Assembly: GCF_000013225.1 (NCBI RefSeq)
Contig: NC_007776.1
Location: 267,277 to 331,276 of the forward strand
Source of the DNA: Synechococcus sp. JA-2-3B'a(2-13)
GTDB lineage: Bacteria > Cyanobacteriota > Cyanobacteriia > Thermostichales > Thermostichaceae
Length of the DNA stretch: 64,000 nucleotides
Direction: 5' to 3'
In this document: positions 1 to 64,000 of the stretch, piece after piece
Numbering within the stretch: position 1 is the first letter of the stretch
How the letters are laid out: each line of letters begins with the position of its first letter
Program-made: the position numbers and the translations under genes
The notes under the pieces: generated by a model
The model's database searches: none
Seen by the model: the letters and a program-made list of their open reading frames with translations, nothing else
What the model was told of the DNA's origin: nothing

Positions 1-1
1 G

Positions 2-199
2 AACATGACGCCTGCCGGGGTCAAGCTGATCTGCGTGGACATTAACCCGGCAGTGGTGACCAAGCTGGCCGATCGGGGATCCCTGGAGTCGGTGGGGATT
101 GTTACCGATGTGGGCCTGTTCTTGAGTTTGTTGGTGCAGCAGTTGGCGCGTTTGGGGCAGGTGTATGAGCGCCCGCAACCTGCTCTTGCTGCCCGCTAG
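2..199 (+). CDS. C-terminal end of a LOR/SDH-type (TIGR00300, ArgZ/AgrE-like) protein, 5' truncated by window edge
   Basis: Only the last 65 codons are present. The frame is open from base 2 to TAG at 197-199. The peptide contains [17 protein letters not shown] and then [18 protein letters not shown], which I recognise as the conserved C-terminus of the LOR/SDH (TIGR00300) family. In cyanobacteria this region forms the C-terminal half of the arginine-catabolic ArgZ/AgrE proteins (arginine dihydrolase fused to an ornithine cyclodeaminase-like part). The N-terminal catalytic domain lies outside the window, so whether the full bifunctional enzyme is encoded cannot be judged here. Confidence 0.7.
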
Positions 200-267
200 C
201 CACCCCATCCATAAGCGCTGTTATCTTTTGGGATCCTTAAACTGGGATCCTCAAGCCTCAAAAGGGT

Positions 268-1050
268 ATGCCTTTTATTAGCCTGTTGACGGATTTTGGC
301 CTGCAGGATCCCTATGTGGGCATTATGAAAGGGGTGATTCATACCCTTTCCCCACAGGCTCAACTCATCGACCTCAGCCATGGGATCCCGCCTCAGGATG
401 TGGCGGCGGCTCGCTTTGCCCTGATGACGGCCTACCCCTATCTGCCGTCGGGCACCATTCACCTGGCCGTTGTGGATCCAGGGGTGGGGAGTAGCCGCCG
501 GGCGGTAGCCATCCAAACCGAGACGGGCTTTTTGGTTGGCCCTGACAATGGCCTGTTCAGCGGCGTTTTGGCCCAAACTCCGGCGCTGGCTGCTGTGGAA
601 CTCAACCGGCCCCGCTATTGGCGCACCCCCTCTCCCAGCCGCACCTTTCATGGGCGGGATATTTTTGCCCCGGTTGCCGCTCATCTGGCCAACGGGATCC
701 CTTTGGCGGAGCTGGGGGATCCCCTAGACGTAGCAGAACTAACCCGCTGGGAGTGGCCGCCACCCCAGATGGAGACCAACGGCTGTCGCGGCCTGGTCCA
801 GGCCATCGACCACTTCGGCAACGGCATCACCAACCTGCCCGGACATTGGGTGGAAGGTCGAAGCTGGAGCGCCTGGATCAAAGGGATCCCCGTCCGCTCC
901 GTGGCCACCTTTGCTGAGGGAGAAGTTGGGGAAGTGCTGGCCCTGGTGGGCAGCTCCGGCTGGGTGGAGATCGTGCAAAACCGAGGCAATGCCAGCCGTG
1001 CCTTGGGTTTCAAAGTGGGAGATGAGGTGCGCGTGCAGTGGAGCGGCTAG
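268..1050 (+). CDS. SAM hydroxide adenosyltransferase (DUF62 family)
   Basis: A 260-residue protein of the fluorinase/chlorinase fold. The family splits S-adenosylmethionine with water or hydroxide to adenosine and methionine. Diagnostic segments are TDFGLQDPYVGIMKG at the N-terminus (including the substrate-binding Asp), the LIDLSHGIPPQD segment, VDPGVGSSRR near residue 70 and GPDNGLFS near residue 90; the smaller C-terminal beta-barrel domain follows (GLVQAIDHFGNGITNL). Length is normal for the family, and the ATG follows a short leader after the preceding gene. The cellular role is not well established. It is convergent with the downstream hsp gene, with a 38-bp gap holding a GATCCCC/GGGGATC inverted repeat. 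Confidence 0.9.
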   Translation: MPFISLLTDFGLQDPYVGIMKGVIHTLSPQAQLIDLSHGIPPQDVAAARFALMTAYPYLPSGTIHLAVVDPGVGSSRRAVAIQTETGFLVGPDNGLFSGVLAQTPALAAVELNRPRYWRTPSPSRTFHGRDIFAPVAAHLANGIPLAELGDPLDVAELTRWEWPPPQMETNGCRGLVQAIDHFGNGITNLPGHWVEGRSWSAWIKGIPVRSVATFAEGEVGEVLALVGSSGWVEIVQNRGNASRALGFKVGDEVRVQWSG

Positions 1051-1088
1051 ATCCCCTCGCCTGAAAAGAGAGGGAGAGACTGGGGATC

Positions 1089-1541
1089 CTAGGCAGGTTG
1101 GCTTTCCACCGTCACGGCTTCCGTCGGAGTAGTGGGGTTTGAGGCGCCCACTTGGACTTTGATCACCCGCGCTGCGTCGGCTTTGGGCAGAGTGAGGGTG
1201 AGGATGCCGTCGCGATAGGTGGCCGAGACTTTCTCCGGCTGGATGCGGCGGGCCAGCTTGAGGATGCGTTGAAAAGGTTGGGGCTCCACTTCTTGGTAGC
1301 GCAATTCAGCACCTTCAGGGCCGTGAACCTGGATCTCGCCGCTGATGGAGAGCTGTTGAGCCGTGGCCTCGATGTGGAAGCGTTCCCGATTGGCACCGGG
1401 CACCCACAACTGGACGGTGTAGGCTTCGCCGCTCTCCCAAACCTGCAGAGGAGTGGGCAGGAAGGAGCGAGAGCGTCCCCGGTTGGGCTCCGCTTGCAGA
1501 GCTTGTACCTCGAAAAGCGGGCTGAAGTAAAGAGTTGCCAT
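1089..1541 (-). CDS. hspA: Small heat-shock protein, Hsp20/alpha-crystallin family
   Basis: A 150-residue ATP-independent holdase chaperone. A variable N-terminal arm of about 35 residues precedes the alpha-crystallin domain (FLPTPLQVWESGEAYTVQLWVPG through GILTLTLPKA, residues about 30-125), which ends in the family's GILTLTLPK strand. The IKV segment in the tail fits the I-x-I/V anchoring motif used for oligomer assembly. The order and length match cyanobacterial HspA/Hsp16.6 proteins, which protect thylakoids and soluble enzymes in heat. It is alone on the minus strand. The roughly 290 bp upstream carries no recognisable gene, and I could not identify a CIRCE operator with confidence. Confidence 0.92.
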   Translation of the reverse strand: MATLYFSPLFEVQALQAEPNRGRSRSFLPTPLQVWESGEAYTVQLWVPGANRERFHIEATAQQLSISGEIQVHGPEGAELRYQEVEPQPFQRILKLARRIQPEKVSATYRDGILTLTLPKADAARVIKVQVGASNPTTPTEAVTVESQPA

Positions 1542-1828
1542 AGTGTCTCCTAGGGTAAATAGGCTAAGTCATCAATGGAGTTGAGGGAAGCGAAGAGATC
1601 TCGGCAAAGAAGGCTTGGCCTGCACTTGGGATTTGAATTCACAAAATCCTGCTCTGATCATCCAAGAAAGCCATCCCAGCGAGGGAGGGCAAACCGATCT
1701 GCGATAGGCAGGATCCCCTCACCTCATGGGGAAGAGGGATGAAAACAAACAGGGCAATCCAATGGTTCACTCGAAACATTTTGCTCAAAACAGAATGGGG
1801 TAGATGTGAGTGAAAAAAGAAGACCGTT

Positions 1829-2136
1829 ATGGATCCCACTCCCATTCCCATCCGATTTCAGGTGAACGGCCAACCCTATGGGCAGGTGGTTCCGCCGGGG
1901 ATCACTCTGCTGAGCTTGTTGCGGGAGCTGGGCTGGGTGGGGGTACGCCGGCGCAGGGGCGTTTTTCGGCTCCCCAGGGATCCCTGACTTTGCCGGAGCT
2001 GGCCCAAAGGGCTTCGGATCCCATCGAGGTGGAGCTGCACCATGCCGCCGACGAATCTTCCGTCTCCTTTGCCGTGGCGGGGGTGGAATTGGCAGTGGAT
2101 ATGGAAACCGGCCAGATTGAGCTGCTGATCGCGTAA
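1829..2136 (+). pseudogene. Scrambled xanthine dehydrogenase-family remnant (2Fe-2S subunit start joined to Mo-subunit segment)
   Basis: From ATG 1829 one frame reads MDPTPIPIRFQVNGQPYG and then PPGITLLSLLRELG. This is the start of the small [2Fe-2S] subunit of xanthine/CO dehydrogenases, but it breaks before the first cysteine cluster and stops at 1985-1987. From about 1978 a second frame reads GSLTLPELAQRA, HHAADESSVSFAVAGVELAVD and METGQIELLI, which resembles a segment late in the molybdenum subunit. The two parts are in different frames and the intervening kilobases are missing, so this is an internal deletion product. The second frame is closed by TAA inside a 24-bp repeat that begins at 2130. 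Family assignment is moderate because both pieces are short. Confidence 0.55.
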
Positions 2137-2200
2137 GCGGGACGGAGTCCTTTGTCGCTACGCGACGCTAACGCGAACGCGTAAGCGGGACGGAGTCCTT
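2130..2200. repeat. Three clustered copies of the 24-bp modular repeat
   Basis: Two plus-orientation type I units (2130-2153 and 2178-2200, core GCGGGACGGAGTCC) flank a minus-orientation variant at 2153-2176. The variant's hairpin is GTCGC-TAC-GCGAC, followed by the same tail GCTAACGCGA. The first unit ends the xanthine dehydrogenase remnant by contributing TAA at 2134-2136. This variant shows that the hairpin arm and the tail behave as separate modules. Confidence 0.85.
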
Positions 2201-2230
2201 GCATTTCACCAAATTTTCGGGCTGGAGGCC

Positions 2231-2259
2231 CGCACCATAGCCGCAGGCTTGGTGTCGGG
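2231..2259 (+). other. Solo copy of the tnpB-element end hairpin
   Basis: The segment begins CGCACC and ends GGTGTCGGG, with total length 29 nt. The same termini at the same spacing occur at the 3' end of the tnpB gene (3460-3488). The interior differs, but the CACC/GGTG stem is kept. I infer the right end, or omega-RNA 3' hairpin, of a second related element whose body is gone. It is followed at once by another small hairpin, GGAGG-AAAGC-CCTCC. Confidence 0.45.
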
Positions 2260-2320
2260 AGGAAAGCCCTCCTCCATATAGGTTTGCTGGTCAAAAGTCT
2301 GGATAAACTACAATAAGCCC

Positions 2321-3475
2321 ATGAGCCAGACTATCTCTGTACGTTGCAAGCTGATAGTCCCACAAGAGTTGCGTCAAGAAATTGACCGCACTTTGCAGGG
2401 CTTTGCGAATGCTTGCAACCAGATTCTCGACACCGCCAAACAAAAGAACTGCTGGAACACCGCCAAGCTGCACCACTTGGTCTATCGGCCGGTAAGGGCA
2501 GCAACGGGGCTGAAAGCCAACCACGTCTGTCAGGCGCTCCGTCGGGTGATTAGCAATGCCAAGGCGGTGAAGCAAGTCCACAGGTTCCGCCCCACCAGTC
2601 TGACTTTGGACGCTCGTACTTTTAAGTACCGAGAGTCCGACCAAGCCGTGGGCGTGACCCTGATGAGCGGACGGGTTTGGCTCAAGCTCAAGATCGGTGG
2701 CTACCAGATAGCGCTCCTGCGGGGGCAAACGCCCACCAGCGCAACCCTGTCCAAGACCAAGCAGGGGGACTACTACATCAACATTGCTGTTGAGCTGGAC
2801 ACTCCCCCGACCGGCAAAACTCCAAAGGTAATCGGAGTTGACTTGGGCAGGCGGGATATCGCCACCGCTAGCAACGGACGCTCTTGGAGTGGAGAGCACA
2901 TCCAGGCCGTCCGTGACCGGTTCAGCCGTGTACGCGCCAAGGTTCAATCCAAACGCACTCGCAGCTCTAGGAGGCTGCTGAGAAGGCTCTCTGGGAGAGA
3001 ACGGCGCTACCAGACATGGCTGAACCATAACATCAGTAAAACCTTGGTCAGGGATGCCCAGGCTATTGGTGCGGCACTGGCTTTTGAAGACTTGACAGGC
3101 ATCAGAGATTGCCTGAATCAGAAGCCTCGAAGTAAGGCTGAGCGGCGCAGGACTAACAACTGGGCGTTCTACCAGCTCAGGACGTTGGTGGCCTACAAGG
3201 CTGCTATTGCTGGAGTGCCTGTGGTACTGGTGCCGCCTGCCTACACCAGTCAGACCTGCCACAAATGCCTGCACATCCATCCTGAGCGGGGTAAGTCCTA
3301 CCGCAATGGTAAGTCGTTCAAGTGTGGGCACTGCGGGTGGGAAGGGGATGCTGACCATAACGCTGCTCAAGTAATCTCTCTCCTTGGGGCGACTGTAAAC
3401 TCGCCTGAAATTCCGAAACTTAGCTGTCCTCTGGGGCCGCTAGGGATTGGGATAAAGCTCGCACCCTGCGCATAG
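2321..3475 (+). CDS. tnpB: TnpB, IS200/IS605-type OrfB RNA-guided nuclease (solo, no TnpA)
   Basis: A 384-residue TnpB, the compact ancestor of Cas12. The RuvC parts are in order: GVDLGRRDIATAS (RuvC-I Asp), LAFEDLTGIRD (RuvC-II Glu), a zinc finger with CHKC and then CGHCG, and GDADHNAAQVI (RuvC-III Asp). All catalytic positions are present and the frame is intact, so the protein is probably functional. No tnpA transposase gene lies beside it, so movement would need a transposase in trans. The 3' end of the gene overlaps a hairpin (3460-3488) at the place where TnpB elements encode their omega RNA. The element sits between a gene remnant with repeats and a large helicase gene. Confidence 0.93.
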   Translation: MSQTISVRCKLIVPQELRQEIDRTLQGFANACNQILDTAKQKNCWNTAKLHHLVYRPVRAATGLKANHVCQALRRVISNAKAVKQVHRFRPTSLTLDARTFKYRESDQAVGVTLMSGRVWLKLKIGGYQIALLRGQTPTSATLSKTKQGDYYINIAVELDTPPTGKTPKVIGVDLGRRDIATASNGRSWSGEHIQAVRDRFSRVRAKVQSKRTRSSRRLLRRLSGRERRYQTWLNHNISKTLVRDAQAIGAALAFEDLTGIRDCLNQKPRSKAERRRTNNWAFYQLRTLVAYKAAIAGVPVVLVPPAYTSQTCHKCLHIHPERGKSYRNGKSFKCGHCGWEGDADHNAAQVISLLGATVNSPEIPKLSCPLGPLGIGIKLAPCA

Positions 3476-3488
3476 CGCGGGTGTCGGG
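3460..3488 (+). ncRNA. Putative right-end hairpin / 3' part of the TnpB omega RNA
   Basis: The stem CACCC ... GGGTG spans the tnpB stop codon and is followed by TCGGG. In IS200/IS605 elements the 3' end of tnpB and the adjacent right end form the omega RNA scaffold, with the guide just outside. By that model the guide would start near 3489 (TAGTTTACAAAAGC...). The family arrangement is established; the exact ends here are inferred. Confidence 0.4.
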
Positions 3489-3656
3489 TAGTTTACAAAA
3501 GCTTGAATCGAGATGTTTTGTGAGTTTGCAAATGGCTACATAGGTAGTTGTGGGCTACGTGGGGATTATGAAAAAAATTAAGACTTTTGGCACAGCGGCA
3601 ATTTTCGCCAGTAGTCCGGCACTAGGATAGCTTCCAAGTATACCCAGCGAGATCCC

Positions 3657-6600
3657 ATGTATGTATATTGCCCGGAGGAATTTCTGGGAAGCAAAACCCA
3701 GTGCAACCTAGAAGCATTGATAGAACGGCTGGAAGAGGGGGGTCGCACCCTTTTGAGCCAGTTGTTTGACGTTCGTTACCCTTACTGGAAGCGTAATCTC
3801 CGCAACAACATTCGCTTGGTGGGGGAGCTGCGCTATGTAGGCGAGGTACCCGTTCTGGTTTTGTTTGGCCTCTGGCCGAGAGGCAGTCACGAATACCGGG
3901 AGTTCTTAGACCGACGGCGAGATCCGGATTATCAAGAACGGGTGCGGAGCTGGGTGCCCGATGACCGTTTGCAGGCGTGGCTGGCGCAGCGGCACGAACC
4001 AGGGGATCCGCCAAACCATCTCCCCCCTCTGCCCGACGAGCTGTATGAATGGACACAGTTCTTGAATGCTCCCAATCCGCAGGAGCGGCTGGTGTTGGAA
4101 AGCGGGGAATGGGTTCGGCAAGTACGGGCCCTTTCTCCAGAGCAGCGGCGCCAGGCTTACCAAGCAGTATCCCGCTTGGTAATTGAAGGCAGGCTCTACC
4201 GGCAGCTCCCGCCGTTTTATCTGGAGGCAGAGGTCAAATGCTGGCAGGAGGAATCCCTGTATCTGGCCGTCAGCTTGGTACAAGCGTGCGAGCAGCCGGG
4301 GAGATTGTTTCCATTTCTCATTGGAGTTTACGACCACGCCCCAGAGCAAAAGGAACGGTTTGAGCTGGGATGCCAAACCTGCCTCTTTGGGATGAAAGCC
4401 AAGCAGCCAGACATTCTCCAGCACCCGCAACCTTTGGAGGTGTGGAAGCGGTACGCCCGTCGCGCCTACCCCGACTACATGGTGATGGATGAGACCATTT
4501 GGTTGGAAATGCAGGAGATCACAGAGGGAAATTTGGCTTTGTCCATGGAGGAGGAAGAAATCCTGCAGAGTACATCCATGCCCCTACTGATCAACGGAAG
4601 GGCCGGGAGTGGCAAATCTCTGATGTTGTACTACCGCTTTGCCGACTATTGCAGCCACTACCTCAAAACTTCAAAACAGAGACCTCTTGAGTACCGCCCT
4701 CTCTTTTTGACCTACAGCCCAAGCTTGGTGCAGCAAGCCCGCGACAGGGTAAGTTCAATTTTGCGCATCAGCCACCGCTATCGGGAGAAGGGGTGCAGCT
4801 TCTCCACGGAGGAAATTCAGCAATGTCAAACTTTTTTTAGCACTTTTCAGGATTACCTGCTGAACTGCCTTCCTGCCGAGCGGCAAGAACGCTACCAACC
4901 GGATCGGTATGTCAATTTTTATCGATTTCAGAGCTGGTATTGTGGTCGCCGCGATGTAGAGCTGGCTTGGCACACCATTCGCACGCTGATCAAAGGCTAT
5001 GAGGTCAGTGACTATTTGGATCCCGATAGCTACCGAGAATTGCCTGAGGCCGACCGCAGTGTGGATGAAGAAGCCTTCGAGCGGATTTACGAAGAGATTT
5101 GGCCGGGTTACCGGGATCGAACCACCCATGAGGGCTACTGGGATGACCAAGATTTGGCCAGAGATGTGCTGCAAAATGGCACTCTTAATCCTATTCATCC
5201 AGTCATTTTTTGCGATGAGGTTCAGGACTTTACCCAACTTGAGCTGAATATCATTTTTTGCTTATCTCCTTGGGGAAAATACAAGTTGGATTGGGCTATT
5301 GAGCACCTGCCCTATGCCTTTGCCGGGGATCCCTTGCAAACCATTAACCCAACGGGATTTCGTTGGGCTGCTCTGAAAAAATATCTCTACGAGCATATCC
5401 GCGCCTACTTGTTGCCGAGCCATCCCTTTGAGATTGCAGGCCCGCAGGAGCTGAGAAACAACTATCGCAGCAATCCACAAGTTACTCGTTTTAGCAATGT
5501 AGTCAACCTGTGGCGGCGAGTTCTCAGCAAGAGTCGAGAAATCTATCCCCAACAGCCCTGGCGTCCCCATGAGCAGGGCATGCCGGTTCAAAGGTTTGTG
5601 CTGGATGGTCAGGAAAGAAACTTAATCGAAGATGAGCTTAGAAAAATGCTTAGTGATCTCACAGGAACAGTCTGTATCTTACCCTGTCCTGTGGGAGAGG
5701 AGCTGAACTACGTGCGTCAGGATCCCGAACTCCAGAAGATCTTTGCCGAGGAATTGAAGCAGAATCTTAAACCACCGCTCCTGCAAACTGCTACGTCTGT
5801 TAAGGGAATGGAGTTCAAAAAAGTTATCCTCTACAAGTTTGGAAACGCCTATCGACAAAACTTTAACCGGCAGCTTAATTATTACGCCCGAGGAGCTGGG
5901 GAGGCGATATCCCTGCAACTCCATTATTTTCTCAACCAATTGTATGTCGGCATTACCCGCCCCATCGAGGCCCTGGCCATTGTGGACACCTCTGCCGGTT
6001 GGCGGGAGTTCTGGGATCCAAGCTTAGAATCCAACTCTTGGCTCGATCATCCTTCTCTGCAACCGGATCGGTCGGAATGGGAGACCGACCCACCGGTATT
6101 GGGTTACCCTGTCAAAGGCATCAATATCCAGTACTGGACCAATACAAGCTTGGAAGATCTGCAGGAGGCAGCTCTTGAGCTTCTCAGGCGCGGCATCGAG
6201 GAGGGCAACCCTAAACTTCTGGAGGATGTTCAAACTCTGGCGCGGAAGGCAAAAAAACCACCTCTAGAACAGGAATGTCAGGCCTGGCTCCTCAAGCTCC
6301 AGAGGGATTACGTTTCCGCAGGGCAAAAGTTCCTGAGCCTGGAGCAGTCTGCTTTGCCCAACAAAAATCTTAAACGAGAAGCCTGGGAGTGCTTTTGGAG
6401 AGGGAAGGCCTGGTTGGAGCTGCAGCGTAACGCCGCCTACTTTGCTGGATGTCCTGGGATCCCAGACTACAGCCCCTTGGTGGACTTGATGGTGGCGACC
6501 CAAAGAACCTCTGTCAAGTCTATGGAGCGCTTCCGACAGGTGGTGCGGGTGCGAGATTGGCTGAGCGTTGAAGTCAGCCCCAAAGATAGGGACTTCGTCC

Positions 6601-7757
6601 CGCTTACACGAACGGATTCCACCTGGAAAGAGTGTGTACAGCAATTTTTGGCAGAGCTTGAGCAAGTTCTCAACAACTTGGGAACTTTCTGCCCCCAGGA
6701 AGAGGCCCGCAGCCGGTTTTTGCAAGAGACCCTTGAGGCTTTGAAGGGACGTCTGGCCTTTCTCGGCCAGCGGCAGCCGTTCGCGAATCAGTACTACAAG
6801 ATTTGGGGTATCTGTCACTTCTATCGGCAGGAATTTGAGCGGGCGGTAGAGGTTTGGGATCAGGGGGGCCAAACGGAGCATTCCCCCTACTACCGGGCCA
6901 AGATCCACCTGGAACCCCTTCCCGGCAAGGTGAGGTGGCTATCCAAAGACCGCCAAGACTCGGTGGTGCTGGACCGATGGCAAGAGGCAGGACGTCCCCT
7001 CACAGGCGAGTGGGCAGAGTACATCGGCGACGTCGTCACCAGTCTGGAGCGCTTGAAAGACTGGCCGCTGATGCTGCGAGTTCTGATCCAGTGCCGAGAG
7101 TGGGAGAAGCTCTGGAAAACGGTGCAGGCCCATCCTCAGGCGTGGCAGCGGGGACATGACTACGAGCTGGTGGCTGCCATGGCCCGGGATATCCGGACCA
7201 ACTGGGAAGACTTAAGGCGCAAATCCCCTGGGCTGCGAGATTTTCTGCAGGAAGTGGTTACCAGCACACAGATGGAGCGGGCCTGGTGGCTACAGCCCCT
7301 GGAGGTAGGCTTGGCTTGTGAGCGATTGGGCCACTACCGAGACACGCTCAGGTTTTACGAGCGCTTCACCGAAAGCAGAACCGGCAGGCTGACCAGGCAG
7401 CAACGCTCTCAAATTCGGCAGCGCTGGCTGGTGACCCACCAAAGGTATCAAGAGGTTCTCCAAGCGGAGGGGCGCCCAACAGATCGTTTGGCGGAGGAGT
7501 TTCGACAGGCTCAAGAGCGTTGGAGGGAGCAGCTGCCCCAGGCAGAACCTGAGCTGGACGAACGGGATCCCTGGGCGCTTGACTTTGTGGAGCACCCCAG
7601 CCCTGTCCAAAGTTGGCTGCTGCAGCGGGCCCAAACCGACACCCAGAGCCGACTCAGAGCGGAAATCGCCCAGGCGCTGGAGCATCTGGACGAACGACAC
7701 TTGCAGCAGGTGCACAGCTTGATCCAGCGCTTTTCGCGCGCCGACCCATCCACCTAG
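3657..7757 (+). CDS. Very large UvrD-like superfamily 1 helicase with long N- and C-terminal extensions
   Basis: 1366 residues. The SF1 helicase core is complete: Walker A GRAGSGKS at residues 314-321, DEVQD at 520-524, GDPLQTI from 557, NNYRSNP (motif IV), KGMEF (motif V) and YVGITR at 763-768 (motif VI). About 300 residues precede the core (no domain recognised) and nearly 600 follow. The tail is rich in Trp/Leu/Arg helical segments that resemble TPR-like repeats, as in TRANK1-type helicases; that comparison is inference. ATG 3657 follows a 180-bp leader after the tnpB element. A diverged copy of the 24-bp repeat is read in frame as residues 978-985 (RDFVPLTR). It may act in nucleic-acid repair, RNA handling or defence; the sequence does not decide. 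Confidence 0.85.
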   Translation: MYVYCPEEFLGSKTQCNLEALIERLEEGGRTLLSQLFDVRYPYWKRNLRNNIRLVGELRYVGEVPVLVLFGLWPRGSHEYREFLDRRRDPDYQERVRSWVPDDRLQAWLAQRHEPGDPPNHLPPLPDELYEWTQFLNAPNPQERLVLESGEWVRQVRALSPEQRRQAYQAVSRLVIEGRLYRQLPPFYLEAEVKCWQEESLYLAVSLVQACEQPGRLFPFLIGVYDHAPEQKERFELGCQTCLFGMKAKQPDILQHPQPLEVWKRYARRAYPDYMVMDETIWLEMQEITEGNLALSMEEEEILQSTSMPLLINGRAGSGKSLMLYYRFADYCSHYLKTSKQRPLEYRPLFLTYSPSLVQQARDRVSSILRISHRYREKGCSFSTEEIQQCQTFFSTFQDYLLNCLPAERQERYQPDRYVNFYRFQSWYCGRRDVELAWHTIRTLIKGYEVSDYLDPDSYRELPEADRSVDEEAFERIYEEIWPGYRDRTTHEGYWDDQDLARDVLQNGTLNPIHPVIFCDEVQDFTQLELNIIFCLSPWGKYKLDWAIEHLPYAFAGDPLQTINPTGFRWAALKKYLYEHIRAYLLPSHPFEIAGPQELRNNYRSNPQVTRFSNVVNLWRRVLSKSREIYPQQPWRPHEQGMPVQRFVLDGQERNLIEDELRKMLSDLTGTVCILPCPVGEELNYVRQDPELQKIFAEELKQNLKPPLLQTATSVKGMEFKKVILYKFGNAYRQNFNRQLNYYARGAGEAISLQLHYFLNQLYVGITRPIEALAIVDTSAGWREFWDPSLESNSWLDHPSLQPDRSEWETDPPVLGYPVKGINIQYWTNTSLEDLQEAALELLRRGIEEGNPKLLEDVQTLARKAKKPPLEQECQAWLLKLQRDYVSAGQKFLSLEQSALPNKNLKREAWECFWRGKAWLELQRNAAYFAGCPGIPDYSPLVDLMVATQRTSVKSMERFRQVVRVRDWLSVEVSPKDRDFVPLTRTDSTWKECVQQFLAELEQVLNNLGTFCPQEEARSRFLQETLEALKGRLAFLGQRQPFANQYYKIWGICHFYRQEFERAVEVWDQGGQTEHSPYYRAKIHLEPLPGKVRWLSKDRQDSVVLDRWQEAGRPLTGEWAEYIGDVVTSLERLKDWPLMLRVLIQCREWEKLWKTVQAHPQAWQRGHDYELVAAMARDIRTNWEDLRRKSPGLRDFLQEVVTSTQMERAWWLQPLEVGLACERLGHYRDTLRFYERFTESRTGRLTRQQRSQIRQRWLVTHQRYQEVLQAEGRPTDRLAEEFRQAQERWREQLPQAEPELDERDPWALDFVEHPSPVQSWLLQRAQTDTQSRLRAEIAQALEHLDERHLQQVHSLIQRFSRADPST
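6588..6611 (-). repeat. Diverged 24-bp modular repeat inside the helicase gene
   Basis: It reads AGGGACTTCGTCCC followed by GCTTACACGA. The hairpin GGGAC-TTC-GTCCC is intact although the loop differs from the common TCC. It starts exactly on a codon boundary (residue 978) and is read as eight codons. Confidence 0.75.
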
Positions 7758-7784
7758 GCTGGCTCCGAACGCAGGCCGGGAGGC

Positions 7785-8846
7785 CTATTGCAGGATTTGG
7801 CGCAGGCGCTCCAAGGCCCGTCGGTTCTCTTCAGGGGTGCCCACCGTCAGACGCAGCCCCCCACCCGTGTAGCGCACACCAGTCCCCAGCTCCTGCCAGG
7901 CCCGCTGCAGCTCTTGGGGATCCCAGCCGGCCACCCGGAAGTAGAGGAAGTTGGCTTGGCTGGGCCACACCCGCACCCCCGGCAGCTCCTGCAGAGCTTG
8001 GTAAAGGGCTTCCCGCTCCTGACAAATTAGCGTCACGTCGGCCAAAAGCTCCTCGGCATGCTCCAAAGCCATCTGAACCGCCCACTGAGAAAGGGCCGTG
8101 AGGTTGTAGGGCAGGCGGATCCCATCCAGCACTTGCATAAGCTGTGGATGACCCACAGCATAGCCCACCCGGTGGGCCGCCAGGCGAAAGGCTTTGGAGA
8201 AGGTGCGCAAGATTACCCAGTTGGGATGCTCCGCCAATTTGGGCAGGGCTGTGTGCCGGCTGAACTCAAAATAGGCCTCATCCAAAATCACCAGAATCTC
8301 TTCGGGCAGCCCTTCCACCCACTCCCACTCTGCAGCCGTCAGGCCATTCCCCGTCGGCGAGTTGGGATCCACCAGGCACACCACCCGAATCGGATGCTCC
8401 CTCAAAGCCTGTTGACATCGCTCTAGATCCAGAGCAAACGTCTCCGGGTCGCGGGGAACCCGCACCACTGGGATCCCCAGGCTCTGGGCCAGGATGGCGT
8501 ACATGGAGAAGGTGGGCTCTGCCACCAAAATACCGCCCCGCCCGCCCAAACAAGTGGCAATCAGCAGCGAGCGAATCAGCTCATCCGACCCATTGCCCAG
8601 GCTGATCTGCTCTGGCTCCGCTCCGGCATAGGCGGCGATGGCCTGCTTCAGGCCCCGGTGGTGGGCATCGGGATAGCGGTTGCTGGGGATCCCCTTTTCC
8701 CAAAGGAGGGAGAGCTTCTGCTTGAAGCCCGCCGGCCAATCGAGGGGGAACTCATTGGCATCCAGCTTGTCGGCAGCCGGGGCTGGCACAGCGTCGTAGG
8801 GCTTGAGGTAGAGCAAGTCGGGGCGCAGATACTGCAAGGCACACAT
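7785..8846 (-). CDS. hisC: Histidinol-phosphate aminotransferase
   Basis: A fold-type I PLP aminotransferase that makes L-histidinol phosphate from imidazole-acetol phosphate with glutamate as donor. Recognisable parts are LDANEFP near the N-terminus, ISLGNGSDELI, VDPNSPTGN, ILDEAYFEF, and RTFSKAFRLAAHRVGY with the Schiff-base lysine in SKAF. The C-terminal domain ends normally. The ATG at 8846 gives MCALQYLRPDLLYLKPYDA, the usual family start; a GTG at 8867 would add seven residues. TATGAT just upstream of that GTG looks like a -10 element and favours the ATG. It is the last gene of a minus-strand run with trmL and ffh. Confidence 0.93.
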   Translation of the reverse strand: MCALQYLRPDLLYLKPYDAVPAPAADKLDANEFPLDWPAGFKQKLSLLWEKGIPSNRYPDAHHRGLKQAIAAYAGAEPEQISLGNGSDELIRSLLIATCLGGRGGILVAEPTFSMYAILAQSLGIPVVRVPRDPETFALDLERCQQALREHPIRVVCLVDPNSPTGNGLTAAEWEWVEGLPEEILVILDEAYFEFSRHTALPKLAEHPNWVILRTFSKAFRLAAHRVGYAVGHPQLMQVLDGIRLPYNLTALSQWAVQMALEHAEELLADVTLICQEREALYQALQELPGVRVWPSQANFLYFRVAGWDPQELQRAWQELGTGVRYTGGGLRLTVGTPEENRRALERLRQILQ

Positions 8847-8894
8847 CTTCCTGACGGGGCGAAACACCTATCATAACAGGGTCAACCCGACCCC

Positions 8895-9353
8895 CTATTC
8901 TTTGGTCAGGGATCCCTGCTGACGTAGCGCCTCAAAAAGGGCAATCGCTACGGCATTGCTGAGGTTCAGGCTGCGCACCGGCCCCCGCAGTGGGATGCGC
9001 ACGCTGGGATAGGTTTCCAAGAAGAGAGGATCCAACCCCCGGCTTTCGCTGCCGAACACCAACCAGTCTCCCGGCTGATAGGTTACTTCCGTATAGAGGG
9101 CTTTGCCGCGCACACTAAAACACCAGAACCGGGCCTCAGGGTGGGCCTGCACCAGAGCAGACCAAGAGGGGTAGCGATACAGTTGGACATGCTGCCAGTA
9201 GTCCAGCCCCGCCCGCTTGAGGTAGCGATCCGAAAGGCGAAACCCCAGAGGATCCACCAGATGGAGAGGCGTATCGGTGGCTGCACAGGTGCGGGCGATA
9301 TTCCCCGTATTGGCCGGGATCTCTGGGGCAACCAAAACAACGTGGAAGGGCAT
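8895..9353 (-). CDS. trmL: tRNA (cytidine/uridine-34-2'-O)-methyltransferase, TrmL/SPOUT family
   Basis: A 152-residue SpoU-type SPOUT methyltransferase, the usual TrmL length. Motif 1 is EIPANTGNIARTCAA, motif 2 is LVFGSESRGL, and motif 3 is LRGPVRSLNLSNAVAIALFEALRQ, forming the knotted SAM site. TrmL methylates the wobble ribose of certain leucine tRNAs. It lies 9 bp downstream of ffh on the same strand, so co-transcription is likely. Confidence 0.93.
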   Translation of the reverse strand: MPFHVVLVAPEIPANTGNIARTCAATDTPLHLVDPLGFRLSDRYLKRAGLDYWQHVQLYRYPSWSALVQAHPEARFWCFSVRGKALYTEVTYQPGDWLVFGSESRGLDPLFLETYPSVRIPLRGPVRSLNLSNAVAIALFEALRQQGSLTKE

Positions 9354-9362
9354 AGTCCTATC

Positions 9363-10826
9363 CTACTTGCCCCCAAATCCGCGGTTGCCGCCCCCTTTTT
9401 TACCCCCACCTTTGCCCGGCTTGCGGCTGGGCTGTTGCCGAGAGGGAGAGGCCGTTGAACGTCCGCGCCAACTGGGATCCCCGCCGGGAAGAGAGGTACG
9501 CCCACCCCCCCAACCCATACCGGGAAAACCGCCACCCATGCCCATGTTGCGCATCATGTCGCGCATGCGTTGAAAATCACTGACCAGTCGGCTGACATCC
9601 TCCAGCTTGTGGCCAGATCCGCGGGCCACCCGTCGTTTGCGGCTGACGCTGCGGGCCAACAGATCCGGGTTGCGCCGCTCTTCGGGGGTCATGGAGTTGA
9701 TCATGGCTTCGGCGCGGGCCAGTTGGTCTTGTCCCTTTTGCAGTTGTTCCTCGCTGATTTTGCCCATCCCCGGCATCAGTCTCAGCAGCCCTGCCAAGGA
9801 TCCCATGCGTTTAATTAGGCGCATCTGCTTGAGGAAATCGGTGAAATCAAACTGGGCAGTCATCATCTTCTCCGCCATGCTGGCGGCATCTCCCAGGTCG
9901 ATTTCCTCTTGAGCTTTTTCCACCAAGCTGAGGATATCCCCCATCCCCAGAATGCGGGAGGCCATGCGATCCGGGTAGAAGGGATCCAGCGCTTCCACCT
10001 TTTCGCCAACACCGATGAACTTGATGGGCTGACCGGACACTTGGCGAATGGAAAGGGCGGCCCCACCGCGGGTGTCCCCATCCAGCTTGGTGAGAATGGC
10101 CCCAGTGATGCCCAAGCGCTCGTGGAAGGCTCGGGTAAGGCTGGCTGCCTCTTGGCCGATCATGGCATCCACCACCAGCAGGATCTCGTGGGGCTGCACC
10201 GCCGCCTTGATCCGCTCCAGCTCCGCCATCATCTCCAGGTCAATCTGCAAACGACCGGCAGTGTCCAAAATCACGTAGTCGTAGCCCTGCTGCCGGGCCG
10301 TCTCCACCCCCTGCCGGGCAATCTCGACGGGATCTGCTTTGCCCAGGTCGAAAACGGGGATCTGAATTTGCTGGCCCAGCGTCTTGAGCTGGTCGATGGC
10401 CGCCGGACGGTAGATGTCTCCGGCCACCATCAGGGACTTCTTGCCCTGCTTGCGCAAGTACAAAGCCAACTTGGCGCAGGTGGTGGTTTTCCCGGATCCC
10501 TGCAAACCGGCCATGAGGACAATGGTGGGAGGCTGCTCCGCTTGGGCAATGGGCACGTTGGCTTCTCCCATCACCTTCACCAGCTCGTCGTGGACAATCT
10601 TGATGAACTGCTGATCCGGCGTCACCCCCAGGATGACCTCGGATCCCAGGGCAGCTTCCCGCACATCCTCGATGAACTGCTTCACCACCTGCAAGTTGAC
10701 ATCCGCATCCAGCAGGGCTCGCCGCACCTCCCGCAGAGCTTCTTGAATGTTGGTTTCGGTGATCTTGTCCTGGCCGCGCAGCTTTCTCCAGGCCAATTCC
10801 AACTTCTCGGAGAGGGCATCAAACAT
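9363..10826 (-). CDS. ffh: Signal recognition particle protein Ffh (SRP54)
   Basis: The GTPase that binds signal peptides and 4.5S RNA and docks with FtsY. The start at 10826 gives MFDALSEKLELAWRKLRGQ, the standard N-terminus; an upstream start would add 12 unusual residues. The N domain is followed by the G domain with GLQGSGKTTTCAKLA, DTAGRLQIDLEMM and TKLDGDTRGGAALS. The methionine-rich M domain includes MRLIKRMGSLAGLLRLMPGM and RSVSRKRRVARGSG. The tail is Gly/Lys-rich. The receptor gene ftsY is also in this window, near 60 kb. It leads the run ffh-trmL-hisC and is divergent from the carotenoid oxygenase. Confidence 0.96.
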   Translation of the reverse strand: MFDALSEKLELAWRKLRGQDKITETNIQEALREVRRALLDADVNLQVVKQFIEDVREAALGSEVILGVTPDQQFIKIVHDELVKVMGEANVPIAQAEQPPTIVLMAGLQGSGKTTTCAKLALYLRKQGKKSLMVAGDIYRPAAIDQLKTLGQQIQIPVFDLGKADPVEIARQGVETARQQGYDYVILDTAGRLQIDLEMMAELERIKAAVQPHEILLVVDAMIGQEAASLTRAFHERLGITGAILTKLDGDTRGGAALSIRQVSGQPIKFIGVGEKVEALDPFYPDRMASRILGMGDILSLVEKAQEEIDLGDAASMAEKMMTAQFDFTDFLKQMRLIKRMGSLAGLLRLMPGMGKISEEQLQKGQDQLARAEAMINSMTPEERRNPDLLARSVSRKRRVARGSGHKLEDVSRLVSDFQRMRDMMRNMGMGGGFPGMGWGGGRTSLPGGDPSWRGRSTASPSRQQPSRKPGKGGGKKGGGNRGFGGK

Positions 10827-10992
10827 GGGTACTGTGGATCCTGTCAGGCGCTTTGGGGGCATTTCCTACCATAGTCGAATCGGGGCGACTCCATCTTGGG
10901 GATCCCCACCCAGGAGACCATCCCGGCCCAGAAAAACTGGCGACTTCACAAAAGTTTAAGCAACAATAGAGGGCGTTGCATGCAGATCTTCC

Positions 10993-12441
10993 ATGGTCAG
11001 CGTCGCTTCCCTTCCCTACAGCACCACCGACTGGCAATTGGGCTATCGCTCCCTATCCCAGGAGTACGACTATTGGATTACGGAGATCGAAGGACGGATC
11101 CCGGCAGGGTTGCGGGGAACCCTGTTTCGCAACGGCCCGGGCAAGCTGGAGGCGGGATCCCAGCGCTACGGGCACCCGTTCGATGGCGATGGCATGGTCT
11201 GCGCCATCACCTTTGTGGAGGGGAAGGTTCATTTTCGCAACCGGTTTGTGCGCACCCGCGAGTTTGAAGCAGAGGAAAAAGCCGGTCGGGTGCTTTACCG
11301 AGGGGTGTTTGGCACCCAAAAGCCGGGCGGCTGGTGGAGCAACTTTCTCGACTTGCGGTTTAAAAATCCCGCCAACACCAACGTCATCTACCAGGGAGAT
11401 AAGCTGCTGGCCCTGTGGGAGGCCAGTGCCCCTTACCGGCTGAACCCGGCCACCTTGGCCACCGAGGGGATCGAAACGTTTGCAGGAGGGATCTCGGCCA
11501 GCCAGCCTTTCACTGCCCATCCCCGGCGGGATCCCCACACGGGAGATCTCATCGCCTTTGGGGTGCGGGCTGCCCAGAACTCCACGTTGCTGTTTTACCG
11601 TCTGGACTCGCGCGGGCGCTTGGTGGAAAAGCGGGATTACCGCCTGCCCGGTTTTGCCTTTCTGCATGATTTTGTCTGGACACCCCGCTACCGCATCTTT
11701 TTCCAAAATCCCTTGGCTTTCAATCCCCTGCCGTTTGTGTTGGGCTGGCAACCGGCGGGCACCTGTCTGACCTTGAAACCGGGGGAGCCGACCCGCATCT
11801 GGCTCTTTCCCCAGGGCGACGAGCCGCTGCAACTGGAAACGGAGCCGGGGTTTGTTTTCCATTTTGTCAACGGCTACGGAGTCGGGGATCGGGTTGTGGT
11901 GGATGCCGTCCTCTATGAGAGCTACCCTGCCCTGGAGCCGGATGCCGATTACCTGCAGATTGACTTTGCCCAAATTCCAGCGGGCAAGCTGTGGCGGTTT
12001 TATCTGGATCCCAAGGGGGGCAGCGTGAAGCGGGAACTGCTGCTGGATCGCTCGGTGGAGTTTCCGGCCATCCACCCGGCTCGAATGGGGGGATCCCACC
12101 GCTACATCTACATCGGGGCCACCCATGCCCCCGGCCCCAATGCTCCCCTACAGGCCATCCTCAAGCTGGATACCGCCACAGGCCGCACACAGCAGTACAG
12201 CTTTGCCCCCCGCGGCTTTGTTGGAGAACCGGTGTTCATCCCCAATCCAGAAGACCAGGGCGAAGAGGCAGGGTGGATCGTGACGGTGGTTTTTGATGCG
12301 GCCAGCCAGCGCTCTCAAGTGGTGATCCTAGAAGCAGCCGACCTGACAGCCGGCCCGGTTGCGCGGATCCCATTGCGGCACCACATTCCCTATGGCCTAC
12401 ACGGCAGTTTTACTCCCCAGGTGTGGGTAACGCCTGCCTAA
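10993..12441 (+). CDS. Carotenoid cleavage oxygenase (RPE65 / apocarotenoid-15,15'-oxygenase family)
   Basis: A 482-residue non-haem iron oxygenase that cleaves carotenoid or apocarotenoid double bonds. The family opening GTLFRNGPGKLE and GHPFDGDGMV is clear. The four iron-binding histidines can be placed in FTAHPRRDP, FLHDFVWTP, FHFVNGYG and the C-terminal GLHGSF. The length fits cyanobacterial ACO-type enzymes that form retinal-like products. ATG 10993 is chosen because the protein then begins just before the conserved region. It stands alone, divergent from ffh. Substrate cannot be told from sequence. Confidence 0.9.
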   Translation: MVSVASLPYSTTDWQLGYRSLSQEYDYWITEIEGRIPAGLRGTLFRNGPGKLEAGSQRYGHPFDGDGMVCAITFVEGKVHFRNRFVRTREFEAEEKAGRVLYRGVFGTQKPGGWWSNFLDLRFKNPANTNVIYQGDKLLALWEASAPYRLNPATLATEGIETFAGGISASQPFTAHPRRDPHTGDLIAFGVRAAQNSTLLFYRLDSRGRLVEKRDYRLPGFAFLHDFVWTPRYRIFFQNPLAFNPLPFVLGWQPAGTCLTLKPGEPTRIWLFPQGDEPLQLETEPGFVFHFVNGYGVGDRVVVDAVLYESYPALEPDADYLQIDFAQIPAGKLWRFYLDPKGGSVKRELLLDRSVEFPAIHPARMGGSHRYIYIGATHAPGPNAPLQAILKLDTATGRTQQYSFAPRGFVGEPVFIPNPEDQGEEAGWIVTVVFDAASQRSQVVILEAADLTAGPVARIPLRHHIPYGLHGSFTPQVWVTPA

Positions 12442-13015
12442 GCGATGAGCTTCAAGATGGCTGAATGGATCCCATCGGCTCGGGAAAGATCATGCGCCCC
12501 AGCCTTTGCGGGAGCCCTGGGGATCGGTCAGTCGGATCCCGGCTGTGCAGAAACACCTCCAGTCAGCGTTGCCGGAAAAAACTACAGGTACTCTATTCGT
12601 TTCAGCTTAGGGTGAGACGCCTGGGCTACTGAGAAAAGCCTTCTGGCTCTGCACCTTCAATGTTTTGGGTGTGAGTATAATGTCCTAGTTCGAATCGAAA
12701 TGACCATAAAGATGAAATGGTTCTGTCTGGGGGATAAACATTCTGCGGCCTGAGAACCATTCCCTTGGAACAGTTGCTAGTATTGGCTACACGTCGGCTA
12801 CAGTGTTGACAACTGCTGGCTCCCCAGTTCCCGACGAGGGCACCTGCTGGGAGTTTGTCAATGGAAGCAGGATGGAAAGACGCTGTTGGGCGTTGTTAGG
12901 CTAGTGAATGGTGTGTTGAGCAGGTCTTGGGTCAAGAGCAAAGTTATGGCCTGTTTTTGCAACGGTAAATGTCTGCCGCCGAGCATTCTGAATTGACAGC
13001 AACGGAACCGTCACA
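12442..13015. other. 574-bp intergenic stretch, no gene seen
   Basis: No open frame with coding character and no tRNA or known RNA was recognised. TATAAT at 12676-12681 could be a -10 element for the downstream gene, though no good -35 is spaced from it. The stretch is less rich in GGATCC than its surroundings. Confidence 0.5.
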
Positions 13016-13978
13016 ATGTCCTCCGATCTGAGACCTCCCTTTCGACCTGTACGGCCCCCCAGACCCAGCTCAACGGGTGAGGCCAAGGGATCCCTGTCAT
13101 CAGCGAAAGCTCAGGATCCTGCGGCAGCTCCTGGTGCTGTTCGCGACAGCGGGACGGAGTCCTTGCAGCCTGTTGTCAGTACCACTGCTAGCTTGGAAGA
13201 AAAGAAAGAGCGAGTCTGTTTGGAACCCATCCCCCCGCCTGGGGAGAAGATGCAATACCGAGCCATCGGCCTCATCGAAGGGCAATACATCCCCTCCCCA
13301 GAGCACTTTACCCGCGGGATTTTGCGCACCTCGGATGGCTTGGATCTGAATGCCGTATTGCTGGGCCGGGTGATGAGCCTGGTACGGAAGCATCTACGGC
13401 CGGAACGCAACTATCTGTGGGTGGTTTATCCTCGCACCCGCGACAAAACCGAAGATCTGCACGTGCAGTTGCTGGGGGTGTGGGCCCCAGAAGAAATGGG
13501 GCGAACTCTCCCCGAGGGATCCCGTCCAACAGTGGTGCCGGATTGGTTTTCCATCCGGGGCGAGGTCGTTTTTCAATCCCAGGAGAAAGGGTTCATCATC
13601 GTCAAGATCCGTCAATCGGGCAAAAAAGCTTCTGCCAACTCCCCCGCTCAGCGAGTCCAGAAGGATGGAACTGCAGCCTCCAAGCCCCAAGCCTTTAAAT
13701 TGCGCCTGATCGGATCCCTGCCGGGCAAAGGGGTAGGCAATTTCTGGGATCTGCAGGTGCGCCGCCGTGGATCCCTGCTCTATGTGGAGGCGGGCACTCC
13801 CATCGGCCCAGTACTCAAAACGCCGCCGCGCCCACGCCTGAAGCGTTCCCCCCCCCAACCCAAAGCCAGGAAGAGTTCCACCCCCTCGACACGTGGGGAA
13901 GCGTCTATTCAAGAGCCGTTTTATCCTCTGCGAGATCCCACAAAAGTACCCAAGCCGGTTAAGAGAAAACGCCCATAA
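13016..13978 (+). CDS. Conserved cyanobacterial protein of unknown function, basic, Pro-rich ends
   Basis: 320 residues. A Pro/Ser-rich N-terminal region (1-75) is followed by a compact central domain (YRAIGLIEGQYIPSPEHFTRGIL to FWDLQVRRRGSLLYVE, about 80-255) and a Lys/Arg/Pro-rich tail ending VKRKRP. No enzyme motif is visible. The basic, low-complexity ends suggest RNA or nucleic-acid contact, but that is inference. A 24-bp repeat is read in frame as residues 43-50 (RDSGTESL), within the variable N-terminal part where insertion should be tolerated. Confidence 0.75.
   Translation: MSSDLRPPFRPVRPPRPSSTGEAKGSLSSAKAQDPAAAPGAVRDSGTESLQPVVSTTASLEEKKERVCLEPIPPPGEKMQYRAIGLIEGQYIPSPEHFTRGILRTSDGLDLNAVLLGRVMSLVRKHLRPERNYLWVVYPRTRDKTEDLHVQLLGVWAPEEMGRTLPEGSRPTVVPDWFSIRGEVVFQSQEKGFIIVKIRQSGKKASANSPAQRVQKDGTAASKPQAFKLRLIGSLPGKGVGNFWDLQVRRRGSLLYVEAGTPIGPVLKTPPRPRLKRSPPQPKARKSSTPSTRGEASIQEPFYPLRDPTKVPKPVKRKRP
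13142..13165 (+). repeat. 24-bp modular repeat, in frame within the gene at 13016-13978
   Basis: A plus-orientation unit, tail variant CGCGACAGC and then GGGACGGAGTCC. It begins on a codon boundary and encodes eight residues without a stop. Confidence 0.8.
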
Positions 13979-14060
13979 ACTGGGCTAGTAGATCCTGCTT
14001 TAATGGAGCTTTTCATGTTGACCTTCTTGTTGTGAACCATTCTTTTACCCTGGTTAGGCC

Positions 14061-14339
14061 GTGGCAGAACCAACTCCTCCCAACAAAGATGAATTCATTT
14101 CGCCTCGCTATCCCTACTGGGGCGAAGTGAAGCCGCAGAACCTAGTTTTTGATGCCAACCTGCAGGAATTTAGCAATAAAGTGTCCTTGATTTGTAGCTT
14201 GGAAACCGGGGGCAAAATTACCCCGGAAGAAGCCTACCGGCAAATCAAAGAGCTGTGGAAACAACTCAAGCAGACCAAAAAAGCCATCTTGGACGATCCC
14301 CAGTGGAAGGAATCTCCCCCTGAGTTGCCAGAAGAGTAG
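14061..14339 (+). CDS. Small conserved cyanobacterial protein (DUF7219-like)
   Basis: 92 residues from a GTG start. It contains YWGEVKPQNLVFDANLQEFS and VSLICSLETGGKITPEEAY, a pattern I associate with a short cyanobacterium-specific family (probably DUF7219). The rest is charged helix (IKELWKQLKQTKKAIL). No signal peptide or membrane segment is present, so it is likely a soluble cytoplasmic protein. Function is unknown. It stands between the basic unknown protein and the ABC transporter genes with enough space for its own promoter. Confidence 0.75.
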   Translation: MAEPTPPNKDEFISPRYPYWGEVKPQNLVFDANLQEFSNKVSLICSLETGGKITPEEAYRQIKELWKQLKQTKKAILDDPQWKESPPELPEE

Positions 14340-14406
14340 CCGGCTGGATCCTGGCTAACCGCAAACGGTGTACACTGGGCGCGGATGCCGGGCTTGGTCA
14401 GGGAAG

Positions 14407-16134
14407 ATGAGGACTTTTCCTTCGCCGGAGGCGCTGCGTCGGCTGCCAGCGGGGGCTGCCGATGGGGCCATCATTCTGGGCACGTTGGTTCTCCTGGCCT
14501 TGGTGGCGCAGGTGGGGGTAGGGGCTTTTGAGCGGTTTCAGCCCCCGGCGGTGGTGCCCCGGATCGACTTGGATCCGCGCAACCTGCCCTACTATGCGGC
14601 CCGCTCCACCTTGCGCATGTTCATTGCCTTGGCCTTTTCCACCCTTTTTACCTTGATCTATGGCTACATTGCTGCCAAAAGTCGCTGGGCCGAGCGCATT
14701 TTGATCCCTCTGTTGGATGTCTTGCAATCGGTGCCGGTGTTGGGATTTCTCTCCATTACGGTTACCGGTTTCATTGCTCTGTTTCCTGGCAGCTTGCTGG
14801 GGCTGGAGGCGGCTTCTATCTTTGCCATCTTCACCAGCCAAGTCTGGAACATGACCTTTTCCTTCTACCAATCCCTGCGCACGCTGCCTCAAGAGTTGGT
14901 GGAAGCGGCTACCTTGTATCGCCTGTCGGGGTGGCAGCGCTTTACCCAGTTGGAAGTGCCGGCGGCAATGGTGGGCCTCATCTGGAACGCCATGATGAGC
15001 TTTGGCGGAGGGTGGTTCTTTGTGGCAGCCAGCGAAGCCATCAGCGTGCTCAACCAGGAATACACGCTGCCGGGCCTGGGATCCTATGTGGAAGCGGCCG
15101 TCCAGGCGGAGGATCTGCCCAAGCTGGGCTGGGCGCTCTTGACCATGGCTGGGGTCATCCTGCTGGTGGATCAGCTTTTCTGGCGACCTTTGGTGGCTTG
15201 GTCGGATAAGTTTCGCCTGGAACAGAGCAGCGGGGCTGCTGCCCCCGAATCCTGGCTGTACGATCTGCTGACCACGGCGCGGATCCCGCGGCTGATCGGC
15301 AGTTGGCTGTCCCCCTTGGCAGAGTTGGTGGATCGGCTGTTGTCCTATCTGACTCGCCCGCACTGGGTGGATCCCCTCAGTCCTGAGGCCGAGCGACGCC
15401 GCGAGCGGCTGCTAACCCAGCTTTCCCGGGCAGCTATTGGCGGCATTGGGATTTGGATTGTTTATTTTGTGGCTACCACTGTGGGCTTTGGAGAGGTGAT
15501 GCTGACCTTCGGGCTAGGGATCCTCACCCTGCTGCGGGTTAGCGTGTTGCTGGTGTTCGCCACGGTGATCTGGACTCCCATTGGGGTGGCCATTGGCTTT
15601 AATCCAAAACTGGCGAAACTGCTGCAGCCGGTGGTGCAATTCCTGGCAGCTTTCCCGGCCAATTTCCTCTTTCCTTTTGCCACGTTGTTTTTTATCCGCG
15701 CCCAGATCAGCATTGAGTGGGGCAGCATTTTGCTCATGTCGTTGGGGGCACAGTGGTACATCCTTTTCAACTCCATTGCCGGTGCCCAAAGCATCCCCAC
15801 GGACTTGCGAGAAATGGCCGTGGATGTGGGCCTGCGGGGATGGCAGCGCTGGCGAAAGCTGATCATTCCAGGGATCTTTTCCGCCTGGGTCACCGGGGGA
15901 GTCACGGCCAGCGGCGGCGCTTGGAACGCCAGCATTGTCTCGGAGATTGTGGCCTGGGGATCCACCACCCTGACGGCTACGGGGTTGGGCACCTACATTG
16001 CTGAGGCAACGGCGGTGGGAGACTGGCCCCGCATTACCTTGGGCATTGGCATGATGAGCTTGTTTGTGGTGGGCATTAACCGTCTGTTCTGGCGACGGCT
16101 GTATCAGTTGGCGGAAGAAAAGTATCACCTTTAG
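14407..16134 (+). CDS. ABC transporter permease, two fused BPD modules (nitrate/sulfonate/bicarbonate type)
   Basis: About 575 residues with two tandem binding-protein-dependent permease domains. Each carries the EAA-type cytoplasmic loop: LPQELVEAATLYRLSGWQRF in the first and LREMAVDVGLRGWQRWRKL in the second. Each half has about six membrane helices, so one chain supplies both permease halves. The start is uncertain: ATG 14407 gives MRTFPSPEALRRL, while GTG 14368 would add 13 residues. The ATPase gene follows after 22 bp. No periplasmic binding protein gene is adjacent, so the substrate is unknown. Confidence 0.88.
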   Translation: MRTFPSPEALRRLPAGAADGAIILGTLVLLALVAQVGVGAFERFQPPAVVPRIDLDPRNLPYYAARSTLRMFIALAFSTLFTLIYGYIAAKSRWAERILIPLLDVLQSVPVLGFLSITVTGFIALFPGSLLGLEAASIFAIFTSQVWNMTFSFYQSLRTLPQELVEAATLYRLSGWQRFTQLEVPAAMVGLIWNAMMSFGGGWFFVAASEAISVLNQEYTLPGLGSYVEAAVQAEDLPKLGWALLTMAGVILLVDQLFWRPLVAWSDKFRLEQSSGAAAPESWLYDLLTTARIPRLIGSWLSPLAELVDRLLSYLTRPHWVDPLSPEAERRRERLLTQLSRAAIGGIGIWIVYFVATTVGFGEVMLTFGLGILTLLRVSVLLVFATVIWTPIGVAIGFNPKLAKLLQPVVQFLAAFPANFLFPFATLFFIRAQISIEWGSILLMSLGAQWYILFNSIAGAQSIPTDLREMAVDVGLRGWQRWRKLIIPGIFSAWVTGGVTASGGAWNASIVSEIVAWGSTTLTATGLGTYIAEATAVGDWPRITLGIGMMSLFVVGINRLFWRRLYQLAEEKYHL

Positions 16135-16156
16135 TCTTTTCAATTTCTGAGGCAAT

Positions 16157-17530
16157 ATGAGCTCTGCAGCTTCCCCCGTTTTGATCGAGGTCGAGAAAGT
16201 CTACAAGCGCTTTCCTTTGCCAGAGGGCAAGGGGGAGTTTACCGTTTTAAGCCAAATTGATTTGCAAGTGCGGGCTGGGGAAGTCTTGGCTCTGCTGGGC
16301 CGCAGCGGCAGTGGCAAAAGCACCCTTTTGCGCATCATGGCGGGCCTGATCCCCCCCAGCCAAGGGCGGGTGCTGAGCAACGGCCAGCCTCTACGCGGGC
16401 CTAACCCCGATGTGGCGATGGTGTTTCAGAGCTTTGCTCTCCTACCCTGGCTGACCGTGCAAGAAAATGTGGAGCTGGGGCTGCAAGCCCAAGGGATCCC
16501 CCGCGAGATCCGCCGGCAAAGGGCCCTGAAGGCCATTGACCTGGTGGGCTTGGATGGGTTTGAGAGCGCTTACCCCAAAGAGCTTTCGGGGGGCATGAAA
16601 CAGCGGGTGGGCTTTGCCCGCGCCTTTGTCTTGGAGCCCAAGGTGCTGTTTATGGATGAGCCCTTCAGCGCCTTGGATGTGCTGACTGCCGAAAACCTGC
16701 GGGGGGAAATTGATGAGCTGTGGAACGCCCAAGCCTTCCCTTCCCAAAGCATCCTCATCGTTACCCACAACATCGAAGAGGCGGTGTTTTTAGCGGATCG
16801 GGTGGTGATTCTGGGATCCAACCCGGGGCGGATCCGGGGGGAGGTGAGAATTGACCTGCCGCGGCCCCACGAGCGCACGGATCCCCGCTTTAAGTCCTTG
16901 GTGGACTACATCTACGAGATCATGACCAACCCCGAAATTGCTGTTACCGGAGAGGTGGCTCTGCCTGCGCTGGCTGGTGATAAGGCCACTTCCCCCTATG
17001 CCCTGCCTCTGCCCCATGCGCGGGTGGGCGGGATCAGCGGTCTGCTGGAGTTGATCGTGGAGTGGCCGCAAGGGCGGGCGGAGATTGCCGATTTGGCCGA
17101 GCGGCTGCAACTGGCCGTGGACGATCTGCTGCCGATTTTGGATGCGGCGGTGCTGTTGGGCTTTGCCGAGGTGGCCAGCGGGGTGGTGCAACTGACCGAA
17201 ATTGGCCAGGACTTTGCCAACACCACCATCCTGCGCAGCAAGGATCTCTTCCGACAACAGCTATTGGCACGGGTTCCCGTGTTCCGCAGCATCTTGCAGA
17301 CTCTGGAAGAAAAAGGCAGCCGCTCCATGCGAGCGGACTTCTTCTTGGATCTTTGGGACGAACACTTCCCCCACGCTGAAGCCGAACGGCAGTTTGCCAC
17401 CGCCATTGACTGGGGACGCTATGCGGAGCTATTTGAGTATGACGCCTCGGAAGAACGTCTCTATCTGCCCGAGCCAAGCGAGAGCTCCACTGCTCAAAAG
17501 CCTGTCGGTCTCAACTCTCGTTCCGACTGA
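16157..17530 (+). CDS. ABC transporter ATP-binding protein with C-terminal AAA-associated domain
   Basis: 457 residues. The ATPase part (1-265) has Walker A LGRSGSGKST, Q-loop VFQSFALLPW, signature LSGGMKQRVGFARAF, Walker B VLFMDEPFSALD and the H-loop THNIEEA. It belongs to the nitrate/taurine/sulfonate importer class. The last roughly 150 residues form a helical AAA-associated C-terminal domain (GLLELIVEWPQGRAEIADLAERLQ onward), as seen in a subset of these ATPases and presumed regulatory. It is the partner of the fused permease directly upstream. Confidence 0.9.
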   Translation: MSSAASPVLIEVEKVYKRFPLPEGKGEFTVLSQIDLQVRAGEVLALLGRSGSGKSTLLRIMAGLIPPSQGRVLSNGQPLRGPNPDVAMVFQSFALLPWLTVQENVELGLQAQGIPREIRRQRALKAIDLVGLDGFESAYPKELSGGMKQRVGFARAFVLEPKVLFMDEPFSALDVLTAENLRGEIDELWNAQAFPSQSILIVTHNIEEAVFLADRVVILGSNPGRIRGEVRIDLPRPHERTDPRFKSLVDYIYEIMTNPEIAVTGEVALPALAGDKATSPYALPLPHARVGGISGLLELIVEWPQGRAEIADLAERLQLAVDDLLPILDAAVLLGFAEVASGVVQLTEIGQDFANTTILRSKDLFRQQLLARVPVFRSILQTLEEKGSRSMRADFFLDLWDEHFPHAEAERQFATAIDWGRYAELFEYDASEERLYLPEPSESSTAQKPVGLNSRSD

Positions 17531-17578
17531 AGCGCATCTGGCTCTGCCTTTTTCAAAGCTGCATCGTAGAGCGGAGGT

Positions 17579-17665
17579 ATGGCGCCAATTCCAGAAAGTC
17601 CCAAAATCTACCACATTACCCATGTAGACAACTTGCAAGGGATTTTGACATACCCCCCTGCCTAA
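17579..17665 (+). pseudogene. darT: DarT toxin N-terminal remnant (24 codons)
   Basis: From ATG 17579 the frame reads MAPIPESPKIYHITHVDNL and then QGIL, the start of the DNA ADP-ribosyltransferase toxin DarT. It then runs into a hairpin sequence and stops at TAA 17663. All catalytic parts (the Arg of the NAD site, the ARTT loop and the Glu) are missing. Immediately downstream is DarG lacking its own start, which is the gene order of the intact locus. I infer one deletion that removed most of darT and the beginning of darG. Confidence 0.75.
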
Positions 17666-17674
17666 AGGCAGGGG
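17655..17674. mobile_element. Perfect 8-bp-stem hairpin at the DarT/DarG deletion junction, IS200/IS605-end-like
   Basis: CCCCTGCC-TAAA-GGCAGGGG followed by ATTCTTG. Hairpins of this shape and wording are familiar from ends of IS200/IS605-type elements in cyanobacteria. It lies exactly where darT sequence ends and before darG sequence resumes (about 17700). I infer an element scar; no transposase gene remains here. Confidence 0.55.
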
Positions 17675-17678
17675 ATTC

Positions 17679-18689
17679 TTGTTACTGGTTCTGCGACAGC
17701 ACTTGAAATCATGGCCTGGGAACTTCAAGGCCTATGCCGCAGCCTGCCGGCGGGGGGAAGTCCAACCGGGCAAAATGTTCGTTTTCGAGACCGGAAACCT
17801 GACCAATCCGCGCTACATCATCAATTTCCCCACAAAACGCCACTGGCGGGGGAAGTCGCGGATCGAGGATATAGAAGCTGGGCTGAAGTCCCTTGCCGAG
17901 GAGATCAGGCATCTTGGTCTGCGCTCAGTCGCTTTGCCACCCCTAGGCTGCGGCCTCGGGGGTCTTCATTGGCCCGATGTGCGCTCCCGCATCGAGCAGG
18001 CGCTAGCAGAACTTCCCGACGTCCACATCCTTGTCTTTGAGCCCACCGGGCCTCAGCCTTTACCGAAGAGCATGCGCCGTGGGCAGGTTCCTACCCTAAC
18101 TCCGGGAAGGGCGGTGCTGGTGGGCCTCATGGAACGTTACACCAACGGCCTACTGGTTCCCTTCGTTTCCCTGCTCGAGCTGCACAAGCTGATGTACTTC
18201 CTGCAGGAAGCCGGGGAGCCGCTTCGCCTGCGATTTACAAAGGGCGTTTATGGCCCCCACGCTGAGAACCTGCGGCATGTTCTTAAGGAAATCGAGGGTT
18301 ACTACATCTCTGGGTACGGATCGGGGAGTGATCGACCAGACAAGAAGCTGGAACTGGTGCCCGGTGCTGTCGAGGAAGCCCATAGATATCTCGCTGGACA
18401 GCCAGAGACGAGAGAACGCTTTGAGCGTGTTAGCGACCTCGTGGAGGGCTTTGAGTCGCCCTATGGTCTAGAATTGCTGGCTACTGTCCACTGGATCGTG
18501 ACTCGTGGGCACCCTTCTACGACGGCAGAGTTGGTGGAAAGCTTCTACGCCTGGGGAGATAGAAAACAACAATTCAGTAGCAAACAGATCCTGCTTGCCG
18601 CTCGAGTTTTGGCAGAGAAGGGGTGGTTCAAGGCACTTCCAACAGAGCCGCTTGCGGCCAGCCGAAGCCAGTTCGAAACACGGCCCTAG
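17679..18689 (+). pseudogene. darG: DarG antitoxin missing the N-terminal part of its macrodomain
   Basis: The longest frame begins at a TTG within the scar, but DarG-like sequence starts at WPGNFKAYAAACRRGE. Then come FETGNLTNPRYIINFPTKRHWRGKSR and PPLGCGLGGLHW, which are macrodomain segments of DarG that normally remove ADP-ribose from thymidine. The first 30-35 residues, including the N-terminal ADP-ribose-binding loop, are gone. The C-terminal toxin-binding domain (SLLELHKLMYFLQEAG to the end) appears whole. The frame stays open for 336 codons, so decay is recent or the C-terminal domain is still useful. With the toxin lost it is probably an orphan remnant. Confidence 0.75.
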
Positions 18690-18752
18690 CGCTCTGCACT
18701 ACTCCCGGTCTGGAACCTGCGAACACGACTACCCCTTGCCTGCAGCAAGTAC

Positions 18753-19202
18753 CTACTCATAAATCCAGCTTTGGGCAACCGGTGTCCAGCTCACCAATTC
18801 CGACTCATCGAACCAAAGGGCGATCTCCCGCTGCGCGGTTTCAACTCCATCGGAGCCGTGAATGAGGTTGCGGCCAATGTCGATGCCAAAATCGCCGCGA
18901 ATGGTGCCCGGTTCTGCCTCCAGGGGGTTGGTCTTGCCGATGAGCTTACGGGCGGCAGCAATCACCCCTTTGCCCTGCCAGACCATAGCCACCACCGGCC
19001 CCGAGGTAATGAACTTCACCAAACTGTGGAAGAAGGGGCGCTCCTTGTGTTCGGCGTAATGGGCTTCCGCCAGCTCTTGGCTCACTTGCACCAGCTTCAG
19101 GCCCACCAATTGGTAGCCCCGGCTCTCCAGGCGCTGGATGATGGTGCCCACCAGCCCCCGCTGCACGCCGTCTGGCTTGATGGCAATAAAGGTGCGCTCC
19201 AT
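18753..19202 (-). CDS. ndk: Nucleoside diphosphate kinase
   Basis: 149 residues, the normal family size. It transfers the gamma-phosphate between nucleoside triphosphates and diphosphates through a phosphohistidine. The N-terminus [19 protein letters not shown] is canonical and decides the start at 19202 over an upstream extension. The active-site segment is [11 protein letters not shown] with the catalytic His, and the C-terminus has the usual [11 protein letters not shown] ending. It is convergent with the DarG remnant. Confidence 0.96.
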
Positions 19203-19289
19203 GGGATCTCCCCTCGTTTTACAGATCTTCACCGCTATCCTTGTACCGGATCGGGGATCCCGAGCGCAAGGGAGCAAAATTAGCGCTTT

Positions 19290-19961
19290 TTACGCGCCCA
19301 CCACTGCCAAGGTCAGGAAGGCAGCCCCCACCACTGTAATCGCCCAGCCGGCCCAGCGGGTTAAGCCAGGGATCCGCAACCCCCAGCGTTCTGCTGCCCA
19401 AAGGGCCAGGAGAGCTACCCCATACTGGACGGTGCTCAACCCCAGTAGATATCCCACCCAAGGCATGGGTTGGGCGCCGATAATGGTTTCGGCGTAGGCA
19501 TAGCCATGGAATAGCCCCGCCAGGGATCCCCCTATTAGCAAGAGCCAACTTGGGATCTGCCGCGGTTGCACCAGCAGCAAGCCGAAGAGAACCACGGAAG
19601 AGGCAATGGCCAGCTCCGTCAGTCCCAGGGGATCCCAGCCGGCCAGGTGGATCCCAGTGCCCACCAGACCCGCTAGCACAAAGCCCAAAGGGATCCCGTA
19701 GCGCCAGGGCTGCCCCGCCGCCACAAGACCGATGGCCACGACGAAGGCCAGGTGATCCAAGCCAATGACAGGGTGAGCCAGCCCGGAGAGAAATCCCTCC
19801 CAGGCCGTTGCAGGCAGTTTCCCTCCCAGGGCGTGGTGGGCAAAAGCCGGCGAAAAAAACCCCGTAACTGCCAGTGCACCCCCAGCAGCGGCAAAGCTGG
19901 GGATCCCTTCCTTCCGCCACCGCCCAAGCGGCGATGGGACTTGCTGCCACAGCCAAGACAT
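19290..19961 (-). CDS. hupE: HupE/UreJ-family membrane protein
   Basis: A membrane protein with an N-terminal signal-like segment ending PAFAHHALGG and six further hydrophobic helices. The family hallmark GLAHPVIGLDHLAFVVAIGL (His/Asp metal ligands in H-P-x-x-G-x-D-H) is present. A second family motif, GLFHGYAYAET, lies near residue 165. HupE/UreJ proteins are thought to carry nickel or cobalt. The start at 19961 is supported by GGGAGG nine bases upstream. It is followed upstream on the same strand by a glycine-rich membrane protein. No cobalamin riboswitch is visible in the short gap. Confidence 0.88.
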   Translation of the reverse strand: MSWLWQQVPSPLGRWRKEGIPSFAAAGGALAVTGFFSPAFAHHALGGKLPATAWEGFLSGLAHPVIGLDHLAFVVAIGLVAAGQPWRYGIPLGFVLAGLVGTGIHLAGWDPLGLTELAIASSVVLFGLLLVQPRQIPSWLLLIGGSLAGLFHGYAYAETIIGAQPMPWVGYLLGLSTVQYGVALLALWAAERWGLRIPGLTRWAGWAITVVGAAFLTLAVVGA

Positions 19962-20011
19962 GCTTTCAGACCTCCCTGAGTTGCCCTCAGTAGCCACCCC
20001 GATCTCCCAGT

Positions 20012-20524
20012 CTACGGGCGCTCTCTGTACCCTTGCAGATTTTCCGGCTCAAACTGGCGCAAAATCCGCGTGGCTTCGCGGAGGCGGGTTTCGTTCTCTT
20101 CTTCCACAATGAGCACGTACTTGCCCGCAGCGAGGCGGTTGCGGTAAGCCAAAGCATCGCCGGAGCCACCAGACAAGCCCACTCCGCCGCCGACGAAAAA
20201 GCTGCCCATGGCCCCGCCCATCGCGCCCAATAGGCCGCCGATCAGGTGGTTGCCTATAGGTCCCGCCCAGGCAAAGGTATCCAAACCACTCAAAACGCTG
20301 AACCCCACCCCGGCCAAAAAGCCAAAGGGCACCAACCAAATGGCCAGGCGCCGCATCTGACGGCGGGCCGCTTGGGCCGGGTCAATCAGCCCAAACTCGT
20401 CGGCACTCTTGTAGCCCCGCCCCAGCAGATGCAATCGCTCCAGGGAAAAGCCGGCTTGTTCCAGGGCGCTGTAGGCCGCCTCAGCGGCTATGCGATCCGG
20501 CAGTACCGCGATTAAATAGCTCAT
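20012..20524 (-). CDS. Conserved membrane protein with glycine-zipper segment
   Basis: 170 residues from ATG 20524 (MSYLIAVLPDR). The N-terminal part (YLIAVLPDRIAAEAAYSALEQAGF) looks like a small ferredoxin-like alpha/beta sensor fold. It is followed by a membrane region rich in glycine (GGLLGAMGGAMGSFFVGGGVG) and a C-terminal segment KYVLIVEEENETRLREA that repeats the fold motif. Similar proteins are common in cyanobacteria and their function is unknown. It is divergent from the ATL gene and in line with hupE. Confidence 0.7.
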   Translation of the reverse strand: MSYLIAVLPDRIAAEAAYSALEQAGFSLERLHLLGRGYKSADEFGLIDPAQAARRQMRRLAIWLVPFGFLAGVGFSVLSGLDTFAWAGPIGNHLIGGLLGAMGGAMGSFFVGGGVGLSGGSGDALAYRNRLAAGKYVLIVEEENETRLREATRILRQFEPENLQGYRERP

Positions 20525-20585
20525 GGACCCGGGGATCCAATCCGTTCCACATCTTATTGTCTGCCAAGTTTGAGCGAGGATCCCT

Positions 20586-20939
20586 GTGACCCAGTCTGGC
20601 TCCACTAGCGCTCCATCTACTAGCCTCTACCAGCGCTTTTACGAAGTGGTGCGGCGGATCCCGCCGGGCCGAGTGGCCACCTATGGGCAGGTGGCGCGGG
20701 TTGCCGGTTACCCCGGCTATGCTCGCCAGGTGGGCTATGCTTTGTTTCGCCTGCAAGGCCAAAATACCGATATCCCCTGGCAACGGGTGATTAACGCCCA
20801 GGGACGCATTTCCTACTCCCCCTTTCGCCTGGGCTACGACGACCTGCAAAAGGCACTGCTGCAAGCCGAAGGGATCCACTTCGACGCCGAGGGCCAGGTG
20901 GACTTGCAACAATTTGGCTGGGATCCAGGGGAAGCTTAA
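20586..20939 (+). CDS. atl: Alkyltransferase-like protein (ATL), MGMT family without the active-site cysteine
   Basis: 117 residues. It matches the DNA-binding domain of O6-alkylguanine-DNA alkyltransferases: FYEVVRRIPPGRVATYGQVA, then GYARQVGYAL, then IPWQRVINAQGRIS. In true MGMT the motif is PCHRV; here the alkyl-accepting Cys is Trp (PWQRV), the mark of ATL proteins. These bind O6-alkylguanine and hand it to nucleotide excision repair rather than repairing it. The GTG start follows GAGG. The length matches ATLs, which lack the MGMT N-terminal domain. Confidence 0.9.
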   Translation: MTQSGSTSAPSTSLYQRFYEVVRRIPPGRVATYGQVARVAGYPGYARQVGYALFRLQGQNTDIPWQRVINAQGRISYSPFRLGYDDLQKALLQAEGIHFDAEGQVDLQQFGWDPGEA

Positions 20940-21046
20940 CCTAGGCTTGACCTAACCTTAAACAGGTCATAGCGAAACCCCAATCCCAGCCTTGGTAACG
21001 TGAACGCGGATGCGTCCTCTCTTGTGGATGGAGTGAAGGAATTGTC

Positions 21047-23104
21047 ATGAAACCAGCTTGCCGTGCTCGAGGGTCTGCCCCTGCCAAGAGATGGCTCCCG
21101 GATTGGCTGAACCCTCTGGCCAGGTCCCTGTGGGTCGGGTTGTGGTGTTTGGTGCTGAGCCTGGCCAGCGCCTGCGGTAGCAGCAGCTCGGTTCCCCCAA
21201 CCGGCGGAGGGGCTGGGTTTATCGCCTCGGATCCCAATGTGGCTCTCTCGACTCAGCCGCCCGCTTTTACCCTGCAAATCCTACATGCCAGCGACTTGGA
21301 AGCCTCGATCGCTGCCGTACAAGATGCGCCGCGCTTCTCGGCGGTGGTGAATGCTCTGCGCCCCCAATTCCCAAATACGGTGGTGCTCTCCAGTGGGGAC
21401 AACTATATCCCCAGCCCCTTCTACAATGCCAGCACGGATCGGTCTCTGCAAGGCCGTTACAACCTCACCCCTGGCAAAGCCGATATCGAGATCATCAACG
21501 CCATTGGCTTTGAGGCGGCTGCCTTCGGCAACCACGAGTTCGACCAAGGCACGCGCCAGATTCGCGATCTAATTCGGCCCGACACGGGCCGCGGCTACGC
21601 TGGGGCTCGTTTTCCCTACTTGAGCGCCAACCTCAGCTTCAGCGGTACCGGCGAATTGGCTAGCTCTGACTTTGCTGCTGATGGTCAAGAGGCCAGCTCT
21701 ATCCGCGGCAAGATCGCCAAGACGGCGGTGATCACGGTAGGAGGGCAGCGGATCGGTCTGGTGGGAGCCACCACCACCCGTTTGGCGGCCATCTCTAGCC
21801 CCGGCCCCGAGGTGAGGGTAGAAGGCAGGGTGGACGATACTGACCAGGTGAGTGCCGCTCTAATCCAGGGCTTCGTCGATCAACTCACCGCTCAGGGCAT
21901 CAACAAAATTATCCTCCTAGCCCATCTGCAACAGTTGCAAAACGAGGTAGCCCTGGCCAGCCAATTGCGAAATGTGGACATCATCATTGCCGGCGGATCC
22001 CACCGGGTGATCGCCAAGCCCACCGATCGCCTGCGCACTGATTTGCCCGATACCCGCAGGGGTGACTACCCCATCTTGCGCTCCTCCGCCAGTGGTCAAC
22101 CGGTGGCGGTGGTCAACACCGGCTCCAACTATCGCTACGTGGGCCGCCTGGTGGTCAGCTTTGACGCCAACGGGGTTATTGCCCGCATTGACCCGGTGAG
22201 CGGTGCCTATGCCACCGACGACCAAGGGGTAGCAGCTGTCAGGGGCACCCCCAATCCCGACGTAGTGCGGATAGCCAACGAAATTGGCAACATCATCCGC
22301 ACCAAAGATGGCCGCACCTTCGGCTCCACCACCCAATTTCTCAACGGCCTGCGGGCAGAGGTGCGCACCGAGGAAACCAACCTGGGCAACCTCACTGCCG
22401 ATGCCAACTTGGCCTACGCCAGAACGGTCGATCCTTCTACGGTTATCTCCCTGAAAAATGGCGGTGGCATTCGCGCTCCCATTGGGGCTACCACCGGCGG
22501 CGGCGGCGGTGAGCCGGTGCGGCGCATCCCACCGGTGGCTAACCCTGAAGCCGGCAAGCAGTCCGGTCAAATCTCTCAGCTGGACATCGAAACGGCCCTT
22601 GCTTTTAACAACGGCCTCTCTCTGTTGACCGTCACCGCTGAGGAACTGAAGCAGATAGTGGAACACGGGGTGGCGCAAACCCAGCCGGGAGCTACGCCGG
22701 GCCGCTTCCCCCAAATTGGCGGCTTTGCCTTTAGCTTTGATCCCTCGCGGCCACCGGGATCCCGCGTCCTCTCCTTGCGGGTGGATACGCCCACAGGTCG
22801 GGATGTGGTGGTGCGCAACGGCCAAGTGCAAGGGGATCCCAGACGCACCTTCCGCCTGGTGACCCTGGACTTCTTGGCCAACGGTGGGGATGACTATCCC
22901 TTCCCTCGCCTGTCCAACCCCAACCGGGTGAACTTGGCCCCCAGTTCCGGCATCACCTTCGATACCCCCGGCAGCGAGCAAGATGCCTTGGCTCGGTATT
23001 TGCGGCAGATCGGCGTGTTCACCCAAGCAGACACCCCGCCTGCCCAGGATACCCGCATCCAGAATCTGTCGGCCCGCCCCGATACGGTGCTGCAAGGGCT
23101 GTAG
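21047..23104 (+). CDS. Exported 5'-nucleotidase / 2',3'-cyclic phosphodiesterase, probable lipoprotein
   Basis: 685 residues. The N-terminus has a long basic stretch, then WVGLWCLVLSLASAC with a lipobox cysteine at 43, so it is likely anchored in the periplasm. The metallophosphatase domain shows LQILHASDLEAS, LSSGDNYIPS and GNHEFDQG. The usual HTND metal motif reads HASD, which keeps the His and Asp. The C-terminal substrate domain shows NLGNLTADANLAYA and LKNGGGIRA, followed by LAFNNGLSLLTVTAEELKQIVEHG. It probably releases phosphate from nucleotides outside the cytoplasm. It appears monocistronic. Confidence 0.9.
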   Translation: MKPACRARGSAPAKRWLPDWLNPLARSLWVGLWCLVLSLASACGSSSSVPPTGGGAGFIASDPNVALSTQPPAFTLQILHASDLEASIAAVQDAPRFSAVVNALRPQFPNTVVLSSGDNYIPSPFYNASTDRSLQGRYNLTPGKADIEIINAIGFEAAAFGNHEFDQGTRQIRDLIRPDTGRGYAGARFPYLSANLSFSGTGELASSDFAADGQEASSIRGKIAKTAVITVGGQRIGLVGATTTRLAAISSPGPEVRVEGRVDDTDQVSAALIQGFVDQLTAQGINKIILLAHLQQLQNEVALASQLRNVDIIIAGGSHRVIAKPTDRLRTDLPDTRRGDYPILRSSASGQPVAVVNTGSNYRYVGRLVVSFDANGVIARIDPVSGAYATDDQGVAAVRGTPNPDVVRIANEIGNIIRTKDGRTFGSTTQFLNGLRAEVRTEETNLGNLTADANLAYARTVDPSTVISLKNGGGIRAPIGATTGGGGGEPVRRIPPVANPEAGKQSGQISQLDIETALAFNNGLSLLTVTAEELKQIVEHGVAQTQPGATPGRFPQIGGFAFSFDPSRPPGSRVLSLRVDTPTGRDVVVRNGQVQGDPRRTFRLVTLDFLANGGDDYPFPRLSNPNRVNLAPSSGITFDTPGSEQDALARYLRQIGVFTQADTPPAQDTRIQNLSARPDTVLQGL

Positions 23105-23461
23105 ATTGGGTTAATGGACTGAGGCGGATGGATCCGGAGGAGTAGGGATTCCGATGCCAGACTCACTTCTTGCAAAAGGGGAGAGTGGCTTGGGTTAATT
23201 CCCTCAGCAACGCCATAGAAAATGTCTTGAGCTTTTTAGGAAAGACTACAGGAAGGGATCCCTGGCCAGTGTCAAGGATCCCTTTTCTTTTTCCTACTCC
23301 TATCCCTGCTGGTGTTACTTGGCAACGTTTACCGGGGTGCCCAGGCGGGCTGTAAACCTTGCGGGCATTGCCCACAATAGGTGGATTTGTATACGGATTG
23401 AGTTGCTTCCTCAAGGAGGAATCATTACCATCAAGGGTGACGTCCGCTCCTTTTGTTGTTC
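23105..23461. other. 357-bp intergenic region with a terminator-like hairpin
   Basis: No gene seen. AAGGGATCC (23253-23261) pairs with GGATCCCTT (23276-23284), followed by TTCTTTTTC. It resembles a rho-independent terminator built from two GGGATCCC palindromes, about 150 bp after the nucleotidase gene. AAGGAGG at 23412-23418 is a strong ribosome-binding-like sequence but lies too far from the next ATG (23462) to serve it. Confidence 0.5.
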
Positions 23462-23989
23462 ATGACTCTGGAGACGTTTTTTACCCAGCTCAACGCCAAT
23501 GGCTTAGCCATTGCGCTTTTGCTCTTTGCCACCCCTTGGGTGGTTTGGGTTCTCTGCGACTGGATCCCAGGCCAATGGGAGGAGCCTTTTTTGCTCAGCT
23601 TAAGTATCGGCTTGGGAGCGGTAACTCTTGTCCTCTGGGCGGGCTACTTGGCCTATGCCACCAACACCGCCGGCTGGCAGGCGGTGGTGAAGCAGGCGGA
23701 TATGTTCTTGCTGCTGGTGCCTCCCTGGACTTTTCTTAGCTCCATCTGGGTGGCGCGGCAGCGCATGCCTCTCTCGCGGGTGCCGGCTTTTCGCACCTTG
23801 CAAGGGATCGGCATTTTGGCGGCAGTCTATCTTATTTTTTCTTGGCTCAGTCGCCGGGTTTATCTTGTCTTTTTTTCCTACATGCCCTTTTCGGCTTTCT
23901 TGTGGATCCTGGCAGGGCTGTTGGGGGTGGCGTACATCGGCTATCGCATCATCTTCGGGGATCCGCCCAAGTACCCGCCTGAAACCTGA
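23462..23989 (+). CDS. Conserved cyanobacterial integral membrane protein, function unknown
   Basis: 176 residues with about five hydrophobic helices: LAIALLLFATPWVVWVLC, FLLSLSIGLGAVTLVLWAGY, MFLLLVPPWTFLSSIWV, LQGIGILAAVYLIFSWL and FSAFLWILAGLLGVAYIGY. The C-terminus is cytoplasm-like with GDPPKYPPET. No catalytic motif is seen. ATG 23462 gives MTLETFFTQLNANG; TTG 23453 would add three residues. It lies 51 bp upstream of the GUN4 gene on the same strand and may be co-transcribed. Confidence 0.7.
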   Translation: MTLETFFTQLNANGLAIALLLFATPWVVWVLCDWIPGQWEEPFLLSLSIGLGAVTLVLWAGYLAYATNTAGWQAVVKQADMFLLLVPPWTFLSSIWVARQRMPLSRVPAFRTLQGIGILAAVYLIFSWLSRRVYLVFFSYMPFSAFLWILAGLLGVAYIGYRIIFGDPPKYPPET

Positions 23990-24040
23990 GGGGACGGACA
24001 GCAGGGACTAAAATCAAGGGAGACCTTTTGCAACTTGGCA

Positions 24041-24505
24041 ATGGTGACCGTCCCTCTGACTTCAGCCCTGAATATCGACTATCGTCCTCTGCAGGAGCTG
24101 TTATCGGCGGGAGCCTGGCTGGAGGCGGATCGGCTGAGCCTACAACTGCTATGTCGGGCGGCAGGAGAGGGGGCGGCGCGGCGGGGCTGGCTGTATTTTT
24201 CCGAGGTGAGCCGGATCCCGGTCGAGGATCTGCGCACGATCGATCGCCTGTGGCGGGCGGCCTCCGGGGATCGCTTTGGCTACTCGGTGCAGCGGCAACT
24301 GTGGCTGGGGGTGAACCGCAACTGGGAGCGCCTCTGGCCGCTCATTGGCTGGAAGCAGGGCTACCACTGGACTCGCTACCCTGACGAGTTCATCTGGGAT
24401 CTCTCCGCCCCCAAGGGCCACCTGCCCCTTTCCAACCAACTGCGGGGGGTGCGGGTGCTGGAGGAATTGCTCACCCACAAGGCTTGGGAAGAAGCTTCTG
24501 GCTGA
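24041..24505 (+). CDS. GUN4-domain protein
   Basis: About 154 residues. The GUN4 pattern is complete: [25 protein letters not shown], then [26 protein letters not shown], then [30 protein letters not shown]4 binds Mg-protoporphyrin and stimulates Mg-chelatase, controlling entry to chlorophyll synthesis. The protein is essentially the isolated domain. Cyanobacteria often carry several GUN4-like genes, so this may be the activator itself or a paralogue. ATG 24041 is preferred over TTG 24035. Confidence 0.85.
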
Positions 24506-24545
24506 GCATCCCTGGTTACTGGCTGAATCATAATTGGACTAGACT

Positions 24546-25283
24546 GTGGCCGAGCAACTGCAACTAACCCAATTTCCCAACTTGCCCGTCGATCTGGCCC
24601 AAGCCTGCGAACAAGCCATTGGGGCAACTCGCTTGGCCATGCAAGCGGGGTATCGCCGCCTGCTGATCGAGATCCTCGCCCCCGACCTGAAGCCGGAGGT
24701 TTTGGCTCGCCCTTTTTTGGAACTTGTGCAGCCACCGGCTTTGGTGCTATTCAGCGATGCCGGCGGAGCAGCCCTGGCCCAGCGGGAGTGGGGATCCCTG
24801 CCAGAAGGGATTGAATTACAGAGCTTGACTTCCCGGACTCAACCTACCCCAGAACAGAGCATCCTGCTGGTGATGCCCGCGGTTTACAGCTTGGATCAGG
24901 TGGAGCGGGTTTGCCAAGCGGTCAGCGGCGGGGATCCCTCTGGGCTGGCTTCCAAAGGACGGGATCCCAAACCCGTCGTGCTGCTCAACCCCCAATTGCA
25001 GGATGCCGCCACCGTGGGTGTGGGTCTGGCCGGTCGCCGACTGCGTCAGCGGTTCCTGAGCACCTTTGAGACCAGCTACTACCTGCGCTCCCTGGTGGAG
25101 GGAGCCCTGTTTCGGGCCTATCCGGATCCCTGGAGCGTGTGGCAGCAGGAAGAGCCCGGCCTCTACAGCGTCTTGAAGACTTTTATTGCCCAGCCCACCG
25201 GCGAGGAAGTGGCCGAACTGTTCAGGGCCAGCAAGGGAAAGGATCCCTGGTGGAGCTGGCGGCGCTGGCTGGGATCCCTGTGA
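24546..25283 (+). CDS. DUF1995 protein (cyanobacteria/chloroplast family)
   Basis: 245 residues starting at GTG 24546. Typical features are ACEQAIGATRLAMQAGYRRLLIEI near the N-terminus, the ALVLFSDAGGAALAQREW segment, and the C-terminal FETSYYLRSLVEGALFRAYPDPWSVW that marks DUF1995. Plant members (for example LPA3) help photosystem II assembly; a similar role here is inference. It lies 40 bp after the GUN4 gene in the same direction, suggesting a shared photosynthesis-related operon. Confidence 0.83.
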   Translation: MAEQLQLTQFPNLPVDLAQACEQAIGATRLAMQAGYRRLLIEILAPDLKPEVLARPFLELVQPPALVLFSDAGGAALAQREWGSLPEGIELQSLTSRTQPTPEQSILLVMPAVYSLDQVERVCQAVSGGDPSGLASKGRDPKPVVLLNPQLQDAATVGVGLAGRRLRQRFLSTFETSYYLRSLVEGALFRAYPDPWSVWQQEEPGLYSVLKTFIAQPTGEEVAELFRASKGKDPWWSWRRWLGSL

Positions 25284-25398
25284 GGGTCAGGATCTCATGG
25301 GGAGAGAGGCCAGGGGTGAGGGTTAGTACTATCTCAAACTCTTTTAATAAAGACTATAAAGCTCCCCGCCTCATCTCTATTTCGGTGATATGATCACA

Positions 25399-26869
<1,471 letters not shown>

Positions 26870-27079
26870 GCCTTGGCCCATCCCTGCCCTGAAGGCTTGA
26901 AAAAGGCCATCGTCTGTCTCGCCTATGGACTGGGTTGGGATCCCTGTCTCAAGTTCTCAAGAAGTCAGGTCTAGAGCCCTGTCTTGCTGCGGGGATCCCT
27001 ACCCTTCGGGGTGGGGAGTGTGTCAAGCTGATCTGGAGGAGAACCGTTGCAGTTGGCTCACTTGAGCACAGAGGATGAC

Positions 27080-27466
27080 ATGGCACTTAGACAACTCGGG
27101 CATGTCGCCATCCGGGTAGAAGACATCCCCAAGGCGGTGGAGTTCTACCAAAAGCTGGGCATGGTCAACGTCTGGCAGGATCCCGACTGGGCCTACATGA
27201 AGGCGGGAGAGGATGGGCTGGCACTGCTGGGGCCGGGCTATCGCGCAGCAGGGCCCCACTTTGGCTTTGTCTTCGACAGCATAGAGGAGCTCCAGCAAGA
27301 ACACCAACGCCTGAAATCCCAAGGGATCCTGGTGGGGGAAATCCACAGCCACCGGGATGGCACTGCCTCTTTCTATGGCAAGGATCCCGACGGCAACCTG
27401 TTTGAGTTTTTGTATGAACCTGCGGGAACCTTCGACCAAGCCAAGGCAGCCCAAGCCACAGCTTGA
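27080..27466 (+). CDS. Glyoxalase/VOC-family protein
   Basis: 128 residues from ATG 27080 (MALRQLGHVAIRVEDIPKA); a TTG at 27047 would add eleven residues. A single vicinal-oxygen-chelate domain made of two beta-alpha-beta-beta-beta units: GHVAIRVEDIPKAVEFYQKLGM and HFGFVFDSIEELQQEHQRL, ending FYGKDPDGNLFEFLYEP. The first His and the Glu of NLFEFLY fit the metal ligands. It could be a lactoylglutathione lyase-like or a dioxygenase-like enzyme; the sequence does not fix the substrate. Confidence 0.85.
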   Translation: MALRQLGHVAIRVEDIPKAVEFYQKLGMVNVWQDPDWAYMKAGEDGLALLGPGYRAAGPHFGFVFDSIEELQQEHQRLKSQGILVGEIHSHRDGTASFYGKDPDGNLFEFLYEPAGTFDQAKAAQATA

Positions 27467-27515
27467 CTTAGCACCTTGAGGGCGCTCCCCCAAGTACTCT
27501 CAGTTTGTCCAACGC

Positions 27516-27551
27516 AAAGGGATCCTCTTGTACACAGGGGATCCCCTTTTT
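27516..27551 (+). terminator. Rho-independent terminator after the VOC gene
   Basis: AAAGGGATCC pairs with GGATCCCCTTT (one bulged base), followed by TTTTT. Both arms contain the lineage's abundant GGATCC palindrome. The loop is about 13 nt. It may also serve psbM from the other side. Confidence 0.65.
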
Positions 27552-27604
27552 GACCGGCTTTAGGAATACCCCTTGCCCAATTTGAATCGGCAGGAGCTGC
27601 CCAC

Positions 27605-27712
27605 TCAGTCACCAGATCTGCTGGAGGTTTGCACGTACAAAATCACCAGGAAGATGGCGGGCACCAGAACGACTAAGAGAGTGGCCAAGATGCCCAGGTA
27701 GTTCGTCTCCAT
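27605..27712 (-). CDS. psbM: Photosystem II reaction-centre protein M
   Basis: 35 residues: [19 protein letters not shown] followed by [16 protein letters not shown]. It is a single membrane helix with the PsbM pattern (N-x-LG-x-x-A-x-x-L-x-V-L-V-P-x-x-F-L-x-I-L-x-x-QT). PsbM lies at the photosystem II dimer interface. It is upstream of the CP47 gene on the opposite strand and 85 bp downstream of the ferredoxin gene on the same strand. It is too short for routine gene finding but unmistakable. Confidence 0.93.
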
Positions 27713-27797
27713 AACTCCAAATGCCACAAGCCCAACTGGCAGTCAGCATACCACTCTTGAGTACGACTTGCCCAAAGGGAAAACGGGCGGGCCAAGG

Positions 27798-28455
<658 letters not shown>

Positions 28456-29988
28456 ATGGGACTACCGTGGTATCGGGTCCATACGGTTGTACTGAATGAC
28501 CCAGGTCGCCTGATCGCGGTTCACCTGATGCATACCGCTCTGGTAGCAGGTTGGGCCGGGTCGATGGCGCTCTATGAAACGGCCATTTTCGATCCGTCGG
28601 ATCCTGTCCTGAATCCGATGTGGCGTCAGGGCATGTTTGTCATGCCATTTATGGTTCGCCTGGGGGTGGTCAACTCCTGGGGCGGTTGGAATATCTACGG
28701 CGAGAGCGTTGCCAATGCGGGCTTCTGGACGTTTGAAGGGGTAGCCACTGCCCATATCGTTTTGTCCGGCTTGCTCTTCTTGGCTGCCTGCTGGCACTGG
28801 GTGTACTGGGATCTGGAGCTGTTCCGGGATCCCCGCACCGGCGAGCCGGCTTTGGATCTGCCGAAAATATTTGGGATCCACCTGCTGTTGGCCGGGATCC
28901 TCTGCTTTGGGTTTGGCGCCTTTCACCTGACGGGGGTGTTTGGCCCGGGGATGTGGGTGAGCGATCCCTATGCGACGACGGGGCACGTCCAGCCGGTGGC
29001 GCCGGAATGGGGGCCAGCCGGTTTTAACCCCTACAACGCCGGAGGGGTGGTGGCCCACCACATTGCTGCAGGCATCGTGGGCATCATTGCAGGTCTATTT
29101 CACATCACGGTACGCCCACCCCAGCGCCTCTATCGCGCTCTGCGAATGGGGAACATCGAGACGGTGCTTTCCAGCTCGATTGCGGCGGTGTTTTTTGCCG
29201 GTTTTGTGGTGGCCGGAACCATGTGGTACGGCAGCGCCACCACTCCTGTGGAGCTGTTTGGCCCCACCCGCTACCAATGGGATTCTGGCTATTTCAACCA
29301 GGAGATTAACCGCCGGGTAAATGCGGCCATGGAAGCCGGGATGACCCGCAGCGAGGCCTACAACTCCCTGCCCAAGTCTCTGCTCTTCTACGACTACGTG
29401 GGCAACAGCCCGGCCAAGGGGGGACTGTTCCGAGCTGGCCCCATGAACAAAGGGGATGGCATTGCCATCGAGTGGCTGGGCTACCCGGTGTTCCGTGACC
29501 GCGAAGGGCGGGAGCTGACGGTGCAGCGGATGCCCAACTTCTTCGAGACCTTCCCGGTTATCCTGCGGGATGCCGATGGCGTGGTGCGGGCAGACATTCC
29601 TTTCCGTCGGGCGGAGTCGCGCTACAGCTTTGAGCAGGTGGGGGTGACGGTGGAGTTTTACGGCGGCAAGCTGGACGGCCAGGTGTTTACCGACCCGGCA
29701 ACGGTTAAGAAGTATGCCCGCCAGGCCCAGTTGGGTCAGTTGTTTGAGTTCGACCGAGAAACCCCCAAGGCGGACGGCACCTTCCACACCAGCCCCCGCG
29801 GTTGGTTTACCTTTGCTCACGCCGTCTTTGCCCTGCTGTTCTTCTTTGGCCACATCTGGCACGGCGCTCGCACTCTCTTCCGCGATGTGTTCGCCGGTAT
29901 TGACCCCAATATGAGCGAGGAAATGGTGGAGTTCGGCGTCTTCCAGAAAGTAGGGGATCCCACCACTCGCAAGGTTCAGGAAGCCTAG
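28456..29988 (+). CDS. psbB: Photosystem II CP47 chlorophyll-binding core antenna
   Basis: 510 residues starting [19 protein letters not shown], the standard CP47 N-terminus; this rejects an upstream in-frame start at 28408. Six membrane helices carry the chlorophyll-ligating histidines, for example [40 protein letters not shown] and [19 protein letters not shown]. The large lumenal loop lies between helices five and six (about 255-450). The C-terminus continues after [21 protein letters not shown]. It is followed by psbT, as in most cyanobacteria. Confidence 0.98.
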
Positions 29989-30094
29989 AGCCCTTTTCGG
30001 CGATGCCGTCGGCACTCTGCTTCACTTTGGAGATGGGGTGCTGGCGGCTCCGAGTTAATCTGGAATCAAGCCCCCTTAGAAATGGAGGTTTTGT

Positions 30095-30193
30095 ATGGAA
30101 GCCATCACCTACACCTTTATCCTGTTTTTGACGTTGGGCCTTCTGTTTTTCGCGGTCGCCTTTCGGGAAACTCCGAGAATTACCAAGAAGTAA
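30095..30193 (+). CDS. psbT: Photosystem II protein T
   Basis: 32 residues: [19 protein letters not shown] followed by [13 protein letters not shown]. It is a single transmembrane helix with the PsbT ending FRE-PR-x-x-K. AATGGAGG lies about 10 bases before the ATG and is a good ribosome site. It sits 106 bp after psbB in the same direction, the usual psbB-psbT order. PsbT lies at the dimer interface and helps repair of the QB site. Confidence 0.95.
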
Positions 30194-30592
30194 CCCAGGG
30201 TAGTGGCTGCCGTTCCTGCTGTGCCGGGCTCAAGCAAGGCAGAGGGAAGGTCAGTCTCTTTTGAGATTTGTGGTTTAGGCTTAGTTCTGGATGGGGCCGG
30301 AGCTCTCTCCGGCTTTCCTATTTGCGGTTGGGTAGCGGCAACTCGGAATGGAGTGATTCCAAAATAAGATTCCAAAATAAATAGTCAAGTAGCGGCAACC
30401 TGAGGATCCTTCCTTTTGGGAGAGGAGGGGGGAGTTCTCAGAGCTACTGAGACCCTTTTCGGTACTCTTCAGTACTCTGTAGGAGAACGCTTGTCCTACT
30501 GCTCAAATTGAACTCGCTAAGGATGCCTTAGGATGGCTTTTGGGATCCCAGAGACAGCTTAGCTTGGGTTCAGATTCAAGATTGGGTTAACG
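30194..30592. other. 399-bp intergenic region after psbT
   Basis: Apart from a terminator hairpin near 30296 there is a short direct repeat (GATTCCAAAATAA twice, around 30355-30380). No open frame with coding character was seen. It separates the photosystem genes from a response-regulator gene. Confidence 0.5.
30296..30316 (+). terminator. Terminator hairpin of the psbB-psbT unit
   Basis: GCCGGAG-CTCT-CTCCGGC followed by TTT. A seven-base perfect stem with a short T run, about 100 bp after psbT. Confidence 0.6.
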
Positions 30593-31003
30593 ATGGCAAC
30601 AGTGCTGCTGGTGGAAGATGATCCGATCAACGCCCGTGTTTTTGAGAAGGTGTTGCGACGGCGGGGAGGTTTTGAGGTCTTTCACAGCCAGGATGTGGAG
30701 CAGATTTTGAAGCTGGCCCAGGGGCACGAGGTGGATGTCATTTTGTTGGATGTTTCCCTGTCCCAGAGCACCTTTCGCGGCGAGGCGGTGGACGGGATCC
30801 GCATTGCCCAACTGTTGAAGGCGGATCCAAAAAGCCGCTCCATCCCCATTATTTTGGTGACGGCCCACGCCATGCGGGGCGACCGCGAGGCATTCTTGGC
30901 CCAGAGCGGGGCGGATGGTTATATCGCCAAGCCAGTGGTGGATCACGAGGAGATGGTGAATCAAGTTCGCCAGGTGTTGTCTCAAGGGCCGAGGCAGGGG
31001 TGA
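30593..31003 (+). CDS. Single-domain CheY-like response regulator
   Basis: 136 residues comprising one receiver domain. The acidic pocket is VEDDP near the N-terminus, the phosphoacceptor Asp is in VILLDVSLS (about residue 53), the conserved Thr is in ILVTAHA, and the Lys is in YIAKPV. It has no output domain, so it acts by protein contact or as a phosphate relay. The beta3-alpha3 loop is somewhat long (SQSTFRGEAVDGIR). No kinase gene is adjacent, so its partner cannot be named. Confidence 0.9.
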   Translation: MATVLLVEDDPINARVFEKVLRRRGGFEVFHSQDVEQILKLAQGHEVDVILLDVSLSQSTFRGEAVDGIRIAQLLKADPKSRSIPIILVTAHAMRGDREAFLAQSGADGYIAKPVVDHEEMVNQVRQVLSQGPRQG

Positions 31004-31020
31004 GTTCTCCTGGAGAAGAG

Positions 31021-31698
31021 TTAGGCGGCGAAGCTGCGCAAAATCGACTGCCAGAAGGGGATCCCATCCTGCCCTGGCAAATCGGGATCTGCTGCCCGCT
31101 CAGGGTGGGGCATTAAACCCAGAATCCGACCGCTGGGATCGCAAATGCCGGCGATGTTGTCCACAGAGCCGTTGGGCGCAACCGGAGCATAGCGAAAGAC
31201 GATCTGCCCTCGATCCTGCAACTGCTTGAGGGTATCCGGATCACAGGTGTAGCGGCCTTCCCCATGGGCGATGGGCAGGGTTAAGGTGGATCCCTGGGGA
31301 TACGCGCTTGTCCAGGGAAGATCCTGCCGTTCTACACGGATCCCCACTCGGTCGCAGATAAAGTGCAGGTTGGCATTGCGCACCAGCGCCCCCGGCAGCA
31401 GGCCCGCCTCTGTCAAGATCTGAAAGCCATTGCAAATGCCCAGCACATAGCCCCCTCGCGCCGCGTGCTCCTTCAGGGATCCCATCACCGGAGCAAAACG
31501 AGCGATGGCCCCACAACGCAAATAATCCCCATAGCTGAAGCCCCCCGGCAGCACCACCACATCCAGCTCCGACAAATCCGTCTCTCGGTGCCAGATCAGC
31601 CGCGTTGGGCAGCCCAAGAGGCCGCGGGTTACCCAGGCTACATCTCGGTCGCAGTTGGAACCCGGAAAAACAACAACGCCAAACCTCACGCCAGCCAT
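31021..31698 (-). CDS. purQ: Phosphoribosylformylglycinamidine synthase subunit PurQ
   Basis: 225 residues. The class-I glutamine amidotransferase subunit that feeds ammonia to PurL in purine synthesis. [13 protein letters not shown] at the start, the catalytic Cys in [12 protein letters not shown], and the His/Glu pair in LMPHPERA are present. The length is typical of the separate-subunit form. purS lies 115 bp upstream on the same strand, so purS-purQ form an operon; purL is not in the window. Confidence 0.96.
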
Positions 31699-31813
31699 TG
31701 GGATCCCTTAAGTGAGAGGAAAGAAGATGGTCAGATTAGAGGGATGGAAGAGGGGTTGGGGGTATTTTTGGAATGGCCATCAGATCAACCCCAAATCGCG
31801 TGAACCCATCAAA

Positions 31814-32071
31814 TTAACCACCGATGGCAGCCACTTGGATTTGATAAGTCTCAATCACCGGGTTGGCCAGCAGTTGATGGCACAGCTCATCCACCTGGCG
31901 GTGGGCGGTCTCGGCGTCGGGGGCCTCTAGCTGCAGTTGGATATGCTTGCCAATGCGCACCTGCTGTACCTGGGTATGCCCCAGCTGATGCAAGCTGGAC
32001 TGAACCGCAGCCCCGGCGGGATCGAGAACAGAGGGGCGTAGGTGAATCTGAATCTGGGCCTGGAACTGCAT
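31814..32071 (-). CDS. purS: Phosphoribosylformylglycinamidine synthase subunit PurS
   Basis: 85 residues. The small structural subunit that bridges PurQ and PurL. The pattern (FQAQIQIHLRPSVLDPAGAAVQSSL, then VRIGKHIQLQLEAPD, then ANPVIETYQIQV) is the PurS fold. Its position upstream of purQ confirms the call. It is divergent from an ABC-2 permease gene. Confidence 0.92.
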   Translation of the reverse strand: MQFQAQIQIHLRPSVLDPAGAAVQSSLHQLGHTQVQQVRIGKHIQLQLEAPDAETAHRQVDELCHQLLANPVIETYQIQVAAIGG

Positions 32072-32133
32072 AGAATAAAGGCTGGATCTGTTACCAGTGT
32101 ATCAGTCGGATCATCACAGCTTTGGGTTCAGTC

Positions 32134-32907
32134 ATGGATGCGTCGCGCGTGGTGGCCATTGCCCACAACGTTTTCCGGGAAACGATTCGGGATCGGATTC
32201 TCTACCTGGTGATGGTATTTGCGGTGGCCATGCTGGGAGCCACTGTTTTGATCCCGCAGGTGGCCAACCAGGCCCACAACAAAATCATTGCCGACCTGGG
32301 GTTGGCAGCCATTCACTTCTTCGGCCTGATCGTGGCCATTTTCGTGGGCACAGGGCTGGTGAATAAGGAGATTGAAAGACGCACGGTGTATGTGCTGATC
32401 GCCAAACCCATGAGCCGGGCAGAGTTCATTGTCGGCAAGCATCTGGGCCTATCGGCGCTGCTGTCGGTGCTGGTGCTGCTGATGACGGTTGTGTTTCTGC
32501 TGAGCTTGCTGCTGGTGCAGGCCCCGATCCCCCTTTTGGCCATTCTCTGGGCAACAGTCTTCACTTTCTTAGAGCTGGTGCTGATTGTTGCCGCGGCCCT
32601 GCTGTTCGGGGTTTTCACTTCCTCGATTCTGGCCACCCTCTACACCATTGCCCTGTTCCTGATGGGCCATGCCAGCCGCGCCCTGCTGCAACTGAGCAAG
32701 CTGGTGAAAGATGCCGGATTTGGCAAACTGTTTGAGGTGATTTATTTGATCCTGCCGGATTTGGAGCGCCTCAATTTGAGAGATGCTGCGGTTTACGGCC
32801 AAGTTCCGCCCCCAGCAGAACTTCTCGGAGATGCACTGTACGGCTTGGTTTACACCCTTTTGCTGCTGATTCTGGCAGTGTTGGTGTTCGCCCGGCGTGA
32901 GTTCTGA
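32134..32907 (+). CDS. ABC-2 type transporter permease
   Basis: 257 residues with six predicted membrane helices, starting MDASRVVAIAHNVFRETIRDR. Features of the family are the first helix (ILYLVMVFAVAMLGATVLI), the conserved GLVNKEIERRTVYVLIAKPMSR loop, and the later helices. This class of permease exports or serves in multi-component membrane complexes. No ATPase gene lies beside it in the window, so its partner is elsewhere. comB begins 16 bp after its stop. Confidence 0.82.
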   Translation: MDASRVVAIAHNVFRETIRDRILYLVMVFAVAMLGATVLIPQVANQAHNKIIADLGLAAIHFFGLIVAIFVGTGLVNKEIERRTVYVLIAKPMSRAEFIVGKHLGLSALLSVLVLLMTVVFLLSLLLVQAPIPLLAILWATVFTFLELVLIVAAALLFGVFTSSILATLYTIALFLMGHASRALLQLSKLVKDAGFGKLFEVIYLILPDLERLNLRDAAVYGQVPPPAELLGDALYGLVYTLLLLILAVLVFARREF

Positions 32908-32923
32908 CGTTACCTCTTCCCCC

Positions 32924-33652
32924 ATGCGTTTTTTCCACTTCTATACGCCCGAACAGGTGCCTTCATCTGGGATCCCGGAGTGTGCGGTGGCCATTGATGT
33001 GCTGCGGGCCACCACCACCATTGCCACAGCGCTGGCAGCAGGAGCAGAAGCGGTACAGGTGTTTGCCCACCTGCAGCAGCTCCAAGAGGCAAGCCAAAAC
33101 TGGCCGGCTTCCCAGCGGCTTTTGGCCGGGGAACGGGGGGGCAAAGCGGTGGCGGGGTTTGATCTGGGCAACTCCCCCCTCGACTACACTCCCGACCGCG
33201 TGCGGGACAAGCGCATCTTCCTGAGCACCACCAACGGCACGCGCAGCCTACAGCGCCTGGAAGGGATCCCGGTGGTGATCACAGCAGCCCTGGTGAACTT
33301 GGGAGCCGTGGTGGATTTTCTCAGACGGGGCTCCTTTGCCGAGGTGTGGCTGGTGGGATCCGGGTGGGAAGGGGCCTTTTCGCTGGAAGATACTGCCTGT
33401 GCCGGAGCCATCTTGCATCGCCTGGGCTGCTCTTTGAACCAGTTGGGCAACGACGAGACCTTGGCGGCCTTGGCCCTCTACCAAACTTGGCAGGACGATC
33501 TGCTGGGTTTGTTGAGACGCTCTAGCCACGGGCAACGGTTGTTGGGTCTGGGGCCGGAAAACGATCAGGATCTGGCCTACTGTGCCGATCTGGATCGTCT
33601 CTCAGTGGTGCCCCGACAGGTTCAGCCAGGGGTTTTGGCCAGTGGCGGGTAG
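32924..33652 (+). CDS. comB: 2-phosphosulfolactate phosphatase family protein
   Basis: About 242 residues. It matches ComB: CAVAIDVLRATTTIATALAAGA, then GERGGKAVAGFDLGNSPLDYT, then FLSTTNGTRSL and GSGWEGAFSLEDTACAGAI. In archaea and some bacteria the enzyme makes sulfolactate for coenzyme M synthesis. In cyanobacteria, which lack coenzyme M, it may act on another phosphate ester. ATG 32924 gives MRFFHFYTPEQV; a GTG at 32897 would overlap the upstream gene. Confidence 0.88.
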   Translation: MRFFHFYTPEQVPSSGIPECAVAIDVLRATTTIATALAAGAEAVQVFAHLQQLQEASQNWPASQRLLAGERGGKAVAGFDLGNSPLDYTPDRVRDKRIFLSTTNGTRSLQRLEGIPVVITAALVNLGAVVDFLRRGSFAEVWLVGSGWEGAFSLEDTACAGAILHRLGCSLNQLGNDETLAALALYQTWQDDLLGLLRRSSHGQRLLGLGPENDQDLAYCADLDRLSVVPRQVQPGVLASGG

Positions 33653-33788
33653 ATTTTGGACAGGTGGAGCGACCTGTGGATCCCACCACCCTCTGAGCTG
33701 GAAGTAGGCGGCCATTGTCAGCATGGGCTGGATCTCAACAGGCCGGGCGTAGGCTTGGGGATCCTTCCCCGGCAGAGCTGGTCTGCAG

Positions 33789-34073
33789 CTAACCCGCTTG
33801 GGCCGTGTCGGGGGCAATGCCCAGCGCTTTCTGGTGCAGCCACGCCTGCCATTCCCCTGGGATCAGCTTGTTGTTAAACGCATCGCCAGAAACAAACATA
33901 TCCCGCTGATTCTGGGCCAACACAAAAATGGAGCGGCGATCGAAATGGGAAGTGAGTTTGTAGAGGGTGTAGGGGCCTTCTGAGTAGAGGGTCAGCGTTT
34001 CTTGATCCAGGCCATGGCGGCTGCTTTGGCCATAGGCCCGCAAGACCATGTTGATCAATCGCTCATAGTGCAT
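33789..34073 (-). CDS. Small conserved protein of unknown function
   Basis: 94 residues: MHYERLINMVLRAYGQSS, then TLTLYSEGPYTLYKLTSHFDRRSIFVLAQ, then FVSGDAFNNKLIPGEWQAW. No membrane segment, signal or catalytic motif is seen. It has normal coding character and a clear ATG, and similar short proteins occur in cyanobacteria. It is divergent from argC. Confidence 0.62.
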   Translation of the reverse strand: MHYERLINMVLRAYGQSSRHGLDQETLTLYSEGPYTLYKLTSHFDRRSIFVLAQNQRDMFVSGDAFNNKLIPGEWQAWLHQKALGIAPDTAQAG

Positions 34074-34305
34074 AGACCGCAGATTAGAAAGCTACACAGA
34101 ACATAGACAGATATTACGGAAGCCGCTGCCAAGGCCCGAGCGGCTCAGGTGAACCCAGCATAACAAATCCCCCTGGATGGCCACGCAACGCCAACGCGAA
34201 TGAACAAGATGGGATCCGCACCCATGCAGCGTCAAATGCAGCAGAAAAATGCGGTAGAACTTAAGGCAAGCCATCACGCAACCCTCTTGCACAGGCAGCC
34301 CCCCC

Positions 34306-35412
34306 ATGGCCAACATGGCGCCCCGCCCACCCCACCCCACAGAGCCTGTCCGCATTGGCATTGTCGGCGCTTCCGGCTACGGAGGGGTACAGTTGGTGCG
34401 GTTACTGAGCGAGCATCCCGGCGTGCAGATCACCTACCTGGCCGGGCAAGACAGTGCCGGCAAGCGCTACGGGGATCTCTATCCCCAGTTGGCCCAGGCC
34501 GTGGATCTGACCGTTCAGCCGGTAGAGGTGGATCGTATTGCCGCCAACAGCGATGTGGTGTTTTTGTCTCTCCCCAATGGGCTGGCTGCCGAGCTGGCCC
34601 CGCCCTTGCTGGCCAAAGGGTGCAAAGTCTTAGATCTGTCGGCGGATTACCGCTTTCGCAACCTGGCCACCTACCAATCTTGGTACCGCATGGGTCAGAC
34701 GGATCCCAACTGGCCCAGCCCTGCCTATCGCCAGGCCAATGAGCAGGCGGTCTATGGGTTGCCGGAACTTTATCGCGAGGCGATTGCCCAAGCCCAACTG
34801 GTGGGCTGTCCCGGCTGTTATCCCACTGCTTCATTGTTGGCGGTTGCTCCTCTGCTGCGGCAGGGGTTGGTGGAGCTGGACAGCCTCATTTTCGATGCCA
34901 AATCCGGCGTTTCGGGGGCAGGTCGTACCCCCAAGGTGGGATCCCTGTTTGCCGAAGTGGACGGCTCTCTGGCAGCCTATGGAGTGGCCCAGCACCGCCA
35001 TACGCCCGAGATCGAGCAAGCTTGCACCGACCTGACCCACACCCCCATCACCGTGCAATTTACGCCCCATCTGGTGCCCATGGTGCGGGGGATCCACGTC
35101 ACCTTGTATGCCACCCTGCGGGATCCCGGCTTTGTGGGGGAAGATTTGCTCACCATTTACAACGCTTTCTATCGCCAATCTCCCTGGGTGAAGGTGCTGC
35201 CGCGGGGGGTCTACCCGCAAACCAAATGGGTCTCCGGCACCAACACCTGCATGATCGGGGTGGAGGTGGACAGCCGCACCAACCGCGTTATCGTCCTGTC
35301 GGTGATCGATAACCTGATGAAAGGGCAAGCCGGGCAGGCAGTGCAGTGTCTCAACCTGATGATGGGATGGCCGGAAACGTTGGGTTTGCCTCGGCTGGCG
35401 TTTTACCCCTAG
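34306..35412 (+). CDS. argC: N-acetyl-gamma-glutamyl-phosphate reductase
   Basis: The third enzyme of arginine synthesis; it reduces acetylglutamyl phosphate with NADPH. The Rossmann motif is [18 protein letters not shown], and the active-site Cys is in [12 protein letters not shown]. Other family segments are [38 protein letters not shown] and [11 protein letters not shown]. 368 residues is slightly longer than the core because of a Pro-rich N-terminus; an ATG at 34315 is an alternative start. Confidence 0.95.
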
Positions 35413-35450
35413 CTATAATGCCGGTAATCCCCTTGAAGCGGATTCTGTCC

Positions 35451-36893
35451 ATGTCTGAACCCCTGAATCCCCCTTTCCATTCCGAGCCCCAAAACGCCTC
35501 GCCCAGCTCAAAGGTTGCCTCAGATGCCGTCAATGGCGCTGCTGAGGGCCTGAACTGGGAGGAGCTGTGGCGGCAGCTGGAAGCGGGCTGGCAGGATCTA
35601 CCCCGTCGCTCCGAAGAGACGGTGCAACAGACCCTGGCTCGCCTGCAACTGGAGTGGGGCGGGCTGTGCCGAGAGGCGCGGGATCGGCTGCAAAGCGCTC
35701 TGGAACAGTCGAGAACGGCGGGATCCCCAGAGCCCGTCCACCGAGAGCTGCAAGCGCTCTTGCCCCTGCTCAACCCCTGCCAATGGGAAGTGGTCATCGG
35801 CTCTTTGCGGCGGGCTGCAGATCGAGCTTGGGTGGCCAGCTTGCTGTATCACGGCTTGCAGGAAGCGGCCTATCCAGAGGCGGAAAGCCACGGGATCCCT
35901 TCTTGGGCTCGGACGCTGACCTCTGACCAACGCTCTGCTCTGGAGGCGATGAGTGCCCGTGCCTATGGCAACAGCCGCCTGCCTTTGGTGATGGACAAAA
36001 GCGGCCAGATTCAAGTAAAGGCCTCAGCCGCCTTGTTGGCCGCCTTGATCGCCATCGAGATCGGCAGTGTGGGTTCGGCAGGTGCCTTGTCCTTGCTGGG
36101 CACACCGGAGCTGCGCAAGCTCTTGAATGCCGAGGGCAAGCTGCGGCGAACTGGCTTAAAACAGGGACGAACTGCCCTCACAGAAGAAGAATGGCAAACG
36201 CTGCGCCGTTGGCTGGATCCCAAGGGATCCCCCCCCGACTGGTATCTCAATCTGACCCAAGTGGGGATCCAGACCACCCAAGTGGGGGACTATGCGGCAC
36301 GGCGGCTGCGGGAGTTTTTCCAGAGTGAGTGGATTAAGCTCGTGATCCCCCCCTTGTATCACCTGGTCATCGATGCAGTGCGGCTACTGACGGGAGAAGT
36401 GTTTCTCAGCGTGGGCACCACCCTGGAATCGGCTTTGGAATCGGCAGAGGCAGGGCGGCGACTGGAGTTGGTGCTGCAAGCCTTGCCCCAAGCGCGGAAC
36501 ATTCCCAGACCCAACCAGATCCAGGCTGCCATCCCTGCTGTGGTGGAAGCTGCCGAGAAACTCCTCAGACCTCTGCTGGCCCGCCAGTTGATGACCGTGG
36601 CGGACATCTTCGATCCGCCCATTCGCAACGAGAGCCTAAATGAATTGGGGCGGCAGCTCAACCTCTGGAACCCCTTCCAGTTTTTGCTCACCTGGAGCAC
36701 GGCCGGCTGGCTGGAGGCCCTTCTGGATCAGATCAGCGAGTTGCAGCAGACCTACCCAGAAATGCCCCTGTGGGAGAGCTATCGCCAGGGCCTTGAAACG
36801 GCAGTGCAAGCTCCACGGGTGATGGATCAGGCGGAGGCTCTGCGTCTAACGGCCAAGAGTCTGGATCCCAAGTTGGATCCCTTGGAAGATTGA
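35451..36893 (+). CDS. Conserved hypothetical protein, mostly helical with a hydrophobic centre
   Basis: 480 residues. A Glu/Arg-rich N-terminal part (WEELWRQLEAGWQDLPRR, then VQQTLARLQLEWGGLCREARDRL) looks like coiled helices. A small hydrophobic segment (ASAALLAALIAIEIGSVGSAGALSLLG) is near residue 200, and helical repeats rich in Leu follow. No enzyme motif was recognised. ATG 35451 is chosen; TATAAT at 35414-35419, just beyond the argC stop, would give a short leader, so it may have its own promoter. Similar proteins are expected only in close relatives. Confidence 0.65.
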   Translation: MSEPLNPPFHSEPQNASPSSKVASDAVNGAAEGLNWEELWRQLEAGWQDLPRRSEETVQQTLARLQLEWGGLCREARDRLQSALEQSRTAGSPEPVHRELQALLPLLNPCQWEVVIGSLRRAADRAWVASLLYHGLQEAAYPEAESHGIPSWARTLTSDQRSALEAMSARAYGNSRLPLVMDKSGQIQVKASAALLAALIAIEIGSVGSAGALSLLGTPELRKLLNAEGKLRRTGLKQGRTALTEEEWQTLRRWLDPKGSPPDWYLNLTQVGIQTTQVGDYAARRLREFFQSEWIKLVIPPLYHLVIDAVRLLTGEVFLSVGTTLESALESAEAGRRLELVLQALPQARNIPRPNQIQAAIPAVVEAAEKLLRPLLARQLMTVADIFDPPIRNESLNELGRQLNLWNPFQFLLTWSTAGWLEALLDQISELQQTYPEMPLWESYRQGLETAVQAPRVMDQAEALRLTAKSLDPKLDPLED

Positions 36894-37191
36894 GTAGATG
36901 ATGCATAGGGAAGAAAATTTCCTACAGCATCCACAAAGTGAGGCTGGCAGGCTAGGTGGAATCTTTTCTACGCCAAAGACAAATCTGCACGGGTTGTAGA
37001 GGGTGGCCGGCGGACTGGTTTCCAACCTATTCCCAAGTTAGCCATCCAGGCGGCTAGGAAAACTCCATCCACGCCACCAACTGGCCACCCCCGTAAGCAA
37101 GGGGAGTGTCGAACAAAAACATGCGGGTCAAGGACGTGACCGGTAAGATCCAAGCAGGGATCCCCAAATAAAGAAAGAAGTAGAAACCAAC

Positions 37192-38634
37192 GTGCAACAT
37201 CAAGTTTTGGGGTTAGGCATTGCGGGGCTGGCGGCAGCGCGGCTGTTGCGGGCCCAGGGCTATGAAGTGCTGGTTTGGGATGAGCAAGATTCCCCTCTTC
37301 TCAGACAGCGGCAGGCTGAGCTCAATCAAGAAGGGATCCCGGTTCGGCTGGGGCAGCCTTTTCAACTGGCCGAAGGGGTGAAGCAGGTGGTGGTCAGTCC
37401 AGGCATTGCTTGGGATCACCCGCTGCTGCAGGCGGTGCGTCAACAGGGAATCCCGGTGGTGGGGGAGGCGGAGCTGGCCTGGATCTATCTTGACCACCTA
37501 CCCTGGGTGGGGATCACCGGCACCAACGGCAAAAGCACCACCACAGCTCTGGTGGCGGAGATGTTCAAGGCGGCGGGGCTGCAAGGGATCCCCTGCGGCA
37601 ACATCGGCCTGCCCCTGTCGCAGGTGGCTTTGGCAACGCTCCAGGGAAAGCTCAAGCCGGACTGGATCGTGGCGGAGCTGAGCAGCTACCAGTTGGAGGC
37701 CAGTAGCCGCCTCATGAGCAGCACTCCTGGAGGGCCGCCGCGCATTGGGGTGTGGACCACCTTCACTCCCGATCACCTAGAACGGCATGGGACGCTGGAG
37801 CGCTATGCCAGCTTTAAGGCTCGCCTTTTGGATCGGGCCCAGTGGCGGGTGCTCAACGGCGAGGATCCCTACCTGTGCCGCCGCCGGCAGGATTGGGAAA
37901 AGACCTATTGGATCTCCCTTGCTGCCCCGCAACTCTGTTGCGATCAGGATCCCACCGCAACCCTTGACCTGCGGGAAAACCGCCTCTACATCCAGGGGGA
38001 GATGGTGGCGGAGCTGGAGGACTTTGCAGAACGCTGCCCTGGCCAACACAACCTGCAAAACCTGCTCTTGGCGGCAGCAGCAGCACGTCTAGCTGGGCTC
38101 CCCAACGTTGCCATTCAAAAAGCCATCCGATCTTTTGCCGGCATGCCCCATCGGCTGGAGCGGGTGGCGCAAATCCAGGTGGGAGCCACCCCCATCCGCT
38201 TTGTCAACGACAGCAAGGCCACCAACTACGAAGCCGGCTGGGTGGCACTCAACGCCCTCTCCCCACCCATTATTCTGATTGCCGGAGGAAGGGCTAAGCA
38301 GGGGGATCCCGGCGCCTGGTTGCGGTTGATTCGGGCCAAGGTGGCCCGCGTGTTGCTGATGGGGGAGTCTGCCCCAGTGCTGGCAGAGGCCCTCCAGGGG
38401 ATCCACTATACTGACGTTGAGCTCGTGCCAACCCTAGATGTAGCGGTGGAAAGAGCCTTTGCAGCGGCTTGTTCCCTTTCCCGTCAAGCTCAGAGGTTGG
38501 GGAAGCCCGCTCAGCCCATCACCGTTTTGCTGTCTCCCGCCTGTGCCAGTTTTGACCAGTACTCCAGCTTTGAACACCGTGGCAACCATTTCCGAGCCTG
38601 CTGCCAAGCCCTTCAGGGATCCCTGGAATGCTGA
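37192..38634 (+). CDS. murD: UDP-N-acetylmuramoylalanine--D-glutamate ligase
   Basis: 480 residues from GTG 37192. It adds D-Glu to UDP-MurNAc-L-Ala. The P-loop GITGTNGKSTTTALV, VAELSSYQLEAS, FTPDHLERHGTLE and FVNDSKATNYEA are standard MurD motifs, and the C-terminal domain ends with FDQYSSFEHRGNHFRACCQ. The MurD-type ending FDQ-x-x-x-FE-x-RG-x-x-F separates it from other Mur ligases. Its 3' end overlaps the start of ftsW, a remnant of the dcw cluster order. Confidence 0.95.
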   Translation: MQHQVLGLGIAGLAAARLLRAQGYEVLVWDEQDSPLLRQRQAELNQEGIPVRLGQPFQLAEGVKQVVVSPGIAWDHPLLQAVRQQGIPVVGEAELAWIYLDHLPWVGITGTNGKSTTTALVAEMFKAAGLQGIPCGNIGLPLSQVALATLQGKLKPDWIVAELSSYQLEASSRLMSSTPGGPPRIGVWTTFTPDHLERHGTLERYASFKARLLDRAQWRVLNGEDPYLCRRRQDWEKTYWISLAAPQLCCDQDPTATLDLRENRLYIQGEMVAELEDFAERCPGQHNLQNLLLAAAAARLAGLPNVAIQKAIRSFAGMPHRLERVAQIQVGATPIRFVNDSKATNYEAGWVALNALSPPIILIAGGRAKQGDPGAWLRLIRAKVARVLLMGESAPVLAEALQGIHYTDVELVPTLDVAVERAFAAACSLSRQAQRLGKPAQPITVLLSPACASFDQYSSFEHRGNHFRACCQALQGSLEC

Positions 38635-39703
38635 GGCTCGCTGGCTGCGCTGGCTCACCTTGATCTGGCTGGTGCTGGGGCTGATGATGCTGTTTTCCGC
38701 TTCCTACCCGGTGGCTCAGCGGATCACTGGCGATGGCCTCTACTTTTTCAAGCGCCAATTGCTCTGGGCCGGGCTGGGTCTGGGCTGTTTCTGGGCTCTG
38801 GTGCAGATCCCGCTGCGGCGCTGGTTCCCCTGGGCCGGGATCCTCTGCTTGCTGGGAGTTGGCTTGGTGTGGGCCACCCAGGTGCCGGGATTGGGGGTTT
38901 CCCGCCTGGAGGCCAGCCGCTGGCTGGATTTGAAGGTGATCCCTGTTATCCAGCCCTCGGAATTGCTCAAGCCCCTGTTGGTCTTGCAGGGATCCTGGGT
39001 TTTTGGCCGCTGGTTTCACCATCCCCTCTGGTTCCGCGTCCTCTGGGCGGGCATCTTCGCCTTTGCGCTCTTGGGGATCCTCGCCCAGCCCAACCTGGGC
39101 ACCACGGCCATCTGCGGCCTCACCCTCTGGGTCATGGCTTGGACCGCCGGGATCCCAGCTTTCACCCTTTTGGCCACAGCGGGGCTGGGGATTCTGGCGG
39201 CTGTGGTGAGCATTCTCAGCAAAGATTACCAACGGCGGCGCATCTTGGCTTTTTTGGATCCCTGGGGCAATGCCCAAGGGGATGGCTACCAGCTGGTGCA
39301 AAGTCTGTTGGCCATTGGCTCTGGCGGCCTGTGGGGCAAGGGATATGGCCTCTCCCAGCAAAAGCTGTTCTACCTGCCCATCCAATACACCGACTTTATC
39401 TTCTCGGTGTACGCAGAGGAGTTTGGCTTGGCCGGATCCCTGTTCTTTCTGGGGTTGCTGACCTTCTACACTCTGCTGGGCTGGCGGGTGATGGGGCGCT
39501 GTCGGGAGTTGACCATTCGCTTAGTAGCCTGCGGCTGCCTGATGTTTCTGGTGGGGCAGTCGCTGATGAACATCGGCGTGGTCACTGGGATTTTGCCCAC
39601 CACAGGTGTGCCCCTGCCTTTGTTCAGTCATGGCGGCAGCTCTATTCTGGCAGGGCTGATCACAGCAGGATTGTTGGTGCGGGCAGCCCGCGAAGCAGGG
39701 TAA
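38579..39703 (+). CDS. ftsW: SEDS-family peptidoglycan polymerase/division protein
   Basis: About 374 residues with ten membrane helices. Family marks are LGLMMLFSASYPVA, SRWLDLKVIPVIQPSELLK, QPNLGTTAICGL, GYQLVQSLLAIGSGGLWGKGYG, the LPIQYTDFIFSVYAEEFG motif and LPTTGVPLPLFSHGGSS. This is FtsW/RodA; the neighbour murD favours FtsW. The start is uncertain: GTG 38579 lies inside the end of murD (56-bp overlap), TTG 38570 is also possible, and longer starts add non-conserved residues. Confidence 0.92.
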   Translation: MATISEPAAKPFRDPWNAEARWLRWLTLIWLVLGLMMLFSASYPVAQRITGDGLYFFKRQLLWAGLGLGCFWALVQIPLRRWFPWAGILCLLGVGLVWATQVPGLGVSRLEASRWLDLKVIPVIQPSELLKPLLVLQGSWVFGRWFHHPLWFRVLWAGIFAFALLGILAQPNLGTTAICGLTLWVMAWTAGIPAFTLLATAGLGILAAVVSILSKDYQRRRILAFLDPWGNAQGDGYQLVQSLLAIGSGGLWGKGYGLSQQKLFYLPIQYTDFIFSVYAEEFGLAGSLFFLGLLTFYTLLGWRVMGRCRELTIRLVACGCLMFLVGQSLMNIGVVTGILPTTGVPLPLFSHGGSSILAGLITAGLLVRAAREAG

Positions 39704-39851
39704 AGTAAGGCTGCATGTTGCCAACCCAGCAAAGGGATCCTTTCACGCAAGCAGCAAACCCAGAGGGCCAGGGATCCCTATTGGATTGGTTAGTCTCTGC
39801 TTTAGAGCGGCTTCTTATGCAGCAAAACCAAAGCTGAAGTTGAAACCGAGC

Positions 39852-40046
39852 CTAGATCCAGCCCATTTCATCCAAAACGAGGGTAAACACCGTCGCGCAA
39901 CAGGCCACCAACAGCGACACATAAGCCGGCTGACCGTGGGCAATGCAAACACCGGCTGCCACCGAAGCGCCCGCAGCTGCAGAAAAGGTACGACCTGCCC
40001 AATTGCCTTTGGAGGGTTTGTCAGAAGGATTGAATTTGTTAAACAT
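39852..40046 (-). CDS. Small two-helix membrane protein
   Basis: 64 residues from ATG 40046. The cytoplasm-like start MFNKFNPSDKPSKGNWAGR is followed by two hydrophobic segments, TFSAAAGASVAAGVCIAHG and AYVSLLVACCATVFTLVLD, ending EMGWI. No family is recognised. It has coding character and a short clean frame. It sits between ftsW (convergent) and the HAS-barrel-like protein. Confidence 0.55.
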   Translation of the reverse strand: MFNKFNPSDKPSKGNWAGRTFSAAAGASVAAGVCIAHGQPAYVSLLVACCATVFTLVLDEMGWI

Positions 40047-40160
40047 TTTTACAGCAGAAAGAGGATTCAAAGGGAATCAATTCCATAGGAAACGGCCTCA
40101 GGTTATCACCCCCCGACTCGATTCCAGAGGGATCCAAGGCCATTCTCAATATTTCTTCGC

Positions 40161-40772
40161 TTAGGCTTCAATCTTTCGTAAAATTGCGCTGAGATGCTCA
40201 TAATCATCCCGCAACAGAGAGCTCAACTGCCGACCTGCCTGTAAAAGCCAGTTGCGATCTCGGTTCAGGATTCGGTAAGTCTGGCGGATCACGGCAGCCA
40301 CCAGCTCATCGGTTGGGATCCCGTTGACCCGTAGCAGGGTGCGCAAAAACTCGAAAGAGCGGCAGAACTCCCTTACTTCCGTATCGGAGCAGAGATAAAC
40401 CGGCTGGTGAATCTGGGGAGGGCGTGGCGGCAAGTACTGATAGACCCGTCCCCCGCTGACAAAGCCGACAATGGCCGCGCGAAAATCGGTGCGCAACATG
40501 GCAAAAATCTGGGGCTGTTGCTCCCGCAGCTCCTGAGGGGAGAGGCCCAAAGCCCTGGCGCGATGGACGGTGTCGATGGGGGCGATGGCGGCATAGCAAA
40601 CCACGCCATAGATCAGGTTGCCGGTCTCTTCGTCTTGGGAGCGCGTCCAACTGCCGAGAGCAGGCATGGGCGGGAAGGTCAGGCGTTCCGGCTCGAAGCA
40701 CTGGGCCACAAAGGTTGTGGTGTCGGCCTCCACCACTTCTCCAAAAGCAGAGGCAGGCTGGGGGGCTCTCAT
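40161..40772 (-). CDS. Conserved cyanobacterial protein with a HAS-barrel-like N-terminal domain
   Basis: 203 residues. The first half (FGEVVEADTTTFVAQCFEPERL, then PALGSWTRSQDEETGNLIYGVVCYA) fits the small beta-barrel found at the N-terminus of HerA/ATP-synthase-like ATPases (HAS barrel). The second half (PQIFAMLRTDFRAAIVGFVSGGRVYQYLPPRPPQIHQPVYLCS and the rest) is helical. No ATPase part follows, so this is the stand-alone type widespread in cyanobacteria. Function is unknown. Confidence 0.72.
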   Translation of the reverse strand: MRAPQPASAFGEVVEADTTTFVAQCFEPERLTFPPMPALGSWTRSQDEETGNLIYGVVCYAAIAPIDTVHRARALGLSPQELREQQPQIFAMLRTDFRAAIVGFVSGGRVYQYLPPRPPQIHQPVYLCSDTEVREFCRSFEFLRTLLRVNGIPTDELVAAVIRQTYRILNRDRNWLLQAGRQLSSLLRDDYEHLSAILRKIEA

Positions 40773-41103
40773 CGGGATCTCAGACTTCTCAAGGGTTGCT
40801 GCTGCAAAGGCCGACGGAGGGAGACAGAGGAGTCAGGAGAAAATGGAATTTTTCCAGGTTTTAAGACTTGTGAAGATAGGGGCATCCCCTTGCCCAACAT
40901 TTTGCCCCTTTTGCAACGTTTTGTCCGATCCCCGAACGGCAAATCGGCAACTCAACAGCCTATGAGATCCTCATTGCTAAGAAAGTTAGCCGATTTTGGG
41001 GATCCCTGCGTAATATATTTTTTCACACGCTCCCGTGCAAATTCGCCATCCTAAATATTAGCCATTCTAAGTATTGAGCAGTTGGCGAGCGGAGGGAGAA
41101 ACA
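40773..41103. other. 331-bp intergenic region
   Basis: Divergent promoter space. TAATAT near 41011-41016 in an AT-rich patch, followed by GGAGGGAGAA just before the ATG at 41104, could drive the small gene downstream. No other gene seen. Confidence 0.45.
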
Positions 41104-41283
41104 ATGAATGCTCAGCAACGCGGCCAAATCATCGCTTCTGAGTGGATGATCGACAGCCAAAACCCAGTACACTCCATTTCTCGGCTCAAGCGTCGGGCGA
41201 CCTACTCCGATGTAACCCTCTGGTGGTTGGTGGTGCAACTCAACCTGATGGAACAAAACTCTATCCACACCGATCACCGATAG
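41104..41283 (+). CDS. Small conserved protein of unknown function
   Basis: 59 residues: MNAQQRGQIIASEWMIDSQ, then NPVHSISRLKRRATYSDVTLWWL and VVQLNLMEQNSI. A strong ribosome site (GGAGGGAG) lies seven bases before the ATG. Short proteins with an ATEW/ASEWM-type start and a DVTLWWL core are, to my memory, found across cyanobacteria. No function is known. It is a single-gene unit, convergent with the ndhD terminator. Confidence 0.55.
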   Translation: MNAQQRGQIIASEWMIDSQNPVHSISRLKRRATYSDVTLWWLVVQLNLMEQNSIHTDHR

Positions 41284-41365
41284 GATGGACGGCACAAGAA
41301 CAATCGGCTGCACGAAAATCCCAGCCCAGGAACATCCCGGATCCTAAATCCAATCTTAAAACTTA

Positions 41366-41425
41366 AAAAAAACAAAAGAAGAGCTGAAAGTTGAGTCGGG
41401 TTGCACCTCGAACACCAGCTCTTCT
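41366..41425 (-). terminator. Rho-independent terminator of ndhD
   Basis: On the minus strand AGAAGAGCTG (41416-41425) pairs perfectly with CAGCTCTTCT (41377-41386), followed by TTTGTTTTTTTT. It is a ten-base stem with a loop of about 29 nt, ending some 50-100 bp after ndhD. Confidence 0.82.
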
Positions 41426-41474
41426 GGACAGAGTAAGGAATAGAGATAAAGAAGAACCGAGTCTCGACCCCCCT

Positions 41475-43061
41475 TTAATCCTCCAGAGGCAAAGCCGCCA
41501 CCTGAGCCGATTGCACTGGCGAGGGGAAGAAAGGCCGCTGCACGATTTCAGTTGCCAACACACTGCGCAACTGGGCAGCTACCGCCACCGTCGTGACATC
41601 GTAGGTTTGGGTAGCCAGGCGCGGGTAGAAGCCAATGCCGAGAATCGGCAACAGCAGACAGAGGGCCACCGCCATTTCCCGCGGACGCACATCCCCCAGG
41701 TAGTCTTCCAAAACCAAGCCGGGATCCTGAGCCCCGTAGAACACCTGACGCAGCATGGAGAGCAAGTAAATGGGCGTCAAAATGATACCCACTGCCGCCA
41801 GCAGGGCAATTCCAGCTTTGAAGGTCGGCGCATAGGCATCGCTGGTGGTCAAGCCCAAGAACACCGTCAGCTCACCCACAAATCCGCTCATCCCCGGCAG
41901 CGCCAGAGAGGCCAGGGATCCCGCTGTAAACAGGGCAAAAGCCTTCGGCATCTGCTTGGCCAACCCTCCCAACTTGTCGAGGGCAAGGGTGTGGGTGCGC
42001 TCGTAGGTGATCCCCGTCAGGAAGAACAGAACCGCGGCAATCAGACCGTGGGAGATCATCTGCAGCACTGCCCCATTGATGCCCAGCTCCGTGAAGGCGG
42101 AGATCCCGATCAACACAAAGCCCATGTGGGCAATGGACGAATAGGCCAAGCGCCGCTTGAGATGGTTCTGACCAAAGGCCGCCAACGCCCCGTAAATGAT
42201 GTTCACCACACCCAACACCGCCAGCACAGGGGCGAAGTACACGTGGGCTTCCGACAACATGCCCACATTCATGCGGATCAGGCCATAGCCCCCCATCTTG
42301 AGCAGAACTCCCGCCAAGATCATGGAAATGGGAGCAGAGGCTTCGCTGTGGGCATCCGGCAGCCAGGTGTGCAGCGGGAAAATCGGCAGCTTCACCCCAA
42401 AGGCAATCAGCAAAGCCGCATAGGCCAACAGCTCCAAGGCCAGTGGGTAAGACTTAGCGCTCAGCTCTGCCATCTCCAGGCTGAAGCCCTCGCCGTAGAA
42501 GGCCATCGCCAGGGATCCCACCAAGATAAAAATGGAGGCGGCGGCGGTGTAGAGGATGAACTTGGTGGCGGCGTACTGGCGCTTCGGCCCACCCCAAATG
42601 GAGATGAGCAGATAGACCGGCACCAGCTCAATCTCCCACATCAGGAAGAATAGAAGCATGTCCTGCGCCAGAAATACGCCCACCTGGGCGCCGTACATCA
42701 GCAGCAGCAGGAAGAAAAACAAACGCGGCTTGTGGGAGAGATTCCAAGCCGCCACAATCGACAGGGTTGTGATCAAACCGGACAGCAATACCAGCGGCAA
42801 GGACAGGCCGTCCACCGCCAGCGACCAGTGGAATCCAATTTGGGGCACCCAGGCGTAGCGCTCCGCCAGTTGCAGAGAAAAGTCCTGCAGGTCATAGTGC
42901 CGCGCAAAGACATAGGCCATCAGGCCCAAATCAAAAGCCCCCACAGCGAGGGCATACCAACGCACCCAACGGCTCTGGGGGATCAAGGGGATCCCAAAGG
43001 CTGCCAGCAGAGGCAAGAGCACCAGCACCGACAGCCAGGGAAACTCAAGAGGATTGCTCAT
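41475..43061 (-). CDS. ndhD: NADH dehydrogenase-like complex subunit NdhD (chain 4)
   Basis: 528 residues with about 14 membrane helices. A proton-pumping antiporter-like subunit of the cyanobacterial NDH-1 complex. Hallmarks are [21 protein letters not shown] (helix-5 Glu), [21 protein letters not shown] (helix-7 Lys and the TWLPDAH motif) and [19 protein letters not shown]. It is probably the D1/D2 type used in respiration and cyclic flow; assigning the paralogue requires comparison. It stands alone between two terminators. Confidence 0.95.
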
Positions 43062-43134
43062 GACCGGGAATAAATACTCATGCTCGATACCTCAATGATA
43101 TGAAGCTGTGTAAACAAATGGGAAGCGATATTTA

Positions 43135-43161
43135 CAAAAAAATCTGCGCAATAGCGCAGAT
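43135..43161 (-). terminator. Rho-independent terminator of pdhA
   Basis: ATCTGCGC-AATA-GCGCAGAT (43142-43161) with a run of seven A on the left, which is a T run for minus-strand transcripts. It lies about 150 bp after the pdhA stop and before ndhD, so the two minus-strand genes are separate units. Confidence 0.85.
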
Positions 43162-43314
43162 CTCGAGAAAGTTTCTCTGATGCCGATCCTCGAGGATCCT
43201 CAAGGGATCCGGCGCGATAGCGCTCCGCCAGGTGGATGGGCCACCCGAGTTGGCCAGGGATCCTCCGGCCAAGCAAGATCTCGGCTCCTGAACTCCCCCG
43301 GTACCTGGGGGGGT

Positions 43315-44316
43315 CTACTCGTCTTCGGCAAAGACAAAACGGTGCAGCTCGTCCAGGGTTGGCTCTGGGCTTTCCAGAGCAAAAAGAACCGCGTCCTCAA
43401 TCACGGCGCTGACCTCCGCGTGGATGGCTTGGAAGTCTGCCTCGGTCATTAGGTTGTGCTCCAGGGCATAGCGTTCCAGTTGCTTGATGGGATCCCGCTG
43501 CCGCCAGAACTCTTTTTCCTCAGGACTGCGCAGCTCGTCAGGGTCGGCCAGAGAATGGCCCCGGAAACGATAGGTGATGCACTCCAGCAAGGTGGGGCCT
43601 TCTCCGGCACGGGCGCGGGCGATGGCCTGTTGGGCGGCCTCTCGCACTGCTAGCACATCCATCCCATCCACCTGGTAGCCGGGCATGCCAAAAGCCGGGC
43701 CTTTGCGGTAAATATCGGTGTCGGAAGTGGCGCGTTCATGGGCCATGCCAATAGCCCAGAAGTTATTTTCCACCACATAGATGATGGGCAACTTCCAGAG
43801 GGCAGCCATGTTGAGGCACTCGTAAAACTGGCCGTTGTTGCAGGCTCCATCCCCGAAGAAGCAGGCGGTTACCTGGTCGGTGCCCCGATATTTGGCAGAA
43901 AAAGCAGCCCCCGTCGCCACTGGGATCCCTTCGGCCACAAAGGCATAGCCCCCCAAGAAATTGTGCTCCGCCGAGAAGAGGTGCATGGAACCACCCCGAC
44001 CCTTGCTGCAGCCGGTGGCCTTGCCGAACAACTCTGCCATGACCGCCCGCGGCGGGATCCCGGTGCTGAGGGCATGCACATGATCGCGGTAGGTGCTGCA
44101 CACGTAGTCGGTGGGCTTGAGCGCCTTGATCACCCCCGTAGAGACGGCCTCTTGGCCGTTGTACAGATGCACAAAGCCGAACATCTTGCCCTTGTAGTAC
44201 ATTTCGGCGCACTTGTCTTCAAACAGGCGGCCCAGCACCATGTCTTCATAAAGAAGACGAGCCTCTTCGGCAGAAATGCGAGCAGTTGTGGAGCGCGAAG
44301 TAAGTTCTTGAACCAT
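43315..44316 (-). CDS. pdhA: Pyruvate dehydrogenase E1 component, alpha subunit
   Basis: About 333 residues. The thiamine-diphosphate enzyme that decarboxylates pyruvate for acetyl-CoA. The TPP motif is [20 protein letters not shown] followed by YVVENN; other conserved parts are [34 protein letters not shown] and the regulatory-loop region [18 protein letters not shown] 44316 ([14 protein letters not shown]) is chosen; an ATG at 44328 adds four residues. The beta subunit is not adjacent, as is usual in cyanobacteria. Confidence 0.95.
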
Positions 44317-44328
44317 GCTGCGGTGCAA

Positions 44329-44642
44329 CGAATCAGAGGTATCTTAGGCGGTCAGCAGTGAGCTTTGCGGTTTGCCCATTATCTCATGCTCCAGTCTGTC
44401 TGCCACCTTACCTGGAAATCCCATCCTGCAGGGCCGAAAGCGGTTGTTTCGAGGCCAAGGGAGTTAAACTGAAAGGCTAGGGCAAGAGGCGTTTCCATTG
44501 CAGCAGCCGCATCAGGACTCCGTCCCGCAAACGCGAATCTTGAACACCAGAGGGGGGGTTTCTTCTGCTCTCGGCTTGGACGTCGATCTGCTGGAGCCGG
44601 GGGCAAGAGGTATTTGGCCAGCCAACGTGACGGGGTGCGCCC
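44329..44642. other. Divergent region between pdhA and cdsA, with one 24-bp repeat
   Basis: A type I unit in minus orientation lies at 44513-44536 (CAGGACTCCGTCCC then GCAAACGCGA), about 105 bp before the cdsA ATG. It is one of few copies outside the 52-63 kb cluster and one of few not within a gene. Nothing else was recognised. Confidence 0.6.
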
Positions 44643-45455
44643 ATGGGAGCCCGTTGGGTTAGCGGTTTTGCGGCGGTGTTGTTTGCGTTGGCGGTCACCC
44701 TGCTAGGGGGCTGGTATTTTACTGCAGCCATTGGGCTGATCATTTTTTTGGCCCAGTTGGAGTTTTTTCGCTTGGTGCAAGCCAAAGGCAATGCGCCGGC
44801 CATGCGCACCACCATGTTTTCCAGCCAGGTGCTGGTGATTTTGCAGCAGGTGAGGCCGGAGTGGACCAGCCCTGCCTTTATCGTGGCGGGATCCATCATC
44901 TGTTTTTATTTGCTCTTTAAGCCCAAGGTGGCCACCATTGCCGATATTGCCACCTCGATTTTGGGGTTGTTCTACTGTGCGTTGCTGCCCAGCTTCTGGA
45001 TTCGGGTCAGGGCCTTGTCTTTTGCGCAAGGGCTGGGCGAAGGGCTATGGATTACGCTGCTGGCCATTGGCTGCGTGATCGCTGCCGATGTGGGGGCCTA
45101 CCTGTGTGGTCGGGCCTTTGGGCGCACCAAGCTCTCCATCCTCAGCCCGAAAAAGACGGTGGAAGGGGCAGTAGCCGGCATTGCCGCCAGCATGACCCTT
45201 GCGGTGGTTGGAGCCTATTACCTGGGCTGGCCGTGGAGCTGGTTGAGTGGGGGCATTCTGGGGTTTTTGATTGGGTTAACCAGCCTGCTGGGAGATCTCA
45301 CAGAATCTCTGATGAAACGGGATGCCGGCGTCAAAGATTCCGGGGATCTGATCCCGGGCCACGGCGGCATTTTGGATCGGGGGGATAGCTACGTATTCAC
45401 CGGGCCGCTGGTGTTTTATTTTATGGAATGGCTCAACGCTTACTCTGGGCTGTAG
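44643..45455 (+). CDS. cdsA: Phosphatidate cytidylyltransferase
   Basis: 270 residues with about eight membrane helices. It makes CDP-diacylglycerol for phosphatidylglycerol, the only phospholipid of cyanobacteria. The C-terminal signature LGDLTESLMKRDAGVKDSG followed by DLIPGHGGILDRGDS is complete, including the metal-binding Asp residues, and SILSPKKTVEGAVAG precedes it. ATG 44643 is the accepted start (MGARWVSGFAAVLFAL). Confidence 0.95.
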   Translation: MGARWVSGFAAVLFALAVTLLGGWYFTAAIGLIIFLAQLEFFRLVQAKGNAPAMRTTMFSSQVLVILQQVRPEWTSPAFIVAGSIICFYLLFKPKVATIADIATSILGLFYCALLPSFWIRVRALSFAQGLGEGLWITLLAIGCVIAADVGAYLCGRAFGRTKLSILSPKKTVEGAVAGIAASMTLAVVGAYYLGWPWSWLSGGILGFLIGLTSLLGDLTESLMKRDAGVKDSGDLIPGHGGILDRGDSYVFTGPLVFYFMEWLNAYSGL

Positions 45456-45515
45456 AGCCAGCTTGCAAGTTTGCCAAACCCAGGAGCGCCCACTAGCCGA
45501 AGGTGCGGAAGGCCC

Positions 45516-46100
45516 TCAATTCAAAATTGCCTGGCATTCGGGCCGCTCCAAAAACACTTCTGGCAAAATGGAATCCCCGAAGTGCCCTGGAGGTGCACTC
45601 ACTATGGCAAACCCCTTCAGATCCAACTCGGTTTCGTCGTAAACCACCAGTTGCCTGAAACTGGCAACAGGATCCCCAGGATCCCCCTCCACCTCGAGAA
45701 TGCGGGCCTTCTGCTGGATAATCTGGGGGGTTTCTACTTCTAGTTCAGAAGGGGTTGAGGGGCTATCTAGGCCAAAGATGAACTCTCCACTTCGACCGAC
45801 GAGAATTGCCTCCAGGCTACCGGGCTTTCCTGCACCTACAAAGCAAAAAAAGTAGTCAGAGTGCGGGGTAAAATACAGGCCTATCAGGGGTAGTGGAGGC
45901 GGCCAGGATTGTTCATCCGGATGAAGGCGAGCACTGAAGCAAGCTTCATAACCTGCCAGAGAGCCTGGTTCAAAAGGCTCCCCACGACAAAGTAGGATGT
46001 CTCTCTCTGATCTCTTCCAGTCCTGTTGCGCGAGGGCAGGGATCCCAGGGGATAGAGCCATCAGAGCCATCAGGACCGTTGCCGTCAATGATCTGGACAT
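45516..46100 (-). CDS. Secreted hypothetical protein
   Basis: 194 residues. The N-terminus MSRSLTATVLMALMALSPG then IPALAQQDWKR is a classical signal peptide with a likely AxA cleavage after PALA. The mature part has several Cys and acidic loops (ILLCRGEPFEPGSLAGYEACFS, FCFVGAGKPGSLEAILVGRSG, ELEVETPQIIQQKARILEVEG). No domain is recognised. It is convergent with cdsA and divergent from valS. Confidence 0.65.
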   Translation of the reverse strand: MSRSLTATVLMALMALSPGIPALAQQDWKRSERDILLCRGEPFEPGSLAGYEACFSARLHPDEQSWPPPLPLIGLYFTPHSDYFFCFVGAGKPGSLEAILVGRSGEFIFGLDSPSTPSELEVETPQIIQQKARILEVEGDPGDPVASFRQLVVYDETELDLKGFAIVSAPPGHFGDSILPEVFLERPECQAILN

Positions 46101-46278
46101 AACGCCGTACCCAAAGCTGAGGATGGTAGTACCCTAGCTCGAAATCCCTCTCTAGCCGTGTGATTAGGGTCAAGACCGATGGGCCACTCTACCCCGAAGG
46201 GCAAAGGGTTGAACTGCTACTCTATAAAGTGATTCATCAAAGTGATTCATCCTTCTCAGCCGTTGGCCTATCCTCCCT

Positions 46279-49017
46279 ATGACTGCTGCAATTTCCTCTG
46301 TCAACCTGCCCAGCCAGTACAACCCCTTCGAGACCGAGCCGAAGTGGCAGCGCTTTTGGGAAGAGAAGGGCTTTTATGTGGCGGATCCCAAGGCGCCGGG
46401 AGAGGCCTTTAGCATGGTGCTGCCCCCGCCCAATGTGACGGGCAACCTGCACATGGGCCATGCTTTTGCCTTTACCCTGCCGGATGTGGTGACGCGCTAC
46501 AAGCGCATGCGCGGCTACAACGTGCTCTGGCTGCCCGGCACAGACCATGCCAGCATCGCCGTGCACACCATCCTGGAAAACCAACTGCGCCAAGAGGGCA
46601 AGACCCGCTTCGATCTGGGCCGCGAGGCTTTTCTGGAGCGAGCTTGGGCTTGGAAGGAGCAGTCGCAGGGAGCCATCAAGAGCCAGTTGCGGCGGCTGGG
46701 CCTATCCCTAGACTGGACGCGGGATCGCTTTACCCTCGACGAGGGGCTGAGCCGGGCGGTAACCGAGGCGTTTGTGCGGCTGTACGAGGCGGGGCTAATT
46801 TACCGGGGGGAATATCTGGTGAACTGGTGCCCGGCCACCCAGTCGGCGGTGTCAGACATTGAGCTAGACGACAAAGAGGTCAAGGGCCATTTGTGGCATT
46901 TTCGTTATCCCTTGGCCGAGGATCCCAGCCAGTATCTGGTGGTGGCCACCACTCGGCCCGAGACCATGCTGGGGGATACGGCGGTGGCGGTGAACCCCCA
47001 AGACGAGCGCTATTGCCATCTCATCGGCCAGTTCATTCGCCTGCCCATTAAAAATCGCCTCATCCCCATCATTGCGGATGAGTATGTGGATCCCTCCTTT
47101 GGCTCCGGGTGTGTGAAAATTACCCCGGCCCACGACCCCAACGACTTTGAAATCGGCAAACGGCACCAATTGCCCTTCATCAACATCCTCAATAAAGACG
47201 GCACCCTCAACGAAAACGGGGATCCTTTCACCGGCCTAGATCGCTTTGTGGCCCGAGAAAAGGTGGTGCAGTGGTTTGCCGAACATGGCCTGCTGGAGAA
47301 GGTGGAGGACTACACCCACACCGTTCCCCACAGCGACCGCGGCGGCGTGCCCATCGAGCCTTTGCTTTCCATTCAGTGGTTTTGCGATGTCTCGGGGATG
47401 GGGGCTCGCTGTTTGGAAGAGGAATACCAACGAAATAGCCCCCGCTTTATCCCTGAGCGCTGGACCAAAGTCTACACGGGCTGGCTGGAAAAGCTGCGCC
47501 CCTGGTGCATTTCTCGGCAGTTGTGGTGGGGCCATCAGATCCCAGCTTGGTATCCAGTCCTCAATGGCCAGCTTCTCGAGGATCCCCAAGCTTTTGTGGT
47601 GGCCCGCAACGGCGAGGAAGCGTTGCTCAAGGCACGGGAAAAGTTTGGCCCAGAAGTTGAGCGGGTGGAACAGGATCCCGATGTGCTGGATACCTGGTTT
47701 AGCTCTGCTCTGTGGCCCTTTTCAACCCTGGGCTGGCCGGAAGAGACCGAGGATTTCAAACGCTACTATCCCAACTCCCTGATGTCCACGGGCTTTGACA
47801 TCATTTTCTTCTGGGTGGCCCGCATGGCCATGATGGGATCCCAATTTACCGGCCAGATCCCCTTCAAAGATGTGTACATCAATGGCCTGGTGCGGGATGA
47901 GCACGGGGCGAAAATGTCCAAAACCAAGGGAAATGGCATCGATCCCCTGGAGCTGCTGGACAAATACGGCACCGACGCCCTGCGCTATGCCCTGGTCAAG
48001 GAGGTGGTGGGGGCAGGGCAAGACATCCGCCTGGCCTATGACCGCAAGACCGGCGAGAGCGCCAGCGTAGAGGCCGCCCGCAACTTTGCCAATAAGATCT
48101 GGAACGCCTCCCGCTTTGTGTTGATGAACTTGGAGGGGCAAACCCCTGCCCAACTGGGATCCCCTGCCCCCGAAGCGCTGGAGCTGGCCGATCGCTGGAT
48201 CCTGTCGCGGCTGCACTCCACGGCCACCCAAGTTATCGCCGAGCTGGAAGCCTATGGCCTGGGCGAGGGGGCGCGCCTGCTCTACTCTCTCATTTGGGAT
48301 GACTTTTGCGACTGGTACATCGAGCTGGTCAAGCCCCGGCTGCGGGGAGAAGACCTGGCTTCCAAACGCGCAGCGCAGAAGGTGCTGGCCACCGTTTTGG
48401 AAACCATTCTCAAGCTGCTGCACCCCTGGATGCCCCACATCACCGAGGAGATCTGGCAGCTGCTCACCCAGGCCAACCAAACCACCTCTATCTCCGTGCA
48501 GCCCTATCCCACCCCAGATCCCAGTTGGATCGACCCTCAACTGGAGCGGGAGTTTGGCTTGGTGATCCAAACCATTACCAGCCTGCGCAACCTGCGGGCA
48601 GAAGCCGGCCTCAAGCCCCATCAGACCATCAGGGCCCTTTTGCTCACTACCGATCCCGCCGAGCAGCGGATCCTGACGGCTGCCCAAGCTTATATCTGGG
48701 ATCTGGTCAAGGCCGAGGCTTTGGAGATTACGGGATCCCTGGCCACGGAGCCCAAACAGGTGGCGGCTGCAGTGGTGGGCACGGTGCAGGTGCTGATGCC
48801 CTTGGCAGGACTGGTGGATGTGGAAGCGCTGCGGGCCAAGCTGCAAAAAGACCTGGCCAAGCTGGAAAAAGAGGCCCAAGGGATCCGCGCTCGCCTAGAG
48901 AACCCCAATTTTCTCAACCGGGCCAACCCTGAAGTGGTGCAAGCCAGTCAGGAGCAACTGGCGGAGCTGGAAGCCCAGATGAGGTTACTGGGATCCAGGC
49001 TGGAGAAGCTGGGCTGA
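46279..49017 (+). CDS. valS: Valyl-tRNA synthetase
   Basis: 912 residues, class Ia. HIGH-type motif [14 protein letters not shown] near residue 55, the editing domain in the middle ([17 protein letters not shown]), the KMSKS loop [12 protein letters not shown] near residue 550, an anticodon-binding helical domain ([17 protein letters not shown]) and a C-terminal coiled coil ([24 protein letters not shown]). The domain order and length are normal. It is a single gene followed by an RRM protein with its own leader. Confidence 0.97.
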
Positions 49018-49263
49018 GGTGGCGTCAGCGCAGGTAGGGCAGCGGAGTGTTTGGGCCGGGCCAGTTGGGGTGTGAAGGCAATGTCCCCAGAATTTCGCGA
49101 AATCGAAGTGGTGAACCCCTGCTTCTGTGTTAGGATAGAAGCTGAGATTGTTATCGGTTGTAGTGCTCGTTTCTTCTGGTCTTGACGGATTTTCACGTTT
49201 TGTATTGGCAGACGGCTCTCCGAACATCTCACCCTTTGTTACTCTCTCTTTCGGAGATCGTCT

Positions 49264-49587
49264 ATGTCGATTTATGTTGGCAACCTTTCCTTTAAGGTGA
49301 CAGAAGCGGATTTGACCGCTGTTTTTGCTGAGTACGGTTCTGTCAAGCGGGTGCAAATCCCCACTGACCGCGAGACAGGCCGCATTCGGGGCTTCGGGTT
49401 TGTGGAAATGAGCTCTGAAGCAGAGGAGCAAGCTGCCATTGCTGCGCTGGATGGGGCGGAATGGATGGGGCGCGACCTCAAGGTGAACAAAGCTCGTCCC
49501 CGGGAAGAACGCCCCACCTCAGGTTTCCGCTCTGGTAACGCGAACAGTGGCGGCGAGCGGCGGCGGAGTTTTCAATCTCGCTATTGA
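49264..49587 (+). CDS. RNA-binding protein with one RRM (cyanobacterial Rbp type)
   Basis: 107 residues. A single RNA recognition motif with RNP2 IYVGNLSF and RNP1 RGFGFVEM, followed by a short Gly/Arg/Ser tail ending RRRSFQSRY. Cyanobacterial Rbp proteins of this kind are often cold-induced and help place thylakoid-protein mRNAs. The 246-bp gap upstream has TAGGAT near 49132, a possible -10, which would leave a leader of about 125 nt, in line with known leader-regulated Rbp genes. That regulation is inference. Confidence 0.92.
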   Translation: MSIYVGNLSFKVTEADLTAVFAEYGSVKRVQIPTDRETGRIRGFGFVEMSSEAEEQAAIAALDGAEWMGRDLKVNKARPREERPTSGFRSGNANSGGERRRSFQSRY

Positions 49588-49784
49588 AACGCCTGCTGAG
49601 GCTTCCCGGTGCTGGGCAAGGGATTCTCAGTTGAGCTTGTTTTGAAGCGCAGCACCAGGATCCAGCTGTTTCTCTAGCCTGCTTCCATTGTTCCAACAGA
49701 GGAGTTGATGAGGGATCCCGATCAACTTACTCTTAAGATTCTTCCTTGCTCCCTGAGAGAGGAAAATAAAACGCTTGGCTTGGG

Positions 49785-52001
49785 TTACGGCGAGTTCGGG
49801 GATCCCTCTGGCCAAGGATCTGTCAGGTCGGCGGTCAAGGGATCCCAGTCCCATCCCCAATCGCGGGCAATGGCCTGAGTAATCCCCAGTTGCCCGTGGC
49901 CAGGGTAGCGGGCCAGGGCTACCACCAGATCAACAAGCTGCTCACCGGCAGGGATTCGACCAAAGATGTGCAGCCCATCGCGAATCTGAGATTCTTTTAG
50001 CTCGCAGAGATAGCCATCCAGGCGATTCCAATCTTCTTCTTTTTCCAAGTTGAACTGCTGGTCTAGATGCTCGGCTCGAACCAGCTCCTGAATCTGGGCG
50101 CGAATCAGGGGACAACGACTGGGATCCAACTGTTGGGCCTGCACGTACTCATCCATCAACCGTTCCAAGTCCGCCAGGGGGCCGTACAGCTCAGCACGAG
50201 TAAGGGGCGGGGTGAGGTGGTCGATAATCACTGCCTGGGCTCGCCGCTTGGCCTGGGATCCCTCTCCCGGATCGTTGACAATGAAGGGGTAGAAGTGGGG
50301 CAGCGGCCCCAGGGCCATCTCCGGGTAGCAGGTGGCGGAAAGGGCGGATCCCTTGCCGGGCAGCCATTCCAGGTTGCCGTGCTTGCCCACATGCACCACC
50401 GCTTGAACGGCGAAGACCTGCCGCAGCCACAGGTAAAAAGCCAGGTACTCGTGGGGGGGCACCAGATCCGGGGCGTGGTAGTTCAAGGACGGATCCCGGT
50501 CATAGCCTCGCGGGGGCTGAATGCCTACAAACACCTGCCCTAACTGCAGTCCCACCACGGGAATATCTCGAGAGGGCGGATCCCCCCACTGCCGGACGAG
50601 GTCGGTCTGGATGGGCTCAGGCAAGCGGGCAAACCACTCTCGATAAAGGGCAGCAGAAAGCCATTGGCGAGCGGGGCGCAGGGATCCCAGCGGGTCATAG
50701 GTTTGGCCCTGGGTGAGCCAGCGGATGAGCTCATCTCCTGTCTGCGGCAGGGGCCCCACCCGGTAGCTGGATTCCGCCAGGACCTTGAGAATCTCCACGC
50801 AGCTTGCCGGTGTATCCAACCCTACCCCATTGGCCAGCCGCCCGTCCCGGCTGGGGTAGTTGGCCAAAATCAGAGCCAGACGGCGCTGGTTGGCAGGGGT
50901 GCGCCGCAGTTTCACCCAGTTGGCCGCCAAATCGGCTACAAACTCCACCCGATCCGGCACAGCCGCATAGGCCACCACCTCCGTTTGCAAGTGGGGATCC
51001 CGCTGTTGAACCGCCTTGAAGGAAACGGCGCGGCTGATGATGCGCCCATCCACCTCCGGCAAAGCCACATTCATGGCCAGATCCCGCGCTCCCAGTCCTC
51101 GCGTGGAGTCCTCCCAGCTCTGGCGGGATCCGCTGCTAAGGATTACCTGCAAAACGGGCACATCCAATTCCTGCCACAGGCTTACATCGGGCTGGTGGCT
51201 GTCCAACCGCGCCAGCGAAAAACTGGTGGTGTTGAGCAACAGGTCAATCTGGCTGCCAAAGTGATCCCGAATGGCCTGGGGCAAGTCGGGATCTTGAAGG
51301 CTGTAGGTGTAAAGGCACAGAGGCTGCAGCCCCCGCTCCACCAAGGCTTTTGCCAATTGATCCACCGGCTCTATGTTCCCCGCCAGAACATGGGCTCGGT
51401 AGAGCAAAATCCCCACCTTGGGAGCTTGGGGATCCGTCGGCGAGGCTACGGGAGGTTGGTAGATCCCAAGACGAGGCAACCCTTGTGGATCCGGCGCCGA
51501 ATATTGGCCCCCTAGGAACTCCCTAGCCAGCAACAGCAGACAGGCAGCCACATTCTCCGCTCCCCCCTCCAGCCAGTACCGCCACACCCGATCCGCCACC
51601 GCCAGGGGCACAGTGGAATGGCTCACCAAATCCCAGTCGGGGCGATCGTCCCCAGGAATGACGATCAGGGTGGATCCCTCCTCGGCGGCCACCTGCTTGG
51701 CTACCTCCAGGCCATAGCTCCAGTAGGCCCTTCCCCCCAACAGGCGAAGGAGCACCACCTGCGCCCGCCGCAGCACCCTCTCGGCATAGTCATCCAGGCT
51801 TAGGGGCTGTTGCAACTGCAACAAATTGGCCGCCCGCACCGCCGGAAAATCGCCGGGCAACAGGCGCAGGGCTGCGCTCAAGGCCGTGAGATCCGTATCG
51901 GCTGCCGAAAGGATAACGATGGGAGCGGGATCCTGCTCCAAGAAAATGACGCCGGATTGGGAAGGATCCCATCCCCCTGGCAAAGCAGCTATTCGGTGCA
52001 T
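49785..52001 (-). CDS. cobN: CobN/Mg-chelatase H-family protein, truncated at the C-terminus
   Basis: 738 residues. The N-terminal MHRIAALPGGWDPSQSGVIF, then VILSAADTDLTALSAAL and RAQVVLLRLLGGRAYWSYGLE match cyanobacterial CobN, the large subunit of cobaltochelatase in B12 synthesis. The core HVGKHGNLEWLPGKG is present. Family members have some 1200 residues; this one stops after WDWDPLTADLTDPWPEG followed by seven residues, and the downstream DNA holds no CobN-like sequence in any frame. So about a third of the protein, including C-terminal catalytic-site parts, is missing. Either a pseudogene or one half of a split gene. Confidence 0.85.
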   Translation of the reverse strand: MHRIAALPGGWDPSQSGVIFLEQDPAPIVILSAADTDLTALSAALRLLPGDFPAVRAANLLQLQQPLSLDDYAERVLRRAQVVLLRLLGGRAYWSYGLEVAKQVAAEEGSTLIVIPGDDRPDWDLVSHSTVPLAVADRVWRYWLEGGAENVAACLLLLAREFLGGQYSAPDPQGLPRLGIYQPPVASPTDPQAPKVGILLYRAHVLAGNIEPVDQLAKALVERGLQPLCLYTYSLQDPDLPQAIRDHFGSQIDLLLNTTSFSLARLDSHQPDVSLWQELDVPVLQVILSSGSRQSWEDSTRGLGARDLAMNVALPEVDGRIISRAVSFKAVQQRDPHLQTEVVAYAAVPDRVEFVADLAANWVKLRRTPANQRRLALILANYPSRDGRLANGVGLDTPASCVEILKVLAESSYRVGPLPQTGDELIRWLTQGQTYDPLGSLRPARQWLSAALYREWFARLPEPIQTDLVRQWGDPPSRDIPVVGLQLGQVFVGIQPPRGYDRDPSLNYHAPDLVPPHEYLAFYLWLRQVFAVQAVVHVGKHGNLEWLPGKGSALSATCYPEMALGPLPHFYPFIVNDPGEGSQAKRRAQAVIIDHLTPPLTRAELYGPLADLERLMDEYVQAQQLDPSRCPLIRAQIQELVRAEHLDQQFNLEKEEDWNRLDGYLCELKESQIRDGLHIFGRIPAGEQLVDLVVALARYPGHGQLGITQAIARDWGWDWDPLTADLTDPWPEGSPNSP

Positions 52002-52032
52002 GGCCGCTCTCCCAAGGGAAGGAAGCTCAGGC

Positions 52033-52345
52033 TTAGCGACTGTACTTGAAGCACAGAAGCACCCCAGCTCCCAGCGCTCAACTGGTCAGGAAGGGCTCCC
52101 GTAGTGGTTCCCGCTACCCAAGCATTGCCCTGTCCAAAGTGCTCCGCACCGCTGGCGCGAAAGTGCTCCGCACCGCTGGCGCGATCGACAGCAATAGAGT
52201 CAGCCACCTCATTCGCAGGAGTTCCGAACTGGCGAGCCCACTCGATTGAATGCGAACCGTAGGCTCTCAGAAGAATTGAACTGGCAAAAAAAGTTAAAGC
52301 ACTTGCGAAAACTACCCTGCCCACCCTTTTTTTCATATCCTTCAA
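52033..52345 (-). pseudogene. Collapsed SBBP-repeat protein with repeat insertion and a terminal frameshift
   Basis: A paralogue of the SBBP lipoprotein at 52461-53747. A signal-like N-terminus is followed by just one beta-propeller repeat (WARQFGTPANEVADSIAVD ... GNAWVAGTTTGALPDQLSAG). The repeat is interrupted by 16 residues, RASGAEHF twice, from two tandem 24-bp units. At the end, GASVL is followed in a shifted frame by KYSR and TAA (52033-52035), matching the paralogue's DAFVLKYAR ending. A one-base insertion therefore frameshifts the last four codons. I infer loss of internal propeller repeats by recombination plus the frameshift. Unshifted reading runs on into the cobN start. Confidence 0.75.
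52137..52184 (-). repeat. Two tandem type II 24-bp units inside an SBBP repeat
   Basis: AAGTGCTCCGCACC followed by GCTGGCGCGA, twice, at 52137-52160 and 52161-52184. The hairpin is GTGC-TCC-GCAC, with two paired changes compared with the type I GGAC-TCC-GTCC. Removing exactly 48 bp restores SIAVD-GQGNAWV, matching the paralogue's SIAVD-ERGNAWV. Confidence 0.92.
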
Positions 52346-52460
52346 GTCCCCCCTTGCCGACTAGGGCAGCACCGCCTAGAGCCTAGCATGGGGCAGCTTT
52401 CTGCTGGCTACTGGGGTGTTGAGCTGCCGCAGAGGGATCCCGCCCTGGCAAAGCCTCAGC

Positions 52461-53747
52461 CTAACGAGCGTATTTGAGTACAAAGGCATCTTTCATGCCG
52501 GCTCGGGGTTGGTCAGGAAAGGCTCCCCAAGTTACCCCCGCCACCCAAAGATTTCCCCTTCTATCCGAAGCAAGAGAACCGATCCATTCAAAGTCAGGGG
52601 TTCCAAACTGGTGGCTCCAGAGTTCATTGCCGTTGACGTCGTAAAGGCACACAAAGGCATCGCTAGGCAACTGACCCGCTGGGGTTCCCTGGGTATGTCC
52701 TGCCACCCAAATGTTCCCGATTCCATCCACAGCGATGGCCAGGACTCGTTCCCTCCGTTTGCCTGGGAATTGGCGGTTCCAGAGTTGGTTGCCGTAGGCA
52801 TCGTACTGCTGCACAAGAACGCTGTACTCCCCTGCCTGGCCGGTGGGAGCTTCTTGGATGAATCCCGCTATCCAGACATTCCCCATCTCACCTACAGCGA
52901 TGGAAAAAGCCCCGTCACCCCTCCCGCCTGAAAACTGGCGAAGCCAGAGCTGGTTGCCCTCGGGATCATATTTGCGCACAAAGCCTCCCGCTCTGGGACT
53001 CCGTCCCGCTGACGCGACCGACTGTCCCGGAAGGCTTTCTTGAATGGATCCCACCACCCAGACATTTCCCTCCTCGTCGGCAGCCAGGGCACCGGCCCGC
53101 CGATGGAGCTCGAGCTCTCGAGTCCAGAGCAGGTTGCCATTGGAGTCATACTTGTGCACAAAGCTTTTACCCCTGGATTGGCCGGAAGGGGCTAAGGACT
53201 CCGTCCCGCTACCGCGAACGGCATCCCCCGCCACCCAGACGTTGCCCTCTGCATTCACGGCAAGAGCCGTGACCCCGTCCAACTCCCCACTGCCGAACCG
53301 ACGAGTCCAGAGTTCCCTGCCCTGGGGATTGTACCTGCGCACGAAAGCTTCCTTCCCCCCGGCACTGACCTGGTGGGGGAAAGTCCTGTAGGTAACCCCT
53401 GCCACCCAGGCGTTTCCCCACCTGTCCACCGCTACGGCTAGCGCTTCGTCAAGACTGGAAGTTCCAAACTGGCGGGTCCAGAGTTCCTTACCTTGGGCGT
53501 TGTACTTGCGCACAAAGGCATCTCCCCCACCTGCCCCGGCCTGCTTGGGAAGAGTTCCGTGGGTAACTCCCACCACCCAGGCGTTTCCCCTCTCATCTAC
53601 AGCGATGGAGTGGGCCTCGTCGGAGCTAGGGGTTCCAAACTGGCGGAGCCAAGGAGCAGGATCCTCGCCGCAGGCACCCAAAAGAGCCGAGCTGGCAAAA
53701 GCCAGCCCTAGAGAGACAACCCTCTCCAGCGGTCGCTTCCTGTTCAT
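52461..53747 (-). CDS. SBBP-repeat beta-propeller lipoprotein
   Basis: 428 residues. A lipoprotein signal ends SALLGAC (Cys 26). About seven to eight beta-propeller (SBBP) repeats follow, each like WTRQFGTSSLDEALAVAVD, GNAWVAGVT, then DAFVRKYNAQGKEL. It is probably a surface or periplasmic propeller used for binding. Two propeller units carry 24-bp repeats in frame, at about residues 178-185 (RGSGTESL) and 245-252 (ASAGRSPR), each in the variable loop between GNVWV and FVRKY. Different reading frames of the same element are used. The gene is otherwise intact. Confidence 0.85.
   Translation of the reverse strand: MNRKRPLERVVSLGLAFASSALLGACGEDPAPWLRQFGTPSSDEAHSIAVDERGNAWVVGVTHGTLPKQAGAGGGDAFVRKYNAQGKELWTRQFGTSSLDEALAVAVDRWGNAWVAGVTYRTFPHQVSAGGKEAFVRRYNPQGRELWTRRFGSGELDGVTALAVNAEGNVWVAGDAVRGSGTESLAPSGQSRGKSFVHKYDSNGNLLWTRELELHRRAGALAADEEGNVWVVGSIQESLPGQSVASAGRSPRAGGFVRKYDPEGNQLWLRQFSGGRGDGAFSIAVGEMGNVWIAGFIQEAPTGQAGEYSVLVQQYDAYGNQLWNRQFPGKRRERVLAIAVDGIGNIWVAGHTQGTPAGQLPSDAFVCLYDVNGNELWSHQFGTPDFEWIGSLASDRRGNLWVAGVTWGAFPDQPRAGMKDAFVLKYAR
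52994..53017 (-). repeat. 24-bp modular repeat in the SBBP lipoprotein gene
   Basis: TGGGACTCCGTCCC then GCTGACGCGA. It is read in the ASAGRSP frame between SIQESLPGQ and FVRKYDPEG, lengthening that propeller loop compared with its neighbours. Confidence 0.85.
53194..53217 (-). repeat. 24-bp modular repeat in the SBBP lipoprotein gene
   Basis: AAGGACTCCGTCCC then GCTACCGCGA, read in the RGSGTESL frame. Neighbouring SBBP units lack these residues. Confidence 0.88.
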
Positions 53748-53770
53748 ATGCGTACGGCACCCTGACGGGA

Positions 53771-53794
53771 AAGGACTCCGTCCCGCTACCGCGA
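53771..53794 (-). repeat. 24-bp modular repeat upstream of the SBBP lipoprotein
   Basis: A perfect AAGGACTCCGTCCC + GCTACCGCGA unit, ending 24 bp before the lipoprotein start, in what would be its leader. Confidence 0.85.
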
Positions 53795-54010
53795 TCGGCG
53801 CTTCCTGACAAGGGGGTACCGCCTAGAAGTTAGCACGGGATAACTGACGGGATAACTGTTGGATGATTCTCCAACGGCAGGACTGTCCTCTGGCTGGGAA
53901 CCTTCCTTTAGGCGACTTGGGGTACGGGCTCAGGGTTGGGCAGCAGGCCAGCTAGGCGCGGGGAAAAACGCAGTGCTGCCTGCACAAAGGCTTGAAACAG
54001 ACGGAAGTGC

Positions 54011-54058
54011 AAGGACTCCGTCCCGCTGACGCGAAAGGACTCCGTCCCGCTACCGCGA
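54011..54058 (-). repeat. Two tandem type I units at the deletion junction of the amidotransferase gene
   Basis: Units at 54011-54034 (tail GCTGACGCGA) and 54035-54058 (tail GCTACCGCGA). The gene's N-terminal half enters on one side and its extreme C-terminus leaves on the other, in different frames, with the middle absent. Confidence 0.88.
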
Positions 54059-54216
54059 ACAGCTTGCCGCCACTGACCACATTTAACAATTGCATCCCCC
54101 GGCAAATGCCCAAAACAGGGATCCCCTGGGCCAGCACGGCCTGAGCCAAGGCCACCTCAAATCGATCCCGCTCCGCGTTCACATAGCGCACCTGGGGATG
54201 TTGCGGATCCTCTCCA

Positions 54217-54240
54217 AAGGACTCCGTCCCGCTACCGCGA
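54217..54240 (-). repeat. 24-bp repeat, in-frame insertion in the amidotransferase remnant
   Basis: A perfect unit with tail GCTACCGCGA. It adds exactly eight residues between PSTF and GEDPQHP; without them the sequence matches the family's P-A-x-Y-G-E-x-P-H-P pattern. Confidence 0.85.
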
Positions 54241-54584
54241 AAGGTGCTGGGGCAGAGGTCGCCGACACCGGTCAACACCAGGCCATCCACCCAAGACAGC
54301 AAAACCTGGGGCTCGCTTTCGCCTGGGGGAAAAAGAACAGGGATCCCTCCGGCAGCACGAATGGCATCCACATAGCGGCCTGGCGCTACAAAGTCTCCCT
54401 CGTCATTGCGGTTGCGGGTGGTAACGCCGATGAGCGGTCGATTTGAAAAAGGGGATGTCCGATTCATCCTTCTACGATAACCTTATTTCCCGATGTTGAT
54501 GGTGCTATGCCTACGGCAGAGGAACCGCACCACTGTCCTGAGCAGAAAAATCCAAAGTTTTCCCCCGCGATAGGAGTTAAATCT

Positions 54585-54608
54585 CGTTGTTGCGCAACGC
54601 TAACGCAA
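54585..54608 (-). repeat. Variant repeat with a GTTG...CAAC arm and GCTAACGC tail
   Basis: CGTTGTTGCGCAAC followed by GCTAACGCAA, 24 nt. The arm can fold as GTTG/CAAC. The tail is the family tail with one change. It lies 26 bp downstream of the permease stop. Confidence 0.6.
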
Positions 54609-54634
54609 AGGGATCCCAGAAATCGCCGAAGCCA

Positions 54635-55699
54635 TTAACCTTTCCCAAGGAAGTAGCGGCGGCTGATCCCTTGGGCCAGCAAGACGAACAACACCAGGGA
54701 TCCCTGAATCACACCGGCCAAAGAAGACTCCAATTGCAAAGAGAGAGGCAGTTGCAAGCTGCCGATGTTAAGACTGCTGAAGAAAAAGGCAATCGGCAAA
54801 ATCAGCAGGGGGTTAAAGCCTGCCAGCATCACCACCAACAAGGCCAGAAAGCCCAAATTGCTGGAGATATTGGGGATGAGGCGATGGAACAGAGCCAACA
54901 CCTGCAAGGCGCCCGCCAGCCCTGCTAAGCCCCCACAGCAGGCAAATGCCATGAGCAACCTGCGGGTAGCCGGGATCCCCAACCGGAAAGCAGCTACAGG
55001 GTTTTTCCCCACCGCCCGCAACTGCAGGCCGAAGCGAGTGTTGCCCACCACCAGCACCGTCAGGGCCAAAGCCAACAGGGCCAGCAGCAACGCCACCGGA
55101 CTGGCCTCTGACCGCCCCCAGGTGGGCAACCACAGACGGGGATCCAACACTTCCGTCCCGCTCATGGAAGCCACCCCCGGCCTTTTCCAAGGGCCGAAGA
55201 TCAGGTAGAGCACCCAACCTTGGGCAACAAAATTCAGCCCCAGCCCAGCGAAGATCTCGTTGACCCGCCCCCACACATTCAGGATCCCAGCCAACAGGCC
55301 CCAGCCCGCCCCCCCCAGGATCCCGGCCAAAAGCGCCAAGGTAATGGCCAGTGGCGGCGGCAACCATCCCGCTTCCAGACGCACCAGAAACGTGGCCGCA
55401 ATTGCCCCGACCACCATTTGCCCTTCGATGCCCAAGTTGTAGAGACCGGCAACAAACGTAAACACCAGCCCACAGCAGCAGAGGACAAGGGGAGCCAGCG
55501 TTGCCAAAACCCGGCCAAACTGAGCTTCAGTGCCGAAGGCCCCCTGCCACATGCTGGCCGCCACCTGGAGAGGTGAAGCCCCCGCCAGCAGGATCACCCC
55601 CGCCACAAATAGCAGCGCTGCCAGCCAAGCCAATCCCTGGATTACCCAGGTACGCTCTAGAGACACCCACGACCGGCCCGATTCCGCTATTCCCGCCAT
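54635..55699 (-). CDS. ABC transporter permease, BPD_transp_2 family (simple sugar/nucleoside type)
   Basis: 354 residues with about nine membrane helices. Features are LGIEGQMVVGAIAATFLVRL, the VNEIFAGLGLNFVAQGW segment, LRAVGKNPVAAFRLGIPATRR and GFNPLLILPIAFFFSSLNIG, matching the first permease of nucleoside (YufP/NupP-like) importers. The partner permease, ATPase and binding protein are not in the window, which is unusual for this class. The phrase MSGTEV near residue 180 resembles the repeat peptide but is too diverged to call. Confidence 0.85.
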   Translation of the reverse strand: MAGIAESGRSWVSLERTWVIQGLAWLAALLFVAGVILLAGASPLQVAASMWQGAFGTEAQFGRVLATLAPLVLCCCGLVFTFVAGLYNLGIEGQMVVGAIAATFLVRLEAGWLPPPLAITLALLAGILGGAGWGLLAGILNVWGRVNEIFAGLGLNFVAQGWVLYLIFGPWKRPGVASMSGTEVLDPRLWLPTWGRSEASPVALLLALLALALTVLVVGNTRFGLQLRAVGKNPVAAFRLGIPATRRLLMAFACCGGLAGLAGALQVLALFHRLIPNISSNLGFLALLVVMLAGFNPLLILPIAFFFSSLNIGSLQLPLSLQLESSLAGVIQGSLVLFVLLAQGISRRYFLGKG

Positions 55700-55742
55700 G
55701 CTTTAACACTTCCTAGGATTCTTAAACTTAAGATTTTTAAAC

Positions 55743-57521
55743 TCAAAGAGGCTCCCCGCTGCCCTGCTCCAAGAGGGGATCCAAACGGCGCACCAGTTGC
55801 CAGCCCTCCACCTCCGCCAGAGGTTGTAACCCCAAATCCCGGATCTCCACCTGTTCTGCCTGCACCGGAGATACCCAAAGGTAGTCTCCATGCTCCCCTC
55901 GTCGCAGAGCCTGATCATCCACCCATCTCCCCGGATTAGGGGTATAAAAAGCGATGGCCTGGGCCTGACAGACATCCGGCAAGCCGCTGCGGCCAATATC
56001 CACCACCGTCTCCCCAGACTCTGTCGAGGACTCCGTCCGAATAGCGCGAACGGACGGGGGCAGCATTTGGTTCCAATCCATTTGGGCAAAAGCAGGGCTG
56101 AAGTTGCCGAAATCAGGCCGCAAGACGATGGTGATCATGGCGAGGATCCCGGCCAACAAGAGGATTCCCACCCACAGCTCGCCGGCGCAGCGCAACACCC
56201 GCCACCAACTCCAGATCCCCGGCAGCAAGAGGTACAAAAGACCCATCGCCACCAGCGGCCAAGCGTGGGATTGCAGAAGCTCCAGACCGTCTACGCCCAG
56301 CCGGACGGCCACCCCCAAACCCAACAGCAGCAGCCCCACCGCTGCCAGGCCCCAAGAGATCACCTGAGCCAGACGGGGCTTTAAGTGCAAGGACTCCGTC
56401 CCGCTAACGCGATCCGCACCGCTGACGCGACCCCGCATAGCCAACGCTTGATCCAAGGCTACCCCGGCCAAGAGAGCCAGCCAAGGGTAAAGCTGCACGG
56501 TGTAGTAGGGGGTTTTGGTGGGATAAAGCTGCAACAACAACAGCAGCAGCAGGGGGAAAGACCAGATTAGCAGCGTGGATCCCGGCTGCTGGCGCACCAG
56601 GAGAAAGCCACCCACCAAAGCCAAAACCGTCCACGGGAAGCCATGAACGGGAATGTGCCAAAAGTAGTACCAGCCGGTGGCATCCGCATGGAAGGGCTCT
56701 TGCCCCAGATCCCACACCTTCCCCACCAGGGTGGTCAGCACCTGTGGGCCATACACCTGCATGGCTGGACCTAGCCAGAGGCCAAAAATCCCCAAGCCCA
56801 GCCCAAGCGCCAGCCAAAATGGGGCGGATCCCATCCAGCGGCGCCGTTGCTGCACGAGATAGGGGATCAAAGCCGCCCCCGGCAGCAGGATCATGGCACT
56901 TTTCATCAGCAGGCCCAGCCCGAAGGCCACTCCGGTTAGCCAAAACCAAACCCTGTGGCCGCGGATACCGTTGACCAGCCCCAGGATCCCCAGCAGCTCC
57001 AGAAAGGTCAAGGGCACATCCTGCCCCACCAGCCGCCCCTGCTGCACCCAGAGGTAGCACAGGGGCAAAACCGCCATCCCCAAAAAGGCCGCCCGCATCG
57101 GCAAAAAAAACCACCCAATCCAACCCACCAGGGGAATGGAGAGCAAAGCAGCGAGGATCCCTGGCAGCCGCGCTGCCCACTCGTTTACCCCGTACAGGGC
57201 AAAACTGAGGGCCACGCTCCAGGTGAGCAGAGGGGGTTTCTCGAAAAAAGGCTCCCCCAAAAAAGTGGGCCCCAGCCAATGCCCTCCCCGCAGCAGCTCG
57301 CGGGCCATTTGGGCATAAAAGCTCTCGTCGCAGCCGGCCAAACTGGGATCCGCCCCCGAAAGCACAAACAGAGGCACTGCCAGGCCCATGACTAGTAGGC
57401 TTAGGCCCCAAAAGGGCACTAGGTGCGGGTCGCGGCGAAACTGAACGAAGGAGCTGGATCCCGGCAGGGATCTGCGGCTAGGAGAACTGCCCAGACGGTT
57501 GGGGTTGCCGAAAGGACGCAT
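55743..57521 (-). CDS. ArnT/PMT-type membrane glycosyltransferase (GT39/GT83-like)
   Basis: 592 residues with about 11 membrane helices. The first lumenal loop has the catalytic acidic pattern GCDESFYAQMARELLRGG, then FLGEPFFEKPPLLTW, characteristic of polyprenyl-phosphate sugar transferases. The ATG at 57521 lies at the edge of a 24-bp repeat; the longer frame starts inside the repeat and is less likely. Two repeat groups are read in frame: RVSGAD-RVSGTESL (about residues 365-378, between two membrane helices) and a degraded pair near 486-500 (AIRTESSTES). Both lie in loops. Acceptor and sugar are unknown. Confidence 0.85.
   Translation of the reverse strand: MRPFGNPNRLGSSPSRRSLPGSSSFVQFRRDPHLVPFWGLSLLVMGLAVPLFVLSGADPSLAGCDESFYAQMARELLRGGHWLGPTFLGEPFFEKPPLLTWSVALSFALYGVNEWAARLPGILAALLSIPLVGWIGWFFLPMRAAFLGMAVLPLCYLWVQQGRLVGQDVPLTFLELLGILGLVNGIRGHRVWFWLTGVAFGLGLLMKSAMILLPGAALIPYLVQQRRRWMGSAPFWLALGLGLGIFGLWLGPAMQVYGPQVLTTLVGKVWDLGQEPFHADATGWYYFWHIPVHGFPWTVLALVGGFLLVRQQPGSTLLIWSFPLLLLLLLQLYPTKTPYYTVQLYPWLALLAGVALDQALAMRGRVSGADRVSGTESLHLKPRLAQVISWGLAAVGLLLLGLGVAVRLGVDGLELLQSHAWPLVAMGLLYLLLPGIWSWWRVLRCAGELWVGILLLAGILAMITIVLRPDFGNFSPAFAQMDWNQMLPPSVRAIRTESSTESGETVVDIGRSGLPDVCQAQAIAFYTPNPGRWVDDQALRRGEHGDYLWVSPVQAEQVEIRDLGLQPLAEVEGWQLVRRLDPLLEQGSGEPL
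56026..56049 (-). repeat. Diverged 24-bp repeat, possibly second of a decayed tandem
   Basis: GAGGACTCCGTCC then GAATAGCGCGA; the hairpin GGAC-TCC-GTCC is intact while the tail has changed. Just left of it, AGACTCTGTC may be a decayed first unit. Read as RTES-STES in the glycosyltransferase. Confidence 0.6.
56389..56430 (-). repeat. Type I unit plus partial type II unit, in frame in the glycosyltransferase
   Basis: AAGGACTCCGTCCC + GCTAACGCGA (56389-56412), then an 18-bp type II fragment TCCGCACC + GCTGACGCGA (56413-56430). A multiple of three is kept even in the partial copy. Confidence 0.85.
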
Positions 57522-57544
57522 GGGACTCCGTCCCGCTAACGCGA
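57521..57544 (-). repeat. 24-bp repeat abutting the glycosyltransferase start codon
   Basis: TGGGACTCCGTCCC + GCTAACGCGA. The first A of the ATG is the last base of the unit on the minus strand, so the repeat is the whole immediate leader and would place its hairpin over the ribosome site. Confidence 0.8.
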
Positions 57545-57879
57545 TGGGACAAGTCAGCAAGGGGCGGCTCTAACCAGACTAGACAAGGACTCCGTCCCGC
57601 TTACGCGAGCGGCAGAATTTTTTAGGGAAGCTCCAGAGATCCAGAGGAGCTGATACATTTACGCTGAACACTGCTGAACATCACTGTTCAACTATGCAGC
57701 GATAGCATTCTGTTTGTTTCCAACCAGAATGGCGGTATCCCGCAAAGCTTTGAGTAGAATACCCAAAGCGCAGTTTCCGTGTCGTCTTACTACCAATTTT
57801 CTGCTTTGCTTTGGCTACCATGTTGGCAGACTCGAAAGTAAACAGAAAGATCAACTGGTAGTAATCCGTACTGAACATA
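57545..57879. other. 335-bp intergenic stretch with a 24-bp repeat and an unassigned short frame
   Basis: A type I unit lies at 57585-57608 (tail GCTTACGCGA). On the minus strand an open frame (57681-57821, or 57887 with a longer start) reads MVAKAKQKIGSKTTRKLRFG, then SFAGYRHSGWKQTECYRC. It is very basic with no family recognised. The area is richer in A+T than its neighbours. It may be a fragment of a transferred element; I do not call a gene. Confidence 0.4.
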
Positions 57880-59724
57880 TTATACATTATTTTCAGTATA
57901 GTTGAGCTTATTATTGACTAGAGTCATGCTCTTCAGCTTATCTGCCGGCAAGGTTAAGCCCTGAAACCAGCTAAAAAACTGCAAGGACTCCGTCCCGCTG
58001 ACGCGAAAGGACTCCGTCCCGCTTACGCGATCGGCATAGGGCCAAAGAGCGGGCTCCAAGTAGTAGAAGTTCTCCCCCCGGTCGGTAAACTCCCAAAACT
58101 CTGCAGCCGTAGAGAGCAGCTCTTGGTGGATGCTCTGCAGGCGCGCCAGGGGCTCGTGCTGCATATCCTGATAGATCAGCCTGGCCCAGTCCTCCCGGCC
58201 ACGACTGAGGAAATAGGCTGCCAAGCGGACTTGGGTTTTGCGGATCCCACGCAGGGTGGTTTCCTGTTGCTCGCTTTCGGGATCCTGATCCAGACGTAAC
58301 AAGGCTTGCACAATGGCTTCCGTTGTTTCAGAGCCCAGAGCACAGCTCGACTGGGCCAACATTCCCAGATCAAAGCCAAAGGTTTCAGATAGGAAAAAGA
58401 GGCCAGCTTTGTAGGCAATTAAGCTGTAGTAGCGAAAGTAGCCAACAATCTGCAAGACCAGAGCCGACTGGCGGTGTTGTAGGGCTGCCTCGGCCAACAA
58501 GCGGTACTGCTTGAGCAGGTTGTAGCCGCTGCGGATGTCTCGCGCGTTGATGACGGCCCGCAGATAGGTGTTGAAAAACTTGATCACCCACCCCGCTACC
58601 GTGAGTTGTTGGGCTTCCAGGGCGCGGATCCCCAGCTCCCGGCTGTGAATGGCCACCAGGGTGCTCGCCTGGCGCATGCCGTTTAGCCCCTCGGCAAACA
58701 AGGCTTGATACTGCCGCAGTATCTTCAGCTCCAGCCAGGATCCCTCTGCCTCGATCCGGCCCAGCAGGCCCCTATCCACCGAAGCAAAGTCCGGATCCCG
58801 CCGCAGAGCCGGGGTAAAGAGAAACCAGGCAGGGGGCAGTTGTGCTTTGTGAGCAGCATAGAAGACCCACAGAGACTTCAAGCTGTCCAAGGCTTCCAGG
58901 AGAATGCTCCCCTCCTGCTGACGGAGAGCACTGGTGGCGATGCTTTTGATTTCATCCAGAGCCGAGAGGCAGCGCTGATGAGCTGGCGAGCATTCGCCCA
59001 TTGGAGAGTGCTGCTCTGTTGCTATGCCTACGGCACCCTGTATTCCTGCGCATCGCTGTTGCTGCACAACGTTGTCGTGACGAGGCCGCAGTTGCAGTGA
59101 ACAACGGGAGAAATAGCCCCTCTTGGATCCGGAGTCCGATCCTGATCTCCTGGAAGCAAGGGATCCCAAAACGGCCTGCCGCACCTGCTGCTCAATGCGA
59201 TGGATAATCGAGGCCGGTTGCAAGAAGTGAAACACGAAGCGAAAGTAGGGGATCAGCACCAAAAACGAGGCTGTGCCCAGCAGCAAATTCAGACCGATGA
59301 GCAGCCCCAGACGTTGTTGCTCCACACCGCCGACGCGAACGTAAAGGCTCAGGGCTGCCGAACTCCACAAACTGACCACATTGGCCAGAATCAGGAAAAA
59401 GAAGAGGTAGAAATTGACTTTCTCGCGCAAAAACAGCTCCGTGACCTTTGGCGTGAAGCGATCCGCGCTCAACTGCACCACAATGGCCACCACCGAGAGG
59501 GTAAAGCCCAGCACCCCCGACAACACCTGAGCCAAGGTGGTTACAAATTCCTGCAAAGCTTCTGTATCCTGCGTGGATCCCGCCCGAACCAGGTTCAACC
59601 CGCTCTGGATCCAGCGGTGCCCACCCCAAGCCCAAAGCAAACCTGCCCCCACCACTGCAGCACTCCAGGGCAGAAAGCGGGGGCGACGCCCAACAAAGCC
59701 TGGATCTGTGTGTCTCTCTTTCAC
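57880..59724 (-). CDS. DUF2254 membrane protein
   Basis: 614 residues. Four N-terminal membrane helices (FLPWSAAVVGAGLLWAWG, VLSGVLGFTLSVVAIVVQLSADRFTP, FYLFFFLILANVVSLWSSA and LGLLIGLNLLLGTASFLVLI) and a large cytoplasmic helical part are typical of DUF2254. The SADRFTPKV segment after helix two is a family mark. The middle (SRRSGSDSGSKRGYFSR to TEQHSPMGECSP) is irregular. Near the C-terminus, residues about 566-581 are two tandem eight-residue units, RVSGTESF and RVSGTESL, from the 24-bp repeat. Function is unknown. Confidence 0.78.
   Translation of the reverse strand: MKERHTDPGFVGRRPRFLPWSAAVVGAGLLWAWGGHRWIQSGLNLVRAGSTQDTEALQEFVTTLAQVLSGVLGFTLSVVAIVVQLSADRFTPKVTELFLREKVNFYLFFFLILANVVSLWSSAALSLYVRVGGVEQQRLGLLIGLNLLLGTASFLVLIPYFRFVFHFLQPASIIHRIEQQVRQAVLGSLASRRSGSDSGSKRGYFSRCSLQLRPRHDNVVQQQRCAGIQGAVGIATEQHSPMGECSPAHQRCLSALDEIKSIATSALRQQEGSILLEALDSLKSLWVFYAAHKAQLPPAWFLFTPALRRDPDFASVDRGLLGRIEAEGSWLELKILRQYQALFAEGLNGMRQASTLVAIHSRELGIRALEAQQLTVAGWVIKFFNTYLRAVINARDIRSGYNLLKQYRLLAEAALQHRQSALVLQIVGYFRYYSLIAYKAGLFFLSETFGFDLGMLAQSSCALGSETTEAIVQALLRLDQDPESEQQETTLRGIRKTQVRLAAYFLSRGREDWARLIYQDMQHEPLARLQSIHQELLSTAAEFWEFTDRGENFYYLEPALWPYADRVSGTESFRVSGTESLQFFSWFQGLTLPADKLKSMTLVNNKLNYTENNV
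57983..58030 (-). repeat. Two tandem type I units, in frame near the DUF2254 C-terminus
   Basis: Units at 57983-58006 (tail GCTGACGCGA) and 58007-58030 (tail GCTTACGCGA). The tails differ at the variable base, so the pair was not made by one recent duplication, or has since changed. Confidence 0.9.
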
Positions 59725-59751
59725 AATGGCCCTTCTCAGAGAGGGGGTGCC

Positions 59752-61248
59752 TCAATACTCGCTTAGAAGAGCTTCCACAAACTCGTAGCTGGAAAAAGGC
59801 CGCAGATCTTCTAGCCCCTCGCCGGCGCCGATAAAGCGGATGGGCAGGTTCATCTGCTGCGTAATGGCCAGGGCAATCCCCCCCTTGGCGGTGCTATCCA
59901 GCTTAGTCAGGATCACACCGCTCAACTTGGCAGCCTCGGCAAACACCTCGGCTTGGCGCAACCCGTTTTGCCCTTGGGTGGCATCCAGCACCAGAAGGCT
60001 TTCTACTTTGGCTTCGGGAGCTTTTTTGTCAACGATGCGGCGGATCTTGGCTAGCTCGTCCATCAGGTTTTTCTTGTTTTGCAGACGGCCTGCCGTGTCC
60101 ACCAACAGCAACTCGGTGCCCCTGGCCTTGGCGGCTGTGATGGCGTCAAAAACCACCGCTGCCGGATCGGCATTGGGAGAGGGATTGGCGATTACCTCTA
60201 CCCCTGCTCGCTCTGCCCAAACCTTGAGCTGCTCCACAGCAGCAGCCCGGAAAGTATCAGCAGCAGCAATCAGACAGCGGTATCCAGACTTGCGGGCGAC
60301 ATGGGCAATTTTGCCAATGGTGGTGGTTTTGCCCGCCCCATTCACCCCGACAATCAGCCAAATGTTGAGCGTGTCCCGTTGTGGGGCAAAGGTGGGATTC
60401 CCCACCGTCAACATCTGCCGCATCTGCTGCTTGAGGTATTTGACGGCCTCCTCTGGGGGCACCACCTCCTCTCGCATGCGCTTTTGTAGGGCTTGGATGA
60501 TCTGCTCGGTGGCGTCGATCCCCACATCGGCCTGCAGCAACAGGGCCTCAATTTCTTCCACAGCCTTCTGATCCAGGGGGCCGCGGCCTACCAGGGCTTT
60601 CAACTGGTTGATCAGGTTAAGGCGAGTTTTGCCCAAGCCTCGCCGCAGCTTTTGCAGCCAGGAGATTTCCTCAACGGAAATCTCTTCCGGTTTGCGCCCT
60701 TGGGCCGCCAGGATCTCGGCTGACCAGCGGAAGCCCTCATCGAAGACCAGCTCTTCCGGCCCAGTCTCTGGAGAAGGAGCAACGGCTGGAGTCACCGGCT
60801 CGGGTTTGGGCTCATCCACGGCGCTGGCTTGCAGGGCTTGGAGACGCTCAGCAGCACGGGGAGCCAGATCGAAAAACGAGGGAGCTGCCGCCGGCTGCAC
60901 AGGGGGCGATTCTGGAGATGCTGGTTCTTGTGTTGGAGTGGAGGACTGGACGGGTTCACGGGGTTCTGCTTGGGCAAGTGGGCCGGAGTCCTCAGTCGAG
61001 GCCGGTGGCTGTGGCTGGACGGATTCTGCAGGGATCCCTTCCGCTGGCGCAGGTGGGACAGAGTCCTGGGTTGCCGGTGGGGCTTGGGCAGCGGTACGGG
61101 CCTTCAGGTTGGCATAGGCGGCTTTGGCGAAGGCCAAATAGTCTTCCGGGGAGATCTCCGCCGGTTCCGGGGCCGGTGGCGAAGGCTCTGCTTCACCAGA
61201 AGAGTCGGTAGAGTCGGTATAGCGGCGGCGAAACCAATCGAAGGCCAT
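59752..61248 (-). CDS. ftsY: Signal recognition particle receptor FtsY
   Basis: 498 residues from ATG 61248 (MAFDWFRRRYTDSTD); an upstream start is rejected. A long acidic, Pro/Ala/Glu-rich N-terminal region (about 1-190) precedes the N domain (LQKLRRGLGKTRLNLINQLKALV) and the G domain with GVNGAGKTTTIGKIA, DTFRAAAVEQL, DTAGRLQNKKNLMDEL, TKLDSTAKGG and FIGAGEGLEDLRPF. It is the partner of the Ffh encoded at 9.4-10.8 kb. A decayed 24-bp repeat is probably read as QDSVPPAP (about residues 60-68) in the low-complexity region. Confidence 0.95.
   Translation of the reverse strand: MAFDWFRRRYTDSTDSSGEAEPSPPAPEPAEISPEDYLAFAKAAYANLKARTAAQAPPATQDSVPPAPAEGIPAESVQPQPPASTEDSGPLAQAEPREPVQSSTPTQEPASPESPPVQPAAAPSFFDLAPRAAERLQALQASAVDEPKPEPVTPAVAPSPETGPEELVFDEGFRWSAEILAAQGRKPEEISVEEISWLQKLRRGLGKTRLNLINQLKALVGRGPLDQKAVEEIEALLLQADVGIDATEQIIQALQKRMREEVVPPEEAVKYLKQQMRQMLTVGNPTFAPQRDTLNIWLIVGVNGAGKTTTIGKIAHVARKSGYRCLIAAADTFRAAAVEQLKVWAERAGVEVIANPSPNADPAAVVFDAITAAKARGTELLLVDTAGRLQNKKNLMDELAKIRRIVDKKAPEAKVESLLVLDATQGQNGLRQAEVFAEAAKLSGVILTKLDSTAKGGIALAITQQMNLPIRFIGAGEGLEDLRPFSSYEFVEALLSEY
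61046..61069 (+). repeat. Decayed 24-bp repeat in ftsY
   Basis: GGCGCAGGTGGGACAG then AGTCCTGG. On the minus strand the arm is GGAC-TCT-GTCC, so the stem is kept with a changed loop. It is read in the same frame (QDSVPPAP) as KDSVPLTR copies elsewhere. Confidence 0.5.
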
Positions 61249-61347
61249 AATCCCATCTCCAGCCTGGCTGATCTTTATCCAGTTTGACAGAGCAGCTCTC
61301 CTGCTAGAGCGCAGCCCTGGGGAGCTCATCCCTGCTCAATGGGGATC

Positions 61348-61371
61348 CCCGTTAGCGGGACGAGGTCCTTT
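61348..61371 (+). repeat. 24-bp repeat that provides the stop codon of the DUF2993 gene
   Basis: CCCGTTAGCGGGACG then AGGTCCTTT. On the minus strand it is read GLERTSSR-stop, with TAA at 61354-61352 coming from the tail GCTAACG. The hairpin is GGAC-CTC-GTCC. Confidence 0.85.
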
Positions 61372-62185
61372 CCAACCCTTCCACCCGCACAAACCCAATC
61401 ACCTGCAACTGGTCAGGCTCTATCTCTAGGCTGAGCACCCGCATCAGGATCCCAATCTCTTCCAGCTCTTGCAGGTCAAGCACCTCATTGAGCCCGCCCA
61501 AAAACGCTGCTGAGATCTCATCGGGAACCCGCACAGAACCGATCACAAACTCCGGATTCTCCAGCTTTAGGCTGCGCCCTTCTTCCACGCGGATCCCGGT
61601 GTTAAACACCACCTCCACCGCTCGCGTTAGCGGGACGGAGTCCTTTTGCTCAGTACCGCCGTCTTTCTCCACCAAGAGGGCAGAGAGCTGAATGCGGCTG
61701 GGATCCAAAAACTCGACGCGGGGCTGACGCAGATCAAAACGGCGAGCTTCCCTTCCAGCTCCCCCAAAAGGCAGATCGGCGCGGATATCCTGAAACTGGC
61801 GGAGCACCTCCGGCTTGTTGAGGGCAGCATTCAAGTCCTCTTCCCGCACCAACACCCGTACCGCCGCTTGCAGAGGTCGCGCCAGGCGCAAGGGAGCCCC
61901 CTGGAAAAAAGAGGGGTCAATTGCCACCGGATCAGTTTCCAGCTCCAGAAGCTCGATGCGGGGAAAGGGCGCTCGATAGAGCCCGCGACCGGCGATCAGC
62001 AGGCGATCCGCTTGGCCATTCAGCAGCCGGTAATTGGGCTGGCTTTGGATGCGCACCTCCAAAACCTCTGCCCGATCCAACTGATCCAACAGAAGCTGCC
62101 GCGCCGTCTGATCCGCCAGATAGCCCGCTCCTCCTCCCAAGCCCGCCAACAGCCCCAAGAGAACCGCCAGGATCTCCATGCTCAC
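61352..62185 (-). CDS. DUF2993 (LmeA-like) protein
   Basis: 277 residues. An N-terminal hydrophobic segment (ILAVLLGLLAGLGGGAGYL) acts as signal or anchor. It is followed by the DUF2993 beta-rich fold: RIQSQPNYRLLNGQADRLLIAGRGL, then LETDPVAIDP and LVREEDLNAALNKPEVLRQF. This family may bind or carry lipids. A 24-bp repeat lies in frame (KDSVPLTR, residues about 180-188). The C-terminal residues RTSSR and the stop codon come from a second copy, so the original C-terminus may be shortened or changed. Confidence 0.85.
   Translation of the reverse strand: MSMEILAVLLGLLAGLGGGAGYLADQTARQLLLDQLDRAEVLEVRIQSQPNYRLLNGQADRLLIAGRGLYRAPFPRIELLELETDPVAIDPSFFQGAPLRLARPLQAAVRVLVREEDLNAALNKPEVLRQFQDIRADLPFGGAGREARRFDLRQPRVEFLDPSRIQLSALLVEKDGGTEQKDSVPLTRAVEVVFNTGIRVEEGRSLKLENPEFVIGSVRVPDEISAAFLGGLNEVLDLQELEEIGILMRVLSLEIEPDQLQVIGFVRVEGLERTSSR
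61623..61646 (+). repeat. 24-bp repeat, in frame in the DUF2993 gene
   Basis: CGCGTTAGCGGGACG then GAGTCCTTT. It is read on the minus strand as KDSVPLTR between DGGTEQ and AVEVVFNTG, a loop between strands. Confidence 0.88.
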
Positions 62186-62247
62186 TGCCCTGCTGTGCCC
62201 TAACCTAGGTTAGCAAGGGGATCCCTGGCCCCCCTTGGGGATCTGGG

Positions 62248-62715
62248 CTAGCGCAGCACCTTGAGGGGGCTGGCCTCAATGGGTCGGTTGCCCATAAAGG
62301 TTTTGGCAATTTTCAGGCCATCGGCCATTATCGGCCGATTGAGCGCGGGGTCATGGATGAATTTGGCGCCAGAGGCAACCGTTGGGCGTCCCTCCCCCCA
62401 AGTGTCCACGACTTTGAGAGTTGCAGCAGCAACTGGACGTCCGTCGGCATAGTAATCCACCACTTTCAGGGTCGAAGCCCCAACCGGACGGTGGTCAATC
62501 TCAATTTCGCTGAACTTGACAGGGCTGGGAAACACGGGCGGGCCGGATTTCTCCCCCAGCAGTACCGGCATCTGAGCAGCCGCAGAGGCCCCATCAGCAG
62601 GCAGGGGAGCCAGGTTTAGAGCGTTACCCGTTTGCGTTAGCGGGAGGGCGTCCTTTCCCATAGAAGAAGCCTCTTGCTCTGGAAGCGTGCCGGAATGACC
62701 ATTTGGAACGGCCAT
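62248..62715 (-). CDS. Protein with five tandem 17-residue RP-x-x-A-x-x-x-K repeats
   Basis: 155 residues. A loose N-terminal half is followed by five units that all begin Arg-Pro and are exactly 17 residues apart: RPVGASTLKVVDYYADG, RPVAAATLKVVDTWGEG, RPTVASGAKFIHDPALN, RPIMADGLKIAKTFMGN, and a short last unit RPIEASPLKVLR. Similar RPI-x-AS repeats occur, to my memory, in other cyanobacterial proteins of unknown function. No signal peptide. A diverged 24-bp repeat is read as KDALPLTQ near residue 21. The regular period suggests a stacked beta structure; that is inference. Confidence 0.75.
   Translation of the reverse strand: MAVPNGHSGTLPEQEASSMGKDALPLTQTGNALNLAPLPADGASAAAQMPVLLGEKSGPPVFPSPVKFSEIEIDHRPVGASTLKVVDYYADGRPVAAATLKVVDTWGEGRPTVASGAKFIHDPALNRPIMADGLKIAKTFMGNRPIEASPLKVLR
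62633..62656 (+). repeat. Diverged 24-bp repeat in the 17-residue-repeat gene
   Basis: TGCGTTAGCGGGAGG then GCGTCCTTT; read in the KDSVPLTR frame as KDALPLTQ. The hairpin stem is weakened here. Confidence 0.7.
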
Positions 62716-63042
62716 AAGAAACTCCTGAGTTGGTAGAGATAATGAACAAAACAGGACGGGAAAGGGCAGGAAGCTAGATCCCAGTGGAGCGCTGCAGAAG
62801 AGGGATATCCTTGGCAGGGCTAAAGGTTGGCCTCCCCAAGTTCAAATGAGTGAGACTGAATCTCGAATCTAAAAATATTCTAAACCAAAGTTTGGCATGG
62901 GATCCGCCGGCTGTGACCCAACGGTTCCTGAGACGATGCCGGCCAGTCGCGTTAGCGTTGCGCAGCTATGACGTCCTCTTCGCTTCAGCCACTCCCTGGC
63001 AAAATCCAAAGCGGACGGTACACTAGTGAGTTAGCAAAGTCT
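62716..63042. other. 327-bp intergenic region with one variant repeat
   Basis: Divergent promoter space. At 62947-62970 TCGCGTTAGC is joined to GTTGCGCAGCTATG, the same tail with a GTTGC/GCAGC arm. No gene or clear terminator was seen. Confidence 0.5.
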
Positions 63043-63408
63043 ATGGCAGGGATCCCCTATTCCTATTGGCGCTGGGCAAGGTGGGCTACACCGGCTCTGT
63101 GGGCGTTGCTGCTTTTGTCTGCTCCTGCGGCTTGGGCTTCTGCCCCGGATGCGCCCCCATTTGACTTGGGTGTCGTCCGCTCCCGTTCTTTGCCGTGGAG
63201 ACATCCTCTCCTTGTTCCCGAGCAGAAGGATCCCATCCCAGCCACTCGCGTTAGCGGGACGGAGTCCTGGGTTGAGGTCGAGGTGACAGAGCATCCCTTT
63301 CTGGAGTTCACCCTTGAAGAAAGCAACGCAGCTATTGCCCTATTCGGCTGTGATTGCCCGGCCCACCTCAACCAGTTGCGGAGACTGCGTGGCCTGCCTT
63401 TGCTGTGA
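63043..63408 (+). CDS. Small exported hypothetical protein
   Basis: About 121 residues from ATG 63043: MAGIPYSYWRWARWATPAL, WALLLLSAPAAWASAPDAP, a signal peptide with a probable cut after AWA. The mature part is short and ends CDCPAHLNQLRRLRGLPLL, with a Cys pair. Residues 69-76 are RVSGTESW from a 24-bp repeat. An earlier start at 62968 would begin in another variant repeat and is less likely. No family recognised. Confidence 0.6.
   Translation: MAGIPYSYWRWARWATPALWALLLLSAPAAWASAPDAPPFDLGVVRSRSLPWRHPLLVPEQKDPIPATRVSGTESWVEVEVTEHPFLEFTLEESNAAIALFGCDCPAHLNQLRRLRGLPLL
63247..63270 (+). repeat. 24-bp repeat, in frame in the exported protein
   Basis: CGCGTTAGCGGGACG then GAGTCCTGG. It begins on a codon boundary and encodes RVSGTESW. 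Confidence 0.85.
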
Positions 63409-63527
63409 AGCATAGCTCCACCAGTAGCCATCCCCGACCAAGAAACACAGGAAGTCATCAAGGCCAAAGATTGGGAGCGAGAGCCATTTCAGCCGGCCTT
63501 GGGCAGAAGGGATCCCTCTGTGCCGAG

Positions 63528-64000
63528 TTAGGGCAGGACAGGGAGTAGCGGCAGGATCTCAATCTCGGTGCGTTGGGTTTGTTCGGGGGATCCGGAGGGC
63601 CAAATGGAGCCGCCGGAGCCGTGGAGTGGAACGGTCTGACCGGCTGGGCTGACCATGCCGTGCTGAATGATGAGCTGGTTGAGGCGGGCAATGCGCTCCG
63701 AGACGGGGGGATGGGTGCGCAGGAACTCTGGCACAGATCCGCGGGATTGCAACTTGGCCAAAAATTGCGGCATGCCCTGCGGGTCAAACCCGGCGCGATA
63801 GGCTGCCCCCAGACCTTTTTCATCGGCGATAAACTCGTTCTCACGGCTCTGCGGGCGCCGTACTCCCAATTCCAGGGCCAGAGCGGCCAGGGTACTGTCG
63901 TTGAGCCCCAACAATTGAGCCCCAAACTGGGCAGTGGCAGCCTGCTGCAGTTGTTGCAGGCCGTGGCGTTCGCCGATGTGAGCCACCTCGTGGGCCAGCA
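63528..64000 (-). CDS. M48-family zinc metallopeptidase, C-terminal part, 5' end beyond window
   Basis: The frame is open to the window edge. It begins LLAHEVAHIGERHGL, where HEVAH is the zinc-binding HExxH motif. The third ligand and following segment are in ENEFIADEKGLGAAYRAGFDP (E-x-x-AD). The C-terminal part has THPPVSERIARLNQLI, usual in M48 (HtpX/Oma1/BepA-like) peptidases. It probably acts in membrane or periplasmic protein quality control. The N-terminus, with signal or membrane parts, lies outside. Confidence 0.88.
   Translation of the reverse strand, partial: LAHEVAHIGERHGLQQLQQAATAQFGAQLLGLNDSTLAALALELGVRRPQSRENEFIADEKGLGAAYRAGFDPQGMPQFLAKLQSRGSVPEFLRTHPPVSERIARLNQLIIQHGMVSPAGQTVPLHGSGGSIWPSGSPEQTQRTEIEILPLLPVLP

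Follow-up and report, generated by a model that had tools for sequence, protein, structure and literature searches.

The SBBP locus

The window, by which we mean the whole stretch of 64,000 nucleotides analyzed, carries on its minus strand a short open reading frame (ORF) that encodes a single SBBP blade (Table 1). Two identical copies of a 24-bp unit lie in tandem within this ORF, and the number of such matches expected by chance is 0. The minus-strand reading is ...ADSIAVD RASGAEHF RASGAEHF GQGNAWVAG..., with both units in frame. The first-pass annotation had described RASGAEHF twice between SIAVD and GQGNAWVAG, and the translation bears this out; the two 24-bp units that it placed at 52137-52184 are likewise present, but at 52136-52183, so that its coordinates were off by one. 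The paralogous SBBP gene, the end of which lies ~115 bp upstream of the start of the interrupted ORF, reads SIAVDERGNAWVVG at the equivalent position and lacks the interruption, as had also been reported. Removal of the 48 bp gives DSIAVDGQGNAWVAG, which restores the propeller motif as had been proposed and is exactly what the orthologue in a sister species encodes.

Table 1. Units and genes at and around the interrupted SBBP gene, in window coordinates
Feature	Position	Strand	Remarks
Unit 1 (24 bp, GTGC/GCAC stem subfamily, AAAGTGCTCCGCACCGCTGGCGCG)	52136..52159	+	Minus-strand reading RASGAEHF
Unit 2, identical tandem copy, 24 bp	52160..52183	+	Sequence match to unit 1
Target ATCGA (N-T-C-R-G type), right of the units	52184..52188	+	Same in the G004 empty allele
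Host ORF: single-blade SBBP, 118 aa	51989..52345	-	16 residues inserted; +1 frameshift vs G004
Paralogous SBBP gene, 428 aa	52461..53747	-	Equivalent position uninterrupted
Unit in SBBP paralogue	52993..53016	+	Common to G004; older insertion
Unit in SBBP paralogue	53193..53216	+	Common to G004; older insertion
Sister-family member, both stems changed (TGCC/GGCA type, CCC/GGG)	53749..53770	+	Slightly diverged
Unit	53770..53793	+	Missing from the orthologous G004 site
Two-unit array	54010..54057	+	In its place in G004: 289 bp of gene sequence
Unit in peptidase C26/GATase-like ORF	54216..54239	+	Missing from G004

On the other side of the host gene, the CobN/Mg-chelatase-like ORF (49785-52001) matches its Pfam model over positions 1 to 629 of 1090 only and is thus short, or split, toward the C terminus.

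Empty alleles in related genomes

The window genome (G000) is a single contig of 3,046,682 bp. In the sister species G004, the orthologous locus is colinear and clearly alignable; its allele reads GTC GAT GGG CAG GGC, compared with GTC GAT (48 bp) GGA CAG GGC in the window, and encodes DSIAVD-GQGNAWVAG. The empty allele is exactly 48 bp shorter, and no target duplication is found between the window and G004, in line with the first-pass annotation. The border is ambiguous by at most 1 nt because the unit and the target both start with A. In a third genome (G001; 2,932,766 bp), a one-blade SBBP ORF without the insert, reading ARAIAIDAQGNVWVAG, directly precedes the same CobN-like gene. Thus, the "collapsed" gene of the annotation is a one-blade ORF at this place in all three species. 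Its suggestion of looking for other alleles in relatives was followed between species, with 0 units in G004, 0 in G001, and 2 in the window; a one-unit allele was not found among the three.

The Pfam SBBP score is 20.6 bits for the window ORF with its units and 34.8 bits for the empty G004 allele. The G004 orthologue has 84 aa and the C terminus GGLDAFVLKYSR. The DAFVLKYSR end has been lost in the window gene via a separate +1 frameshift located 3' of the units and unrelated to them, which suggests that the host gene may be in decay.

A family of 24-nt, two-hairpin repeats

The unit belongs to a large family. The pattern GGACTCCGTCCCGCTNNCGCG has 146 exact copies in the window genome (0 for a reversed-pattern control), and the relaxed pattern TCCNNNNCGCTNNCGCG has 298 (2 in the control). 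Units were surveyed in 40 stretches of 20 kb of the window genome; the 850 kb sampled, which were enriched for unit-rich stretches, contained 174 units, and those that were not single lay in arrays of period 24. As 121 of the 174 sampled units are single and dispersed, the family cannot be a tandem repeat or minisatellite only.

Each unit folds as two tiny hairpins, N4-TCC-N4' and CGC-TNNC-GCG, and the same two hairpins are predicted for the tested units as single-stranded DNA (ssDNA). Stem 1 is fully paired in 152 of 174 units, in which the types GGAC/GTCC (100 units), GTGC/GCAC (25 units; the type at the SBBP site), and GGCC/GGCC (15 units) are joined by TTGC/GCAA, GCGC/GCGC, and others. Covariation among 60 distinct sequences was 0.356, compared with 0.087 in shuffles, none of 500 of which reached the observed value; 60 cells had changes on both sides, and because most sequences were picked by a pattern that fixes stem 2, this support applies mainly to stem 1. 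A scan by structure only gave 162 matches (0 in the control) and revealed a sister family in which stem 2 is also altered, from CGC/GCG to CCC/GGG. At three loci (L141, L144, and L160), a 24-mer of the sister family (TGCC/GGCA, CCC/GGG) interrupts GTGC units precisely at their T^CC loop, which provides independent support for a 24-nt insertion. An Rfam search with the unit returned no match, and a literature search for its sequence returned unrelated papers only.

Insertion target, junctions, and arrays

Comparison of G000 stretches with G004 loci yielded 29 clean pairs of empty and filled sites, in both directions, all of which differ by exactly 24n bp; pairs with further changes near the site were excluded. 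The SBBP site provides an exact before-and-after picture of one insertion, to which the genome pair adds 28 more. The empty site is N-T-[C/T/A]-R-G, with the T present in 26 of 29 cases, and the targets include ATCG but also TTCGG, CTCAG, and others. Among the filled alleles of the 26 T sites, 7 have the T to the left of the unit, 4 to the right, and 0 on both sides; the other 15 have lost it. Ordinary divergence does not account for this loss, as the flanks are 91% identical (P = 3e-10). At the SBBP site itself, the T is intact and lies to the right of the units. The first-pass annotation had held that this one locus fixes the unit borders; a single locus is insufficient to do so to the base, but a net gain of 24 bp per unit holds over the 29 loci, often with exchange of the target T. 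Together, the pairs establish which target is used, how much length is gained, and that one base is, unexpectedly, exchanged. The exact insertion rule and the usual replacement of the target T at the junction are new here.

Neighboring units of an array are identical in 21 of 28 cases, compared with 7.5% of random pairs; at one site, the number of units is 1 in G000 but 3 in G004. Judging from these sequences, arrays such as that in the SBBP gene most likely start with a single insertion and are then extended by local duplication; one unit would have entered the SBBP gene first and would then have been duplicated in tandem at the site. No signal of bias in orientation or replication strand was detected for the units, for which the GC skew was too weak to judge.

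Distribution among cyanobacteria

Among 390 genomes of the class, the pattern of unit plus flank is frequent only in the genus of the window, in which genomes have 114, 100, 39, 18, 16, and 7 copies; outside the genus, there are ≤3 copies. One or a few copies with a similar flank were found in Thermosynechococcus, a Gloeomargaritales genome, Microcystis, and Baaleninema. Stretches from four genomes of 49 to 59% GC (G189, G304, G268, and G333) contained no abundant family of this kind, with one unit in G189. No unit was found in the viral contigs searched, and the plasmid search gave chance matches only.

Geitlerinema sp. BBD 1991-9 carries the unit within a longer conserved repeat, with TCAATTTCGTAGAATGACCCC and a CCCCT...AGGGG hairpin as flanks (L029, L032, L037, L038, L046, L048, L055, L060, L064, L077, and L081). 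This longer repeat resembles a minitransposon carrying the unit. With the structural model, the two-hairpin fold was also recovered in genomes of the taxonomic families f32, f25, and f28, where its stems are different (TTGC/GCAA and TGCC/GGCA). In one genome of family f32 (G128), the repeat CTTTGCTACGCAACGCTACCGCGA with small variants and the same fold was found at 11 sites (L285 to L295); f32 may be Nostocaceae.

Comparison with known repeats and mobile elements

The closest known elements are the small dispersed repeats (SDRs) of Nostoc punctiforme and relatives (SDR1 to SDR8, above all SDR4 to SDR6). These repeats, described by Elhai and colleagues in 2008, are reportedly 21 to 27 nt long, dispersed, mobile, and nested in copies of their own kind; a predicted fold common to SDR4 to SDR6 is said to be backed by compensatory changes, and the group is said to be essentially confined to the heterocystous subgroup. 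The unit shares with them its size of 24 nt, its dispersed copies, its covarying two-hairpin fold, its nesting of units in units, and its presence or absence at orthologous sites. It differs in reaching high copy numbers in a hot-spring Synechococcus genus instead of in heterocyst formers, and in the exchange of the junction T. SDRs are also described in two further papers (PMC4390886 and PMC2884548), and the former places the insertion of SDR5 between bases 3 and 4 of HIP1 (GCG^ATCGC), before ATCGC (PMC4390886). That target is close to N-T-C-R-G, although the unit does not use HIP1 alone, and HIP1 is nearly absent from hot-spring Synechococcus genomes (PMC4390886). By comparison with the SDR descriptions, the unit works like an SDR, a known kind of element; we do not claim full membership because neither the HIP1-only target of SDR5 nor confinement to heterocystous strains applies to it. 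Units of this size are among the smallest mobile DNAs known.

Other elements resemble the unit in part. Rickettsia palindromic elements (RPEs) are ~100 to 150 bp long. They have been described as selfish palindromic DNA in protein-coding genes (PMC6649704), and the unit is similar in its insertion into such genes but has only 24 bp and is often tandem. It resembles REP/REPIN sequences as a small dispersed hairpin with no obvious target duplication; it differs in lacking a GTAG or CGTC tag, in having many copies in ORFs, and in that no RAYT was seen in the window genome. IS200/IS605 elements have single-stranded hairpin ends and insert in a target-specific manner (PMC6006769). The unit likewise has a specific short target and no target duplication. 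However, in its 24 bp it has no transposase (there is no room for a gene) and no separate left and right ends, and its insertions alter the junction base.

Candidate routes of movement

The 48 bp in the SBBP gene are very probably two tandem SDR-like mobile repeats inserted after the split from G004. The evidence for mobility consists of between-species differences, and any role of a Y1 protein in the movement of units is putative. Insertion of IS200/IS605 elements causes no target duplication. Each of the six genomes of the genus (G000 to G005) has Y1 transposases of this type, and these neighbor TnpB-like ORFs that belong to ordinary IS605-type elements. The substrates of IS200/IS605 transposases are small single-strand hairpins of ~20 to 25 nt (PMC6006769). 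Target-specific insertion without duplication, together with the hairpin structure, would fit the handling of ssDNA, and we tentatively propose, as the leading candidate, that the moving form is ssDNA folded into the two hairpins and processed by a host or IS-encoded single-strand nuclease. Two observations argue against a route of this kind via Y1: the one IS end compared has a TTTAG junction unlike the target of the units, and the junction T is exchanged in 15 of 26 cases. We know of no such exchange as a feature of IS200/IS605 insertion.

Movement via an RNA copy that is reverse transcribed into the target, as was reportedly proposed by Elhai and colleagues for the Nostoc SDRs, would explain why the fold is kept by compensatory changes, and the many units in ORFs are presumably transcribed. 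However, the fold is equally compatible with ssDNA, and a Pfam search for the reverse transcriptase RVT_1 found none in the six genomes of the genus; the same search found RVT_1 in two other genomes (G007 and G008). Because all six carry units, their lack of RVT_1 tests the idea directly and argues against reverse transcription of an RNA by an enzyme that the cell itself encodes, which leaves this route unlikely.

A dedicated REP-associated transposase (RAYT) moving REP/REPIN-like units is a quite improbable route. The small dispersed hairpin repeats, the lack of target duplication, and the presence of Y1 proteins would suit it, but units often lie in ORFs and REPs largely between genes, and the units bear neither tag. 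Furthermore, the only intact Y1 protein in the window genome ends in YIESQGTP and adjoins a TnpB-like ORF, as is typical of IS200/IS605, whereas the RAYT Y1 type is YIxxNP (PMC6006769). A REP-type transposase was not seen in the window genome with the general Y1_Tnp model. Both this result and the absence of RVT_1 from six unit-carrying genomes are new here. The 3' end of one IS605-type element bears a unit, which is probably a coincidence.

The ssDNA proposal may be extended further. It is conceivable, if doubtful, that elements of ~24 bp with no defining feature other than two tiny hairpins occur phylum-wide and spread as ssDNA without a reverse transcriptase or dedicated transposase, that one target base is exchanged at most of their insertions, and that in hot-spring Synechococcus their frame-neutral length lets them invade genes.

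Units within genes

When ORFs of ≥300 nt are taken to represent genes, 88 of the 129 unique unit sites fall within them, compared with ~109 expected for 84% coding sequence (P = 4e-6). Units are thus depleted in genes, yet they are common there. A length of 24 bp corresponds to eight codons, and most frames of the unit are stop free; copies can therefore persist within genes, where they offer natural tests of what happens when a protein gains eight residues. Units in ORFs favor the antisense frame R-x-S-G-x-E-x-x (38 of 88; 24.1 expected after correction for target frequency; P = 0.0017), a preference that might indicate retention of the insertions for the benefit of the peptide as a domesticated linker or variable tract. 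However, tolerance accounts for this bias without any benefit; given also the overall depletion in ORFs and the frameshift in the SBBP host gene, selection for the peptide is very improbable.

The first-pass annotation had tied the 16 residues of the SBBP gene to the repeat family, and RASGAEHF was indeed not found in SBBP proteins of strains without the repeat among the loci taken from the 16 genomes, of 59 searched, that gave a match. As the G004 and G001 alleles are empty, the insertion would most simply be derived in the window lineage. Some units of the paralogue are common to G000 and G004, so that old copies exist, but an ancestral origin of the 16 residues, followed by their loss from G004, G001, and the paralogue, is extremely improbable, because all three lack the insert with no scar, the inserted DNA matches a dispersed family perfectly and its two copies are identical, and no outgroup with units at this site was found among the SBBP loci just mentioned.

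One array also coincides with a larger change in a gene. The peptidase C26/GATase-like ORF of the window spans only 129 of 219 Pfam positions, and at the array at 54010-54057 the G004 gene is longer; this array therefore marks a deletion junction.
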